DNA of 36,327 bases from a virus. Every line of letters begins with the position of its first letter. Positions within the stretch are counted from its first letter, which is position 1. This document shows positions 1-36,327 of this stretch, one piece after another. The notes beneath the pieces were generated by a model. The model had not been told where the DNA came from, made no database searches, and worked only from the letters and a program-made list of their open reading frames with translations. Where the stretch lies: IMG/VR virus record IMGVR_UViG_3300000553_000134, positions 1 to 36,327 of that record, one strand, 5' to 3'. A program made the translations under genes and the position numbers.

Positions 1-10
1 GCGGTTTACG

Positions 11-460
11 ATGAGTCGGAACTACATCAACAAGCAGATCAAGGCTGCTGAGACTGTTGGAAATTTGGAAACCATTGGTTTCCAGACTGTTGGAAATTTG
101 GGTACAATTGTACCCAAACCATCATCGGAAGCCCAAGCTCGCCCCCTTTCCAAGCTCCCCGCCGCCCAACAACCCGCAGCATGGGAGAAAGCGCAGGAAG
201 CAGCCAAGGAGGAAGGCAAGCCGGTTGCAGCCCGTCACGTTGAAAAGGCAGTGGCGGAAGTTATCGACGCGTTAGTCGTGGATGGGACGAAGGGACCGGA
301 AAAGAAAACGATAGTTAGAAAGTTGGTCCTATCAATGGGAATGGGAATTTTCAGGAACGCCAAAAGCGTTATGTCAACCATCACAAAAACCGACACCGAG
401 CGGGAATCCGCGTTCAAATCTATGATTGAGTATTGCAAACAACAACTAGGAAACAAATGA
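11..460 (+). CDS. ParB-associated small DNA-binding-type protein
   Basis: This 149-residue protein sits directly before a ParB-like gene (stop at 458-460, next ATG at 462). The stretch from about residue 44 to 85 (RPLSKLPAAQQPAAWEKA, then a V-A-A-R-H-V-E-K-A-V segment) is the pattern I recall from linkers that follow ParB domains in phage and plasmid ParB/methylase proteins. I infer a partition or replication accessory role, not a proven one. Residues 13-35 are an odd tandem (TVGNLETIGF then TVGNLGTIV) caused by DNA repeats and palindromes under the coding sequence. Only ten bases precede the ATG here. If the contig is circular, an in-frame ATG at the junction (bases 36326, 36327, 1) would add four residues (MRFT). 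Confidence is good that it is coding and low on function. Confidence 0.6.
   Translation: MSRNYINKQIKAAETVGNLETIGFQTVGNLGTIVPKPSSEAQARPLSKLPAAQQPAAWEKAQEAAKEEGKPVAARHVEKAVAEVIDALVVDGTKGPEKKTIVRKLVLSMGMGIFRNAKSVMSTITKTDTERESAFKSMIEYCKQQLGNK
51..118. repeat. Paired direct repeats, each followed by a palindrome
   Basis: An 18-bp direct repeat (AGACTGTTGGAAATTTGG) occurs at 51-68 and 84-101. The first copy runs into an inverted repeat, TGGAAACCA at 66-74 and TGGTTTCCA at 76-84. The second runs into a perfect 22-bp palindrome at 97-118, centred between 107 and 108. All lie inside the 5' end of the first gene, upstream of a ParB-like gene. This arrangement suits a parS-like centromere, operator or replication site; that role is inference. 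Confidence 0.6.
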
Positions 461-461
461 T

Positions 462-1262
462 ATGAAACCACAAGAAAACAAGACACAAGCGCCAAAACTT
501 GAGAAATCCAAGGATTACGAAAAGTTTCACCAAAACTCCGAACAGAGGAAAATGTCACCTCCGCACGTCGCCAGACTCATGGAGAGTATGAGGAAAAACG
601 GATTCTTTGCCTCGAAACCGTTGCACGTTTACGCGGTGGGCGGAAGCTATCGGGTGGTTGACGGTCACAACCGACTCGCTGCCGCGAAAGAGCTTGGAAT
701 CGAATTTTACTACGTCGTGGAATCACAGGAGACGCAACTGGCCATTGCGGACCTTAACAGCAATGTTGCTAAATGGTCACTTTCCGACTATGTTAGAATG
801 TACTCCATGCGCGGTAAAATTGACTATCAGGAATTGCAGAAATACGCTGAAACTGGAGTCTCTATCTCGCTTGCGGCGTCTATGCTTATCGGAAACTCCG
901 CCGCGTCTGGAAACGCTTCAGGTCCGATCCGCGCCGGAACATTCAAGATTAAGACAAGGCTGCAAATAAACGAATTGGTTTCCATCATCGAACCCATGGG
1001 GAAAAATCACCCGGTAGTTAAGACGATCTCTTTCGTGAATGCGTTCTCTTTGTGCTACCTATCTAAAAATATTGATTTAGCTAGATTGAAACGCGGCATA
1101 TTTTCCAATCCGGCAATGCTGGAAAAAACAAGCACGCTAGATCAAATGCTATCGCAAATCGAGGCGATATATAATTTCAAACACAGCAATAAGATTCCGC
1201 TGTCGTTCATCGTCAAGCAGGATTCGACGCAACGTAATGCTATCAAACCCAGCAAGCCATGA
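462..1262 (+). CDS. ParB/Spo0J-like nuclease-domain protein
   Basis: A 266-residue protein with a ParB N-terminal domain. The hallmark is VVDGHNRLAAAKELGI near residues 65-80, preceded by a segment (SPPHVARLMESMRKNGFF, 32-49) typical of the first helices of this fold. A following N-S-N-V-A-K-W-S-L-S-D-Y pattern is also usual in phage relatives. The family binds DNA and in partition systems hydrolyses CTP; no partner ATPase (ParA) is visible in the window. It follows the first gene with a two-base gap and overlaps the next by ATGA at 1259-1262, so the three look co-translated. The C-terminal half is unassigned. Function may be partition, regulation or guidance of a methylase whose remnant lies at 2162-2284. 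Confidence 0.75.
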   Translation: MKPQENKTQAPKLEKSKDYEKFHQNSEQRKMSPPHVARLMESMRKNGFFASKPLHVYAVGGSYRVVDGHNRLAAAKELGIEFYYVVESQETQLAIADLNSNVAKWSLSDYVRMYSMRGKIDYQELQKYAETGVSISLAASMLIGNSAASGNASGPIRAGTFKIKTRLQINELVSIIEPMGKNHPVVKTISFVNAFSLCYLSKNIDLARLKRGIFSNPAMLEKTSTLDQMLSQIEAIYNFKHSNKIPLSFIVKQDSTQRNAIKPSKP

Positions 1263-1552
1263 ACAAACTACAAGTTAACAACGAACGCATGGATCAATTC
1301 TGCGAGACAATCGCGACGCAATGCCGCACTGCCGTTTTTGAGCGGTCGGCGGACATCCTAAAAGCATGGCAAGAAACGATCCTTGAAAGCCAGGATGAAG
1401 AAGGTGCCTTCCCCAAGCTCAAGCTGGGATTCGGCGTGACGGTGGACCTGGAGGCGGGAAAGATTGATACGCAAATCCGGTTTACATGCGCCTATAAATC
1501 CACCATCAGCGATGACATACCAGACCCTAACCAGCTGGAGATGTTCTCTTGA
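1259..1552 (+). CDS. Small hypothetical phage protein
   Basis: A 97-residue protein whose ATG overlaps the stop of the ParB-like gene, implying translational coupling. The N-terminal 45 residues are helical and charged. The middle (FPKLKLGFGVTVDLEAGKI) looks like beta strands, and the tail ends DIPDPNQLEMFS, a style common in small phage early proteins. I do not recognise a function. Its position between a ParB-like protein and a Holliday-junction resolvase suggests DNA metabolism, but nothing in the sequence fixes this. Confidence 0.65.
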   Translation: MNKLQVNNERMDQFCETIATQCRTAVFERSADILKAWQETILESQDEEGAFPKLKLGFGVTVDLEAGKIDTQIRFTCAYKSTISDDIPDPNQLEMFS

Positions 1553-1575
1553 TCTAACATTCACCCGTAGTGATA

Positions 1576-1632
1576 CCGAGTCCCGAAACGGAAAAGGCGA
1601 GTGCCTTACCGGGCTTGTGCTTCGGGGCTCGG
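1576..1632 (+). ncRNA. Candidate structured RNA in intergenic gap
   Basis: The 105-base gap before the resolvase gene folds well. A 12-bp stem (1576-1587 with 1621-1632, one G-U pair) encloses a nested hairpin at 1589-1611: CGG/CCG below, AAGGC/GCCTT (1594-1598 with 1603-1607) above, and a GAGT tetraloop. No T-run follows, so a plain intrinsic terminator is unlikely. It could be a processing site, translational switch or small RNA. I recognise no known Rfam family. Confidence 0.5.
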
Positions 1633-1657
1633 AATACACTAACAAAAATATAACATT

Positions 1658-2107
1658 ATGAGTACTATCATTGGAATCGACCCCGGTAAGAACGGGGCAA
1701 TCGCTTGGATCACTGACGGCAAACCATGCGTTGAGAAAATGCCGGAAACGCTGCAGGACTTGTGGGATTTAATAGAAGATTTTTCCCCCGCCTTATGGGA
1801 GGCTGGTACAAAGCCAAAAGCCTACATCGAAGCCGTCCATAGCTCGCCACAAATGGGAGTGACCAGCGCCTTCACATTCGGCCAAGGTTTCGGCCACCTC
1901 GAAATGGCACTGACCGCAGCCGTGATACCATTCGAGCGGGTCACGCCGCAACGGTGGCAAAAGGCGATGGGCTGTCTAACTAAGGGCGATAAGAACGTCT
2001 CAAAGCGTCGCGCTCAAGAACTATTCCCGCAGATGAAAGTTACGCACGCCACGGCCGACGCTCTGCTGATTGCTGAGTACGGGACAAGACAACTCCAACC
2101 ATACTAA
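1658..2107 (+). CDS. RuvC-like Holliday junction resolvase
   Basis: A 149-residue RNase H-fold endonuclease of the RuvC type. Acidic residues expected at the active site are visible: D8 in GIDPGKNGA, E58 in YIEAVHSSP, and D134 in THATADALLIAEYG, where the A-x-A-D-A-L pattern is typical of the last RuvC motif. The size is close to bacterial RuvC (~160-170). Such phage enzymes resolve branched replication and recombination intermediates before packaging. The start follows the structured RNA, with CTAACAAAAAT just upstream and no Shine-Dalgarno sequence. Confidence in the family is high. Confidence 0.85.
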   Translation: MSTIIGIDPGKNGAIAWITDGKPCVEKMPETLQDLWDLIEDFSPALWEAGTKPKAYIEAVHSSPQMGVTSAFTFGQGFGHLEMALTAAVIPFERVTPQRWQKAMGCLTKGDKNVSKRRAQELFPQMKVTHATADALLIAEYGTRQLQPY

Positions 2108-2161
2108 CAAATGAGAAAAATGAAAGCTTATGAAAATGAAACAACAAAGTGAAAAGCGGGG

Positions 2162-2284
2162 ATGCGGGCGGATAGGCAATTCAGCGCGGCGCGTAAACTC
2201 GTCAAGACGCATCAAAACGTGCTCGTCTTCTGCAAGGGCGATCCACGCAAGGCGACCTTTTTAATTTCTCAGCAGAACGCCTAG
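2162..2284 (+). pseudogene. C-terminal remnant of a DNA methyltransferase
   Basis: A 40-codon open frame ending in TAG encodes FSAARKLVKTHQNVLVFCKG followed by DPRKAT. This K-T-H-Q-N-V-L-V-F-x-K-G-D-P signature is what I recall from the C-terminus of phage DNA methylases, often ones fused or linked to ParB domains. The SAM-binding and catalytic motifs that should precede it are absent, because the resolvase gene ends only 54 bases upstream. I read it as the tail of a deleted methylase gene. It might still be translated from ATG 2162, but it cannot be a working enzyme alone. Confidence 0.6.
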
Positions 2285-2379
2285 CCCACGCACGCCGAAC
2301 CGAAATCATGTACACACTCACAATCAATCCAGAGGCGTTGCGTGCGGCGACTTGTTCTTTTTCCAAATTCTTAATTATT

Positions 2380-3018
2380 ATGAACCCGACAAAACAACGA
2401 ATCGCGATAGCTGAAGCCTGCGGATGGACATTCATCACACATGGTGATCATCCCTATGGACTTCCTCCAAATGACAAGACTGCACTACGAGAATCTGTGC
2501 TTCCAGATTACCTGAACGATCTGAATGCCATGCACACTGCCGAGGTGCTGAACCACGACAAATTCGATGGGTATTACTATCAGTGCCTTGAACTTTGCTG
2601 CTTCCGCTCACGCAATCTTCATGGACCAACCGGAACGCTTGCCGTTGGTTTTTCTGGTTGGATTGCGCACGCATCCGCACCCCAACGCGCCGAAGCGTTT
2701 TTGAAGACGCTCGAGTTATGGGAAGAGAACAGCGGAATTAGACCGAACCCCGCGCGAGTTATCCGGCACACCGATAATCAAATGACCAACAACGAAACAA
2801 CCAATCCCGAAGCGTCTGAAATACCGAATGATTATTACTCCGTGTATGTCAAACGCAAACCAAAAGATCGAGGAAACTTCCTCTGCAACGTCCTGGCAAA
2901 AAGTACATCCGACGCGATGCGGATTGCTCGAGCGCACGGCCACACGCTGCCGCGCGGCTCCTACTCCGTCCGCATCGGGAAAGAAGGATATTACGCCGCC
3001 CTAAGATATGCATTTTGA
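2380..3018 (+). CDS. Phage ABA-sandwich-like protein with C-terminal extension
   Basis: From ATG 2380 the product is 212 residues. The first ~120 match a small phage family I recall as the ABA-sandwich type: IAIAEACGW near the start, LPDYLNDLNAMHTAE in the middle, and APQRAEAFLKTLELWEE at the end. Family members normally stop there. Here the frame continues straight into a 70-bp repeat (2728-2797), then a further ~78 residues starting MTNNETT (an internal ATG at 2782) and ending RIGKEGYYAALRYAF. That tail may originally have been a separate small gene, fused by recombination at the repeat. An upstream ATG at 2308 is in frame, but the N-terminal family pattern favours 2380. Function unknown. 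Confidence 0.65.
   Translation: MNPTKQRIAIAEACGWTFITHGDHPYGLPPNDKTALRESVLPDYLNDLNAMHTAEVLNHDKFDGYYYQCLELCCFRSRNLHGPTGTLAVGFSGWIAHASAPQRAEAFLKTLELWEENSGIRPNPARVIRHTDNQMTNNETTNPEASEIPNDYYSVYVKRKPKDRGNFLCNVLAKSTSDAMRIARAHGHTLPRGSYSVRIGKEGYYAALRYAF
2728..2797. repeat. 70-bp direct repeat, copy 1
   Basis: It matches 4879-4948 over 70 bases with a single difference (A at 2785, C at 4936). In this copy the repeat is coding, right after the usual end of the ABA-sandwich domain. The two copies bracket 2,081 bp of small accessory genes. Confidence 0.95.
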
Positions 3019-3041
3019 TTTTAATAACTCCTAGACAACCA

Positions 3042-3626
3042 ATGATAAAACGACCACTCAACGAAAGGTTCTCAGTCGCCGTAGCACGCGGCACCAAATT
3101 CACGACGATACGCGATAAGCCTTGGCCGGTCGGCGTGCCGATCATGCTCTACAACTGGACCGGCAAGCCGTATCGGTCGCCGCAGTGTAATGTGGCCTCG
3201 ATCATCGTAACGGGATTCTGGAATATCTTCATCTGCCAAATGGAATCCGGGGCAATGCGATACTCATACGGCATGGATTCCAATATCCCGCTGTGGCAAC
3301 ACGAAGGATTTGAGTCGCCGGAAGAACTTGATGAGTGGTTCCGTCCTATGGTCGATCCAGGGATGACGATCACGAAGACTCTGATGCGTTTTAATCTGCA
3401 TAACGCTCTGGCTGAGAGCATTAGCCGGGTCGATCTCCTGCCACTTGCCGTGCCTCTTCCGTGTCCATTCTGTGGCGATCCAATGCGGATAAATGGCGCT
3501 AAACTGATAACTCACGCCATCCGTCCGGCCCCCACGCAAACCCCCACGCAACTCAAAAGCGCAGCCGCTCCAAGACTCACCCCCAACCCCACAATAAAAT
3601 GCCTGATACCCCACAACCGAAAGTAG
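3042..3626 (+). CDS. ASCH-like phage protein with zinc-ribbon tail
   Basis: From ATG 3042 the product is 194 residues. The opening MIKRPLNERFSVAVARG, then KFTTIRDKPWPVGVPIMLYNW, is a pattern I recall from a small phage family resembling the ASCH/PUA fold, a class that often binds RNA or modified nucleic acid. After GFESPEELDEWFRPM the expected domain ends. The C-terminus adds LPCPFCGDPM, half of a zinc-ribbon knuckle as in Lar-type restriction-alleviation proteins, but no second CxxC follows, so the ribbon is truncated. A start at 3015 would add nine residues without family support. It overlaps the next gene by 28 bases. The biological role is unknown. Confidence 0.65.
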   Translation: MIKRPLNERFSVAVARGTKFTTIRDKPWPVGVPIMLYNWTGKPYRSPQCNVASIIVTGFWNIFICQMESGAMRYSYGMDSNIPLWQHEGFESPEELDEWFRPMVDPGMTITKTLMRFNLHNALAESISRVDLLPLAVPLPCPFCGDPMRINGAKLITHAIRPAPTQTPTQLKSAAAPRLTPNPTIKCLIPHNRK

Positions 3627-3904
3627 CCGCAGAAAGCGGGTCGGATGCGCCGACTTGTTCTGCCTCTTTGACCCGAGAGCAGTTTGAAATCTTGCATCAC
3701 ACCGACAACCGCTCCGCCGGTCACAGATATTGCGGCGGCGGAAAGACGATGGATCAACTCGTCGAAATGGGCCTCATGGAATACCTGGGAACACAGTCAT
3801 GGTGTCCCGATCCATTCCACGGCATTACCACCAAGGGACTCGCGTCCTTGCGTCAGAACGCTGAAGTCCAGCCGCGCCCTGACCAACCCCAAACTAACCA
3901 ATAA
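3599..3904 (+). CDS. Small hypothetical protein (HTDNR/YCGGG type)
   Basis: A 101-residue protein. The core, REQFEILHHTDNRSAGHRYC followed by GGG and later a LVEMGLMEYLG and WCPDPFHGITTKG segment, resembles a recurrent small phage family whose shape suggests a winged-helix-like unit; that is a weak inference. The N-terminus carries the segment APTCSASL, also found at the start of the next protein. It starts inside the end of the preceding gene and ends just before ATG 3906. Confidence 0.65.
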   Translation: MPDTPQPKVAAESGSDAPTCSASLTREQFEILHHTDNRSAGHRYCGGGKTMDQLVEMGLMEYLGTQSWCPDPFHGITTKGLASLRQNAEVQPRPDQPQTNQ

Positions 3905-3905
3905 A

Positions 3906-4199
3906 ATGCCCAACTCAACAAACCATTCCCCGGCGTCGGCTGAGACTCCTTGTTCTGCGTCTTTGACTCCAGAGATTGACGCAGCCTCCTATGAAGCTAC
4001 TACGCGCACGGTCGGTAAGCGGATTGTGCCCTTGGAAAAAGCTCGGAAGATGGAACGCGAGAGGAACATCTACAAGGCTGCTCTTAAAAACGGAACGTGC
4101 GTAAGGTGCGCGGCAAATGGGTGGGATACGGAACGCCTCGGCCCATGTCCAAAATACCCCGAATGCCGCGAGTCATTCCCGCAGAACGCCAGTATATAG
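3906..4199 (+). CDS. Small Cys-containing hypothetical protein
   Basis: A 97-residue protein starting one base after the previous stop. Residues 15-22 are TPCSASLT, near-identical to a segment of the neighbour. The middle (PLEKARKMERERNIYKAALK) is a basic amphipathic helix. The C-terminus has CVRC, GWDTERLGPCPKYPEC, four cysteines that could bind zinc. It is the last plus-strand gene before a convergent minus-strand gene. No function is assigned. Confidence 0.6.
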   Translation: MPNSTNHSPASAETPCSASLTPEIDAASYEATTRTVGKRIVPLEKARKMERERNIYKAALKNGTCVRCAANGWDTERLGPCPKYPECRESFPQNASI

Positions 4200-4226
4200 C
4201 CATGGACACCGCGAAACAGACGCCGG

Positions 4227-4261
4227 AAAAAACCAATGGACACCGACGCGGTGTCCATTGG
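4227..4261 (-). terminator. Intrinsic terminator of the minus-strand gene
   Basis: A perfect 13-bp stem (4233-4245 with 4249-4261, CCAATGGACACCG and its complement, 3-base loop) is followed on the minus strand by six T's (4232 down to 4227). This is a textbook rho-independent terminator for transcription coming from the gene at 4289-4609. The plus-strand side is followed by a weaker T-rich tract. Confidence 0.85.
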
Positions 4262-4288
4262 CTACGATCTCTTGTTGTGGGTCTTTTG

Positions 4289-4609
4289 TTAGGCTGTCCA
4301 TGCCTCGCCGGTGACGGCATGATCGCCGGATTGGTTGAGGTATCCGCGCTGCCCATCGGAGGCGCGGACGAACTCCACATAGATCCCGACCTTGCCCTTG
4401 CTGGCGAGCCGCTCCGCAAGATCCTTAGCGACCGCCTTGGACACCTTGTGCTCGTGGCAAAATGGCGGCGACGTGCCGTTGTCCTCGACAACGGAATACA
4501 TGCCAGGGCGACCGCCCTTGGCCCCGTTGGCACGGCCAGCGGCGGCCTGTGCGGGTGTCTTTGCTGCTCCGCCGAGGCGGCCCAATTGTTGTGCTGCTTT
4601 ATTTTTCAT
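4289..4609 (-). CDS. Minus-strand accessory protein (LGRLGG family N-terminus)
   Basis: From its ATG at 4609 this encodes 106 residues. The N-terminus (KNKAAQQLGRLGGAAKT, then AAAGRANGAKGGRPG) is a recurrent motif in small phage and bacterial proteins and is echoed by the 46-residue gene at 34714-34854. The rest is compact and globular (SKAVAKDLAERLASKGKVGI). It has its own predicted promoter (4649-4676) and terminator (4227-4261), and a leader rich in CCAACC, so it is an independent transcription unit: a moron-like gene. A longer reading from 4648 would start inside the -10 box, so 4609 is preferred. The antisense plus-strand frame is rejected. Function unknown. Confidence 0.7.
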   Translation of the reverse strand: MKNKAAQQLGRLGGAAKTPAQAAAGRANGAKGGRPGMYSVVEDNGTSPPFCHEHKVSKAVAKDLAERLASKGKVGIYVEFVRASDGQRGYLNQSGDHAVTGEAWTA

Positions 4610-4648
4610 GGGGTTGGTTTTTGGGGTGGGGTGGTTGGACATGCGCAA

Positions 4649-4676
4649 ACAATACCGCAGCGCTGGGGTTTCGCAA
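4649..4676 (-). promoter_or_regulatory. Predicted promoter of the minus-strand gene
   Basis: Read on the minus strand, TTGCGA (4676-4671) and TATTGT (4654-4649) are separated by 16 bases and preceded by an AT-rich UP-like tract (TTGAAAATAATCC). The same arrangement, including the tract, occurs on the plus strand at 33195-33237. The predicted transcript would begin near 4642 and have a ~33-base C/A-rich leader before ATG 4609. Confidence 0.6.
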
Positions 4677-4878
4677 GGATTATTTTCAATTATTTTTCAC
4701 GGGCTCTTTTGAGTCCACACAACATGTTATTAGGCCAGCCGTGATTGGATTTAGCCATTAACGAGGTTCGCAAAATTTCCAATCTTTCGGCGGTTTTTTC
4801 TAAAGTACCAATGCGCGTTACCTTATTGCAAGAAAAATCTCAAATTATTTTCACGGCCCGATTCCGGGTCTTTCCCAC

Positions 4879-4948
4879 AACAGCGGAATTAGACCGAACC
4901 CCGCGCGAGTTATCCGGCACACCGATAATCAAATGCCCAACAACGAAA
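4879..4948. repeat. 70-bp direct repeat, copy 2
   Basis: Partner of 2728-2797. Here the copy is non-coding and lies 20-90 bases upstream of the replication initiator start. The equivalent of the internal ATG is followed by an early TAA after six codons. Confidence 0.95.
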
Positions 4949-4967
4949 AGTAACACCAAGTAACGCA

Positions 4968-5822
4968 ATGTCATACACCAAGCTTTTTGCATCAATCGTC
5001 ACATCGACAATCTGGACTGAGGATGACAAAACTCGAATCGTCTGGATAACCATGCTGGCAATCGCCAACAAGCACGGCGAGATTCAGGCGAGCATCCCCG
5101 GACTGGCTAGAGTTGCCGCCGTTTCGGTCGAGGATTGCGAGAGGGCAATTAATCGGTTCATGTCGCCGGATAAATACAGTCGGACGCCGGATGACGAGGG
5201 TAGGAGGATTGAAAAAATCGAAGGCGGATGGGTGTTGATAAACCACTCGAAATATAGAGCGATGGCCAGCAAAGACGAGGAGAAAACAGCTTCGGCAATT
5301 CGCCAGCAGCGATTCAGGGATCAGAAAAAAAGAAATTCTAGCGTAACGAAAAGTAACGGCGAGGTAACGCCCAGTAACGATGCAGTAACGGAAGATAGGG
5401 ACATAGCAGATACAGATACAGATACAAAAGCAAAGAAGAATACCCCCCTAACCCCCCAAGGGGGAGTGGGGGAGCAGTCAGAATTGATACCTTCGGCAAA
5501 CCCAGATTTCATGCCAATCGGATGGAAGCGACTAACGGAAAGGCAAAGGAAACTGGTCAAAGTTAAATTTAACACGCCGAAAATGATTCAGGTCGGATCA
5601 TGGTTTCGCCGGAAAGAATCCAACCTTTGGAACGTTTCCGAAGCCGCGTCAATCACGGAAATCGACCCTACTACTAACGAGGTAAACGGAATGGGCCGCT
5701 ACTACCTCGCCGACATCGAGCCTGACAAGGACATTCGCCGTCGCGACCTCCAGACGCTCCTCAACAACTGGGGCAGCGAACTCGACCGGGCACGAGCATT
5801 TTGCGGGAAGATGGGATCATGA
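4968..5822 (+). CDS. Replication initiator, lambda O-like
   Basis: A 284-residue protein. The first ~100 residues (MSYTKLFASIVTSTIWTEDD, then ASIPGLARVAAVSVEDCERA and RRIEKIEGGWVLINHSKYR) match the winged-helix N-terminal domain of phage replication proteins that recognise origin iterons. A charged, low-complexity linker (about residues 103-165, with DTDTDTK) separates it from a C-terminal region (PIGWKRLTERQRKLVKVKF) likely to contact the helicase. Five GTAACG repeats lie in the DNA of the linker, as the lambda origin lies inside O. The stop overlaps the helicase start (ATGA at 5819). Two further GTAAC sites just upstream may let the protein repress itself. Confidence 0.75.
   Translation: MSYTKLFASIVTSTIWTEDDKTRIVWITMLAIANKHGEIQASIPGLARVAAVSVEDCERAINRFMSPDKYSRTPDDEGRRIEKIEGGWVLINHSKYRAMASKDEEKTASAIRQQRFRDQKKRNSSVTKSNGEVTPSNDAVTEDRDIADTDTDTKAKKNTPLTPQGGVGEQSELIPSANPDFMPIGWKRLTERQRKLVKVKFNTPKMIQVGSWFRRKESNLWNVSEAASITEIDPTTNEVNGMGRYYLADIEPDKDIRRRDLQTLLNNWGSELDRARAFCGKMGS
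5343..5390 (+). repeat. Phased GTAACG iterons (candidate replication origin)
   Basis: GTAACG occurs at 5343, 5353, 5364, 5374 and 5385: steps of 10, 11, 10 and 11 bases, exactly one DNA turn each, so all sites face the same side. They sit in the linker of the initiator gene. Sites at 4950 (GTAACA) and 4960 (GTAACG), also 10 apart, lie just before the gene. The sequence is seen directly; the origin role is inferred from the lambda model. Confidence 0.6.
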
Positions 5823-7207
5823 GTGACGACGTTAGGTCCATGCCCTACGCTCTCGGGCCGGAAAAGGGGCTGCTGTCCCTGATGCTGGATTGCGATGGTT
5901 ACATTTGCCGCGCAATCGAGTCGGGCATTGTCCCTGAGACATTTTACATGCCCTCGCACTCGACTCTCTACGGGGCATTGTGCGACTGCAACGCCTCGGA
6001 GCGGTCGGTCGAGTTGGTTTCACTCATTCAATACCTGTTAGATAAGAATCTGTTGGATCAGGTAGGGGGGCCCGCTGCGCTGGCCGACATCCTAACCTAC
6101 GCCTGCGGGGCAACCCACCGATGGCCGCAATGGCTGGCCGATGTTAGGGACAAGGCAACGCTTCGCGGGGTGATTAACGCAGGATCAGAGATGATTTCAT
6201 CAGCTTACGACTCGCCGGGGGAGGCTGGCGCGGTATTGGACGCCGCTGAGGCGTCGCTATCGGCCTTGCGCGAGTCTTCCGCTGGTATTGTGGCACAAAC
6301 CGTCAAACAGGCCGTGGCGGCCATTATGGAGCAATTTGGCGATGAGTTGCAAGGGCGTATTCAGGCCGGACTAAAAACCGGGTTTTCCGGCATCGACCAA
6401 AAAACAGGCGGGATGAAGCCGGGTGATATGTTCGTCATTGCCGCCCGCCCGTCGATGGGCAAAACCTCGCTCATGATGAACATCGTCGAAAACATCGTTT
6501 TCGAGCAGGAGCTTCCGGCGTTAGTTTTCTCGTTAGAAATGACGCTGGAGCAGCTTTGTCGCCGAGTGGTTTTCTCTCGGGCAAAATACTCACCAGCCGA
6601 ACTCAATCGGGGAATCCGCCCGGACAAGTCCGACCTCAGAAGAATCCGCGAAAGCGCGGTAAAGCTCGCTTCCGCCAAGATTGAAATTGACGATACTCCG
6701 GGGGTTACAATCTCGTACATCCGTGCCAAGGCCCGACGCATGCGACGCGAAAAAGGCATTTCGCTTATCGCCATCGACTACCTGCAACTTTGCCACAGCA
6801 TAACCAAGCAATCCCAAACAAGCCGAGAGCGTGAAGTTTCCGAAATATCCGCCGGAATCAAGGGCATCGCCAAAGAGTTAGGAATCCCGGTAATTCTGTT
6901 AGCGCAGCTCAATCGCGGGCCGGAGAGTCGAACAGGGAAAGCAATGGGCATCCCGCGACTGTCAGACCTTCGGGAAAGCGGCAGCGTGGAACAGGACGCC
7001 GACATGGTGGGGTTGCTTTATCGGGCATCGTACTACGCGGAGTCCGACCCGGCGGCGAAGCCTGATGACTCAGCGGTCCTTGACCTAGCAAAAAACCGAA
7101 ACGGCGAAACTGGCAAGGTGTATCTAACATTCAACAAGCCCTTGATGAGATTCGAGGATGGCAACGCGCCGGACAAATCGGAGCAGGGCGAGGGAGTGAA
7201 TTTCTAA
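5819..7207 (+). CDS. dnaB: Replicative DNA helicase, DnaB type
   Basis: A 462-residue DnaB-like hexameric helicase. The N-terminal domain begins MSDDVRSMPYALGPEKGLLS. The RecA-like core has Walker A AARPSMGKTS (K215), Walker B-like IAIDYLQLC and a QLNRG segment. Length agrees with DnaB (~450-470). It would unwind the fork at the phage origin after loading by the upstream initiator; the two genes overlap by four bases. Start 5819 is preferred over 5801 because the latter adds only six residues and lies deeper inside the upstream gene. No separate loader or primase is visible. Confidence 0.92.
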   Translation: MSDDVRSMPYALGPEKGLLSLMLDCDGYICRAIESGIVPETFYMPSHSTLYGALCDCNASERSVELVSLIQYLLDKNLLDQVGGPAALADILTYACGATHRWPQWLADVRDKATLRGVINAGSEMISSAYDSPGEAGAVLDAAEASLSALRESSAGIVAQTVKQAVAAIMEQFGDELQGRIQAGLKTGFSGIDQKTGGMKPGDMFVIAARPSMGKTSLMMNIVENIVFEQELPALVFSLEMTLEQLCRRVVFSRAKYSPAELNRGIRPDKSDLRRIRESAVKLASAKIEIDDTPGVTISYIRAKARRMRREKGISLIAIDYLQLCHSITKQSQTSREREVSEISAGIKGIAKELGIPVILLAQLNRGPESRTGKAMGIPRLSDLRESGSVEQDADMVGLLYRASYYAESDPAAKPDDSAVLDLAKNRNGETGKVYLTFNKPLMRFEDGNAPDKSEQGEGVNF

Positions 7208-7218
7208 CTAACGAAACA

Positions 7219-7380
7219 ATGAGCGACGAACTAACAAAACTACTGCATGAAATTGAAGTGATACAAATCATGCGCCGTGAAAATTGGAAAGAGGATGGGC
7301 CGAAAGATCACGACCTTGAAATCAATCACCGGACTCAAATCCAACAGATTTCCGACAAAATCAAATATAAGAAACCATGA
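7219..7380 (+). CDS. Small helical hypothetical protein
   Basis: A 53-residue open frame starting MSDELTKLLHEIEVIQIMRR, eleven bases after the helicase stop with CTAACTAACGAAACA between. It is highly charged and probably helical. The start context matches the other genes of this phage. A 21-codon frame follows immediately, overlapping by ATGA (7377-7442); it is too short to call. No function recognised. Confidence 0.45.
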   Translation: MSDELTKLLHEIEVIQIMRRENWKEDGPKDHDLEINHRTQIQQISDKIKYKKP

Positions 7381-7466
7381 GCAATTACCCAGAAGATGGA
7401 TTCATCGAAGCAAATTATGACAGGATAGGAAAAACTAAATAATAACGATAAAACGCAGGCACCGAC

Positions 7467-7574
7467 ATGAGCGCGATAGAAGCCCCGAAAACCACGCAGG
7501 ACGATGCCGCTCATGGCGGTTGTCCTGCCGTGCCTTGTTCATTTTCTTCATCTTCGGGAGGGAGGCATGAATGA
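7467..7574 (+). CDS. Short leader-like ORF before the methyltransferase
   Basis: A 35-residue frame (MSAIEAPKTTQDDAAHGGCP, then AVPCSFSSSSG) that ends eight bases inside the C5-methyltransferase gene. It contains the PCSxSxS-type segment also seen near the N-termini of the proteins at 3599 and 3906. It could be a translated leader coupling ribosomes to the methyltransferase start, or a remnant of recombination. Evidence for a functional protein is weak. Confidence 0.35.
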   Translation: MSAIEAPKTTQDDAAHGGCPAVPCSFSSSSGGRHE

Positions 7575-8436
7575 GCTGGCACTATTCGCTGGCGCTGGTG
7601 GAGGCATACTCGGCGGCAAGCTGCTCGGATGGAAAACCATCTGCGCCGTCGAGCGAGACGCCTACGCACGGGATGTTCTGGTCGCCCGACAAAACGACGG
7701 ATGCCTCGCACCGTTCCCGGTCTGGGATGACGTATGCACCTTCGACGGGAATCCATGGCGCGGACGTGTTGACGTGGTGTCTGGAGGCTTCCCATGTCAG
7801 GATATCAGCGCCGCAGGGCGCGGTGAAGGAATCAACGGGGATCGAAGCGGCCTCTGGATGGAAATGGCACGAATCATCGGTGAAATACGACCCCGCTTCG
7901 CGTTCGTGGAAAACTCGCCAGTGCTCACTACTCGGGGACTTGGAACCTGCCTCGGAGACTTGGCCTCGCTGGGGTATCATGCGCGATGGGGAGTCGTGGG
8001 AGCTATCCACGCCGGCGCTCCTCACAAGCGAGAACGAATATGGATACTGGCCTACACACCGGACGACGGGACTAGATGGCGGGAGCAACAGCCGCAAGGC
8101 GGCGAAAGCTCGCGGCATGTGGCCGACGCCGAATCAGCGCGACTGGAAAGATACCGGATCGACCCAGGGCAACCGGAAATCTCCGAACCTCGGAACCATG
8201 GTGCATCAGTTCGCAACGCCGCAGGCGAGGGACTATCGGACGGGATCGACCGACCGATGGGAGAACCCGGAACGCTCACGGAATCTGAACGATCAGATTG
8301 GTGGGAAACTGAACCCGAGCTGGGTCGCCTGGCTCATGGGGTGGCCAATCGAGTGGACAGCTTGCGCTGCCTCGGCAACGGACAAGTTCCGGCAGTGGTG
8401 CGCCTCGCATGGAATCTCTTATCTCAAATGAAATAA
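7567..8436 (+). CDS. C5-cytosine DNA methyltransferase
   Basis: From ATG 7567 the product is 289 residues. Ordered motifs of the family are clear: motif I LFAGAGGGI, the acidic VERD (motif II), catalytic motif IV GGFPCQDIS with C77, motif VI ENSP (E115; usually ENV), motif VIII HKRERIW, and motif X RCLGNGQVPAVV near the end. It would methylate C5 of cytosine in a short DNA site, probably protecting phage DNA from host restriction. The region between motifs VIII and X (~170-265) is the target-recognition part. A second frame is open over almost its whole length (7571-8431). Upstream in-frame ATG 7504 adds residues without family support. Confidence 0.9.
   Translation: MNELALFAGAGGGILGGKLLGWKTICAVERDAYARDVLVARQNDGCLAPFPVWDDVCTFDGNPWRGRVDVVSGGFPCQDISAAGRGEGINGDRSGLWMEMARIIGEIRPRFAFVENSPVLTTRGLGTCLGDLASLGYHARWGVVGAIHAGAPHKRERIWILAYTPDDGTRWREQQPQGGESSRHVADAESARLERYRIDPGQPEISEPRNHGASVRNAAGEGLSDGIDRPMGEPGTLTESERSDWWETEPELGRLAHGVANRVDSLRCLGNGQVPAVVRLAWNLLSQMK
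7571..8431 (+). CDS. Overprinted ORF inside the C5-methyltransferase gene
   Basis: A 286-codon frame, shifted +1 relative to the methyltransferase, starting at ATG 7571 (MSWHYSLALVEAYSAASCSD) and ending KFRQWCASHGISYLK. I recall stand-alone annotated phage proteins with the same start and the same conserved points: SWKTRQCSL, SETWPRWGIMRDG, the repeated W/A-P-T/Q-x-x-D-W/Y motif (MWPTPNQRDWK, FATPQARDY), and LNPSWVAWLMGWPIEWT near the end. Its start is the +1 reading of the methyltransferase motif I. It could be a true second gene or a conserved by-product of codon choice. Being open for 286 codons argues against pure chance. Function unknown. Confidence 0.5.
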   Translation: MSWHYSLALVEAYSAASCSDGKPSAPSSETPTHGMFWSPDKTTDASHRSRSGMTYAPSTGIHGADVLTWCLEASHVRISAPQGAVKESTGIEAASGWKWHESSVKYDPASRSWKTRQCSLLGDLEPASETWPRWGIMRDGESWELSTPALLTSENEYGYWPTHRTTGLDGGSNSRKAAKARGMWPTPNQRDWKDTGSTQGNRKSPNLGTMVHQFATPQARDYRTGSTDRWENPERSRNLNDQIGGKLNPSWVAWLMGWPIEWTACAASATDKFRQWCASHGISYLK

Positions 8437-8442
8437 CAAAAT

Positions 8443-9240
8443 ATGACAGCGGAAAAAACAGACGAACGGCGAGAAAAGAAAATTGAACATCGAATCATCA
8501 ATGACCATTTTCAGAACTACAAGCGGCACAACATACCGAAGGCGCAGCTTTTAATTGCTGACATCCCATACAACGTCGGAAAGAATGCTTATGGTTCGAA
8601 CCCGGCATGGTACGTTGATGGGGACAACAAGAACGGCGAAAGCAAGCTGGCGAACTCTGAGTTTTTCGACACCGACAAAGACTTTAGAGTTTCCGAGTTT
8701 CTTCATTTTTGCTCCAAAATGATGAAGCCCGAGGACAAAAAGAAAACCTGCGACGCGCCTTGCATGATCGTCTTTTGCGCTTTCGACCAGCAATGGGATT
8801 TGATAGAGAAAGCCAAGGAGCATGGACTTGTAAATTATATAAACCTGGTTTTCGTTAAAAACTTTTCCGCGCAGGTCCTTAAGGCCAACATGCGCCCGGT
8901 TGGAAATTGCGAGTATGGCTTGATTCTTTATCGGGACAAGTTGCCAAAATTTAACAACAACGGGAAGATGGTATTTAATGCGATGGATTGGCCACGCGAC
9001 AACGAAAGCGAGAAAAGGCACCCAACCCAGAAGCCGATTGTGTTGCTGCAACGACTAATAACCCTTTTCACAGATCCGGGCGAAGTTGTGATTGACCCTG
9101 TGTGCGGCAGCGGATCTACGATCATCGCCGCGTCACGTTGCGGGCGAAGCGGGTACGGATTCGAGATCAAAAAGAATTTCCACAAGTCGGCTAATGAGTG
9201 GTTAGAATTGGAACACCGGCAGATGAAGCTATCAATATGA
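8443..9240 (+). CDS. Beta-class amino DNA methyltransferase (N6A or N4C)
   Basis: A 265-residue methyltransferase. The catalytic motif IV appears as DIPY (residues 40-43, ADIPYNVG), a variant of the usual DPPY. Motif I lies near the C-terminus as VIDPVCGSGST (D218), and HPTQKP (before motif I) is typical. The order IV then I places it in the beta class. It would methylate the exocyclic amino group of adenine or cytosine. The middle (about 90-180) is the likely target-recognition region. It starts six bases after the C5 gene and overlaps the next methyltransferase by ATGA. Confidence 0.85.
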   Translation: MTAEKTDERREKKIEHRIINDHFQNYKRHNIPKAQLLIADIPYNVGKNAYGSNPAWYVDGDNKNGESKLANSEFFDTDKDFRVSEFLHFCSKMMKPEDKKKTCDAPCMIVFCAFDQQWDLIEKAKEHGLVNYINLVFVKNFSAQVLKANMRPVGNCEYGLILYRDKLPKFNNNGKMVFNAMDWPRDNESEKRHPTQKPIVLLQRLITLFTDPGEVVIDPVCGSGSTIIAASRCGRSGYGFEIKKNFHKSANEWLELEHRQMKLSI

Positions 9241-10205
9241 GCGACCCACTAAAAGCCCCGTTCCCGTATTTTGGCAGCAAATACCTTGTCGCGGATGAAA
9301 TCTGGCAGGCGTTCGGATCCATCACTAACTACGTGGAACCATTCGCCGGAAGTCTCAGCGTCCTACTCAATCGCCCACACCCATCACGCGGAAGCGAGAC
9401 GGTAAACGACCTTGATTGCCACCTCGTCAACGTCTGGCGCTCAATTGCCGCCGCGCCGGAAAAGTTGGCCGAACTCCTTATCGCGCCCGTAGCCGAGGCG
9501 AACGCCGAAGCGCAGCACAACGCGCTGGTGCAAGGCGCCCCCGAAATGCGCGAACTCATGGCCGATCCGCTATCCCACGATCTAACATGCGCGGCATGGT
9601 GGATCAAGGGCGCGAACGAATGGATAGGCACGGGCTGGTGCACCGGAGAGGGGCCGTGGTCCTGGACGCCGGAAGGCGGATGGGTGACCAGCTCCGGGAC
9701 GGGCGTCAATCGCCAGCTCCCACACATCGGGAACGCGGGGAGGGGCGTCAATCGCCAGCTCCCACACATCGGGGACGCGGGGAAGGGCATTTTCGCCCGG
9801 AGAATCGAGTTTGTCAGAGGCTGGCTATGCGCACTGAGGGACCGTCTAAGCGGCGTGCGCATTGCGTGCGGGGACTGGAAGCGAATTTGCCAACCAAGCG
9901 GGACCACGCGGCACGGAATGACGGGCGTCTTCCTCGACCCTCCGTACATCGGCACCGAGTACGTTTACGACTCCGCGCCCGTTTGCGACTCCGTCAGGGA
10001 ATGGTGCGAAGCCAACTCTTCCGATCCCCTGCTGCGAATCATTCTGGCTGGTCGTGGAACCGATCATGACGAACTTGGTTGGCATCGGATCGAGTGGTCA
10101 GGCAAGGTCGGCTACTCGAAAACCGAGGACAGGCACGACGAGGTTCTTTGGCTTTCTCCAAACTGCATAATCACCGACCCAGCACAAGCAACCTTTGATT
10201 TTTAA
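9237..10205 (+). CDS. D12-class adenine DNA methyltransferase (Dam-like)
   Basis: From ATG 9237 the product is 322 residues. Motifs of the D12 family are present: PFPYFGSK near the N-terminus (SAM site), YVEPFAGSLSVLL (motif I), NDLD, and FLDPPYIG with D234 (motif IV). It would make N6-methyladenine. A 42-bp DNA tandem duplication (9701-9784) encodes GVNRQLPHIGNAGR twice within the region expected to read target bases; I recall similar repeated units in related phage enzymes. Start 9237 overlaps the upstream stop; the longer frame from 9198 lies within the preceding gene. Confidence 0.88.
   Translation: MSDPLKAPFPYFGSKYLVADEIWQAFGSITNYVEPFAGSLSVLLNRPHPSRGSETVNDLDCHLVNVWRSIAAAPEKLAELLIAPVAEANAEAQHNALVQGAPEMRELMADPLSHDLTCAAWWIKGANEWIGTGWCTGEGPWSWTPEGGWVTSSGTGVNRQLPHIGNAGRGVNRQLPHIGDAGKGIFARRIEFVRGWLCALRDRLSGVRIACGDWKRICQPSGTTRHGMTGVFLDPPYIGTEYVYDSAPVCDSVREWCEANSSDPLLRIILAGRGTDHDELGWHRIEWSGKVGYSKTEDRHDEVLWLSPNCIITDPAQATFDF
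9701..9784 (+). repeat. 42-bp in-frame tandem repeat
   Basis: Two 42-bp units (9701-9742, 9743-9784) differ at two positions and encode GVNRQLPHIG-NAGR/DAGK. They keep the reading frame of the D12 methyltransferase and fall in its probable target-recognition region. Confidence 0.9.
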
Positions 10206-10217
10206 CTAACCATAAAT

Positions 10218-10412
10218 GTGAAACCACTACTAATCCAGCTCACAAAATCCGCGTCTAACGTAAAGGAGTTCATAGCGTCAATCCGGCGCGAGCCATCGCC
10301 GGGTTTTCGGGAATACATGGCAACCCTTCTGCCCGACCTAGTTCCGACGCCACAAATCATATCAGAATCAATTAAAAACAATAACGAACATGATACCAAA
10401 AACACCCCGTGA
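10218..10412 (+). CDS. Small hypothetical protein (GTG start)
   Basis: A 64-residue frame beginning at GTG 10218, since the nearby ATG at 10215 is followed at once by TGA. The sequence (MKPLLIQLTKSASNVKEFIA) is mildly helical. It overlaps the next gene by 23 bases. I recognise no family. Confidence 0.4.
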   Translation: MKPLLIQLTKSASNVKEFIASIRREPSPGFREYMATLLPDLVPTPQIISESIKNNNEHDTKNTP

Positions 10413-10782
10413 CTGGCTACGCTGGATCAGGTCACTAGACGACCGCCCGACAAAGCTTACCAAAATGACAAAGCGCCGAATCGCGCCACTAACAGAGATC
10501 ACGGCCGAGGTTGCACTTGGAATGCTGGAACTTCACAAAATTGGAGCAAAGGAATTTTGCCTATCAGAAATCAAGGATCGCATAGACCGTGATATTCACG
10601 ATTCATCGATGCTGTTTTTGAGGGAGAAGGAATTTGCGACAATCTGCGAAAATTCCAAGGCTGGAAAATACTGGTACAAACTAACAGATTTTGGGATTCT
10701 TGAATCGCTGGAAATGGAGCGACGGCTAACGGATCTAATCAAAAAAGCCGAAAAAGCCATCGAAAGGGGGACGGCGAAATGA
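10390..10782 (+). CDS. Hypothetical protein, helical, possibly winged-helix
   Basis: A 130-residue protein rich in charged helices (TEITAEVALGMLELHKIGAK, then LSEIKDRIDRDIHDSS and WYKLTDFGILESLEMERRL). The pattern of two or three helices followed by a short strand pair could be a winged-helix regulator, but no family is certain. It overlaps both neighbours (10390-10412 and ATGA at 10779), so it belongs to one translational unit leading toward the terminase genes. Confidence 0.55.
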   Translation: MIPKTPRDWLRWIRSLDDRPTKLTKMTKRRIAPLTEITAEVALGMLELHKIGAKEFCLSEIKDRIDRDIHDSSMLFLREKEFATICENSKAGKYWYKLTDFGILESLEMERRLTDLIKKAEKAIERGTAK

Positions 10783-11024
10783 GTCGACGCGAAGAGCCGC
10801 ACAGGAGGCGGGATGACGACAACGGCGCGAGGAAGCGATCGGAGGACCTAACGCAAGAGGAACGGGCCGAAATGAGAATGTGCGGGCTGTCCGATCAGGT
10901 TGGAAAAGCCTGCTCAAAATGGCTAGCAGAGAGGGGAATTCATTCCGGCCAATGGTCAAGCGGGGGGAGAGATAAAAACCCAACGAAACGAACGCCACCT
11001 TTCAAACCCATAATCCCAAAATAG
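10779..11024 (+). CDS. Small basic protein, SDQVGKAC paralog A
   Basis: An 81-residue protein with a strongly charged N-terminus (MSRREEPHRRRDDDNGARKR), then GLSDQVGKACSKWLAERGIH followed by SGQW. The core GLSDQVGKAC-x2-WL-x2-RG recurs in the gene at 11191, so the two are tandem paralogs. The basic N-terminus suggests nucleic-acid binding. Its stop codon (11022-11024) touches a cluster of GTCCCACAATC sites. Function unknown. Confidence 0.55.
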   Translation: MSRREEPHRRRDDDNGARKRSEDLTQEERAEMRMCGLSDQVGKACSKWLAERGIHSGQWSSGGRDKNPTKRTPPFKPIIPK

Positions 11025-11120
11025 TCCCACAATCATTTCGGGACCAAACGGCAAAGTTAGTCCCACAATCCCACAAGTCTTTAGATTGTGGGATTGGGAC
11101 TAGCCCAGAATGTGGGACCG
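11024..11120. promoter_or_regulatory. Cluster of GTCCCACAATC sites with large hairpin
   Basis: GTCCCACAATC occurs directly at 11024-11034 and 11060-11070, and inverted at 11084-11094 (10 of 11 bases) and 11111-11118 (TGTGGGAC, 8 bases). The central copies pair into a 16-bp stem with a two-base bulge across 11059-11101. The gap lies upstream of the terminase genes, so it may be an operator array or the terminase-binding part of a packaging site. The sites are seen; the role is inferred. Confidence 0.5.
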
Positions 11121-11190
11121 TTAGAATAATTCCAGAAGCGACCCAAAAATCTCCTTGACTGTCGTTCCTAACAGCTTAAAAAGCCCGTAT

Positions 11191-11427
11191 ATGCAGTTGG
11201 CCAATGAGTCAAGAAAACGAAAAGACGGAAGTGAGCGCAAGGTTCGACAACGACGCGACGATGCGAAGTTTGTCAATCAGGAGGAATACATCCGAAACCT
11301 GTCAGATCAAGTCGGGAAGGCATGCGGGGCGTGGTTGCGCAAGCGTGGCGTTCCGGATGGCAACTGGCGGGACATTGCCGCAATGGAGCAAGCTGTCGCG
11401 AAGGGGTTGGAAAGGGTCAGCAAATGA
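11191..11427 (+). CDS. Small basic protein, SDQVGKAC paralog B
   Basis: From ATG 11191 the product is 78 residues: MQLANESRKRKDGSERKVRQ, then NLSDQVGKACGAWLRKRGVP and DGNWRDIAAMEQAVAKGL. It shares the central motif with the gene at 10779. A TTG at 11155 would lengthen it but crosses a segment with no coding character; an ATG at 11204 is out of frame. The role is unknown, but a charged N-terminus next to repeat-rich DNA upstream of terminase hints at DNA binding. Confidence 0.5.
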   Translation: MQLANESRKRKDGSERKVRQRRDDAKFVNQEEYIRNLSDQVGKACGAWLRKRGVPDGNWRDIAAMEQAVAKGLERVSK

Positions 11428-11640
11428 CAAAGAAAAATCCCCTCCCCTGCCGGATACGGTTAGATGCACCCGGACGGAACAAGGAAATCTGTTAGCCGGG
11501 GGGCAAAAGCCGGGTTGGTGCGGGGTGCCACTTTCCCCTGCGGGACATAAAAAATCCCCTCCCCCGTTACGGAAGACTTTCTCTATTCTAAAAACATTTC
11601 CAAACTCGTCAAGCCAAAATCAAAATCACCTAGAGCCACA
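11428..11640. other. Gene-free gap before terminase; candidate packaging region
   Basis: 213 bases without a convincing ORF. A 15-bp direct repeat AAAAATCCCCTCCCC occurs at 11433-11447 and 11550-11564, flanking a GC-rich segment (CCGGGGGGCAAAAGCCGGG near 11498-11516). Lambda-like phages keep their cos site immediately upstream of the small terminase gene, and this is the equivalent spot. No cohesive-end cut can be identified from sequence alone. Confidence 0.4.
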
Positions 11641-11922
11641 ATGAAAACAGAAACAGAATCATGCCCGAAATGCGGAGCGGAATCCGAGAATTTCAAAAAT
11701 CCAAACATGGATGGGAATTATTGTCCCATCGAATCCCGACTGACCGTCGATCCAAAAATATTCCGCGCTCTCGGATGCCTCCGGCTTGGCCAGCAAATGG
11801 ACGAAGATAACCGGTCGCGATTCCCGGAAATCGGAGAGAGCTTTACGGATCGGATCTTAATCGACTACTGGGACCGTCAAATTTCCGCCTTTAAATCTGC
11901 CATCGAGGGGATCGAATCATGA
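11641..11922 (+). CDS. Small CxxC zinc-type protein before terminase
   Basis: A 93-residue protein. The start MKTETESCPKCGAESENFKN contains one CPKC knuckle and a later YCPIES supplies a third cysteine, so zinc binding is possible. The rest is helical (IDYWDRQISAFKSAIEGIES). It overlaps the small terminase gene by ATGA at 11919, which ties it to the packaging operon. Function unknown. Confidence 0.55.
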   Translation: MKTETESCPKCGAESENFKNPNMDGNYCPIESRLTVDPKIFRALGCLRLGQQMDEDNRSRFPEIGESFTDRILIDYWDRQISAFKSAIEGIES

Positions 11923-12443
11923 GCGCGAAACCATCCCTCAAAAAGCCAGCCAAAAAGAATCCGCACGGAAAGGCGGTCGCCAGACGTGCCGCAACCATTG
12001 GCGATATTGCCGACAGTATGAAGCAGGCGGAAAGTCTTTGGGAAATCCCGATTGCCGTCATGCGGGCCGCAAAGAATGCTGGGTGCCCGGCATTTGAAAA
12101 GTCGCGAGTCCATCGGAAGGCGCTGTTAGAATGGCTCGAAACCAACCCGCAGATTGTTGCGGCCGGGGCGGATGCGGGCAGCAAGGCGGAGCTTGAAAAT
12201 GAAAAGCTTCGCGTTCAAATCGACACCCTCAAAACGCGTCACGCGAAGGAAGCCGGCCTGCTAATTCCCCGCGCAAAGGCAGAATCCGAGTGGGCAACCT
12301 GCGCTGCCATCGTACAGGAAGAGGCCAAGGCACTAATGGACAGGGACCATTACCGGATATGGATCGACCGGATTCTCGCGCGCCTGGCGAACGTCCTCCC
12401 GACACCAATTCTTGTACCGACAACCAAGAAAGGAGGCAAGTGA
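11919..12443 (+). CDS. Terminase small subunit, Nu1-like (probable)
   Basis: A 174-residue protein immediately upstream of the large terminase. The N-terminus is basic. Residues ~25-70 (ATIGDIADSMKQAESLWEIP, then KSRVHRKALLEWLETNP) look like a winged-helix DNA-binding unit with the final strand-helix that chooses a cargo site. Residues ~85-150 form a long helix typical of the assembly domain in Nu1 and phage relatives. It would bind the packaging site and recruit the large subunit. The assignment rests on position, length and fold pattern rather than a diagnostic motif. Confidence 0.65.
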   Translation: MSAKPSLKKPAKKNPHGKAVARRAATIGDIADSMKQAESLWEIPIAVMRAAKNAGCPAFEKSRVHRKALLEWLETNPQIVAAGADAGSKAELENEKLRVQIDTLKTRHAKEAGLLIPRAKAESEWATCAAIVQEEAKALMDRDHYRIWIDRILARLANVLPTPILVPTTKKGGK

Positions 12444-12514
12444 TGAGCGCTATCATCGCCTTGGGATCAAGTATTTCTTATCTACGGCAATCGAAATAAC
12501 GCCTCTGCCCTAAC

Positions 12515-14341
12515 ATGGAAAGCTCGCTTCTCCAATACTTCAAATCCGTCCACGACGGGGATATTGTCGATTGGGCGGATGGAAAGCTGAAAATCCCGTA
12601 CTCGACCCAGTACCCTATCTATGTCGCCAGCGTGTCCCCTTGGCTGATAGAACCGCTGCGCTGTCTATCAGATCCGAAAATTTACCGGGTTGATGTTCGA
12701 ATGCCCGCCGGAGCCGCGAAGTCATTGATCGGTGAAATCCTGATTGCTAAGAAATTTTGTGATGAGTCGGGGATGATATACTACGTCTGGCAGGCCGACG
12801 ACGAGGCCGGGGACGCGATGGAAGATCGGATATATCAACTGATCGAATCTAACGACTTTCTTTCAAGGCGCCTTCCGAGGGACCGAAACAAAAAGCGGAC
12901 GCATAAGCTATCCGCGCCCCATGTTACGATTTACGCGGTGGGGGCCAATGAGTCGGCGGCGCAGTCAAAGCGAGTTAACACGCTCATCATGGAAGAGCCG
13001 CATATGTGGAAGCCCGGAATGTACAAGGCGTTTATGGACCGCACAAAAAGCGTAAAAAATCCTCTGATATTGTCTTTGTCCACTGGGTCAATTTTGAATG
13101 ATGAATCCGACAAATCCTATTGTTCGGGATCGTGCGAGGAATGGCAGGTTCCGTGCCCGCATTGCCGCGAATACCAGACGATGACCGATAACCGCGACAG
13201 ACTTCTTGCCACCATTGACGATTCTACGATGGATGAAAATGGAGAATATAACTGGCCGGCGTTAATTCCAACAGTTCGCTACAACTGCGAGCATTGCGGA
13301 ATTGATTGGCCGACAGACAAGGAGTTTCGGCATGAGCAGGCAAAGCAAGGAAGATACAAAGTCACGAACCCGAACGCCCCTTCTAACCACAGAAGCTTTC
13401 ACATGGAGGCAGTTGGCATCTATTACGAAGGATTCGAGCTATCAGAAATCCTAAAGCTGAAACTTGAAGCCGTCCAATCGTACAAATGCGGATCCATTGA
13501 GCCGTTCAAGAATTACATGCAGAAACAGCGGGCTATGGCATGGGATGAATCCCCGTCAAATGACGATGACAAGGCCGCGTTTGACAGGACCAAGGGCAAT
13601 TATGCCAAGGGGGACCCTCATGAGTCGGAGCTTTCCCGATTCCTAACAATTGATAACCAAGCAGGGAAGGCGTCACGAGGTCAAGGTGCGCATCGTTGGT
13701 ACACCTGCCGTTCGTTCGGTCCTACGGAATGCCGACTGATAGACGAGGGGCGAGTTTCGACGTGGGAGGAAATGGAAGAGAAGCGGATTGAGCTTGGAGT
13801 CGAACCACGCCGAACGCTGGTCGATTGCGCGTTTGATACCATCGCCGTGCAAGAGGTATGCGTTAGATACGGCTGGCAGGCGCTATGGGGCGATACGACA
13901 AGCAAAGACTCGTTTCCTCACCATGAAAATGTGATGACTCCCAGCGGACCAATGCAGATAGTTCGCCACCACCCATATTCCCGCCCGCAGGCAGGACATG
14001 TCGGAATCGGAAAAAGCGGAAAGCAGTCGCAGGCGGTCTATTACTTCTGGTGCCAACGGCCTATCAAGGATCAATGGCATCGACTTATGGACGGGATGAC
14101 GACTTACCGTTGGACAGTCCCGCATGACGTGAGCGACGAATACCGAAAGCAAACCCGCGTTGAGTTCAAGAAGCAAATCACAGGCAAGGACGGGAAGAAA
14201 AAGTGGGAATGGTTTTTTCCGAAGGGTTGCGATAATCATCTAACTGACTGCGACCAGATGACGCTTGTGGCGGGATGGATGGACAAAAGAATCAAGATCT
14301 ATCTCGGGGCGATTGAAAACGAACAACAAACTAACGAATGA
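12515..14341 (+). CDS. Terminase large subunit, GpA family
   Basis: A 608-residue packaging ATPase-nuclease of the lambda GpA family (lambda gpA is ~641). The ATPase has a deviant Walker A (MPAGAAKS, K69) and Walker B VNTLIMEEPHM. A zinc knuckle pair typical of GpA follows (CPHCREYQ, later CEHCGIDWP). Nuclease-side acidic motifs include FLTIDNQAGK and LVDCAFDTIAVQEV. It cuts concatemers at the packaging site and pumps DNA through the portal. It begins after CCCTAAC with no Shine-Dalgarno sequence. Relationship to GpA implies cos-type ends, which agrees with a candidate site upstream. Confidence 0.9.
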   Translation: MESSLLQYFKSVHDGDIVDWADGKLKIPYSTQYPIYVASVSPWLIEPLRCLSDPKIYRVDVRMPAGAAKSLIGEILIAKKFCDESGMIYYVWQADDEAGDAMEDRIYQLIESNDFLSRRLPRDRNKKRTHKLSAPHVTIYAVGANESAAQSKRVNTLIMEEPHMWKPGMYKAFMDRTKSVKNPLILSLSTGSILNDESDKSYCSGSCEEWQVPCPHCREYQTMTDNRDRLLATIDDSTMDENGEYNWPALIPTVRYNCEHCGIDWPTDKEFRHEQAKQGRYKVTNPNAPSNHRSFHMEAVGIYYEGFELSEILKLKLEAVQSYKCGSIEPFKNYMQKQRAMAWDESPSNDDDKAAFDRTKGNYAKGDPHESELSRFLTIDNQAGKASRGQGAHRWYTCRSFGPTECRLIDEGRVSTWEEMEEKRIELGVEPRRTLVDCAFDTIAVQEVCVRYGWQALWGDTTSKDSFPHHENVMTPSGPMQIVRHHPYSRPQAGHVGIGKSGKQSQAVYYFWCQRPIKDQWHRLMDGMTTYRWTVPHDVSDEYRKQTRVEFKKQITGKDGKKKWEWFFPKGCDNHLTDCDQMTLVAGWMDKRIKIYLGAIENEQQTNE

Positions 14342-14342
14342 C

Positions 14343-14627
14343 ATGAAAACGATTGGAATGTGTAAGGATTGCGTGAGCTGGACTAGGACAAGCACGAGTC
14401 GAGGAGAATGCTCCGCTATTGGGGAGGATCACGGCGAATGCTTCGGGTGTGTCCATTGGAAGGCGAAAGAACAGTTAGGCAAAAATCTGAATCCTAACTA
14501 CCAGCCAAGCACGGCGGAGGAACGTCTGATAGACGACCTTCGGATCGAGAACGATTGCGCCGTGCGGAAAATCCAACGACTCAGCTCGGCGCTTGTAACG
14601 CTTGGAATCGACCCGACGCAAATCTAA
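14343..14627 (+). CDS. Cys-rich small protein
   Basis: A 94-residue protein (MKTIGMCKDCVSWTRTSTSR, then GECSAIG and GECFGCVHWKAKE). Five of its cysteines fall into CxxC-like pairs, suggesting one zinc ribbon. The C-terminus is a helix (AEERLIDDLRIENDCAVRKI). It starts just after the large terminase stop (14339-14341). I recall similar Cys-rich small proteins in phage genomes but no function. Confidence 0.6.
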   Translation: MKTIGMCKDCVSWTRTSTSRGECSAIGEDHGECFGCVHWKAKEQLGKNLNPNYQPSTAEERLIDDLRIENDCAVRKIQRLSSALVTLGIDPTQI

Positions 14628-14628
14628 G

Positions 14629-14701
14629 TGGAGCGGGAGAGGATCGAACTCTCAACATCCTGTTTGCAAGGCAGGTGCTCTGCCGATTGAGCTACCGTCC
14701 C
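14629..14701 (-). tRNA. tRNA-Ala (anticodon UGC)
   Basis: A 73-base cloverleaf on the minus strand. D-arm GCTC/GAGC, anticodon loop CTTGCAA with anticodon TGC, T-arm GAGAG-TTCGATC-CTCTC. The acceptor GGGACGG pairs with CCGCTCC including a G3-U70 wobble, the classic alanine identity element. Two mismatches are visible: A4-C69 in the acceptor and C31-A39 at the base of the anticodon loop. The CCA end is not encoded. It follows the minus-strand gene at 14801-15784 and may be co-transcribed. It is functional or mildly degenerate. Confidence 0.85.
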
Positions 14702-14800
14702 GAGGTGGCCGCCCGCCGAACCCTACATTATCAAAATGTGGAGTTGACGGGCTGAGCCGCAGGAAAGATTTCACAGATTCCCGCAAAAGTCAATAAAATA

Positions 14801-15784
14801 CTACCAGACCACCCTCGCGTCAAGAATCGTGTTAGTGGTGTTCGCGTTTGTTAGGACGTTGAACCTAATATATTCATGCAGCTCTGAAAAGCTTGTGTGA
14901 TGTTCTCCCGCGCCAAGTGTTAACGTCCCCTCGCTTGTCTCTCGCCATGTTAGAAGATCGTCGGAATACTCGAAATTTCCAGTGATGGCTTGCGAGGTGT
15001 AAATCCGGTACATGGCCTGCGACCCTCCGACCGGGATATACCCGCAGACGGCCAGCATAAGCGCGGGTAGTGTTTCGGAGGTCCTATCTGGCGCGTTAAA
15101 TGTTAGGGAATTAGACGCGCTCAAAACGCTTGGAGCGAGTGAGAAAAGCGTAATGCCGTCAACTCCCCCGATGGGTACGCGCTTGGAGAAATTCGAGGCG
15201 CTCTCAGTGATGACCCATGCCAACTGTCGCGAACAGGCGATGCGGTCGGTGAGCGTGATTACATCGACCGAAAGCGATCCTATCACAAAAGGATTTGCTA
15301 GAGTTAGGGAGTAGTAGTCAACTCCAATAGTCCCGTCAGCGTTTATTGCATGGCACAAGTGGGCCACGGTATCTGCAATTGTCGCTCCGATCTTAACGTC
15401 ACCGGGCGACGCCATAGTTGATTTGAACCGACACGGCCACAGGTTGCCATAAAGTCCAATTGATAAAGTATCGCCATCCGCCGGGTTCGAGTCCATCCGC
15501 AAATCACCGATTGCTGAAACGCCAGGAGCAATCCCGGTGATGGTTCCTACCGGAGGGGCGCCTGTGATCGCCTGAGTGAGCGAGGAGAAAAGTGAAGCCC
15601 CGCTTTTTTCAACTTTGCCGCTCAGAGTAATGCCTTCGACCGCTGGCGAGCCGGAAACCGTTCCGTAAACTGACACGTAGCCAGTTTCGGATGCGGATGT
15701 TGACCGGATGATAACTTTGCCTGATGTGACAGGCTGGGCTGATAGCGGATTCCCTGACGTTGTCGAAAATGCTTGGTTTGACAT
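14801..15784 (-). CDS. Virion-like beta-rich protein on the opposite strand
   Basis: A 327-residue protein, the largest minus-strand gene. Its composition is rich in S, T, G and V in short beta-strand segments (GKVIIRSTSASETGYVSVYG, then SPAVEGITLSGKVEKSG), like phage tail or decoration proteins. The end (DDLLTWRETSEGTLTLG and HEYIRFNVLT) resembles receptor-binding or carbohydrate-binding sandwich domains. No signal peptide or catalytic motif is visible. It sits against the late-gene direction between terminase and portal, divergent from the gpW-like gene. Its coding strand carries CTAAC five times, like the plus-strand genes, so it shares the genome's bias. Function unknown; a host-interaction moron is possible. 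Confidence 0.6.
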   Translation of the reverse strand: MSNQAFSTTSGNPLSAQPVTSGKVIIRSTSASETGYVSVYGTVSGSPAVEGITLSGKVEKSGASLFSSLTQAITGAPPVGTITGIAPGVSAIGDLRMDSNPADGDTLSIGLYGNLWPCRFKSTMASPGDVKIGATIADTVAHLCHAINADGTIGVDYYSLTLANPFVIGSLSVDVITLTDRIACSRQLAWVITESASNFSKRVPIGGVDGITLFSLAPSVLSASNSLTFNAPDRTSETLPALMLAVCGYIPVGGSQAMYRIYTSQAITGNFEYSDDLLTWRETSEGTLTLGAGEHHTSFSELHEYIRFNVLTNANTTNTILDARVVW

Positions 15785-15878
15785 GCCCGCAATTACCCCA
15801 TATTTTCGTTTTTTACCACTGAAAAATTCTGAAAATAATTCTTGCTGTTTCTGATTACGGGTGACAAACCGATTTTAG
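15785..15878. promoter_or_regulatory. Divergent intergenic region with AT-rich element
   Basis: The gap separates the minus-strand virion-like gene from the plus-strand head operon. It contains TGAAAATAATTCTTGC (15830-15845), matching the AT-rich tract plus CTTGCG of the promoters at 4649-4700 (minus) and 33195-33237. A matching -10 is not obvious on plus. On minus, TTGTCA and further AT-rich boxes exist. A divergent promoter pair is likely but not resolved. Confidence 0.4.
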
Positions 15879-16133
15879 ATGGCAGTTAGACAAGCACTTG
15901 TGGGACTCGAAGCGGCAGATTTGGTCGCGATCAGAGATGCGTGCAAGCAAGCCATTGTTGCCGGGGCTGTGCGGGGTATCAGCTATACCATCGCGGGCAG
16001 GTCGTTCTCGTTCCCGTCGCTAGAATCAGCGCAAAATACTCTCCAGGAGGCTGCTTATGCCTTGGGGCTTCTAACGGGTGCCCGAAGCGAAGTAGTTAGG
16101 CCAAACTTTAACCCCGGTTTTGGCCGCCAATGA
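15879..16133 (+). CDS. gpW-like head-tail joining protein
   Basis: An 84-residue protein between terminase and portal, the place of W in lambda (A-W-B). A helical first half (GLEAADLVAIRDACKQAIVA) is followed by a short hairpin (ISYTIAGRSFSFPSLES) and a second helix, the helix-hairpin-helix pattern of gpW. gpW (68 residues in lambda) closes the portal after packaging. It overlaps the portal start by four bases (ATGA at 16130). Confidence rests on order and pattern. Confidence 0.6.
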   Translation: MAVRQALVGLEAADLVAIRDACKQAIVAGAVRGISYTIAGRSFSFPSLESAQNTLQEAAYALGLLTGARSEVVRPNFNPGFGRQ

Positions 16134-18844
16134 TTCCCGCGTACAAGCCGTCACTTTTGACTCGGGCAGTTGGCCGGGTTTCGCCTTCCGCCGGAATCAA
16201 GCGGATGCAGGCCGAAATCGCCTTGCATAGATACCGATATGAGGGGGCGGAAATGAGCCACAAGCGGGCTTCTGCCCCGCAAAACATGTCGCCTAACGCA
16301 TTCGACGTTCAACGCGACAGGCTACAACTCATGCGGGAGGCGGAAGACTTGGAGCGCAATTTCCCGCCCGCCGCCTACTTGAACCGCAAATACGCACTCT
16401 ACGTCGCTCCTGTCAGTTATCACGCGATGACCGGCGACCACGCTTTAGACGCCGAGATTGAAGAGTACCTTAATCACGAGGTATTTCCTAACTGCGACCA
16501 TACCGGGCGATATGACTTCTTTCGAATGATGGGCTTTGGCGTCATGGGGGCAAATCGTGGAGGGGACTACGGATTCGCCTTTACGCGCCCCGGCAGCAAC
16601 TCGGAAATGAGCGAGGATGAGATTCTTGAACACGATTTAAGGATCCAAGCAATCGAGCCTGACCGAATTGGCGGCGTGTATCAAAATACCGTTAGTAATA
16701 CATACGTCGCCGGGTTGAACATCGGCCCTAACGGTGAAATTGTTTCGTTCAAAATCTTCCACAGGAGCATGACGACGAATTGTTATGACGATCCCGTTGA
16801 TGTTCCAGCAAAGGATTTTGTTCACCTAACAGACCCTCTGCGAATTGATATGTACCGGAGTGTGACGCGCCTCGCTCCGGCCATCAAGGACCTTCGCGAC
16901 CTTTATGAGTCGATGGAGTACGTGATGGGAAAAATGAAGCTCGCGAGCGCGATGACCGTCTTTACGAACTCCAACGGCGCTACGGCCGGTGACGGGGCGT
17001 ATGACCCATATAGAACCGATCTGTCCAGCGGAGCAACCGCGTTCCAACAAGACATTTCCTTCGGGCAAATAAACCACCTTTCGGGCGGTACGGACATTAA
17101 ATTTCCGGCTAGTGCCAGCCCCAGCGATCAAGAGCAATGGCTAATCGTTCAGAAGTTGAAATTCGTCGCGATGGCATACGGCCTGCCGTTCTCATTCGCA
17201 TTCGACGCTGGCGCACTTGGTGGCGTTTCCGCTCGGCTTGAAAGCGAACTCGCTAAGGATGAATTTGAGCGAGGACAGCGGGAAATTATCACGCCCGCCG
17301 CTACCAGAATAAAGAACACGTTCCTAACCGACGCTTGCGCCAAGGGGATTTGGCCCGTCTCGAAACTCCAACAAATTTGCCGGGGCCGATGGGGTTTTCG
17401 CCCCCACCCGCAACCGGACCTCGGTAAAGAGGCGACCGCTGCCGTAACGCTCTACCAGCAGGGCTTGCTAGATCCGATCCAATACTGGACAGAAAACGGA
17501 GGCAATCCCGAAGGCGTGGCCGATAACATGGTCCGGTGGGCAAAAATCAAGCGCGACAAAGCCACCGAGGCAGGGATGGAAGTTGCGGACGTGTTTGGCA
17601 ACGGCCCCACAATGCCCCTCAGCGTGTCGGAATCGAGCACGGATAGCACGACAACAGACAAATCATCCTATGGCGACTCTAAAAAAAAATTAGAGAAACA
17701 TGACTTCAAATCCAAAATTCCGTTTGACGAGTCGGAACACCCACGAGCGGAGAACGGGGAGTTTGGCAGCGGGGGTGCGCAAGCAGGCCGCAGCCAGCGG
17801 GCCAATGTTGGAACACTCCAACACGCGGAGAGGGTCGGAGAAGGAAAGGACGCGACTCTTATGATCAACGGGAAACCAGCTCCCGACTTTATCAAAGCAG
17901 GGATGATTCCTCCCGCTTATTCTCGGAACATTCAAATCGCCACTGATAGAAATTCGGACGTTTGGGCCAAAATGGAAGACGCGAAAGGGAACCCGAAGAC
18001 CGTCTATAACCCTGACTTTTTGAAGCGCAACGAAACGATCAAATGGGCGCGGACAAACGAAGGTGTTGGCAAAGCTGATTCCATTCGCTCGCAAATCCAT
18101 AACGACCGAAACAAAGGCTCGAATAAAGAAGAGGCCGATGCGTCTTGGCTAATGTCACAGCAGGCCACCCGCCCCGGCAGCGATGAAGATACGAAGGGTA
18201 GCAAGGCGCTATGGTCGAAACCAGTTAGCGCAAGCGACTTCGTTTTAACGCCGGATCCGAAAGGGCCGCCCAAGGTTTCTTTGAAAGTTGGTGAGTCTGA
18301 CATTCCCATCCGTGACGAAAAGGCTCGTGCTGAAATCGAGTCCCGCATTTCCAACGGTCGGCCAATGGGAGATGCTGGATACTGGCTCAAGTCTCACGGC
18401 GCGACAACGCTGGAAGGTCGGCACGTCGTTCAAAATCCCGATGGCAGCGCCAGCCTGCAATTTATGGGCAAGGAGGGCGTTTGGCATAATCACAAGATTG
18501 GAGACGCCAACCTATCGAAGATGCTGCTTGATAGAAAAGCGGCGAGCGGAGACACCGGCAAGTTATTCGATACCGACTACAACAAGGTTTCCAAATACGT
18601 CGGCGGTTTGGGCGGTGGCGGATTCTCCCCGAAAGACCTCCGCACGATCCGCGCCAACGAGCTTGCCCAAAAGGAAATCGGAAACAAACCGATAGAAGTT
18701 GGAAGCGAAAAGGAGCGCATGGAACTTATCAAGGGCATCGCAGAAAAGGTTTCAAGCGTGCTGGGAAATCGGCCGGCACAAGCTCTAACGAGCTACATCA
18801 ATCCGATGATTTTCAATGCAATCAAAGTGAGGCAATCAGCATGA
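16130..18844 (+). CDS. Portal protein fused to a type IB topoisomerase-like domain
   Basis: A 904-residue protein. Residues 1-~500 are a lambda-like portal (gpB, ~530 residues): SPSAGIKRMQAEIALHRY, a KIFHRSM segment, and FDAGALGGVSARLESELAKD. This is the dodecameric channel for DNA entry and exit. Residues ~500-560 are low-complexity and include FDESEHPRAENGEFGSGG, a linker motif I recall from phage head proteins. From ~600 the sequence follows type IB topoisomerases: PPAYSRNIQIATD, AKGNPKTVYNPDF, KWARTN, then ATTLEGRHVV (R764), FMGKEGVWHNH (K781), SPKDLRTIRANELA (R838), LGNRPA (N880) and TSYINP (Y889). All five catalytic positions are occupied. A run of nine A's (17681-17689) marks the joint. 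Confidence 0.85.
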   Translation: MIPAYKPSLLTRAVGRVSPSAGIKRMQAEIALHRYRYEGAEMSHKRASAPQNMSPNAFDVQRDRLQLMREAEDLERNFPPAAYLNRKYALYVAPVSYHAMTGDHALDAEIEEYLNHEVFPNCDHTGRYDFFRMMGFGVMGANRGGDYGFAFTRPGSNSEMSEDEILEHDLRIQAIEPDRIGGVYQNTVSNTYVAGLNIGPNGEIVSFKIFHRSMTTNCYDDPVDVPAKDFVHLTDPLRIDMYRSVTRLAPAIKDLRDLYESMEYVMGKMKLASAMTVFTNSNGATAGDGAYDPYRTDLSSGATAFQQDISFGQINHLSGGTDIKFPASASPSDQEQWLIVQKLKFVAMAYGLPFSFAFDAGALGGVSARLESELAKDEFERGQREIITPAATRIKNTFLTDACAKGIWPVSKLQQICRGRWGFRPHPQPDLGKEATAAVTLYQQGLLDPIQYWTENGGNPEGVADNMVRWAKIKRDKATEAGMEVADVFGNGPTMPLSVSESSTDSTTTDKSSYGDSKKKLEKHDFKSKIPFDESEHPRAENGEFGSGGAQAGRSQRANVGTLQHAERVGEGKDATLMINGKPAPDFIKAGMIPPAYSRNIQIATDRNSDVWAKMEDAKGNPKTVYNPDFLKRNETIKWARTNEGVGKADSIRSQIHNDRNKGSNKEEADASWLMSQQATRPGSDEDTKGSKALWSKPVSASDFVLTPDPKGPPKVSLKVGESDIPIRDEKARAEIESRISNGRPMGDAGYWLKSHGATTLEGRHVVQNPDGSASLQFMGKEGVWHNHKIGDANLSKMLLDRKAASGDTGKLFDTDYNKVSKYVGGLGGGGFSPKDLRTIRANELAQKEIGNKPIEVGSEKERMELIKGIAEKVSSVLGNRPAQALTSYINPMIFNAIKVRQSA

Positions 18845-19497
18845 AACTAGCAAATTCACCAGTTGATGTTAGCTTCGGCGAGCATGACGAACCGGATTGG
18901 AAATCCAATTCTCCAGTTCCTACCTCGCACGATGAAGACGCGGACAGCGAAGACGCCACCGACGAAGAGACGGATTACACCGCGTCAATTCTCGGATTTG
19001 ACCCTAAGGAACTTTTCAAGCCGCAAGGCCAAGGCAAGAAGTTCTCTCTCCACCAATACCGCGAGGCCGATTCGAGCATCAACGACAAGCTAGCCAAAGA
19101 GCGCGGCAACGTAGATTTTGCTGAGGGATGGATTGACGACGTTCGGGCCGATATTGCCGACGCTGAAAAATCAGGAGACGCGGAGGGACTTCAAAAATCA
19201 CGAATAGAACTCGACAAGGCTAACTCATATCTGAGCGATCACAAGGCAGCTTTGGAGCAACTACAGGGACGCCGCGACAGGCGCGACACGGTGAAGCCAC
19301 AGAAGCCGGAAGAGGCCAAGGTGGACCGCGTGGCGAAGGCCAAGCTTCGCGACGATAGGCACGCACTGGTGCAAGCTCTAATCGCTTCGGGACGGCCTGA
19401 TAACGAGGCTTACGCAATCGCCTACAAAGTAACCCAGGAGGGCAAATTCGACAAATCGAAGCTGCCCGAAGACATCCGAGAAAAATATTACCAATGA
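18841..19497 (+). CDS. Hypothetical head-region protein, acidic and coiled-coil
   Basis: A 218-residue protein starting at the ATGA overlap with the portal-topoisomerase gene and ending in another overlap with the protease (19494). The first 50 residues are very acidic (DEDADSEDATDEETDY). Residues ~70-150 are charged and helical (DVRADIADAEKSGDAEGLQK), and the end is a short helical unit (ALVQALIASGRPDNEAYAIA) with KLPEDIREKYYQ. This composition suits a scaffold or internal head protein. Being locked between portal and protease supports a head assembly role, possibly as partner of the topoisomerase domain; that is inference. Confidence 0.55.
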   Translation: MKLANSPVDVSFGEHDEPDWKSNSPVPTSHDEDADSEDATDEETDYTASILGFDPKELFKPQGQGKKFSLHQYREADSSINDKLAKERGNVDFAEGWIDDVRADIADAEKSGDAEGLQKSRIELDKANSYLSDHKAALEQLQGRRDRRDTVKPQKPEEAKVDRVAKAKLRDDRHALVQALIASGRPDNEAYAIAYKVTQEGKFDKSKLPEDIREKYYQ

Positions 19498-20522
19498 AGC
19501 ACTACGCCACCAAGTTAGGAACCCCTCGAGTTGAAGAATCGACCGACACGATCTATGGCGTTTCCCTCATTTCGTTAGGAAATGCGGAAGGTCACTTTGA
19601 CAAAAAAGGGCGTCAGGAAGTCGTTGATGAAGTGACATTGCAGCAGGTGTTCAAATACTGCGTCGGGGCGAAAACCGTAAAGATAAAGGCCAATCACAAC
19701 GGCCAGGTCGAGGAAGTAATCGGCTGGTGCGACAACTTCTCGCTGCAAGCCGAAAAGGTCATTGCCGACGCGCACTTTTACGACACAGAACCCCTCCGAC
19801 TCAAGCTGTACGCAATCGCCAAGAAGAACCCTGACCATATCGCAATCTCGCTAGAGTTCACGGGCGAAGATAAGGCGAGGGGCGAAATTTCACTTTCCCG
19901 CTGCGAACAAGTAGTTGCGGCGTCGTTCGTCTCCGAAGGCGCGGCGAACAAATCACTTTTTTCGGCCAATCCGCCGGAAGATGAAAAAGACAACACTAAC
20001 AAAACAACCACCAAAATGGAAGATAAAGACAAGACGGCGGATGAAGAAACCGCCCTAACGAAGTTGCAAAAACAATTCGACGAGTACAAGAAAAAGTACG
20101 GTCCCGAAGATGACGAACCCGATGGCGACGAAGGCAAGGGAGAGCCCGGCGATGAAGACGGCGACGAGGCCAAAAAGCTGAAGGCCAAAAAGCTGGAGGT
20201 TGCCGACGATCCTGAAAAGCAACCCAAAGGCAGCGACCCTGAAAAGACCTATTCCAAGAAGGACTTGGAATCCGCTATTTCTGCCGCCGCAAACTCCGCC
20301 GTGAAGAAATTCGCCGCAACAATTGGAGTTACCAAGCTGTCACCCGGCGGAAACGCTGGCGAGGTGGCCAAGGAAAAGTCGTGGGATCAAATCGTCGATG
20401 CGGAAAAAGCCAACCACAAAGGCGACCGCAACTTGGCGATGGCTCACTGCCTTTCTCGCCTCGCCTCCGAACCTGAATGGCGCAAAGCATATTCATCTAG
20501 CCGCCTCGTAAAACACAGCTAA
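19494..20522 (+). CDS. Prohead protease fused to scaffold
   Basis: A 342-residue protein. Residues 1-~155 fit the herpesvirus-like serine protease fold of phage prohead proteases: KIKANHNGQ (H68), DHIAISLEF (S119 as nucleophile, H115 adjacent) and VVAASFVSEGAANKSLF at the end, a typical terminal motif. The rest is a charged linker (KTADEETALTKLQKQFDEYK, acidic GDEGKGEPGDEDGDE) and a C-terminal helix, as in protease-scaffold fusions. It would cleave scaffold and head protein termini during maturation, and might also cut the linker of the portal fusion. It lies directly before decoration and major capsid genes. Confidence 0.8.
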   Translation: MKHYATKLGTPRVEESTDTIYGVSLISLGNAEGHFDKKGRQEVVDEVTLQQVFKYCVGAKTVKIKANHNGQVEEVIGWCDNFSLQAEKVIADAHFYDTEPLRLKLYAIAKKNPDHIAISLEFTGEDKARGEISLSRCEQVVAASFVSEGAANKSLFSANPPEDEKDNTNKTTTKMEDKDKTADEETALTKLQKQFDEYKKKYGPEDDEPDGDEGKGEPGDEDGDEAKKLKAKKLEVADDPEKQPKGSDPEKTYSKKDLESAISAAANSAVKKFAATIGVTKLSPGGNAGEVAKEKSWDQIVDAEKANHKGDRNLAMAHCLSRLASEPEWRKAYSSSRLVKHS

Positions 20523-20549
20523 CACCTAACAATAAAAGAATCTAACATT

Positions 20550-20903
20550 ATGGCTTCTCAAAATGACATTGGCTTCAAAAGCCTTCAAGCATCCGGCGCA
20601 ATTAGCGCATATATCATCGTCGCGCTGCAAGCGGACGGAACTATCACCGCCGCTGGCCTTGAAGCAAAAGGCATCGGCGTTACGCAAGAAGACGTGGCAG
20701 ACGCCGCTTATTGCAACGTCAAGTTGTGGAGCTCCCCTGGCACGTTCAAGGTGCAAGTAACTGGCACCGCAGTTACTGCCGCAAGCACCTATACCACCGT
20801 CACCGGTGGGCGCGTCGGATCGACCATCACAACGGCGCGTGTCGTGTGCCACTCAAACGCCGTGGCATCTAACGGAATTATTACGGAATTTCAAGCACTC
20901 TAA
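20550..20903 (+). CDS. Capsid decoration protein (DUF2190-like)
   Basis: A 117-residue beta-rich protein (YIIVALQADGTITAAGLEAK, then VKLWSSPGTFKVQVTGTAVT). It precedes the major capsid gene, where lambda places gpD and other siphoviruses a small cement protein. Length and G/T/V-rich strands match this class. It would bind trimer axes of the expanded shell and stiffen it. Upstream leader has CTAAC twice and no Shine-Dalgarno sequence. Confidence 0.65.
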   Translation: MASQNDIGFKSLQASGAISAYIIVALQADGTITAAGLEAKGIGVTQEDVADAAYCNVKLWSSPGTFKVQVTGTAVTAASTYTTVTGGRVGSTITTARVVCHSNAVASNGIITEFQAL

Positions 20904-20940
20904 CTTACCCACAATCAAAGGTTTCTAACCAACTACTACC

Positions 20941-21912
20941 ATGCCTTACACTAACGCAAGCGCAACCCCCCGCAGTGACATCTACGCCCTAGTCATGCAG
21001 TCAAATCAAGACTGGAACAAGGTATTTATCGGCGACAAGGTCCTACCTATTAAGGGAGAGGAAGTGAAGCGCGGCATCTACATGAAGGCGAATATGGCCA
21101 ATGCGCAGCTCATGAACGGTGATGCTAAGCCTCGCGAAAGCGGAGCTTCCTATCAGCGCATCAACCGCTCGTATGATACCGATTTGTTCGACGCGCAAGA
21201 ATACGGCCTCGAATCCGTAATTGATGATGCCTACGAATCCGAAGTTGAACGGTTCATGAACCTCGAAGCAACGGAGGCCATGCTACTTGAGCGCAACCTT
21301 CGAATCGCGTATGAAATCCGCGTTGCCGCAGCTGTGATGAATGCAACCACATTCACCGCCACCGACCCGAAGGTGAATTACACCGAGACGCTGCTTTCCA
21401 CGCAGAACCTACCCGCCGATGTTGCCGCTGCGAAAGAGCGCATGTTGCTGCAAGGCGTGTTGCCCAACAGCATAATTATGAGTCAAACACTGTTTAACAT
21501 GGTGCGCCGTTCGACGCTCATGCAAAACCAAGTGTTCGGCGTGGTGCCTCGCAATGCTGGCCAGAATCGCCAACCCGGCGCGGAAGATATCGCTCGCGCC
21601 CTTGACGTTGATAATCTATATGTCGCCGCCGCCGCTAAGAATAACAATGCGGAAGGGCAAACCCATTCCGGAGCGTTTATCTGGGGAAACATATATATTG
21701 CCGTCTGCCACATCGCTGGCGGTGAATACCAGGCGGGCGGCATCGGCCGCACGATCCAGTGGACCAAGGACACGACCGGACTCTTCACTCCTGAGACTTA
21801 TCGTGACGACCGCATTCGTTCTAACGTCATGCGTGTTCGACAGCACACCGCTGAGAAAATCGTTGACTCGACGGCTTGCCAGCTCATTAAAACCAATTAC
21901 AGCGCCAGCTAA
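20941..21912 (+). CDS. Major capsid protein
   Basis: A 323-residue protein expected to adopt the HK97/lambda gpE fold. Features include an N-terminal extension, EVKRGIYMKANMANAQLMNG, then SYQRINRSYDTDLFDAQEYG, an E-loop-like region, and a long spine segment (DVAAAKERMLLQGVLPNSII). The end (QHTAEKIVDSTACQLIKTNY) is typical of the P domain closing strands in capsid proteins from related phages. It is the main structural product and follows decoration protein and protease, the standard order. A strong hairpin (21926-21951) follows the stop, perhaps shielding or stabilising the mRNA. Confidence 0.8.
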   Translation: MPYTNASATPRSDIYALVMQSNQDWNKVFIGDKVLPIKGEEVKRGIYMKANMANAQLMNGDAKPRESGASYQRINRSYDTDLFDAQEYGLESVIDDAYESEVERFMNLEATEAMLLERNLRIAYEIRVAAAVMNATTFTATDPKVNYTETLLSTQNLPADVAAAKERMLLQGVLPNSIIMSQTLFNMVRRSTLMQNQVFGVVPRNAGQNRQPGAEDIARALDVDNLYVAAAAKNNNAEGQTHSGAFIWGNIYIAVCHIAGGEYQAGGIGRTIQWTKDTTGLFTPETYRDDRIRSNVMRVRQHTAEKIVDSTACQLIKTNYSAS

Positions 21913-21925
21913 CACTAACGAGAAA

Positions 21926-21951
21926 CGCCGGGGAGTTGAACCTCCCCGGCG
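21926..21951 (+). terminator. 10-bp hairpin after major capsid gene
   Basis: CGCCGGGGAG (21926-21935) pairs perfectly with CTCCCCGGCG (21942-21951) around a six-base loop. No T-run follows, so it is probably an attenuator or mRNA-stabilising hairpin that keeps capsid mRNA abundant while limiting read-through into the glycosyltransferase gene. Confidence 0.6.
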
Positions 21952-21964
21952 AATCCTCCAAAAT

Positions 21965-23701
21965 ATGAAAATCACCCTTGCTGCAATCATCGGAAACGAG
22001 GAGGCCGTCATTGAACGGTTCATTCGTTCGTTCGCCCCCGCCGTGGACAACATCGTTCTTGTCTTCAATCATGGAACGAAAGATCAAAGCGAATACATCG
22101 CTGATCACGTTTGCAAAAACGTAGGAATCGAGTTGACGGCTTCAAAATACGCTAACAAAAAAGCGTTTCCACATATCGACAACTACGCCTCAAAGCGAAA
22201 TATGGCGTGGAATATAGCAAATGGAGAAAGTCCCGATTACATCATATGGGCAGATGCCGACGACATCCTAGCACCCGGTGCCGCAGAACAAATCCGCGCT
22301 GCCGCAGAATCCGACTCGCACGACGTTTACATCATGCCCTACGACGTAAAGGGAAACGGCAAGCAAATAGTCCACCGCGAACGAATGGTAAAGGCTAGCA
22401 TCGGAAGCTATTGGAAACACGCCGTGCACGAACAGTTAGACTTTCAGAGTGACGTGACATACAAGATTATTCCAGCCACCGTCATTCATGCACCCCTAGC
22501 AGAAAAGACGGGAAGCCACGAACGGAATCTCAATATTCTGCTAGCAGAACTTGAAGACGCTCCTAGAAATCTTTTTTACCTCGCGCAGGAGTATTTCAAC
22601 AACGGAAAAGATGCCAACTTCAAAACCGCCGCCACAATGGCATTAGCGTCCCGAGGTCTTGGAGACTTGGAGAGATACGAGCTGCTGCTAGAGCTTGCTC
22701 AAACACCCGGGCAGGACTCTCGCAAGCTCGCTTCGGAAGCATTCGCCATAATGCCCGACCGGCGCGAGGCTCTGGCATTACTAACAAATTACTGCATCAT
22801 CGACGGGGATTATGAGAAGGCTTTGAAAATGTGCCGGATAATGCGAAACAATGGCCGACCGACGAAAACATATTGGTCACAAAATGAAGAGTGGTATGGC
22901 TGGAAAGCAACTGAATTGTATCTCCAATGCCTTCGGTTGAATGGTCATGATGTTGACGATTCTCTTAATTTTCCTGTCTTTTCAATCATCCACGCCACGC
23001 TTGGCCGCACTGAGCAAGCTCTTCAAGTCCGCGAAATGTGGCTTTCCCGAGCAAGGCATCCTGAGCGGGTCGAGTATATTTTTGGAATTCACGAATCCGA
23101 TGCGAGGTCGATTAAAGCTCTGAAAGGATTTAAGCACACAATATGTCCGAGCGTCATTGATGGTGATTGCTTCCGAGTCGCTCCATGCAATCACAACTAT
23201 GACCTAGCCGGCGGAATTGCCACGGGACAAATAATCATTGGCGCACAAGATGACTGCTATCCGCCGGATGGGTGGGATGACATCTTGATGCTACTGATTC
23301 CAGATCCAACGAAACCCGTTTTCGTATTTGCGCACGACGGCCACAACAAGGACACGCTCTTTTTTGGGGGGGCGGAAACACGCGCCTATGTCAATTTTTG
23401 TAAGGCTCGCAATGGATCGGGAAATGGAATTTACCCGCTCGAATACGACGGCATGTTCTCGGATAACGAGGTCCTATTCCGCGCCCTTGAAGACGGCAAA
23501 TCGGGCGATTGTGAGATCGTGGACGCCACCGACGAATTGACGCTTTACCACAATCACCCGTTTTTCGTTCCTAACATCCAATGGGATGAAACATATAACT
23601 ACGAAAACCGGCCCGAAGCGTATGAGATCGGGAAGAAGCTATTCGCGGAACGAAACCCGACCGCAAAGCCGGGATGTTTTGCTAGAAAGGTGGGATCATG
23701 A
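21965..23701 (+). CDS. Two-domain glycosyltransferase (GT2 plus second GT-A-like domain)
   Basis: From ATG 21965 the product is 578 residues. The first ~200 are a GT-A, family 2 type enzyme: MKITLAAIIGNEEAVIERFI, then KRNMAWNIANG and the metal/nucleotide-sugar motif WADADDIL. Residues ~200-330 look like TPR helices (LFYLAQEYFNNGKDANFKTA). From ~340 a second GT-A-like part follows (FSIIHATLGRTEQALQVREM, GQIIIGAQDDCYPPDGWDDI, and MFSDNEVLFRALEDG). It lies in the late operon between capsid and head-completion genes and overlaps the next gene by ATGA. A virion protein, phage DNA or host surface sugar are possible acceptors. A longer frame from 21554 would read inside the capsid gene and is rejected. 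Confidence 0.8.
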   Translation: MKITLAAIIGNEEAVIERFIRSFAPAVDNIVLVFNHGTKDQSEYIADHVCKNVGIELTASKYANKKAFPHIDNYASKRNMAWNIANGESPDYIIWADADDILAPGAAEQIRAAAESDSHDVYIMPYDVKGNGKQIVHRERMVKASIGSYWKHAVHEQLDFQSDVTYKIIPATVIHAPLAEKTGSHERNLNILLAELEDAPRNLFYLAQEYFNNGKDANFKTAATMALASRGLGDLERYELLLELAQTPGQDSRKLASEAFAIMPDRREALALLTNYCIIDGDYEKALKMCRIMRNNGRPTKTYWSQNEEWYGWKATELYLQCLRLNGHDVDDSLNFPVFSIIHATLGRTEQALQVREMWLSRARHPERVEYIFGIHESDARSIKALKGFKHTICPSVIDGDCFRVAPCNHNYDLAGGIATGQIIIGAQDDCYPPDGWDDILMLLIPDPTKPVFVFAHDGHNKDTLFFGGAETRAYVNFCKARNGSGNGIYPLEYDGMFSDNEVLFRALEDGKSGDCEIVDATDELTLYHNHPFFVPNIQWDETYNYENRPEAYEIGKKLFAERNPTAKPGCFARKVGS

Positions 23702-24000
23702 ATATGCAATCCCTACTCGCCGCCGATACCGCCGCTCTTTTCTCTGCAGAAATGCTTGTTGAATGCACCATCGGCGCGACGAAATACAACGTGCTTCTCG
23801 ACGACCTTCTAAGCGAAGAGTCCGACGCGTTTGGAGGACCCGAATCCGTCGAAATGCAGCGTGTCCACTTTCTAACTTCCGACCTTTCAAAAATCGAAAA
23901 CGGAATCGGGCTTTTCATCAAGGGAAAATCCAAGATCGTCGTTTCGAGCGTCACGAGCGCGGACGGTTCGGAATTGATCGCAACCGTTAGAGGGGACTGA
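23698..24000 (+). CDS. Head-tail joining protein
   Basis: A 100-residue protein starting in the ATGA overlap with the glycosyltransferase. It has a helical N-terminus (MNMQSLLAADTAALFSAEML) and beta strands (VECTIGATKYNVLLDD, KGKSKIVVSSVTSADGSELI). Position, length and the strand-rich end match gpFII-type head-tail joining proteins. It would form part of the neck ring below the portal. The identification depends on gene order. Confidence 0.5.
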   Translation: MNMQSLLAADTAALFSAEMLVECTIGATKYNVLLDDLLSEESDAFGGPESVEMQRVHFLTSDLSKIENGIGLFIKGKSKIVVSSVTSADGSELIATVRGD

Positions 24001-24002
24001 TT

Positions 24003-24440
24003 ATGATTCTACGCATAACAGAGCAAGCAATCCAACCACTTCTGCAAGCCGCTATTGATGAGACTCTGCAAGCCAAGGACGCGCTTCCGGTTCTCCTATC
24101 CGACGAGGAATCTGTCAAGCCGCAGATGCCATACGTAGTTGTAAGATGCCTATCTTTCGAGGAAGAGATTGCGCCAAAAAGCGGTATTTTCAATGTCAAA
24201 GGAGAAATCGTTTTCCGAAGCCACGTCAAGGAAACATACAGCGAGTTTCGAGCATCCGTGTTAGATTCCATCAATAACTTTGCATACGATCAAACTTCCG
24301 CCAAGCTATCCATAACCGATGGCTTCCATTGCTACGGTTGGCAACCTACGACCGGCGAAATGCAGGTCGAGGCGGATTCAAAGAGCTATCTCTATATTAT
24401 GAAATATACCATCCACTGCATGGCGAGAAACAACACCTAA
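24003..24440 (+). CDS. Tail terminator-like protein
   Basis: A 145-residue protein two bases after the previous stop. The N-terminal helix (EQAIQPLLQAAIDETLQAKD) and the strand-helix succession (PYVVVRCLSFEEEIA, then GEIVFRSHVKETYSEFR) resemble the alpha-beta fold of gpU-like tail terminators, which stop tube growth and join tail to head. Position between neck and tube genes agrees. No direct motif is diagnostic. Confidence 0.5.
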   Translation: MILRITEQAIQPLLQAAIDETLQAKDALPVLLSDEESVKPQMPYVVVRCLSFEEEIAPKSGIFNVKGEIVFRSHVKETYSEFRASVLDSINNFAYDQTSAKLSITDGFHCYGWQPTTGEMQVEADSKSYLYIMKYTIHCMARNNT

Positions 24441-24457
24441 CAATAAAACAAATCATC

Positions 24458-24820
24458 ATGGCTGTAATAATTATAGGAACAACCGGCGCGACTTGGGGAC
24501 TCACCGCTGAGACGGGAGTTATCGTTCAAACCGCCACCAATAAAACATCCCGCGAAAAAAACCTTGTCAAAAATGAACAGGGCGACGTTGTGCTTGGATC
24601 GTTTTTCAACCCCCTTCGCACAATATCAATTAGCGCGGTGATCGTCGGAACAAGCGGAATCGCCGCCGCCGCGCCCGGCGTGGTGCTCACCGTCGCCAAC
24701 GGCGGATCGTCCAACGGAGGACCTACGGGCGGCATCTATACCGACGACGTGGAAACCGCAGGAGGCAACACCGAATTCAAGAAAGCCACTGTGAACGCCA
24801 CTCAATACCTGTTTGCCTAA
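24458..24820 (+). CDS. Major tail tube protein (probable)
   Basis: A 120-residue protein from ATG 24458 (MAVIIIGTTGATWGLTAETG). It is made of beta segments with little helix (LRTISISAVIVGTSGIAAAA, then NTEFKKATVNATQYLFA), as tube subunits are, though it is shorter than many. It lies between terminator-like and chaperone genes, the standard place of the tube gene. CTAAC and an A-rich leader precede the start. A longer frame from 24329 overlaps the upstream gene and is rejected. Confidence 0.55.
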   Translation: MAVIIIGTTGATWGLTAETGVIVQTATNKTSREKNLVKNEQGDVVLGSFFNPLRTISISAVIVGTSGIAAAAPGVVLTVANGGSSNGGPTGGIYTDDVETAGGNTEFKKATVNATQYLFA

Positions 24821-24832
24821 CATCCCAACAAT

Positions 24833-25240
24833 ATGAAATCACTCTACTGCCTCGATATGTCGCTTGCGGCAATCCTCATTTCGCTTGGCGTTCCGCGTCG
24901 GCCGTTTGATCCGGTAACGCGTGAAATTCGCACTCATAATTTCCACGAAGTCCGCACGGCTAAATTTTGGTTTGACACTACCGACCCGGAAAAGGAAGCC
25001 ATCGCAAAAGAGGCAATCGCGGCTTACACCGCTTGCGGGAAGGAGTGGGAGGCTTACACGTTAGATAAGGAACACCCGATCTACTGGATGAAGGGCGCTC
25101 TTGAAAATAGGACTATGTGGCTTGACCTGTACCATAACAACGCGACGGAAATGAGGGTCATTGAGGACGGCGACAGAACGATCTATATTGGATCTAAAGT
25201 ATCTGAAAAAAACAAAGCAACACTGAAGAAATTATTATGA
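24833..25240 (+). CDS. Tail-region hypothetical protein
   Basis: A 135-residue alpha-helical protein (MKSLYCLDMSLAAILISLGV, then KEAIAKEAIAAYTACGKEWE and MKGALENRTMWLDLYHNNAT). It sits between the probable tube and the chaperone gene, and overlaps the chaperone by ATGA at 25237. It could be a further assembly factor. I do not recognise the family. Confidence 0.55.
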   Translation: MKSLYCLDMSLAAILISLGVPRRPFDPVTREIRTHNFHEVRTAKFWFDTTDPEKEAIAKEAIAAYTACGKEWEAYTLDKEHPIYWMKGALENRTMWLDLYHNNATEMRVIEDGDRTIYIGSKVSEKNKATLKKLL

Positions 25241-25590
25241 ACGACACAATGAATGAGACATTCGAATTTAAGGGCATTGAAATTCAACCGCTGAGCTACG
25301 GCACCAAGGCTAACATCATTACGCTATGCGCAGGCATTCCCCCCGGCGTGTCATTGTTCGCCACGGCGATATATGGCGCAATCTGCCCCCGCAAGGAGTT
25401 AATCAAGGCCCTTCGGGATCCTGACTCATTTAGCGAGCGGGTGACGGCGTGGATGGATGAGATTAAATTATGCCGCGAAGATCACGAATCGCTTGGGTCA
25501 GTTTTTATGGCTCTATTTGAAAACTCAGACGCTAACAAAGCCGAGCCAATTACCGACTCTAACTTTCTATCTGATCCATCGGGAAACTAA
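25237..25590 (+). CDS. Tail assembly chaperone (gpG-like, zero frame)
   Basis: A 117-residue protein (MNDTMNETFEFKGIEIQPLS, then GVSLFATAIYGAICPRKELI). In siphoviruses this slot holds gpG, which coats the tape measure during tail assembly. The zero-frame gene ends SDPSGN then TAA. The last two codons and the base before them form GGGAAAC (25581-25587), the canonical -1 slippery heptamer (lambda uses GGGAAAG), directly followed by the stop. This gives strong support for the chaperone assignment. See the frameshift product at 25237-25784. Confidence 0.75.
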   Translation: MNDTMNETFEFKGIEIQPLSYGTKANIITLCAGIPPGVSLFATAIYGAICPRKELIKALRDPDSFSERVTAWMDEIKLCREDHESLGSVFMALFENSDANKAEPITDSNFLSDPSGN

Positions 25591-25784
25591 TAGAGCCGCC
25601 AGACGGGGCGGCATACGTTGCGCTCATTGCCCGTTATACAGGATGGCCAGAAAAATTCATCATGTGGAAACTGCCCCTTTGCCGGGGGAATGCATACTGC
25701 CATGCCTTCATGCGCATGCAAAACGTCGATACCCAGCCTTGCACAAAAAACAACGAACTCAGAAAACTGATAGATGAGATTTGA
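25237..25784 (+). CDS. Tail assembly chaperone -1 frameshift product (gpGT-like)
   Basis: The product is read as bases 25237-25587 then, after slipping back one base on GGGAAAC, 25587-25784, giving 117 plus 65 residues. The extension reads LIEPPDGAAYVALIARYTGW, then PEKFIMWKLPLCRGNAYCHA and FMRMQNVDTQPC, ending LRKLIDEI. It has no start codon of its own and is open with no stop until TGA 25782-25784, inside the next gene. This copies the lambda G-GT system, in which a few percent of ribosomes shift to make a second chaperone that contacts the tail tube. The heptamer is seen; the shift is inferred. Confidence 0.75.
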
Positions 25785-26217
25785 CGCTTCCGGCCTATAC
25801 TCTGCCTTTGACCGAATGCAAGAAAACGCATCGGCCAAAGGCAAGGACTTGGCAACAGTTCAGGCTAACGACTTTCTCAGAGAGATGAAGAAAGATGGAC
25901 GAGCCATTGCGCCAACTCCTGAAACCATCAAAGGGGTAGCTGAGAGGCTAGGATGGCGATTGCGGCGCAAGAAAGGCGTGTCGCCGGCGAAGGAGCTTCA
26001 GCGCCGAATTCGCGCCCGTGGAACATTTGCGCGTTTCTGGAAGATATGGAAAACCGAAAGCGAGAAATTCAGAATACGAATATGGCTGATAGACGACGGG
26101 GCGGACTCCGCGAAAGTTGACGCGCAAAAGGGAGTATCAGAAAAAGCCGTCAACGCCACCGGAGGCAGGTTTAAATCACGACTTAACAAATTGGCGGACG
26201 CCGTAACCAAGTTTTAA
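25774..26217 (+). CDS. Tail-region basic hypothetical protein
   Basis: A 147-residue strongly basic protein (RMQENASAKGKDLATVQAND, then RLRRKKGVSPAKELQRRIRA). It starts eleven bases inside the end of the frameshift product and precedes the tape measure. Its helical, basic nature could suit a minor tail or tail-completion protein. Proteins of similar size between chaperones and tape measure occur in other siphoviruses. Function is unassigned. Confidence 0.55.
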   Translation: MRFDASGLYSAFDRMQENASAKGKDLATVQANDFLREMKKDGRAIAPTPETIKGVAERLGWRLRRKKGVSPAKELQRRIRARGTFARFWKIWKTESEKFRIRIWLIDDGADSAKVDAQKGVSEKAVNATGGRFKSRLNKLADAVTKF

Positions 26218-26229
26218 CCAAGATTTAAC

Positions 26230-27708
26230 ATGTCAACAACCGCCAAGGCTACTGGATTCCTCGAGCTCAATATCACCGGGTTTGAAGGGGCATTGAAAAC
26301 GGCTAAAAATCTCATGGCAACTTTTGCCGCAGGGTTCACGGCATATAAGATCGAGAGGTTTTTTCAGGACGGAATCAAGGAAGCCATCAATTTCGGCAAG
26401 GAGATGAATTCTGCCGGAAGAGCAATGGGAGGATTAGACCCAGGCAATCTTTTGTTAGTGCAGAAGGCGCTTGAAAACTCAGGCCAAGGCGCGGAAGAGG
26501 CACGAGGCCACATTTCCGACTTTATCAAAGAGGGCCGTCACTTATCGCAGCTCTTCATCGGCGCTGATAGCTTTACAAAGGGACTCGCCCAGGCAACGAA
26601 GGACTACGGGCAAGAGGCGAAAATACTGTCTGCCCATGCGGAGGACTTACAGAAAGTCTGGAACATGATGGCGGCAGTGAGTGAAAAGGTTACAACATTC
26701 TTTCTTGCTCTAACAAGTCAATTCGTAAAGCCGCTAAACTATGCCTTGGACAAGCTGAATCAAATCGACCTTTCTAAGATTGGAACTGACTTCGGAAAGG
26801 CAATAGGCGACTCCGCAACAACTCTTGTTGGTATTTTTCAGAATGGTGACATTTACGAATTTGTGAAAGTCGGTCTAACATACGCATTTCAGGAATCACT
26901 CAATTATCTTGTCGGAGGTTTCAATTGGATTAACGACAATGTGATTCCCACCGTTGGAGAGTTATTGGGAGAGGCGTTTATTTCCGCTTTCGATATTCTT
27001 GGAAAGACCCTATCGTTTATTTTTAGCGGCGAATTTCTCAAATACATTGGTTACGCATTTACGGGAATCGCATCTAGCTTCACGGCATCTATAATTTCGG
27101 GAATGGTAAAAGCCGCTACGTTCCTCGTCACGGCGGGGGCTTATGTTCAGCAATCTATTGGCGAGATGATACCTGTAGCAATGGGAAAGCATCAATCTTT
27201 CAACGAGTTTTACAATGGTATCTCTAGCCTGCTTGGAACGGGAAAGGACGGGACCTTGAACGACGTTCTTGAAAATGGACCCAAGGATTTTTACAAAGAA
27301 GCGGGCGGAATCCTGGAAAAATTCACGGATGGGCTAACAGAAAAGCACGCAGGATCAGAGTTTCAAAAAGCTGACGTATTCAACACTTCGGAAGGCGCTA
27401 ACAAGCTATCTCATATCATTGAAAATGGATTCAAAAAGGGAAGCGCCGAGATTGAAAAGGTCTGGCCAAAAGACCTAACCAGCGGGGCGCATGAGTTCGG
27501 AGGGGGCGGAGCAATGGGCGGAGTGATTGCTGACCGTCTGGCCAAAGTCGGCGGTGGGGGCGGATACCTGATAAAAGCGCAATCCATCGAGCAGCAGAAC
27601 CTGAACGTGAACCGCCTCGCACTTCGCGCCAATGAAGAGGTTAGGGATCAAGCGAAGAAGATTGAAGAAAACACCCGGCAACGCGCCAAGGAGCAAAACA
27701 TGAAATGA
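26230..27708 (+). CDS. Tape measure protein
   Basis: A 492-residue protein that directly follows the chaperone region and precedes the baseplate genes, as tape measures do. It has an amphipathic N-terminal part (KTAKNLMATFAAGFTAYKIE), long helices, and a hydrophobic block at about residues 235-320 (GKTLSFIFSGEFLKYIGYAF, then FTASIISGMVKAATFLVTAG) typical of membrane-crossing parts. At ~1.5 angstrom per residue the tail would be about 70 nm, short for a siphovirus. It overlaps the next gene by ATGA. Assigned mainly by order and hydrophobic pattern. Confidence 0.7.
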   Translation: MSTTAKATGFLELNITGFEGALKTAKNLMATFAAGFTAYKIERFFQDGIKEAINFGKEMNSAGRAMGGLDPGNLLLVQKALENSGQGAEEARGHISDFIKEGRHLSQLFIGADSFTKGLAQATKDYGQEAKILSAHAEDLQKVWNMMAAVSEKVTTFFLALTSQFVKPLNYALDKLNQIDLSKIGTDFGKAIGDSATTLVGIFQNGDIYEFVKVGLTYAFQESLNYLVGGFNWINDNVIPTVGELLGEAFISAFDILGKTLSFIFSGEFLKYIGYAFTGIASSFTASIISGMVKAATFLVTAGAYVQQSIGEMIPVAMGKHQSFNEFYNGISSLLGTGKDGTLNDVLENGPKDFYKEAGGILEKFTDGLTEKHAGSEFQKADVFNTSEGANKLSHIIENGFKKGSAEIEKVWPKDLTSGAHEFGGGGAMGGVIADRLAKVGGGGGYLIKAQSIEQQNLNVNRLALRANEEVRDQAKKIEENTRQRAKEQNMK

Positions 27709-28460
27709 AACCTATCCAAATCGGAAATGTAACTGATGCAATCTGGCAGGTCGAGAGGCCGCTAAAAGTCGCGCCTGATGGCAGTGGCACCCAGACACTT
27801 AGCTATAAGTGCTCAACTCGAGCGGCCGCAGTGACAATTCCCGCGTATGGCTCGCCTAATCCATACGTGCCGCAATTGCTCGCTTATGAGTTTGAGACGG
27901 ACCTTGAAGCGGGGGAGATTGCGAAAGTCTCAATCACATATCGAGGAGTTTTTGTTCCCGACCCGCAGAACCATGCGCAAAGCGAATTTAACAAGTCGGT
28001 AATGGAGGCGCCAATTGAAACACATCCAATGTTTGCCCTTCCTCGAGACAAGCCCCCAGTGTCTCCAAAATACATTGGGCAAATCGAAAGGAATCTAACC
28101 GACTTTATGGAAGAGGAAAAAGACTGGCCCGACGCCGTGAAGCTGCTTTTCAGAAAAAAGCGAATCGGCATAGAGTCATATCTCAAACCTTGTGGAACCT
28201 TCAAAATTTCCTACGTTTCAAAAAACATCCCGCCTGGCTCAATGCTTGCCGGAGTTGGATACATCGGAACACCTCCGTCACCATGCCCCGCAGCACCACC
28301 AGGGCAGAATTACTTATTCATGGGAGCGCCTTGGAAAAAGCAGGGAGGAGTTGTTGAAATCACAATGGAATTTCAACTCAGTGGACCCGGAGGATGGGAC
28401 CCTGATTTGTATCATTTCAAAGGCGGAGCTCTTGACTTCGCTGGATTCATAAATAAATGA
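27705..28460 (+). CDS. Distal tail protein candidate
   Basis: A 251-residue protein starting in the overlap with the tape measure. The first half is beta-rich (QTLSYKCSTRAAAVTIPAYG, then YEFETDLEAGEIAKVSITYR). A later segment (YISYVSKNIPPG type) and the W-rich C-terminus (MGAPWKKQGGVVEITMEFQL) suggest a tail-tip or baseplate hub protein. Location right after the tape measure is where distal tail proteins lie. I recognise no specific family. Confidence 0.5.
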   Translation: MKPIQIGNVTDAIWQVERPLKVAPDGSGTQTLSYKCSTRAAAVTIPAYGSPNPYVPQLLAYEFETDLEAGEIAKVSITYRGVFVPDPQNHAQSEFNKSVMEAPIETHPMFALPRDKPPVSPKYIGQIERNLTDFMEEEKDWPDAVKLLFRKKRIGIESYLKPCGTFKISYVSKNIPPGSMLAGVGYIGTPPSPCPAAPPGQNYLFMGAPWKKQGGVVEITMEFQLSGPGGWDPDLYHFKGGALDFAGFINK

Positions 28461-29470
28461 ACGAGCTACCAAAATTCAAGGCTGGAAATCCTCTAGCGGA
28501 TGAAATATCTTCTGATAGGATGAACGCTATTGTTGACGCGATTCGCGAAAACTCCCCCCTGCCGGGATATTGCGTTAGACTAACAAAGTCAGGAGCAGGA
28601 ACTACGATAGCGGCAATCCGAAAGCGGCACCGTGAGCTTGTTCCGCCGTTCCACGTCGAGCTATTTTCTTACGGAGATGACGACTATCCGACTTTCAGAG
28701 TTTCCGTGAATCGCGGGTGGGTTCGCGAAATGATTCCGGCGACCGGTGATTGCCTAGCACCGTTCATCCCGTCCAACATTTACGATGGGGAAAATTTGCG
28801 AAAATTTGACATATCCCCCACCCAGGCGGTTTATGTCGTTTGCGAAATAACATCTGCAGGTTTGATCGGGGGAGCGGCCCCGGTTTGCCGCATCGAGGTT
28901 GCCGCCGACAACGCTGCTAGCACGCACTACGTCCCGACCGTTGGCGACATGGACGGCGGGGCTAGCTATGCCAGCGCGGGTCAGCTATGGTTCAAGCTGG
29001 CCGCGTTAGACGCCACGGGGCATGTAGTTCCTTGGCTAATGGATTCGCACTTGTCGCATTGGGTGGACCTGCCGAGCTTCGTCAAGGGCGCCGGGGACCA
29101 TGATATTTTCTCGCACTACGACCCGAGCGCGATGCAATACATAACTAACGGTATTTCACCGGACACTGACACCGGGCACACCGGGATCACCATCCGCCGC
29201 GACGGGCGAAATCTCAAATTCGGCCTAGACCCGGATGTCGTGCCCGATTTTGGAACCGCGCCTAGTTTCAATTTGCGAGCACTCCAGGTAACTCTGGTGA
29301 CATCGGGAGGGTTAATTATTGTAACTGATGCCGCCGACCCATCCCCTGTCTTGTACGTGCGCAAGGGAGCGTTTTCGGCAGCTGACGCGGCGGCAGTGGA
29401 TACCTATTACTATGTAGCGCAAATTTATTCCGGCGGAACCGAAAGCCGGACGCCGTACGTCCCGCATTAA
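28457..29470 (+). CDS. Baseplate/tail-tip protein
   Basis: A 337-residue protein, again overlapping its predecessor by ATGA. It opens with KFKAGNPLADEISSDRMNAI, a common N-terminal style of minor tail proteins. The body is beta-rich (FRVSVNRGWVREMIPATGDC, then VYVVCEITSAGLIGGAAPVC) with H/D/Y clusters. It probably forms part of the tail tip. No enzymatic motif is visible. Confidence 0.5.
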   Translation: MNELPKFKAGNPLADEISSDRMNAIVDAIRENSPLPGYCVRLTKSGAGTTIAAIRKRHRELVPPFHVELFSYGDDDYPTFRVSVNRGWVREMIPATGDCLAPFIPSNIYDGENLRKFDISPTQAVYVVCEITSAGLIGGAAPVCRIEVAADNAASTHYVPTVGDMDGGASYASAGQLWFKLAALDATGHVVPWLMDSHLSHWVDLPSFVKGAGDHDIFSHYDPSAMQYITNGISPDTDTGHTGITIRRDGRNLKFGLDPDVVPDFGTAPSFNLRALQVTLVTSGGLIIVTDAADPSPVLYVRKGAFSAADAAAVDTYYYVAQIYSGGTESRTPYVPH

Positions 29471-29509
29471 TTTCCTTGACAAAACCAGCCATCAACCACA
29501 AAAAAAACC

Positions 29510-29920
29510 GTGCTTTACTTCGACCTTGATTTTGACGCTTGGGTTAGAAAGCCCGGAAGCAGTTCGCCTCCGGCCATCCTTCCGGTTCTAACCATCGGAA
29601 GCAAGCTTACACTCTCCGTCCAATTCGTTTTCGGCCTAGCCGTGGAGACTCTTTCCGCGCTCCCCATGGCGGGCGTAAAAACTAAGGGTGATTTTTCCGG
29701 CGCGTACCTAGCCATCGACAATGCTCCTAACGACAATGGGGACGGAAGCTATTCCTTTGTTCTCGACTTAACGACAATAGCAGCTAAGGCGCCGTTCGTT
29801 TCCTCCCCAGCATCGGAAACCGTGGATTGCGTTTTTCAAGTTTCCGCGCAAATCGACGGCAACGCACTCCACACTCCTACGCTTTCCGTAACGCTCCAAA
29901 ATGACTACCTGACAGCCTAA
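29510..29920 (+). CDS. Beta-rich tail protein (GTG start)
   Basis: A 136-residue protein whose best start is GTG 29510, as no ATG lies nearby in frame. It reads MLYFDLDFDAWVRKPGSSSP, then LTLSVQFVFGLAVETLSALP, a beta-sandwich pattern. Related short genes often follow the tail-tip gene and form upper baseplate subunits. The next gene starts after GCCTAACATG. No precise family is claimed. Confidence 0.5.
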   Translation: MLYFDLDFDAWVRKPGSSSPPAILPVLTIGSKLTLSVQFVFGLAVETLSALPMAGVKTKGDFSGAYLAIDNAPNDNGDGSYSFVLDLTTIAAKAPFVSSPASETVDCVFQVSAQIDGNALHTPTLSVTLQNDYLTA

Positions 29921-29921
29921 C

Positions 29922-30257
29922 ATGAAAGCCGCACAAGGAATCTACAACTGGCAGGATGCCATCATCGGCACCACCATTCCCGCGCAAGCGTTCCAAGTCA
30001 CTGAAAACGGGTCGGCTCCTGCCGCATCTCTGGCTAGCGCGACGGCAACCTTTTCAAAGGACGGCGCAACTACGATCACGGCAACCGTCACGATCACGGA
30101 TGCGACTCTCTGGAAAATAACCGTCGCAAAAATAACAAAATCACAGACGATTGCCGCTGGAGTCGGGATTCATCAATTTGAGCTTCACACCGTCGATTCT
30201 AACGGTGTTGATGATGCATATCTAACCGGAACTTTGCAAATCATCGCCCATGTCTGA
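29922..30257 (+). CDS. BppU-like baseplate upper protein
   Basis: A 111-residue protein one base after the previous stop. The pattern ASATATFSKDGATTITATVT then KITKSQTIAAGVGIHQFELH resembles the N-terminal Ig-like domain that anchors receptor-binding proteins (BppU type). Here it is a separate small gene and overlaps the fibre gene by 8 bases. It would connect tail tip and fibre. The assignment rests on pattern only. Confidence 0.45.
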   Translation: MKAAQGIYNWQDAIIGTTIPAQAFQVTENGSAPAASLASATATFSKDGATTITATVTITDATLWKITVAKITKSQTIAAGVGIHQFELHTVDSNGVDDAYLTGTLQIIAHV

Positions 30258-31434
30258 TATAGTTAGAGTGTCGGTAAACAGCACGGTAAAGACGGTTTCC
30301 ATTGCCGTTAATCAAACGACAAAAGTCGTTATGGTTGACGTTAAAACCGCCGTCGCTGAGCTTGTCGTTAAACGTCGCGCGGTGGCGGACGGCGCTCCCG
30401 TGGACGACGTTACCGTCGCGGACTATCTCGGGCAACAATGCATCGTTGGAGATGCTAACGGGCCATTCACGGTTTACACCGCGTCGCAAGTGTCACCTAG
30501 TAGGTGGACGACAAGCACGGACATAGCTGCAACATGGGGCAATATAACCGGCGCTCTGAGCAATCAGGCGGACTTATCACAAGCATTATCTGGGAAACTA
30601 GGAACGAGCGCAACAGCAACAGCAGCAAACGCATTGGCTACTCCCCGCGCCATCAACGGCACAAACTTTGACGGCACCGCGCCAATTACCATCACGGCGG
30701 CAGCAAACACACTAACGGGTACCACGCTTAACTCGACGGTCATTTATTCATCGTTGACTACGCTAGGAACGGTCACATCTGGTATTTGGAACGCCGGTGT
30801 TATATCCGGAGCCTATGGCGGAACGGGTGTCAATAACGGGATACACACCATCACCCTCAATAACTCAAACTTCGCTGTATCAGGCACAGCATTCGCGATA
30901 ATTCTAGCCAGTTCTGGGGCTGGCACGGTGACCTATACGATGCCGACGACTAGTGCGACGATTGCCCGTACCGATGCCGCGCAGACGTTCGCGGGAGTGC
31001 AGTCGTTCTCGTCGGTTCCGGTGTTCTCGGCACTGACCAGAACATCGGCATATCTCAATGCCGCGCAGACGTTGACTGTAAGCGTCTATGACATTGTAAA
31101 GTTTGATACCGTCGAGTTTGGTAGTGGATTCAATACCGGCACGAATACATATACAGTGCCGTACACTGGGTATCTCCGAGTTACGGGGGCGATCGGCGTT
31201 AACTCTGGCCCGACTGGTGGCTTCTTTGTTGTAACTGTGTTCAAAGGGGGAGCTATGCTCAAACGGTGCTTCTCCAACATTGGTAACATGTCCGGCGGTA
31301 TAGCTCCGTTCAGCGTCATCATTCCCGTAACTGCTTCGGACTCTATAACCATCCGCGTCTATTCGTCGCCTGCCGCAACGTTGTTCGCCAATACCACCGA
31401 TACGTGGTGCCAATTCGAGATGCTTCCTAACTGA
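30250..31434 (+). CDS. Tail fibre with C1q-like head domain
   Basis: A 394-residue protein. After a short strand-rich anchor (VSVNSTVKTVSIAVNQTTKV), it has shaft repeats typical of phage fibres (ANALATPRAINGTNFDGTAP, then TLGTVTSGIWNAGVISGAYG). The last ~130 residues (SVYDIVKFDTVEFGSGFNTG, TYTVPYTGYLRVTGAIGVNS, WCQFEMLPN) match the C1q/TNF-like trimeric jelly-roll used as receptor-binding heads. It should be a homotrimer that recognises the host surface. It is not followed by a separate chaperone. Confidence 0.75.
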   Translation: MSDIVRVSVNSTVKTVSIAVNQTTKVVMVDVKTAVAELVVKRRAVADGAPVDDVTVADYLGQQCIVGDANGPFTVYTASQVSPSRWTTSTDIAATWGNITGALSNQADLSQALSGKLGTSATATAANALATPRAINGTNFDGTAPITITAAANTLTGTTLNSTVIYSSLTTLGTVTSGIWNAGVISGAYGGTGVNNGIHTITLNNSNFAVSGTAFAIILASSGAGTVTYTMPTTSATIARTDAAQTFAGVQSFSSVPVFSALTRTSAYLNAAQTLTVSVYDIVKFDTVEFGSGFNTGTNTYTVPYTGYLRVTGAIGVNSGPTGGFFVVTVFKGGAMLKRCFSNIGNMSGGIAPFSVIIPVTASDSITIRVYSSPAATLFANTTDTWCQFEMLPN

Positions 31435-31441
31435 TCCAATC

Positions 31442-31804
31442 ATGCCACTCATCCCCACACGCACCCAAGCTCAGCAGGATAGTCTCCTGTTGGACAAGAT
31501 GATCCTCGACACGGCTGAGGCCCTCAACAACCTCGCGGCCACCATGGCCCGCTGCAACTCGGATTTTTGGAGCCTGCCCGATGACCGGCTGGCCGCCGTG
31601 CTCAACGCGGATGTGGCGCGCACCAATGCGGTATTTTCGGCCAATTCATCGCTTGGTGAGGTCGTCAATTTTCTGCTCGGAAACTTGGCTATCCCCCAAT
31701 TCTCGGCGCGTGCGCCATTGGTGCCCGGAAGGGATCTGACGGCAAATCCGGACGGCACCTATGCCGTGGTGCCCAAGCTAGAAATCCCTGAAAACCTTCC
31801 ATAA
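31442..31804 (+). CDS. Hypothetical protein after tail fibre
   Basis: A 120-residue protein (MPLIPTRTQAQQDSLLLDKM, then LNNLAATMARCNSDFWSLPD and TANPDGTYAVVPKL). Largely helical first half, extended second half. It starts seven bases after the fibre stop and overlaps the next ATG by one base (TAATG). It may be a small structural or fibre-associated protein; the family is not identified. Confidence 0.5.
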   Translation: MPLIPTRTQAQQDSLLLDKMILDTAEALNNLAATMARCNSDFWSLPDDRLAAVLNADVARTNAVFSANSSLGEVVNFLLGNLAIPQFSARAPLVPGRDLTANPDGTYAVVPKLEIPENLP

Positions 31805-31980
31805 TGACCCGTTGCCAAATTATCACCAATGCCGCCACCGGAATGGCGTCGTCCGCCCTAGCCGCAGTCCTCCCTTGGCAAGAGCAGTTAGATTGGACGT
31901 TGCGAATTTTATCTGCTAGCGTGTTCCTATGCATCGGGATACTATCTCTCTGCCGACTGTTGAAAAAAATGCACTACTAA
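31804..31980 (+). CDS. Small membrane protein, holin candidate
   Basis: A 58-residue protein with a hydrophobic segment (WTLRILSASVFLCIGILSLC) and a basic end (RLLKKMHY). Its start overlaps the preceding stop (TAATG). It begins the block that leads to the endolysin, so a holin or anti-holin is plausible. It has one clear membrane span, with a weaker one near the N-terminus. Too short to detect by most ORF cut-offs. Confidence 0.5.
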   Translation: MTRCQIITNAATGMASSALAAVLPWQEQLDWTLRILSASVFLCIGILSLCRLLKKMHY

Positions 31981-31984
31981 CAAA

Positions 31985-32182
31985 ATGAAAACACTGCTAT
32001 TACTAACAATTGCAACGCTAACAAGTTGCACCACGACCACCACTCAAACAGTAATGCCTAACGGCAGCACTGTTACTATCACGGCGAAATCAGCAGACCC
32101 GGTGGCAATCGCCGCCGCCATCGAAACTGCAAAGATACTTGAACCGGCGATCCTCGAAGCAACCAAAAAGCAAACACCATGA
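31985..32182 (+). CDS. Small lipoprotein, o-spanin candidate
   Basis: A 65-residue protein with a signal sequence and lipobox MKTLLLLTIATLTSCTTTTT, cysteine 15 as acylation site. The Thr-rich stretch and an alanine-rich helix (DPVAIAAAIETAKILEPAIL) follow. A short outer-membrane lipoprotein near the endolysin suggests an o-spanin or a superinfection-exclusion lipoprotein, and implies a host with an outer membrane. Overlaps the next gene by ATGA. Confidence 0.6.
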   Translation: MKTLLLLTIATLTSCTTTTTQTVMPNGSTVTITAKSADPVAIAAAIETAKILEPAILEATKKQTP

Positions 32183-32352
32183 AACTCAGCCCCGATCAAA
32201 TCACGACCGCCATTGGTTTCCTTGGCGCGGTATGGTTCGCCATTGAACCGATCATCACAACCGGCGCGTTCACCCCGAAAGGGCTTTTGTTAGCCGCTGC
32301 AACAGCGGCTTTCGGGTTCTTCACTAACAAAACCCCAACAGCTAAGCCGTGA
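32179..32352 (+). CDS. Two-span membrane protein, holin candidate
   Basis: A 57-residue protein (MKLSPDQITTAIGFLGAVWF, then PKGLLLAAATAAFGFFTNKT) with two hydrophobic segments and a short loop. Two-span small proteins between fibre and endolysin are typical class II holins. It overlaps both the lipoprotein and the next GTG gene. Confidence 0.55.
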   Translation: MKLSPDQITTAIGFLGAVWFAIEPIITTGAFTPKGLLLAAATAAFGFFTNKTPTAKP

Positions 32353-32504
32353 AATCCGATGAAGAGTTAGAAAGATTGGTTAAGTTGATTGGAGAGGAAG
32401 GTCAAAAATCTGACATGCTTGTCGGAATCCTTTTTCTTGCCATTGCAATCTTTGGAGCAGCATCGTTCATTTCATATCTAACTGTTTTGATGTTTTTCAA
32501 ATGA
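32349..32504 (+). CDS. Single-span small membrane protein (GTG start)
   Basis: A 51-residue protein starting at GTG 32349, overlapping the previous stop (GTGA). A charged N-terminal helix (KSDEELERLVKLIGEEGQKS) is followed by one long membrane span (MLVGILFLAIAIFGAASFIS). This topology resembles an inner-membrane spanin (i-spanin) or anti-holin. It ends overlapping the endolysin ATG (ATGA). Confidence 0.5.
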   Translation: MKSDEELERLVKLIGEEGQKSDMLVGILFLAIAIFGAASFISYLTVLMFFK

Positions 32505-33085
32505 CAACAATTCAACAAATCCAATCCTTGTTAGGTGTTACGCCAGATGGGAAATGGGGGCCGATTAGTCAAGCCGCGCTAACAAAGGAAACCGTTAAGG
32601 ATTCCTTGACGGTTGCCAGTCCCCATGATACCGGCACGTTAGATGCCCGCACGGAATCCAACATTGCAACACTGATCCCTCGCGCTCAGGTCGCGGCACG
32701 CCGCTTTATGGCGGCAGCGGTGGCGGCCATGGCGGATCATGGCCTCAATGTTAGGATTACCAGCGGGAGGCGCACCTATCAGGAGCAGGCCGAGCTCTAC
32801 GACCAAGGCAGGACCAAGCCCGGCCCCAAGGTTACCAACTCGCCTCCCGGGTACAGCTGGCACAACTTCGGCGTGGCCTGGGATATTACGCTTTTTGATT
32901 TTGCCGGCAATCCCATCTGGGACTCTCCGCATTATAGAGAGCTCGCGGAGATCGGGCGGGCGCAGGGGCTGGACTGCGGGGCGTTTTGGGCAACATTCCC
33001 GGACGAGCCCCACTTCCAACTCCCAAACCTCCCGACATTGGCGTCGGCACGGGCGCTGCACGACTCGGGACGGGAAGTTTCCTAA
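32501..33085 (+). CDS. Endolysin, M15-family peptidase
   Basis: A 194-residue cell-wall peptidase. The N-terminal ~27 residues (IQSLLGVTPDGKWGPISQAA) form a short peptidoglycan-binding type unit. The catalytic domain has SGRRTYQEQAELYDQG and zinc ligands H121 and D128 in SWHNFGVAWDI, with H171 in DEPHFQLP, the M15 (VanY/CwlK-like) signature. It would cut peptide cross-links of peptidoglycan for lysis. It lacks a signal peptide, so release should need the small membrane proteins just upstream. A terminator follows at 33104-33133. Confidence 0.88.
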   Translation: MTTIQQIQSLLGVTPDGKWGPISQAALTKETVKDSLTVASPHDTGTLDARTESNIATLIPRAQVAARRFMAAAVAAMADHGLNVRITSGRRTYQEQAELYDQGRTKPGPKVTNSPPGYSWHNFGVAWDITLFDFAGNPIWDSPHYRELAEIGRAQGLDCGAFWATFPDEPHFQLPNLPTLASARALHDSGREVS

Positions 33086-33103
33086 CCAAACCGTCACGTT
33101 AGA

Positions 33104-33133
33104 AGCCGTTCGGAGATATTTGAGCGGCTTTTT
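33104..33133 (+). terminator. Intrinsic terminator after the lysis cassette
   Basis: AGCCGTTC (33104-33111) pairs with GAGCGGCT (33122-33129) with one G-U pair, 10-base loop, followed by TTTT. It closes the late operon. A second weaker hairpin (CGTGCC 33134-33139 with GGCACG 33155-33160) follows. Confidence 0.75.
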
Positions 33134-33209
33134 CGTGCCGATTTTCTAATAAATGGCACGCTGCAATCCTTATGGAATAAGGTAAAATGAAAATAGTTGA
33201 AAATAGTCC

Positions 33210-33237
33210 TTGCGATAGCCAAGCGGTTTGCTATCTT
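33210..33237 (+). promoter_or_regulatory. Predicted promoter of the right-hand accessory unit
   Basis: TTGCGA (33210-33215) and TATCTT (33232-33237) are 16 bases apart, with an AT-rich tract TTGAAAATAGTCC just before. The same tract, box sequence and spacing occur on the minus strand at 4649-4700. Transcription would begin near 33244, which rules out the ATG at 33187 and supports ATG 33277. Confidence 0.6.
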
Positions 33238-33254
33238 TTGCGTGTCGCCAGTGA

Positions 33255-33290
33255 GCGACCAACCAACATACCAACCATGACCATGAAAAC
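33255..33290 (+). repeat. 36-bp leader repeat, copy 1
   Basis: A 36-bp sequence starting GCGACCAACCAACATACC and ending at codon 5 (ATGACCATGAAAAC) recurs identically at 33819-33854. It contains the whole translation-initiation region of the gene at 33277: an unstructured A/C leader, no Shine-Dalgarno sequence and two in-frame ATGs. Confidence 0.95.
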
Positions 33291-33618
33291 GACCAACACC
33301 ACCACCACCGCCTCCACCACCTCCACCTCCACCACCACCACCACCACCACCGCGCAGGTGGTGAAGTCGTATTACACCGCGGCGAGCGCGGAAAACCTCC
33401 CAGTTTTTCGTCTGGAGGTTGGCAGCCGGGTGGTGGCGGTGGTGACCCGGTGCCTGGGGGGCGTCGTGGGTATCCTTAGGGACGAGATCAGTCTCGAGTA
33501 CCCAGCCCTCCGCGCCTGCGCGGCTATGGGTATTGAAAACCCTCTCTGGGTCTCGGACCTAGAGAGGGTGGGGGCGTGGCTCCTCCGCCACCCGGAGGCG
33601 ATGGCGGAGCCACGCTAA
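33277..33618 (+). CDS. Thr-rich hypothetical protein
   Basis: From ATG 33277 the product is 113 residues. Residues 4-26 are almost all T and S (encoded by ACC/ACT repeats, 33288-33352). A compact part follows (FRLEVGSRVVAVVTRCLGGV, then ISLEYPALRACAAMGI and WVSDLERVGAWLLRHPEAM). The Thr tract may be a secretion-like or simple linker segment. GC content is far above that of the late genes and no CTAAC motif occurs, pointing to a different origin. Function unknown. Confidence 0.55.
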   Translation: MTMKTTNTTTTASTTSTSTTTTTTTAQVVKSYYTAASAENLPVFRLEVGSRVVAVVTRCLGGVVGILRDEISLEYPALRACAAMGIENPLWVSDLERVGAWLLRHPEAMAEPR

Positions 33619-33818
33619 AAACCCAGCCGCCCATACGCCTGGGCGGCCGAAGCTTCGGCCCGATAGCCGGACCGGTCCGCTCCGCAATGCGGAGCGCCCT
33701 AAGGGGATTGCACCCGGCGTCCTAGCGCCCCCGCCCACCAGCTCCACCAGCCACGCCCGCCCCGCGCACTCCGGGGGCGGGCATTGGTGGTGACGGGATG
33801 CCCGGCCACAAGGGCCAA
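33619..33818 (+). other. GC-rich gap with multiple hairpins
   Basis: About 200 bases with no gene. Perfect inverted repeats occur at 33626-33633/33640-33647, 33645-33660 (palindrome GGCCGAAGCTTCGGCC), 33669-33678 (GGACCGGTCC), near 33678-33694 (GCTCCGCA/TGCGGAGC), and a 9-bp GC stem near 33756-33783. It lies between two genes that share the same 36-bp leader. It could be a structured RNA, attenuator or recombination hot spot. Confidence 0.45.
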
Positions 33819-33854
33819 GCGACCAACCAACATACCAACCATGACCATGAAAAC
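33819..33854 (+). repeat. 36-bp leader repeat, copy 2
   Basis: Identical to 33255-33290. No promoter resembling the one upstream of copy 1 lies in front, so the second gene probably depends on read-through or on its hairpin-rich leader. Confidence 0.95.
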
Positions 33855-34257
33855 AACGATAATCCAAAAAGCCGCCGAAATTATCGAATCCTATGTTTCC
33901 GACTGGGACCCTAAAGTACTTCGAGACGCCGCTAAGCATGCCGTCAATGGAGGCTCGCCATGGGAATTTGAGGGTCGTCCAGAGGATGAATCTGAAATGA
34001 AATCTTTTTGCGCTGCGTTTGGCGAAATCGAGGCAACGCTCCCGGTGGTGAAAACCCTGAGTACCAACGCTACGATCTACAACGCCGACGAAACAATTCA
34101 CGTCACTGGCGCGACGGTCCAATTGATCGAAGAGGAAAAATACAGCGCCCTCGATAGCCGCTATATCATCAATGGCACTAGTCATGCAGCTCAGGACATC
34201 ATCAATGAGGGCGGCGAGTTGCGCAGTATGGCCGCTGGATGGACAGTCAAACTCTGA
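33841..34257 (+). CDS. Hypothetical protein sharing the duplicated leader
   Basis: From ATG 33841 the product is 138 residues (MTMKTTIIQKAAEIIESYVS, then FEGRPEDESEMKSFCAAFGE and YSALDSRYIINGTSHAAQDI). The first ten bases and the leader equal those of the gene at 33277. The protein is acidic and probably alpha-beta. The frame from 33784 upstream is non-coding. No family recognised. Confidence 0.55.
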   Translation: MTMKTTIIQKAAEIIESYVSDWDPKVLRDAAKHAVNGGSPWEFEGRPEDESEMKSFCAAFGEIEATLPVVKTLSTNATIYNADETIHVTGATVQLIEEEKYSALDSRYIINGTSHAAQDIINEGGELRSMAAGWTVKL

Positions 34258-34263
34258 TATACC

Positions 34264-34389
34264 ATGAGAGTCACCACCCATCACCCATCCAGTTCCTACG
34301 GCGTCCCCGTCATCCTCGCCGATGACGGGTCGGTCATGGACTACGCCCCCTGCATCGGAATCGCGGATCGCGCCAAATACGGCGCGTGA
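34264..34389 (+). CDS. Small hypothetical protein
   Basis: A 41-residue frame (MRVTTHHPSSSYGVPVILAD, then SVMDYAPCIGIADRAKYGA). It lies six bases after the preceding stop and fits the run of small same-strand genes. The pattern H-H-P-S-S-S-Y-G-V-P-V resembles small phage proteins I have seen, without a known function. Confidence 0.5.
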   Translation: MRVTTHHPSSSYGVPVILADDGSVMDYAPCIGIADRAKYGA

Positions 34390-34429
34390 TCCAAAAAGAC
34401 ACACAACCAACAACCAACCAAAACAGAAT

Positions 34430-34717
34430 ATGAAAATAAATCCAACACTGGAATCAGTAACCGCGCAGCTCGCGGAACTCGACCAACTGCTGAGCCGCTG
34501 CGCCTGCGCGCTTGGCATCCCTATCAACCAACCACCTGCCGAGAGATCAGCGGTGGATGAGTACATGGCCACTCATTCCAAGTGCCTCGCCGAACTCGAC
34601 CGGATCCGCCAGGACATGTTCGACCTGCCCGCCGCTGGCGGCGACGTGCTAATCAACTGGGCACACGTCGGCGACGTTGGCCGGGTGTTGGAGCAACTGC
34701 GGGAGGTGGAGCCATGA
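34430..34717 (+). CDS. Small helical hypothetical protein
   Basis: From ATG 34430 the product is 95 residues (MKINPTLESVTAQLAELDQL, then CLAELDRIRQDMFDLPAAGG and VGRVLEQLREVEP). It is mostly helical, probably a coiled coil. The leader CACAACCAACAACCAACC is again C/A-rich. It overlaps the next gene by ATGA. No function known. Confidence 0.5.
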   Translation: MKINPTLESVTAQLAELDQLLSRCACALGIPINQPPAERSAVDEYMATHSKCLAELDRIRQDMFDLPAAGGDVLINWAHVGDVGRVLEQLREVEP

Positions 34718-34854
34718 AACGGAAAAACCCTGCCGCCGTCGCTCTTGGAAAACTTGGCGGTGCCGCAAAATCTTTGGCTAAAACTGAGGCCGCCCGCGAA
34801 AACGCAAAGAAGCCGAGGCCCAGGAAAAAAAAGAGTCCAACGGCTAACGGCTAG
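34714..34854 (+). CDS. Small LGKLGG-type basic protein
   Basis: A 46-residue protein (MKRKNPAAVALGKLGGAAKS, then a basic C-terminus KKPRPRKKKSP). It shares the K-N-x-A-A-x-x-L-G-x-L-G-G motif with the minus-strand gene at 4289-4609. The motif is common in small phage proteins, perhaps nucleic-acid binding given the charge. Short but well supported by its start overlap. Confidence 0.55.
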   Translation: MKRKNPAAVALGKLGGAAKSLAKTEAARENAKKPRPRKKKSPTANG

Positions 34855-34975
34855 AGAGAAATCCTTGTGCGCGTAGGGGATTAAAAGAAATTGAAAAAAA
34901 TTAAAGATTTTTCTTTACGCGCACCCGGTTTTTGGACAAAAACACGCCGTCAGCGAGCAACAGCAACCTAACAAT
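34855..34975 (+). other. AT-rich intergenic inverted repeat
   Basis: GTGCGCGTA (34867-34875) and TACGCGCAC (34916-34924) are perfect complements around a 40-base AT-rich core containing TTGAAAAAAATTAAAGATTTTTC. The core resembles the element near 4835-4860 (minus) and may be a promoter or a binding site. A CTAACAAT leader precedes ATG 34976. Confidence 0.45.
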
Positions 34976-35467
34976 ATGACAATCACCGAATTTTGCGACT
35001 ACCACCGCGCCTGTGACGAGGGGCGGGGATGGGCGGTGGCCAACTGCCAGACCATGCAGGAGGCGTGGGATACGGCGAGACACAATCATCTCTTCTGGAT
35101 TGCGACAAGACCGGGAGTGGCGAGCGACGCCGATCTGCGCAAATTCGCAGTTTGGTCGGCTAGGCAAGTGCAGCATTTGCTAACAGATCAGAGCAGTTTG
35201 AATGCGTTAGATGTTGCGGAGCGGCACGCTAACGGATTGGCGACCGATGCCGAGCTGGAGGATGCTCGAGCCGCAGCATGGACCGCCACAAGGGATAACG
35301 CGTCGGACGCTGCGTATTCCGCAACGCTGAATACCGCCAGGACCGCCGCGCGGTCCGCAGCATGGAACGCTGCTCTGGCCTGCCCAGTGGGCGCCGCGCG
35401 GGACGCAGCATGGTCCGCGCAAGATGCATGGCTGAGAAAAAACATAACGCCTAACTTCGAATTATGA
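34976..35467 (+). CDS. Ala-rich repeat protein
   Basis: A 163-residue protein. The first half is globular (MTITEFCDYHRACDEGRGWA, then VASDADLRKFAVWSARQVQH). The second half is a helical repeat of A-A-x-x-A-A-R type (AAWTATRDNASDAAYSATLN, then RTAARSAAWNAALAC). I recall many phage and bacterial proteins with such imperfect Ala/Arg/Trp repeats, all of unknown function. It overlaps the next gene by ATGA at 35464. Confidence 0.6.
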   Translation: MTITEFCDYHRACDEGRGWAVANCQTMQEAWDTARHNHLFWIATRPGVASDADLRKFAVWSARQVQHLLTDQSSLNALDVAERHANGLATDAELEDARAAAWTATRDNASDAAYSATLNTARTAARSAAWNAALACPVGAARDAAWSAQDAWLRKNITPNFEL

Positions 35468-35634
35468 CTAACAAGAAAAAAAAGCCGCCGACCAACATTG
35501 CGTTTTGCGTAACCGAGGATGAGCGGAAAACAATCGAAAAAGCCGCCGACGCCGATAGCGGGAGGCCAGTAGGGACATGGTGCCGCATCCAGGCGCTCGC
35601 CGCCGCGAAGTCTAACGAGGAGGACAAGCCGTGA
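35464..35634 (+). CDS. Small ribbon-helix-helix-like protein
   Basis: A 56-residue basic protein (MTNKKKKPPTNIAFCVTEDE, then RKTIEKAADADSGRPVGTWC). A short strand followed by two helices suits Arc/CopG-type DNA binders that act as dimers. Its start and stop overlap both neighbours (ATGA, GTGA). It might regulate this accessory unit; that is inference. Confidence 0.5.
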   Translation: MTNKKKKPPTNIAFCVTEDERKTIEKAADADSGRPVGTWCRIQALAAAKSNEEDKP

Positions 35635-35858
35635 CGCCATTACTTTTTACGAACTTTTTTGGAAATGTTTGGATGATAACCGGCGACGGCTACGGCGGCG
35701 GCGACGGCGACGGATACGGCGACGGCGACGGCGGCGGCTACGGCGACGGCGACTGCTACGGCGACGGCGGCGGATACAGCGACGGCGGCGGCGACGGCTA
35801 CGGATACGGATACGGCGGCGGCGACGGCTACGGATACGGCGACTGCTACGGCGATTAA
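35631..35858 (+). CDS. Gly-Asp-Tyr repeat protein
   Basis: A 75-residue protein from GTG 35631. A hydrophobic start (MTPLLFTNFFGNVWMITGDG) is followed by ~55 residues made only of G, D, Y, with a few C and S, encoded by a GGCGAC/GGCTAC hexamer-like repeat (35681-35857). I recall other phage proteins with the same N-terminus and G-D-G-Y repeats of varying length. The repeat also keeps other frames open, so those are shadows. A calcium-binding or adhesive role is possible but unsupported. Confidence 0.5.
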   Translation: MTPLLFTNFFGNVWMITGDGYGGGDGDGYGDGDGGGYGDGDCYGDGGGYSDGGGDGYGYGYGGGDGYGYGDCYGD

Positions 35859-35999
35859 TGAGCAAAGAATTTCCAAAATGAACTAACCGAAACAACACCC
35901 GATGACATACTATAAAAAAGCGGCCTGACACTTTTCCCGCCTTTGTCGGTGCGAGGGCAGGAACCTGATAGAAAAAAAACAAACGAACCAACCAAGAAA

Positions 36000-36323
36000 A
36001 TGACAAAACTTGAAACACTGATTAAACTCGCCTCACTCGTTAGTGAGGAGCAAACACCCATATCCGATGATTCATCCGTATGCGATATATCCGGCCAACA
36101 TATCGCCGTTCTCGACCGGGGATTCGTCTATGTCGGAGATGTTTCTCGCGATGGGGATTTTATCCTCATCAGCAACGCTAAAAATATCCGAAAGTGGGGG
36201 ACGACGCTTGGACTTGGAGAACTGGTAAACGGTCCCCTGAAATCCACGGTTTTAGACCCTGTAGGTAGTATGATGGCCCCACTCAAGTCCCTTATACACC
36301 TGATCCCATGCAAAGGATTCTAA
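36000..36323 (+). CDS. Small conserved-type phage protein (DUF6948-like, tentative)
   Basis: From ATG 36000 the product is 107 residues. The segment AVLDRGFVYVGDVSRDGDFI followed by LISNAKNIRKWGTTLGLGEL resembles a small phage family I recall as DUF6948, with its G-x-V, L-x-N-A-R-x-I-x-x-W pattern. The C-terminus reads DPVGSMMAPLKSLIHLIPC. The leader AACAAACGAACCAACC is C/A-rich, and TTGTCG / TGATAG (35944 and 35967) is a possible promoter. It is the last gene; its stop is four bases before the end of the window. Confidence 0.55.
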   Translation: MTKLETLIKLASLVSEEQTPISDDSSVCDISGQHIAVLDRGFVYVGDVSRDGDFILISNAKNIRKWGTTLGLGELVNGPLKSTVLDPVGSMMAPLKSLIHLIPCKGF

Positions 36324-36327
36324 CAAT

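Follow-up and report, generated by a model that had tools for sequence, protein, structure and literature searches.

A phage portal protein fused to a type IB topoisomerase, and evidence that the topoisomerase and an acidic partner form a portable cassette

The DNA analyzed here, hereafter the window, is a linear virus record from IMG/VR (IMGVR_UViG_3300000553_000134) of 36,327 bases. It carries a set of head genes in which the portal gene lies at its expected position, between the genes for the terminase large subunit and the major head protein (table 1). This portal gene is a single open frame that encodes a portal of the lambda family with a complete type IB topoisomerase (TopIB) of the bacterial type joined to its end, as the original prediction had it. 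Pfam recognizes both parts of the fusion protein, PF05136 at E 2.4e-28 (99.7 bits, cut-off 32.9) and PF01028, the TopIB catalytic core, at 35.4 bits (cut-off 23.7). Searches of Pfam, PHROGs, and NCBIfam gave no credible hit for a reading frame further downstream that had been taken for a prohead protease, and a similar frame also comes after the portal gene in sibling phages whose portals lack TopIB.

Table 1. Features of the window discussed in the text, in order along the DNA.
Feature	Position	Strand	Remarks
Terminase large subunit	12515..14341	+	phrog_15, E 5e-26
Portal-TopIB fusion ORF	16130..18844	+	904 aa, single open frame; scores above the cut-offs of PF05136 and PF01028
Portal core (aa 1-510), lambda family	16130..17659	+	PF05136 aa 49-354; phrog_21 portal aa 6-514
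A9 run	17681..17689	+	longest mononucleotide run in the window
HPR linker, PFDESEHPRAENGEFGSGG (aa 531-549)	17720..17776	+	motif [FW]xExxHPRx(2-8)GxF
Predicted TopIB N-terminal domain (about aa 561-660)	17810..18109	+	matches 2f4q N-domain; model aligns with variola TopIB from residue 1
Predicted TopIB catalytic domain (about aa 661-904)	18110..18841	+	PF01028 aa 755-883; best Z of the AF2 model with TopIB structures 18.4
R681, predicted first catalytic Arg (corrected)	18170..18172	+	aligns with cellular TopIB IRVGN; 26/26 in unbiased set
Insertion, 64 aa (aa 690-753)	18197..18388	+	between R681 and K781, particular to window-type TopIBs
K781, predicted catalytic Lys	18470..18472	+	43/43 and 26/26
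R838, predicted second catalytic Arg	18641..18643	+	43/43 and 26/26
N880, predicted catalytic Asn	18767..18769	+	42/42 and 26/26; His in vaccinia
Y889, predicted nucleophile	18794..18796	+	41/41 and 26/26
Acidic partner (aa 1-63 of ORF 18841-19497)	18841..19029	+	start overlaps TopIB stop (ATGA)
Native portal tail, displaced (aa 64-217 of ORF 18841-19497)	19030..19497	+	coiled-coil-like stretch and DRHAL...KLPxxIREKY
Conserved ORF after portal (earlier 'prohead protease')	19494..20522	+	no credible Pfam, PHROG, or NCBIfam match
Major head protein	20941..21912	+	phrog_1005, E 1.7e-21

A misassembly, or a sequencing error joining two separate genes as foreseen in the original prediction, is ruled out because the same frame is open in independent contigs with the same architecture, namely L002, L003, L005/L008, the L018 group (six contigs), and L006/L007. 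A one-base slip at the A9 run of the window would end the fusion protein at 520 or 524 aa, just past the portal core. This run is possibly a matter of chance, given that relatives do not conserve it.

The fusion tail resembles TopIBs in both profile and structural comparisons. A profile of the tail matched the TopIB of Deinococcus radiodurans (2f4q) at E 2.4e-16, with the N-terminal domain included, and the vaccinia and variola TopIBs at E below 1e-3; the 2f4q N-domain was also matched with phmmer. An AF2 model of residues 561-904, built with 40 related sequences in the alignment, reached a pLDDT of 93.7 and a pTM of 0.85, and it replaced a run with only 7 alignment rows (pLDDT 68.7). With this model Foldseek matched 2f4q at E 1.3e-10, and in VIA-align the best structural match was the poxvirus TopIB 3igc (Z 18.4, rmsd 3.6, 266 residues). 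As judged from the model, the domain is predicted to have a TopIB fold with both a catalytic and an N-terminal domain. The same fold is common to TopIBs and tyrosine recombinases, with Xer, Cre, and integrases at Z 10-12.7, and one might suppose that the enzyme acts on genome ends like a tyrosine recombinase or telomere resolvase, in cos processing or circularization. We regard this as very improbable, since the full TopIB structures listed (Z 13.5-18.4) all score above every tyrosine recombinase (XerH is the best, at 12.7), the TopIB N-domain is present, and siblings with the same set of head genes can do without the domain.

The predicted two-domain plan, fold, and Arg/Lys/Arg/Asn/Tyr order are shared with the Deinococcus enzyme (2f4q/3m4a; PF21338 and PF01028). 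PF21338 is found over cut-off in relatives of the window protein and is not listed for the window protein itself. One phage relative (L113) is about 30-35% identical to cellular TopIBs over most of its length. Unlike cellular TopIBs, the phage form is fused to, or encoded beside, head proteins and is then followed by an acidic partner gene; it carries RPGSxxDTK at the first Arg, and the window type has the 64-aa insertion. The TopIBs of poxviruses (vaccinia, variola) belong to the same enzyme class and include the best structural match, but they are joined to no structural protein, have His for the catalytic Asn, and come from an unrelated host and virus. Poxvirus TopIB is carried in the virion.

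The alignments indicate that the window protein has the full TopIB catalytic set of Arg, Lys, Arg, Asn/His, and Tyr in order. Four of the residues originally proposed stand, that is, K781, R838, N880, and Y889. The first Arg does not: R764 lies in a TLxxRHV strand and is variable (29/43 in one set, 17/26 in another), and in the alignment it is R681, within ATRPGSDED, that is placed opposite the Arg of IRVGNEEYA in cellular TopIBs. R681 is present in 44/44 sequences of a census of distinct relatives, a count partly predetermined by searching with RPGSxxDTK, and therefore 26 loci found only through the neighboring gene served as an unbiased test. All five residues are present in 26/26 of these. 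The invariance of the catalytic residues in unselected sequences, the nucleophilic Tyr included, speaks against the view that the fold is kept solely as a non-catalytic DNA-binding clamp in the virion. DNA anchoring at the portal might need binding only, but we consider such a scaffold role highly improbable.

Selection on the domain is also apparent. The TopIB part is 60-76% identical in protein sequence among the fusions and synonymous sites are near saturation, which leaves the pairwise dN/dS ratios mostly undefined. TopIB dN is at or below portal dN in most pairs, and in closer pairs it amounts to 0.12-0.21, below the portal dN of the same pairs. Low dN combined with near-saturated synonymous sites argues that the domain is under purifying selection. 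The insertion of ~64 residues is limited to the closest relatives, and almost all other TopIBs are without it.

A search of viral contigs with RPGSxxDTK yielded about 40 more TopIB loci, and the same kind of fusion recurs on three families of portals, in line with the search suggested in the original prediction. The TopIB is C-terminal to a portal in 23 of the 44 distinct TopIBs (8 of the lambda family, PF05136; 14 of Phage_portal_3, PF06381; and 1 of the Mu family, PF06074), with families assigned by Pfam scan and unscanned proteins assigned by BLASTP to scanned ones. About half of the 44 are without a portal fusion. Among loci found through the neighboring gene, other head proteins also carry the domain: a fusion of TopIB to a MuF-like minor head protein scores over cut-off in L142 and weakly in L075, and a DUF2213-TopIB fusion is found in L137. 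Unfused TopIBs were among head genes in 9/9 examined, with a portal gene nearby in L120, L084, L118, L095, L091, L099, and L094, and a head protease or major capsid gene nearby in L106 and L103.

Portals and TopIBs do not diverge in parallel. The portal of L006, which matches PF05136 only below cut-off and is assigned through phrog_21 (1.4e-15), is 26-29% identical to the portals of the other fusions, whereas its TopIB is 61-66% identical to theirs and falls inside the TopIB clade of the window with support of 100/99. Thus L002 and L006 share 26% identity in the portal and 66% in TopIB, and L002 and L018 share 78% and 62%, respectively. The TopIB cassette is borne by several unrelated head proteins of uncultured phages, whose particles probably contain a topoisomerase.

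Among 50,697 deposited phage genomes, queries with the window TopIB, the window portal, and the L079 TopIB revealed no portal-TopIB fusion, and the whole fusion protein as query found no match among cultured phages. The architecture therefore seems confined to uncultured phages for now. The sole match of the TopIB queries in cultured phages was top1E of Bacteroides phage BS162P1, a stand-alone TopIB encoded by a 254-aa ORF among hypothetical genes, without most of the N-domain (the IPPA region) and with no portal fusion seen. Stand-alone phage TopIBs of the Motura/RSL1 type have also been named (PMC7824862). A scan of genome contigs with TopIB and portal alignments found no relative, and the narrow peptide patterns used in it may miss prophages.

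TopIB is optional, and the HPR linker and TopIB, followed by the acidic gene, form a portable two-gene cassette that phages appear to have gained and lost. A portal-only scan returned 41 contigs, and in 22 of them the complete end of the portal is present without TopIB, mostly with a coiled-coil-like stretch and a KLPxxIxxKYYP tail; PF01028 was found nowhere in the 18 such sibling contigs that were searched. L002 and L035 are collinear apart from 1,349 bp present in L002 only, which extend from the last portal codons to the ATG of the next gene; identity is 95.0% across 3,257 bp of one flank and 91.0% across 2,455 bp of the other. These near-identical phages with and without TopIB thus provide a natural comparison. 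Neither direct nor inverted repeats bound the cassette in L002, and the window has one chance-like pair (79%), so there is no sign of transposition. In L126 and L152, a portal-like protein, the linker, the first TopIB residues, and the acidic element are kept and the TopIB core is absent.

The optional nature of the domain bears on the torsion release at the portal that was originally envisaged, in which a tethered TopIB would remove the twist that accumulates when DNA moves into or out of the head. In favor of such a swivel, 23/44 distinct TopIBs are covalently attached to the protein that forms the DNA channel, and a type IB enzyme, which relaxes DNA through a 3'-phosphotyrosyl intermediate and needs no ATP, suits the capsid. 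A portal is, however, missing from roughly half of the TopIBs, and packaging does not seem to need TopIB because siblings with the same portal lack it, with none elsewhere in the 18 sibling contigs searched. One group has furthermore reported that DNA revolves in packaging motors and that neither rotation nor torque is involved (PMC4060578). Given both the siblings and this report, a pure packaging swivel has become less likely, and we consider the tethered swivel as a whole unlikely.

The gene directly after TopIB encodes an acidic protein of about 50-65 aa with the consensus LPDVxFG...DWRK...D-D-DDEEL.TPxDVVxxLGFDPxE, and its start overlaps the TopIB stop, as ATGA, in all window-type loci. 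Among the 41 TopIB loci with downstream sequence available, 36 have the acidic element (32 directly after TopIB, 1 slightly further on, and 3 fused to it), compared with 0/22 after TopIB-less sibling portals. Searches that started from the partner gave a similar picture. The pattern LGFDPxELF led to L071, a phage contig of 143,854 bp on which a stand-alone TopIB gene immediately precedes the acidic element, and DVVxxLGFDP led to 31 new acidic elements, 26 of which have TopIB directly upstream (E below 1e-85), further portal fusions among them. Of the other five, three have lost the TopIB core, one is truncated where its contig ends, and one has no TopIB. We regard this association as the strongest of the new findings: the acidic protein accompanies phage TopIB almost constantly and has not been described before. 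It is a candidate natural inhibitor or regulator of TopIB. We know of no acidic partner gene of this kind in work on polyvalent-protein cargo. The partner may also act without TopIB, because L126 and L152 keep the acidic element though the TopIB core is missing.

The portal gene of the window has been split by the cassette, and the native portal tail is now fused behind the acidic protein. This displaced tail is 53-57% identical to portal residues 505-666 of the closest TopIB-less siblings. In L002, L005, and L018, unlike the window, the cassette is placed after the portal tail, and the differing positions point to more than one insertion or to a rearrangement. If the tail is needed, binding between TopIB and the acidic protein could keep it on the portal.

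TopIB is not the only enzyme carried in this way. A linker motif, [FW]xExxHPRx(2-8)GxF, starts cargo modules with TopIB and with other domains (41 instances, with E at position -3 in 40), and TopIB shares this linker class with InPase, NUDIX, and ADP-ribosyltransferase domains, on portals and on other head proteins. An InPase domain lies between portal and TopIB in three portals, and an ADP-ribosyltransferase-TopIB fusion is found in L131. Portal-anchored enzymes are already known, for example InPase on the BcepF1 portal and PBECR and 2H on MuF/portal proteins, and it has been suggested that effectors fused to portal or MuF, InPase on portals among them, are cargo that is injected (PMC5512222). 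The polyvalent-protein cargo and the window fusion have in common an effector on portal or MuF, modular exchange, and co-occurring InPase; in the text of that study topoisomerase occurs only in a reference title (PMC5512222). From such company one might suppose that TopIB is injected as an anti-host effector that nicks or relaxes host DNA or blocks host defence and does not serve the phage DNA. Its linkers and polypeptides are shared with polyvalent-type domains, and in being exchanged as a module and present only patchily it is reminiscent of accessory cargo, but a complete active site predicts an ordinary religating enzyme, and the acidic partner in the same operon gives no evidence of an immunity function. 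We hold this explanation to be quite unlikely.

We instead favor, with a probability of roughly 0.52, the hypothesis that TopIB is virion cargo that is anchored at the portal and whose substrate would be the phage DNA at about the time of ejection and entry. Portals form rings of 12 subunits, usually with the C-terminal side pointing into the capsid, and a C-terminal fusion would thus place up to 12 copies of TopIB at the inner mouth of the DNA channel. While the head is being assembled and filled, the acidic protein may bind TopIB and keep it inactive or correctly placed, and at ejection TopIB would relax the phage DNA, either on its way out through the portal or once it has arrived, possibly following release at the HPR linker. 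Portals are not, to our knowledge, injected, and action in the cell would therefore need release of TopIB or a short range. Delivery with DNA, which the original prediction had offered as its second option, gains support from a linker class common to portals, other head proteins, and InPase, NUDIX, and ADP-ribosyltransferase domains, and it fits the proposed injection of InPase-portal fusions (PMC5512222); the prohead protease named in the accompanying suggestion of release finds no support in Pfam, PHROGs, or NCBIfam. A more far-reaching version, which we put forward only tentatively, holds that several tailed-phage lineages possess a dedicated virion topology module, a portal-docked TopIB controlled by its acidic partner and swapped as a cassette between unrelated portals, that untwists the genome at ejection or entry, and that the split portal of the window is held together by the contact between TopIB and the acidic protein.

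In keeping with the original statement that no such portal had been described, no published description of a portal-TopIB fusion was found in the literature searched, nor were TopIB cargo, the acidic partner, and exchange across three portal families described there. The natural fusions give a handle on whether twist in the DNA matters as a phage genome passes through the portal.

The HPR linker could serve as a cleavage, docking, or flexible-joint element. The T4 prohead protease prefers hydrophobic-x-E cleavage sites; the resemblance of the HPR motif to this preference is only a lead. The linker marks a class of apparently head-anchored cargo and may be mined for other enzymes; the L091 protein has four HPR linkers in a row.

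The core of the type IB topoisomerase domain (TopIB) has been lost naturally in two related viral contigs, L126 and L152, in which it is missing in frame and the acidic element, the small protein encoded directly after TopIB in the two-gene cassette, is joined directly to the first TopIB residues. In the window, the A9 run between the end of the portal core and TopIB is the longest mononucleotide run, and it is absent from relatives. A one-base slip at this run would give a portal of 520 or 524 aa without TopIB.

TopIB is also joined to other domains (table), and the L091 gene, which encodes several modules linked by the HPR motif, sits within a head gene cluster. The fusion to MuF, a minor head protein, in L142 probably contains an intein, based on a PF14890 match below the cut-off. 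In L080, the C-terminal codons of TopIB are repeated after the ORF resembling an HNH homing endonuclease.

Features of the window and related contigs
Contig	Feature	Coordinates	Strand	Content or position
Window	A9 run	17681-17689		exactly at portal core/TopIB junction
Window	327-aa ORF	14801-15784	-	between terminase and portal
L126, L152	696-aa ORF			portal-like protein, linker, first TopIB residues, acidic element
L080	HNH homing endonuclease-like ORF	7362-7900		between end of TopIB and acidic gene
L142	MuF-TopIB fusion	7753-10770	-	probable intein inside
L131	ADP-ribosyltransferase-TopIB fusion	12426-14285		TopIB behind ADP-ribosyltransferase domain (PF03496)
L091	1,265-aa multi-module protein	4778-8572		HPR-linked modules, among them NUDIX-like and TopIB

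One fusion phage is represented by six contigs from different metagenome data sets (L018, L017, L020, L023, L025, and L026), and its fusion proteins are near-identical. The opposite-strand ORF of the window has no PHROG match; L002 encodes a counterpart at the equivalent position.
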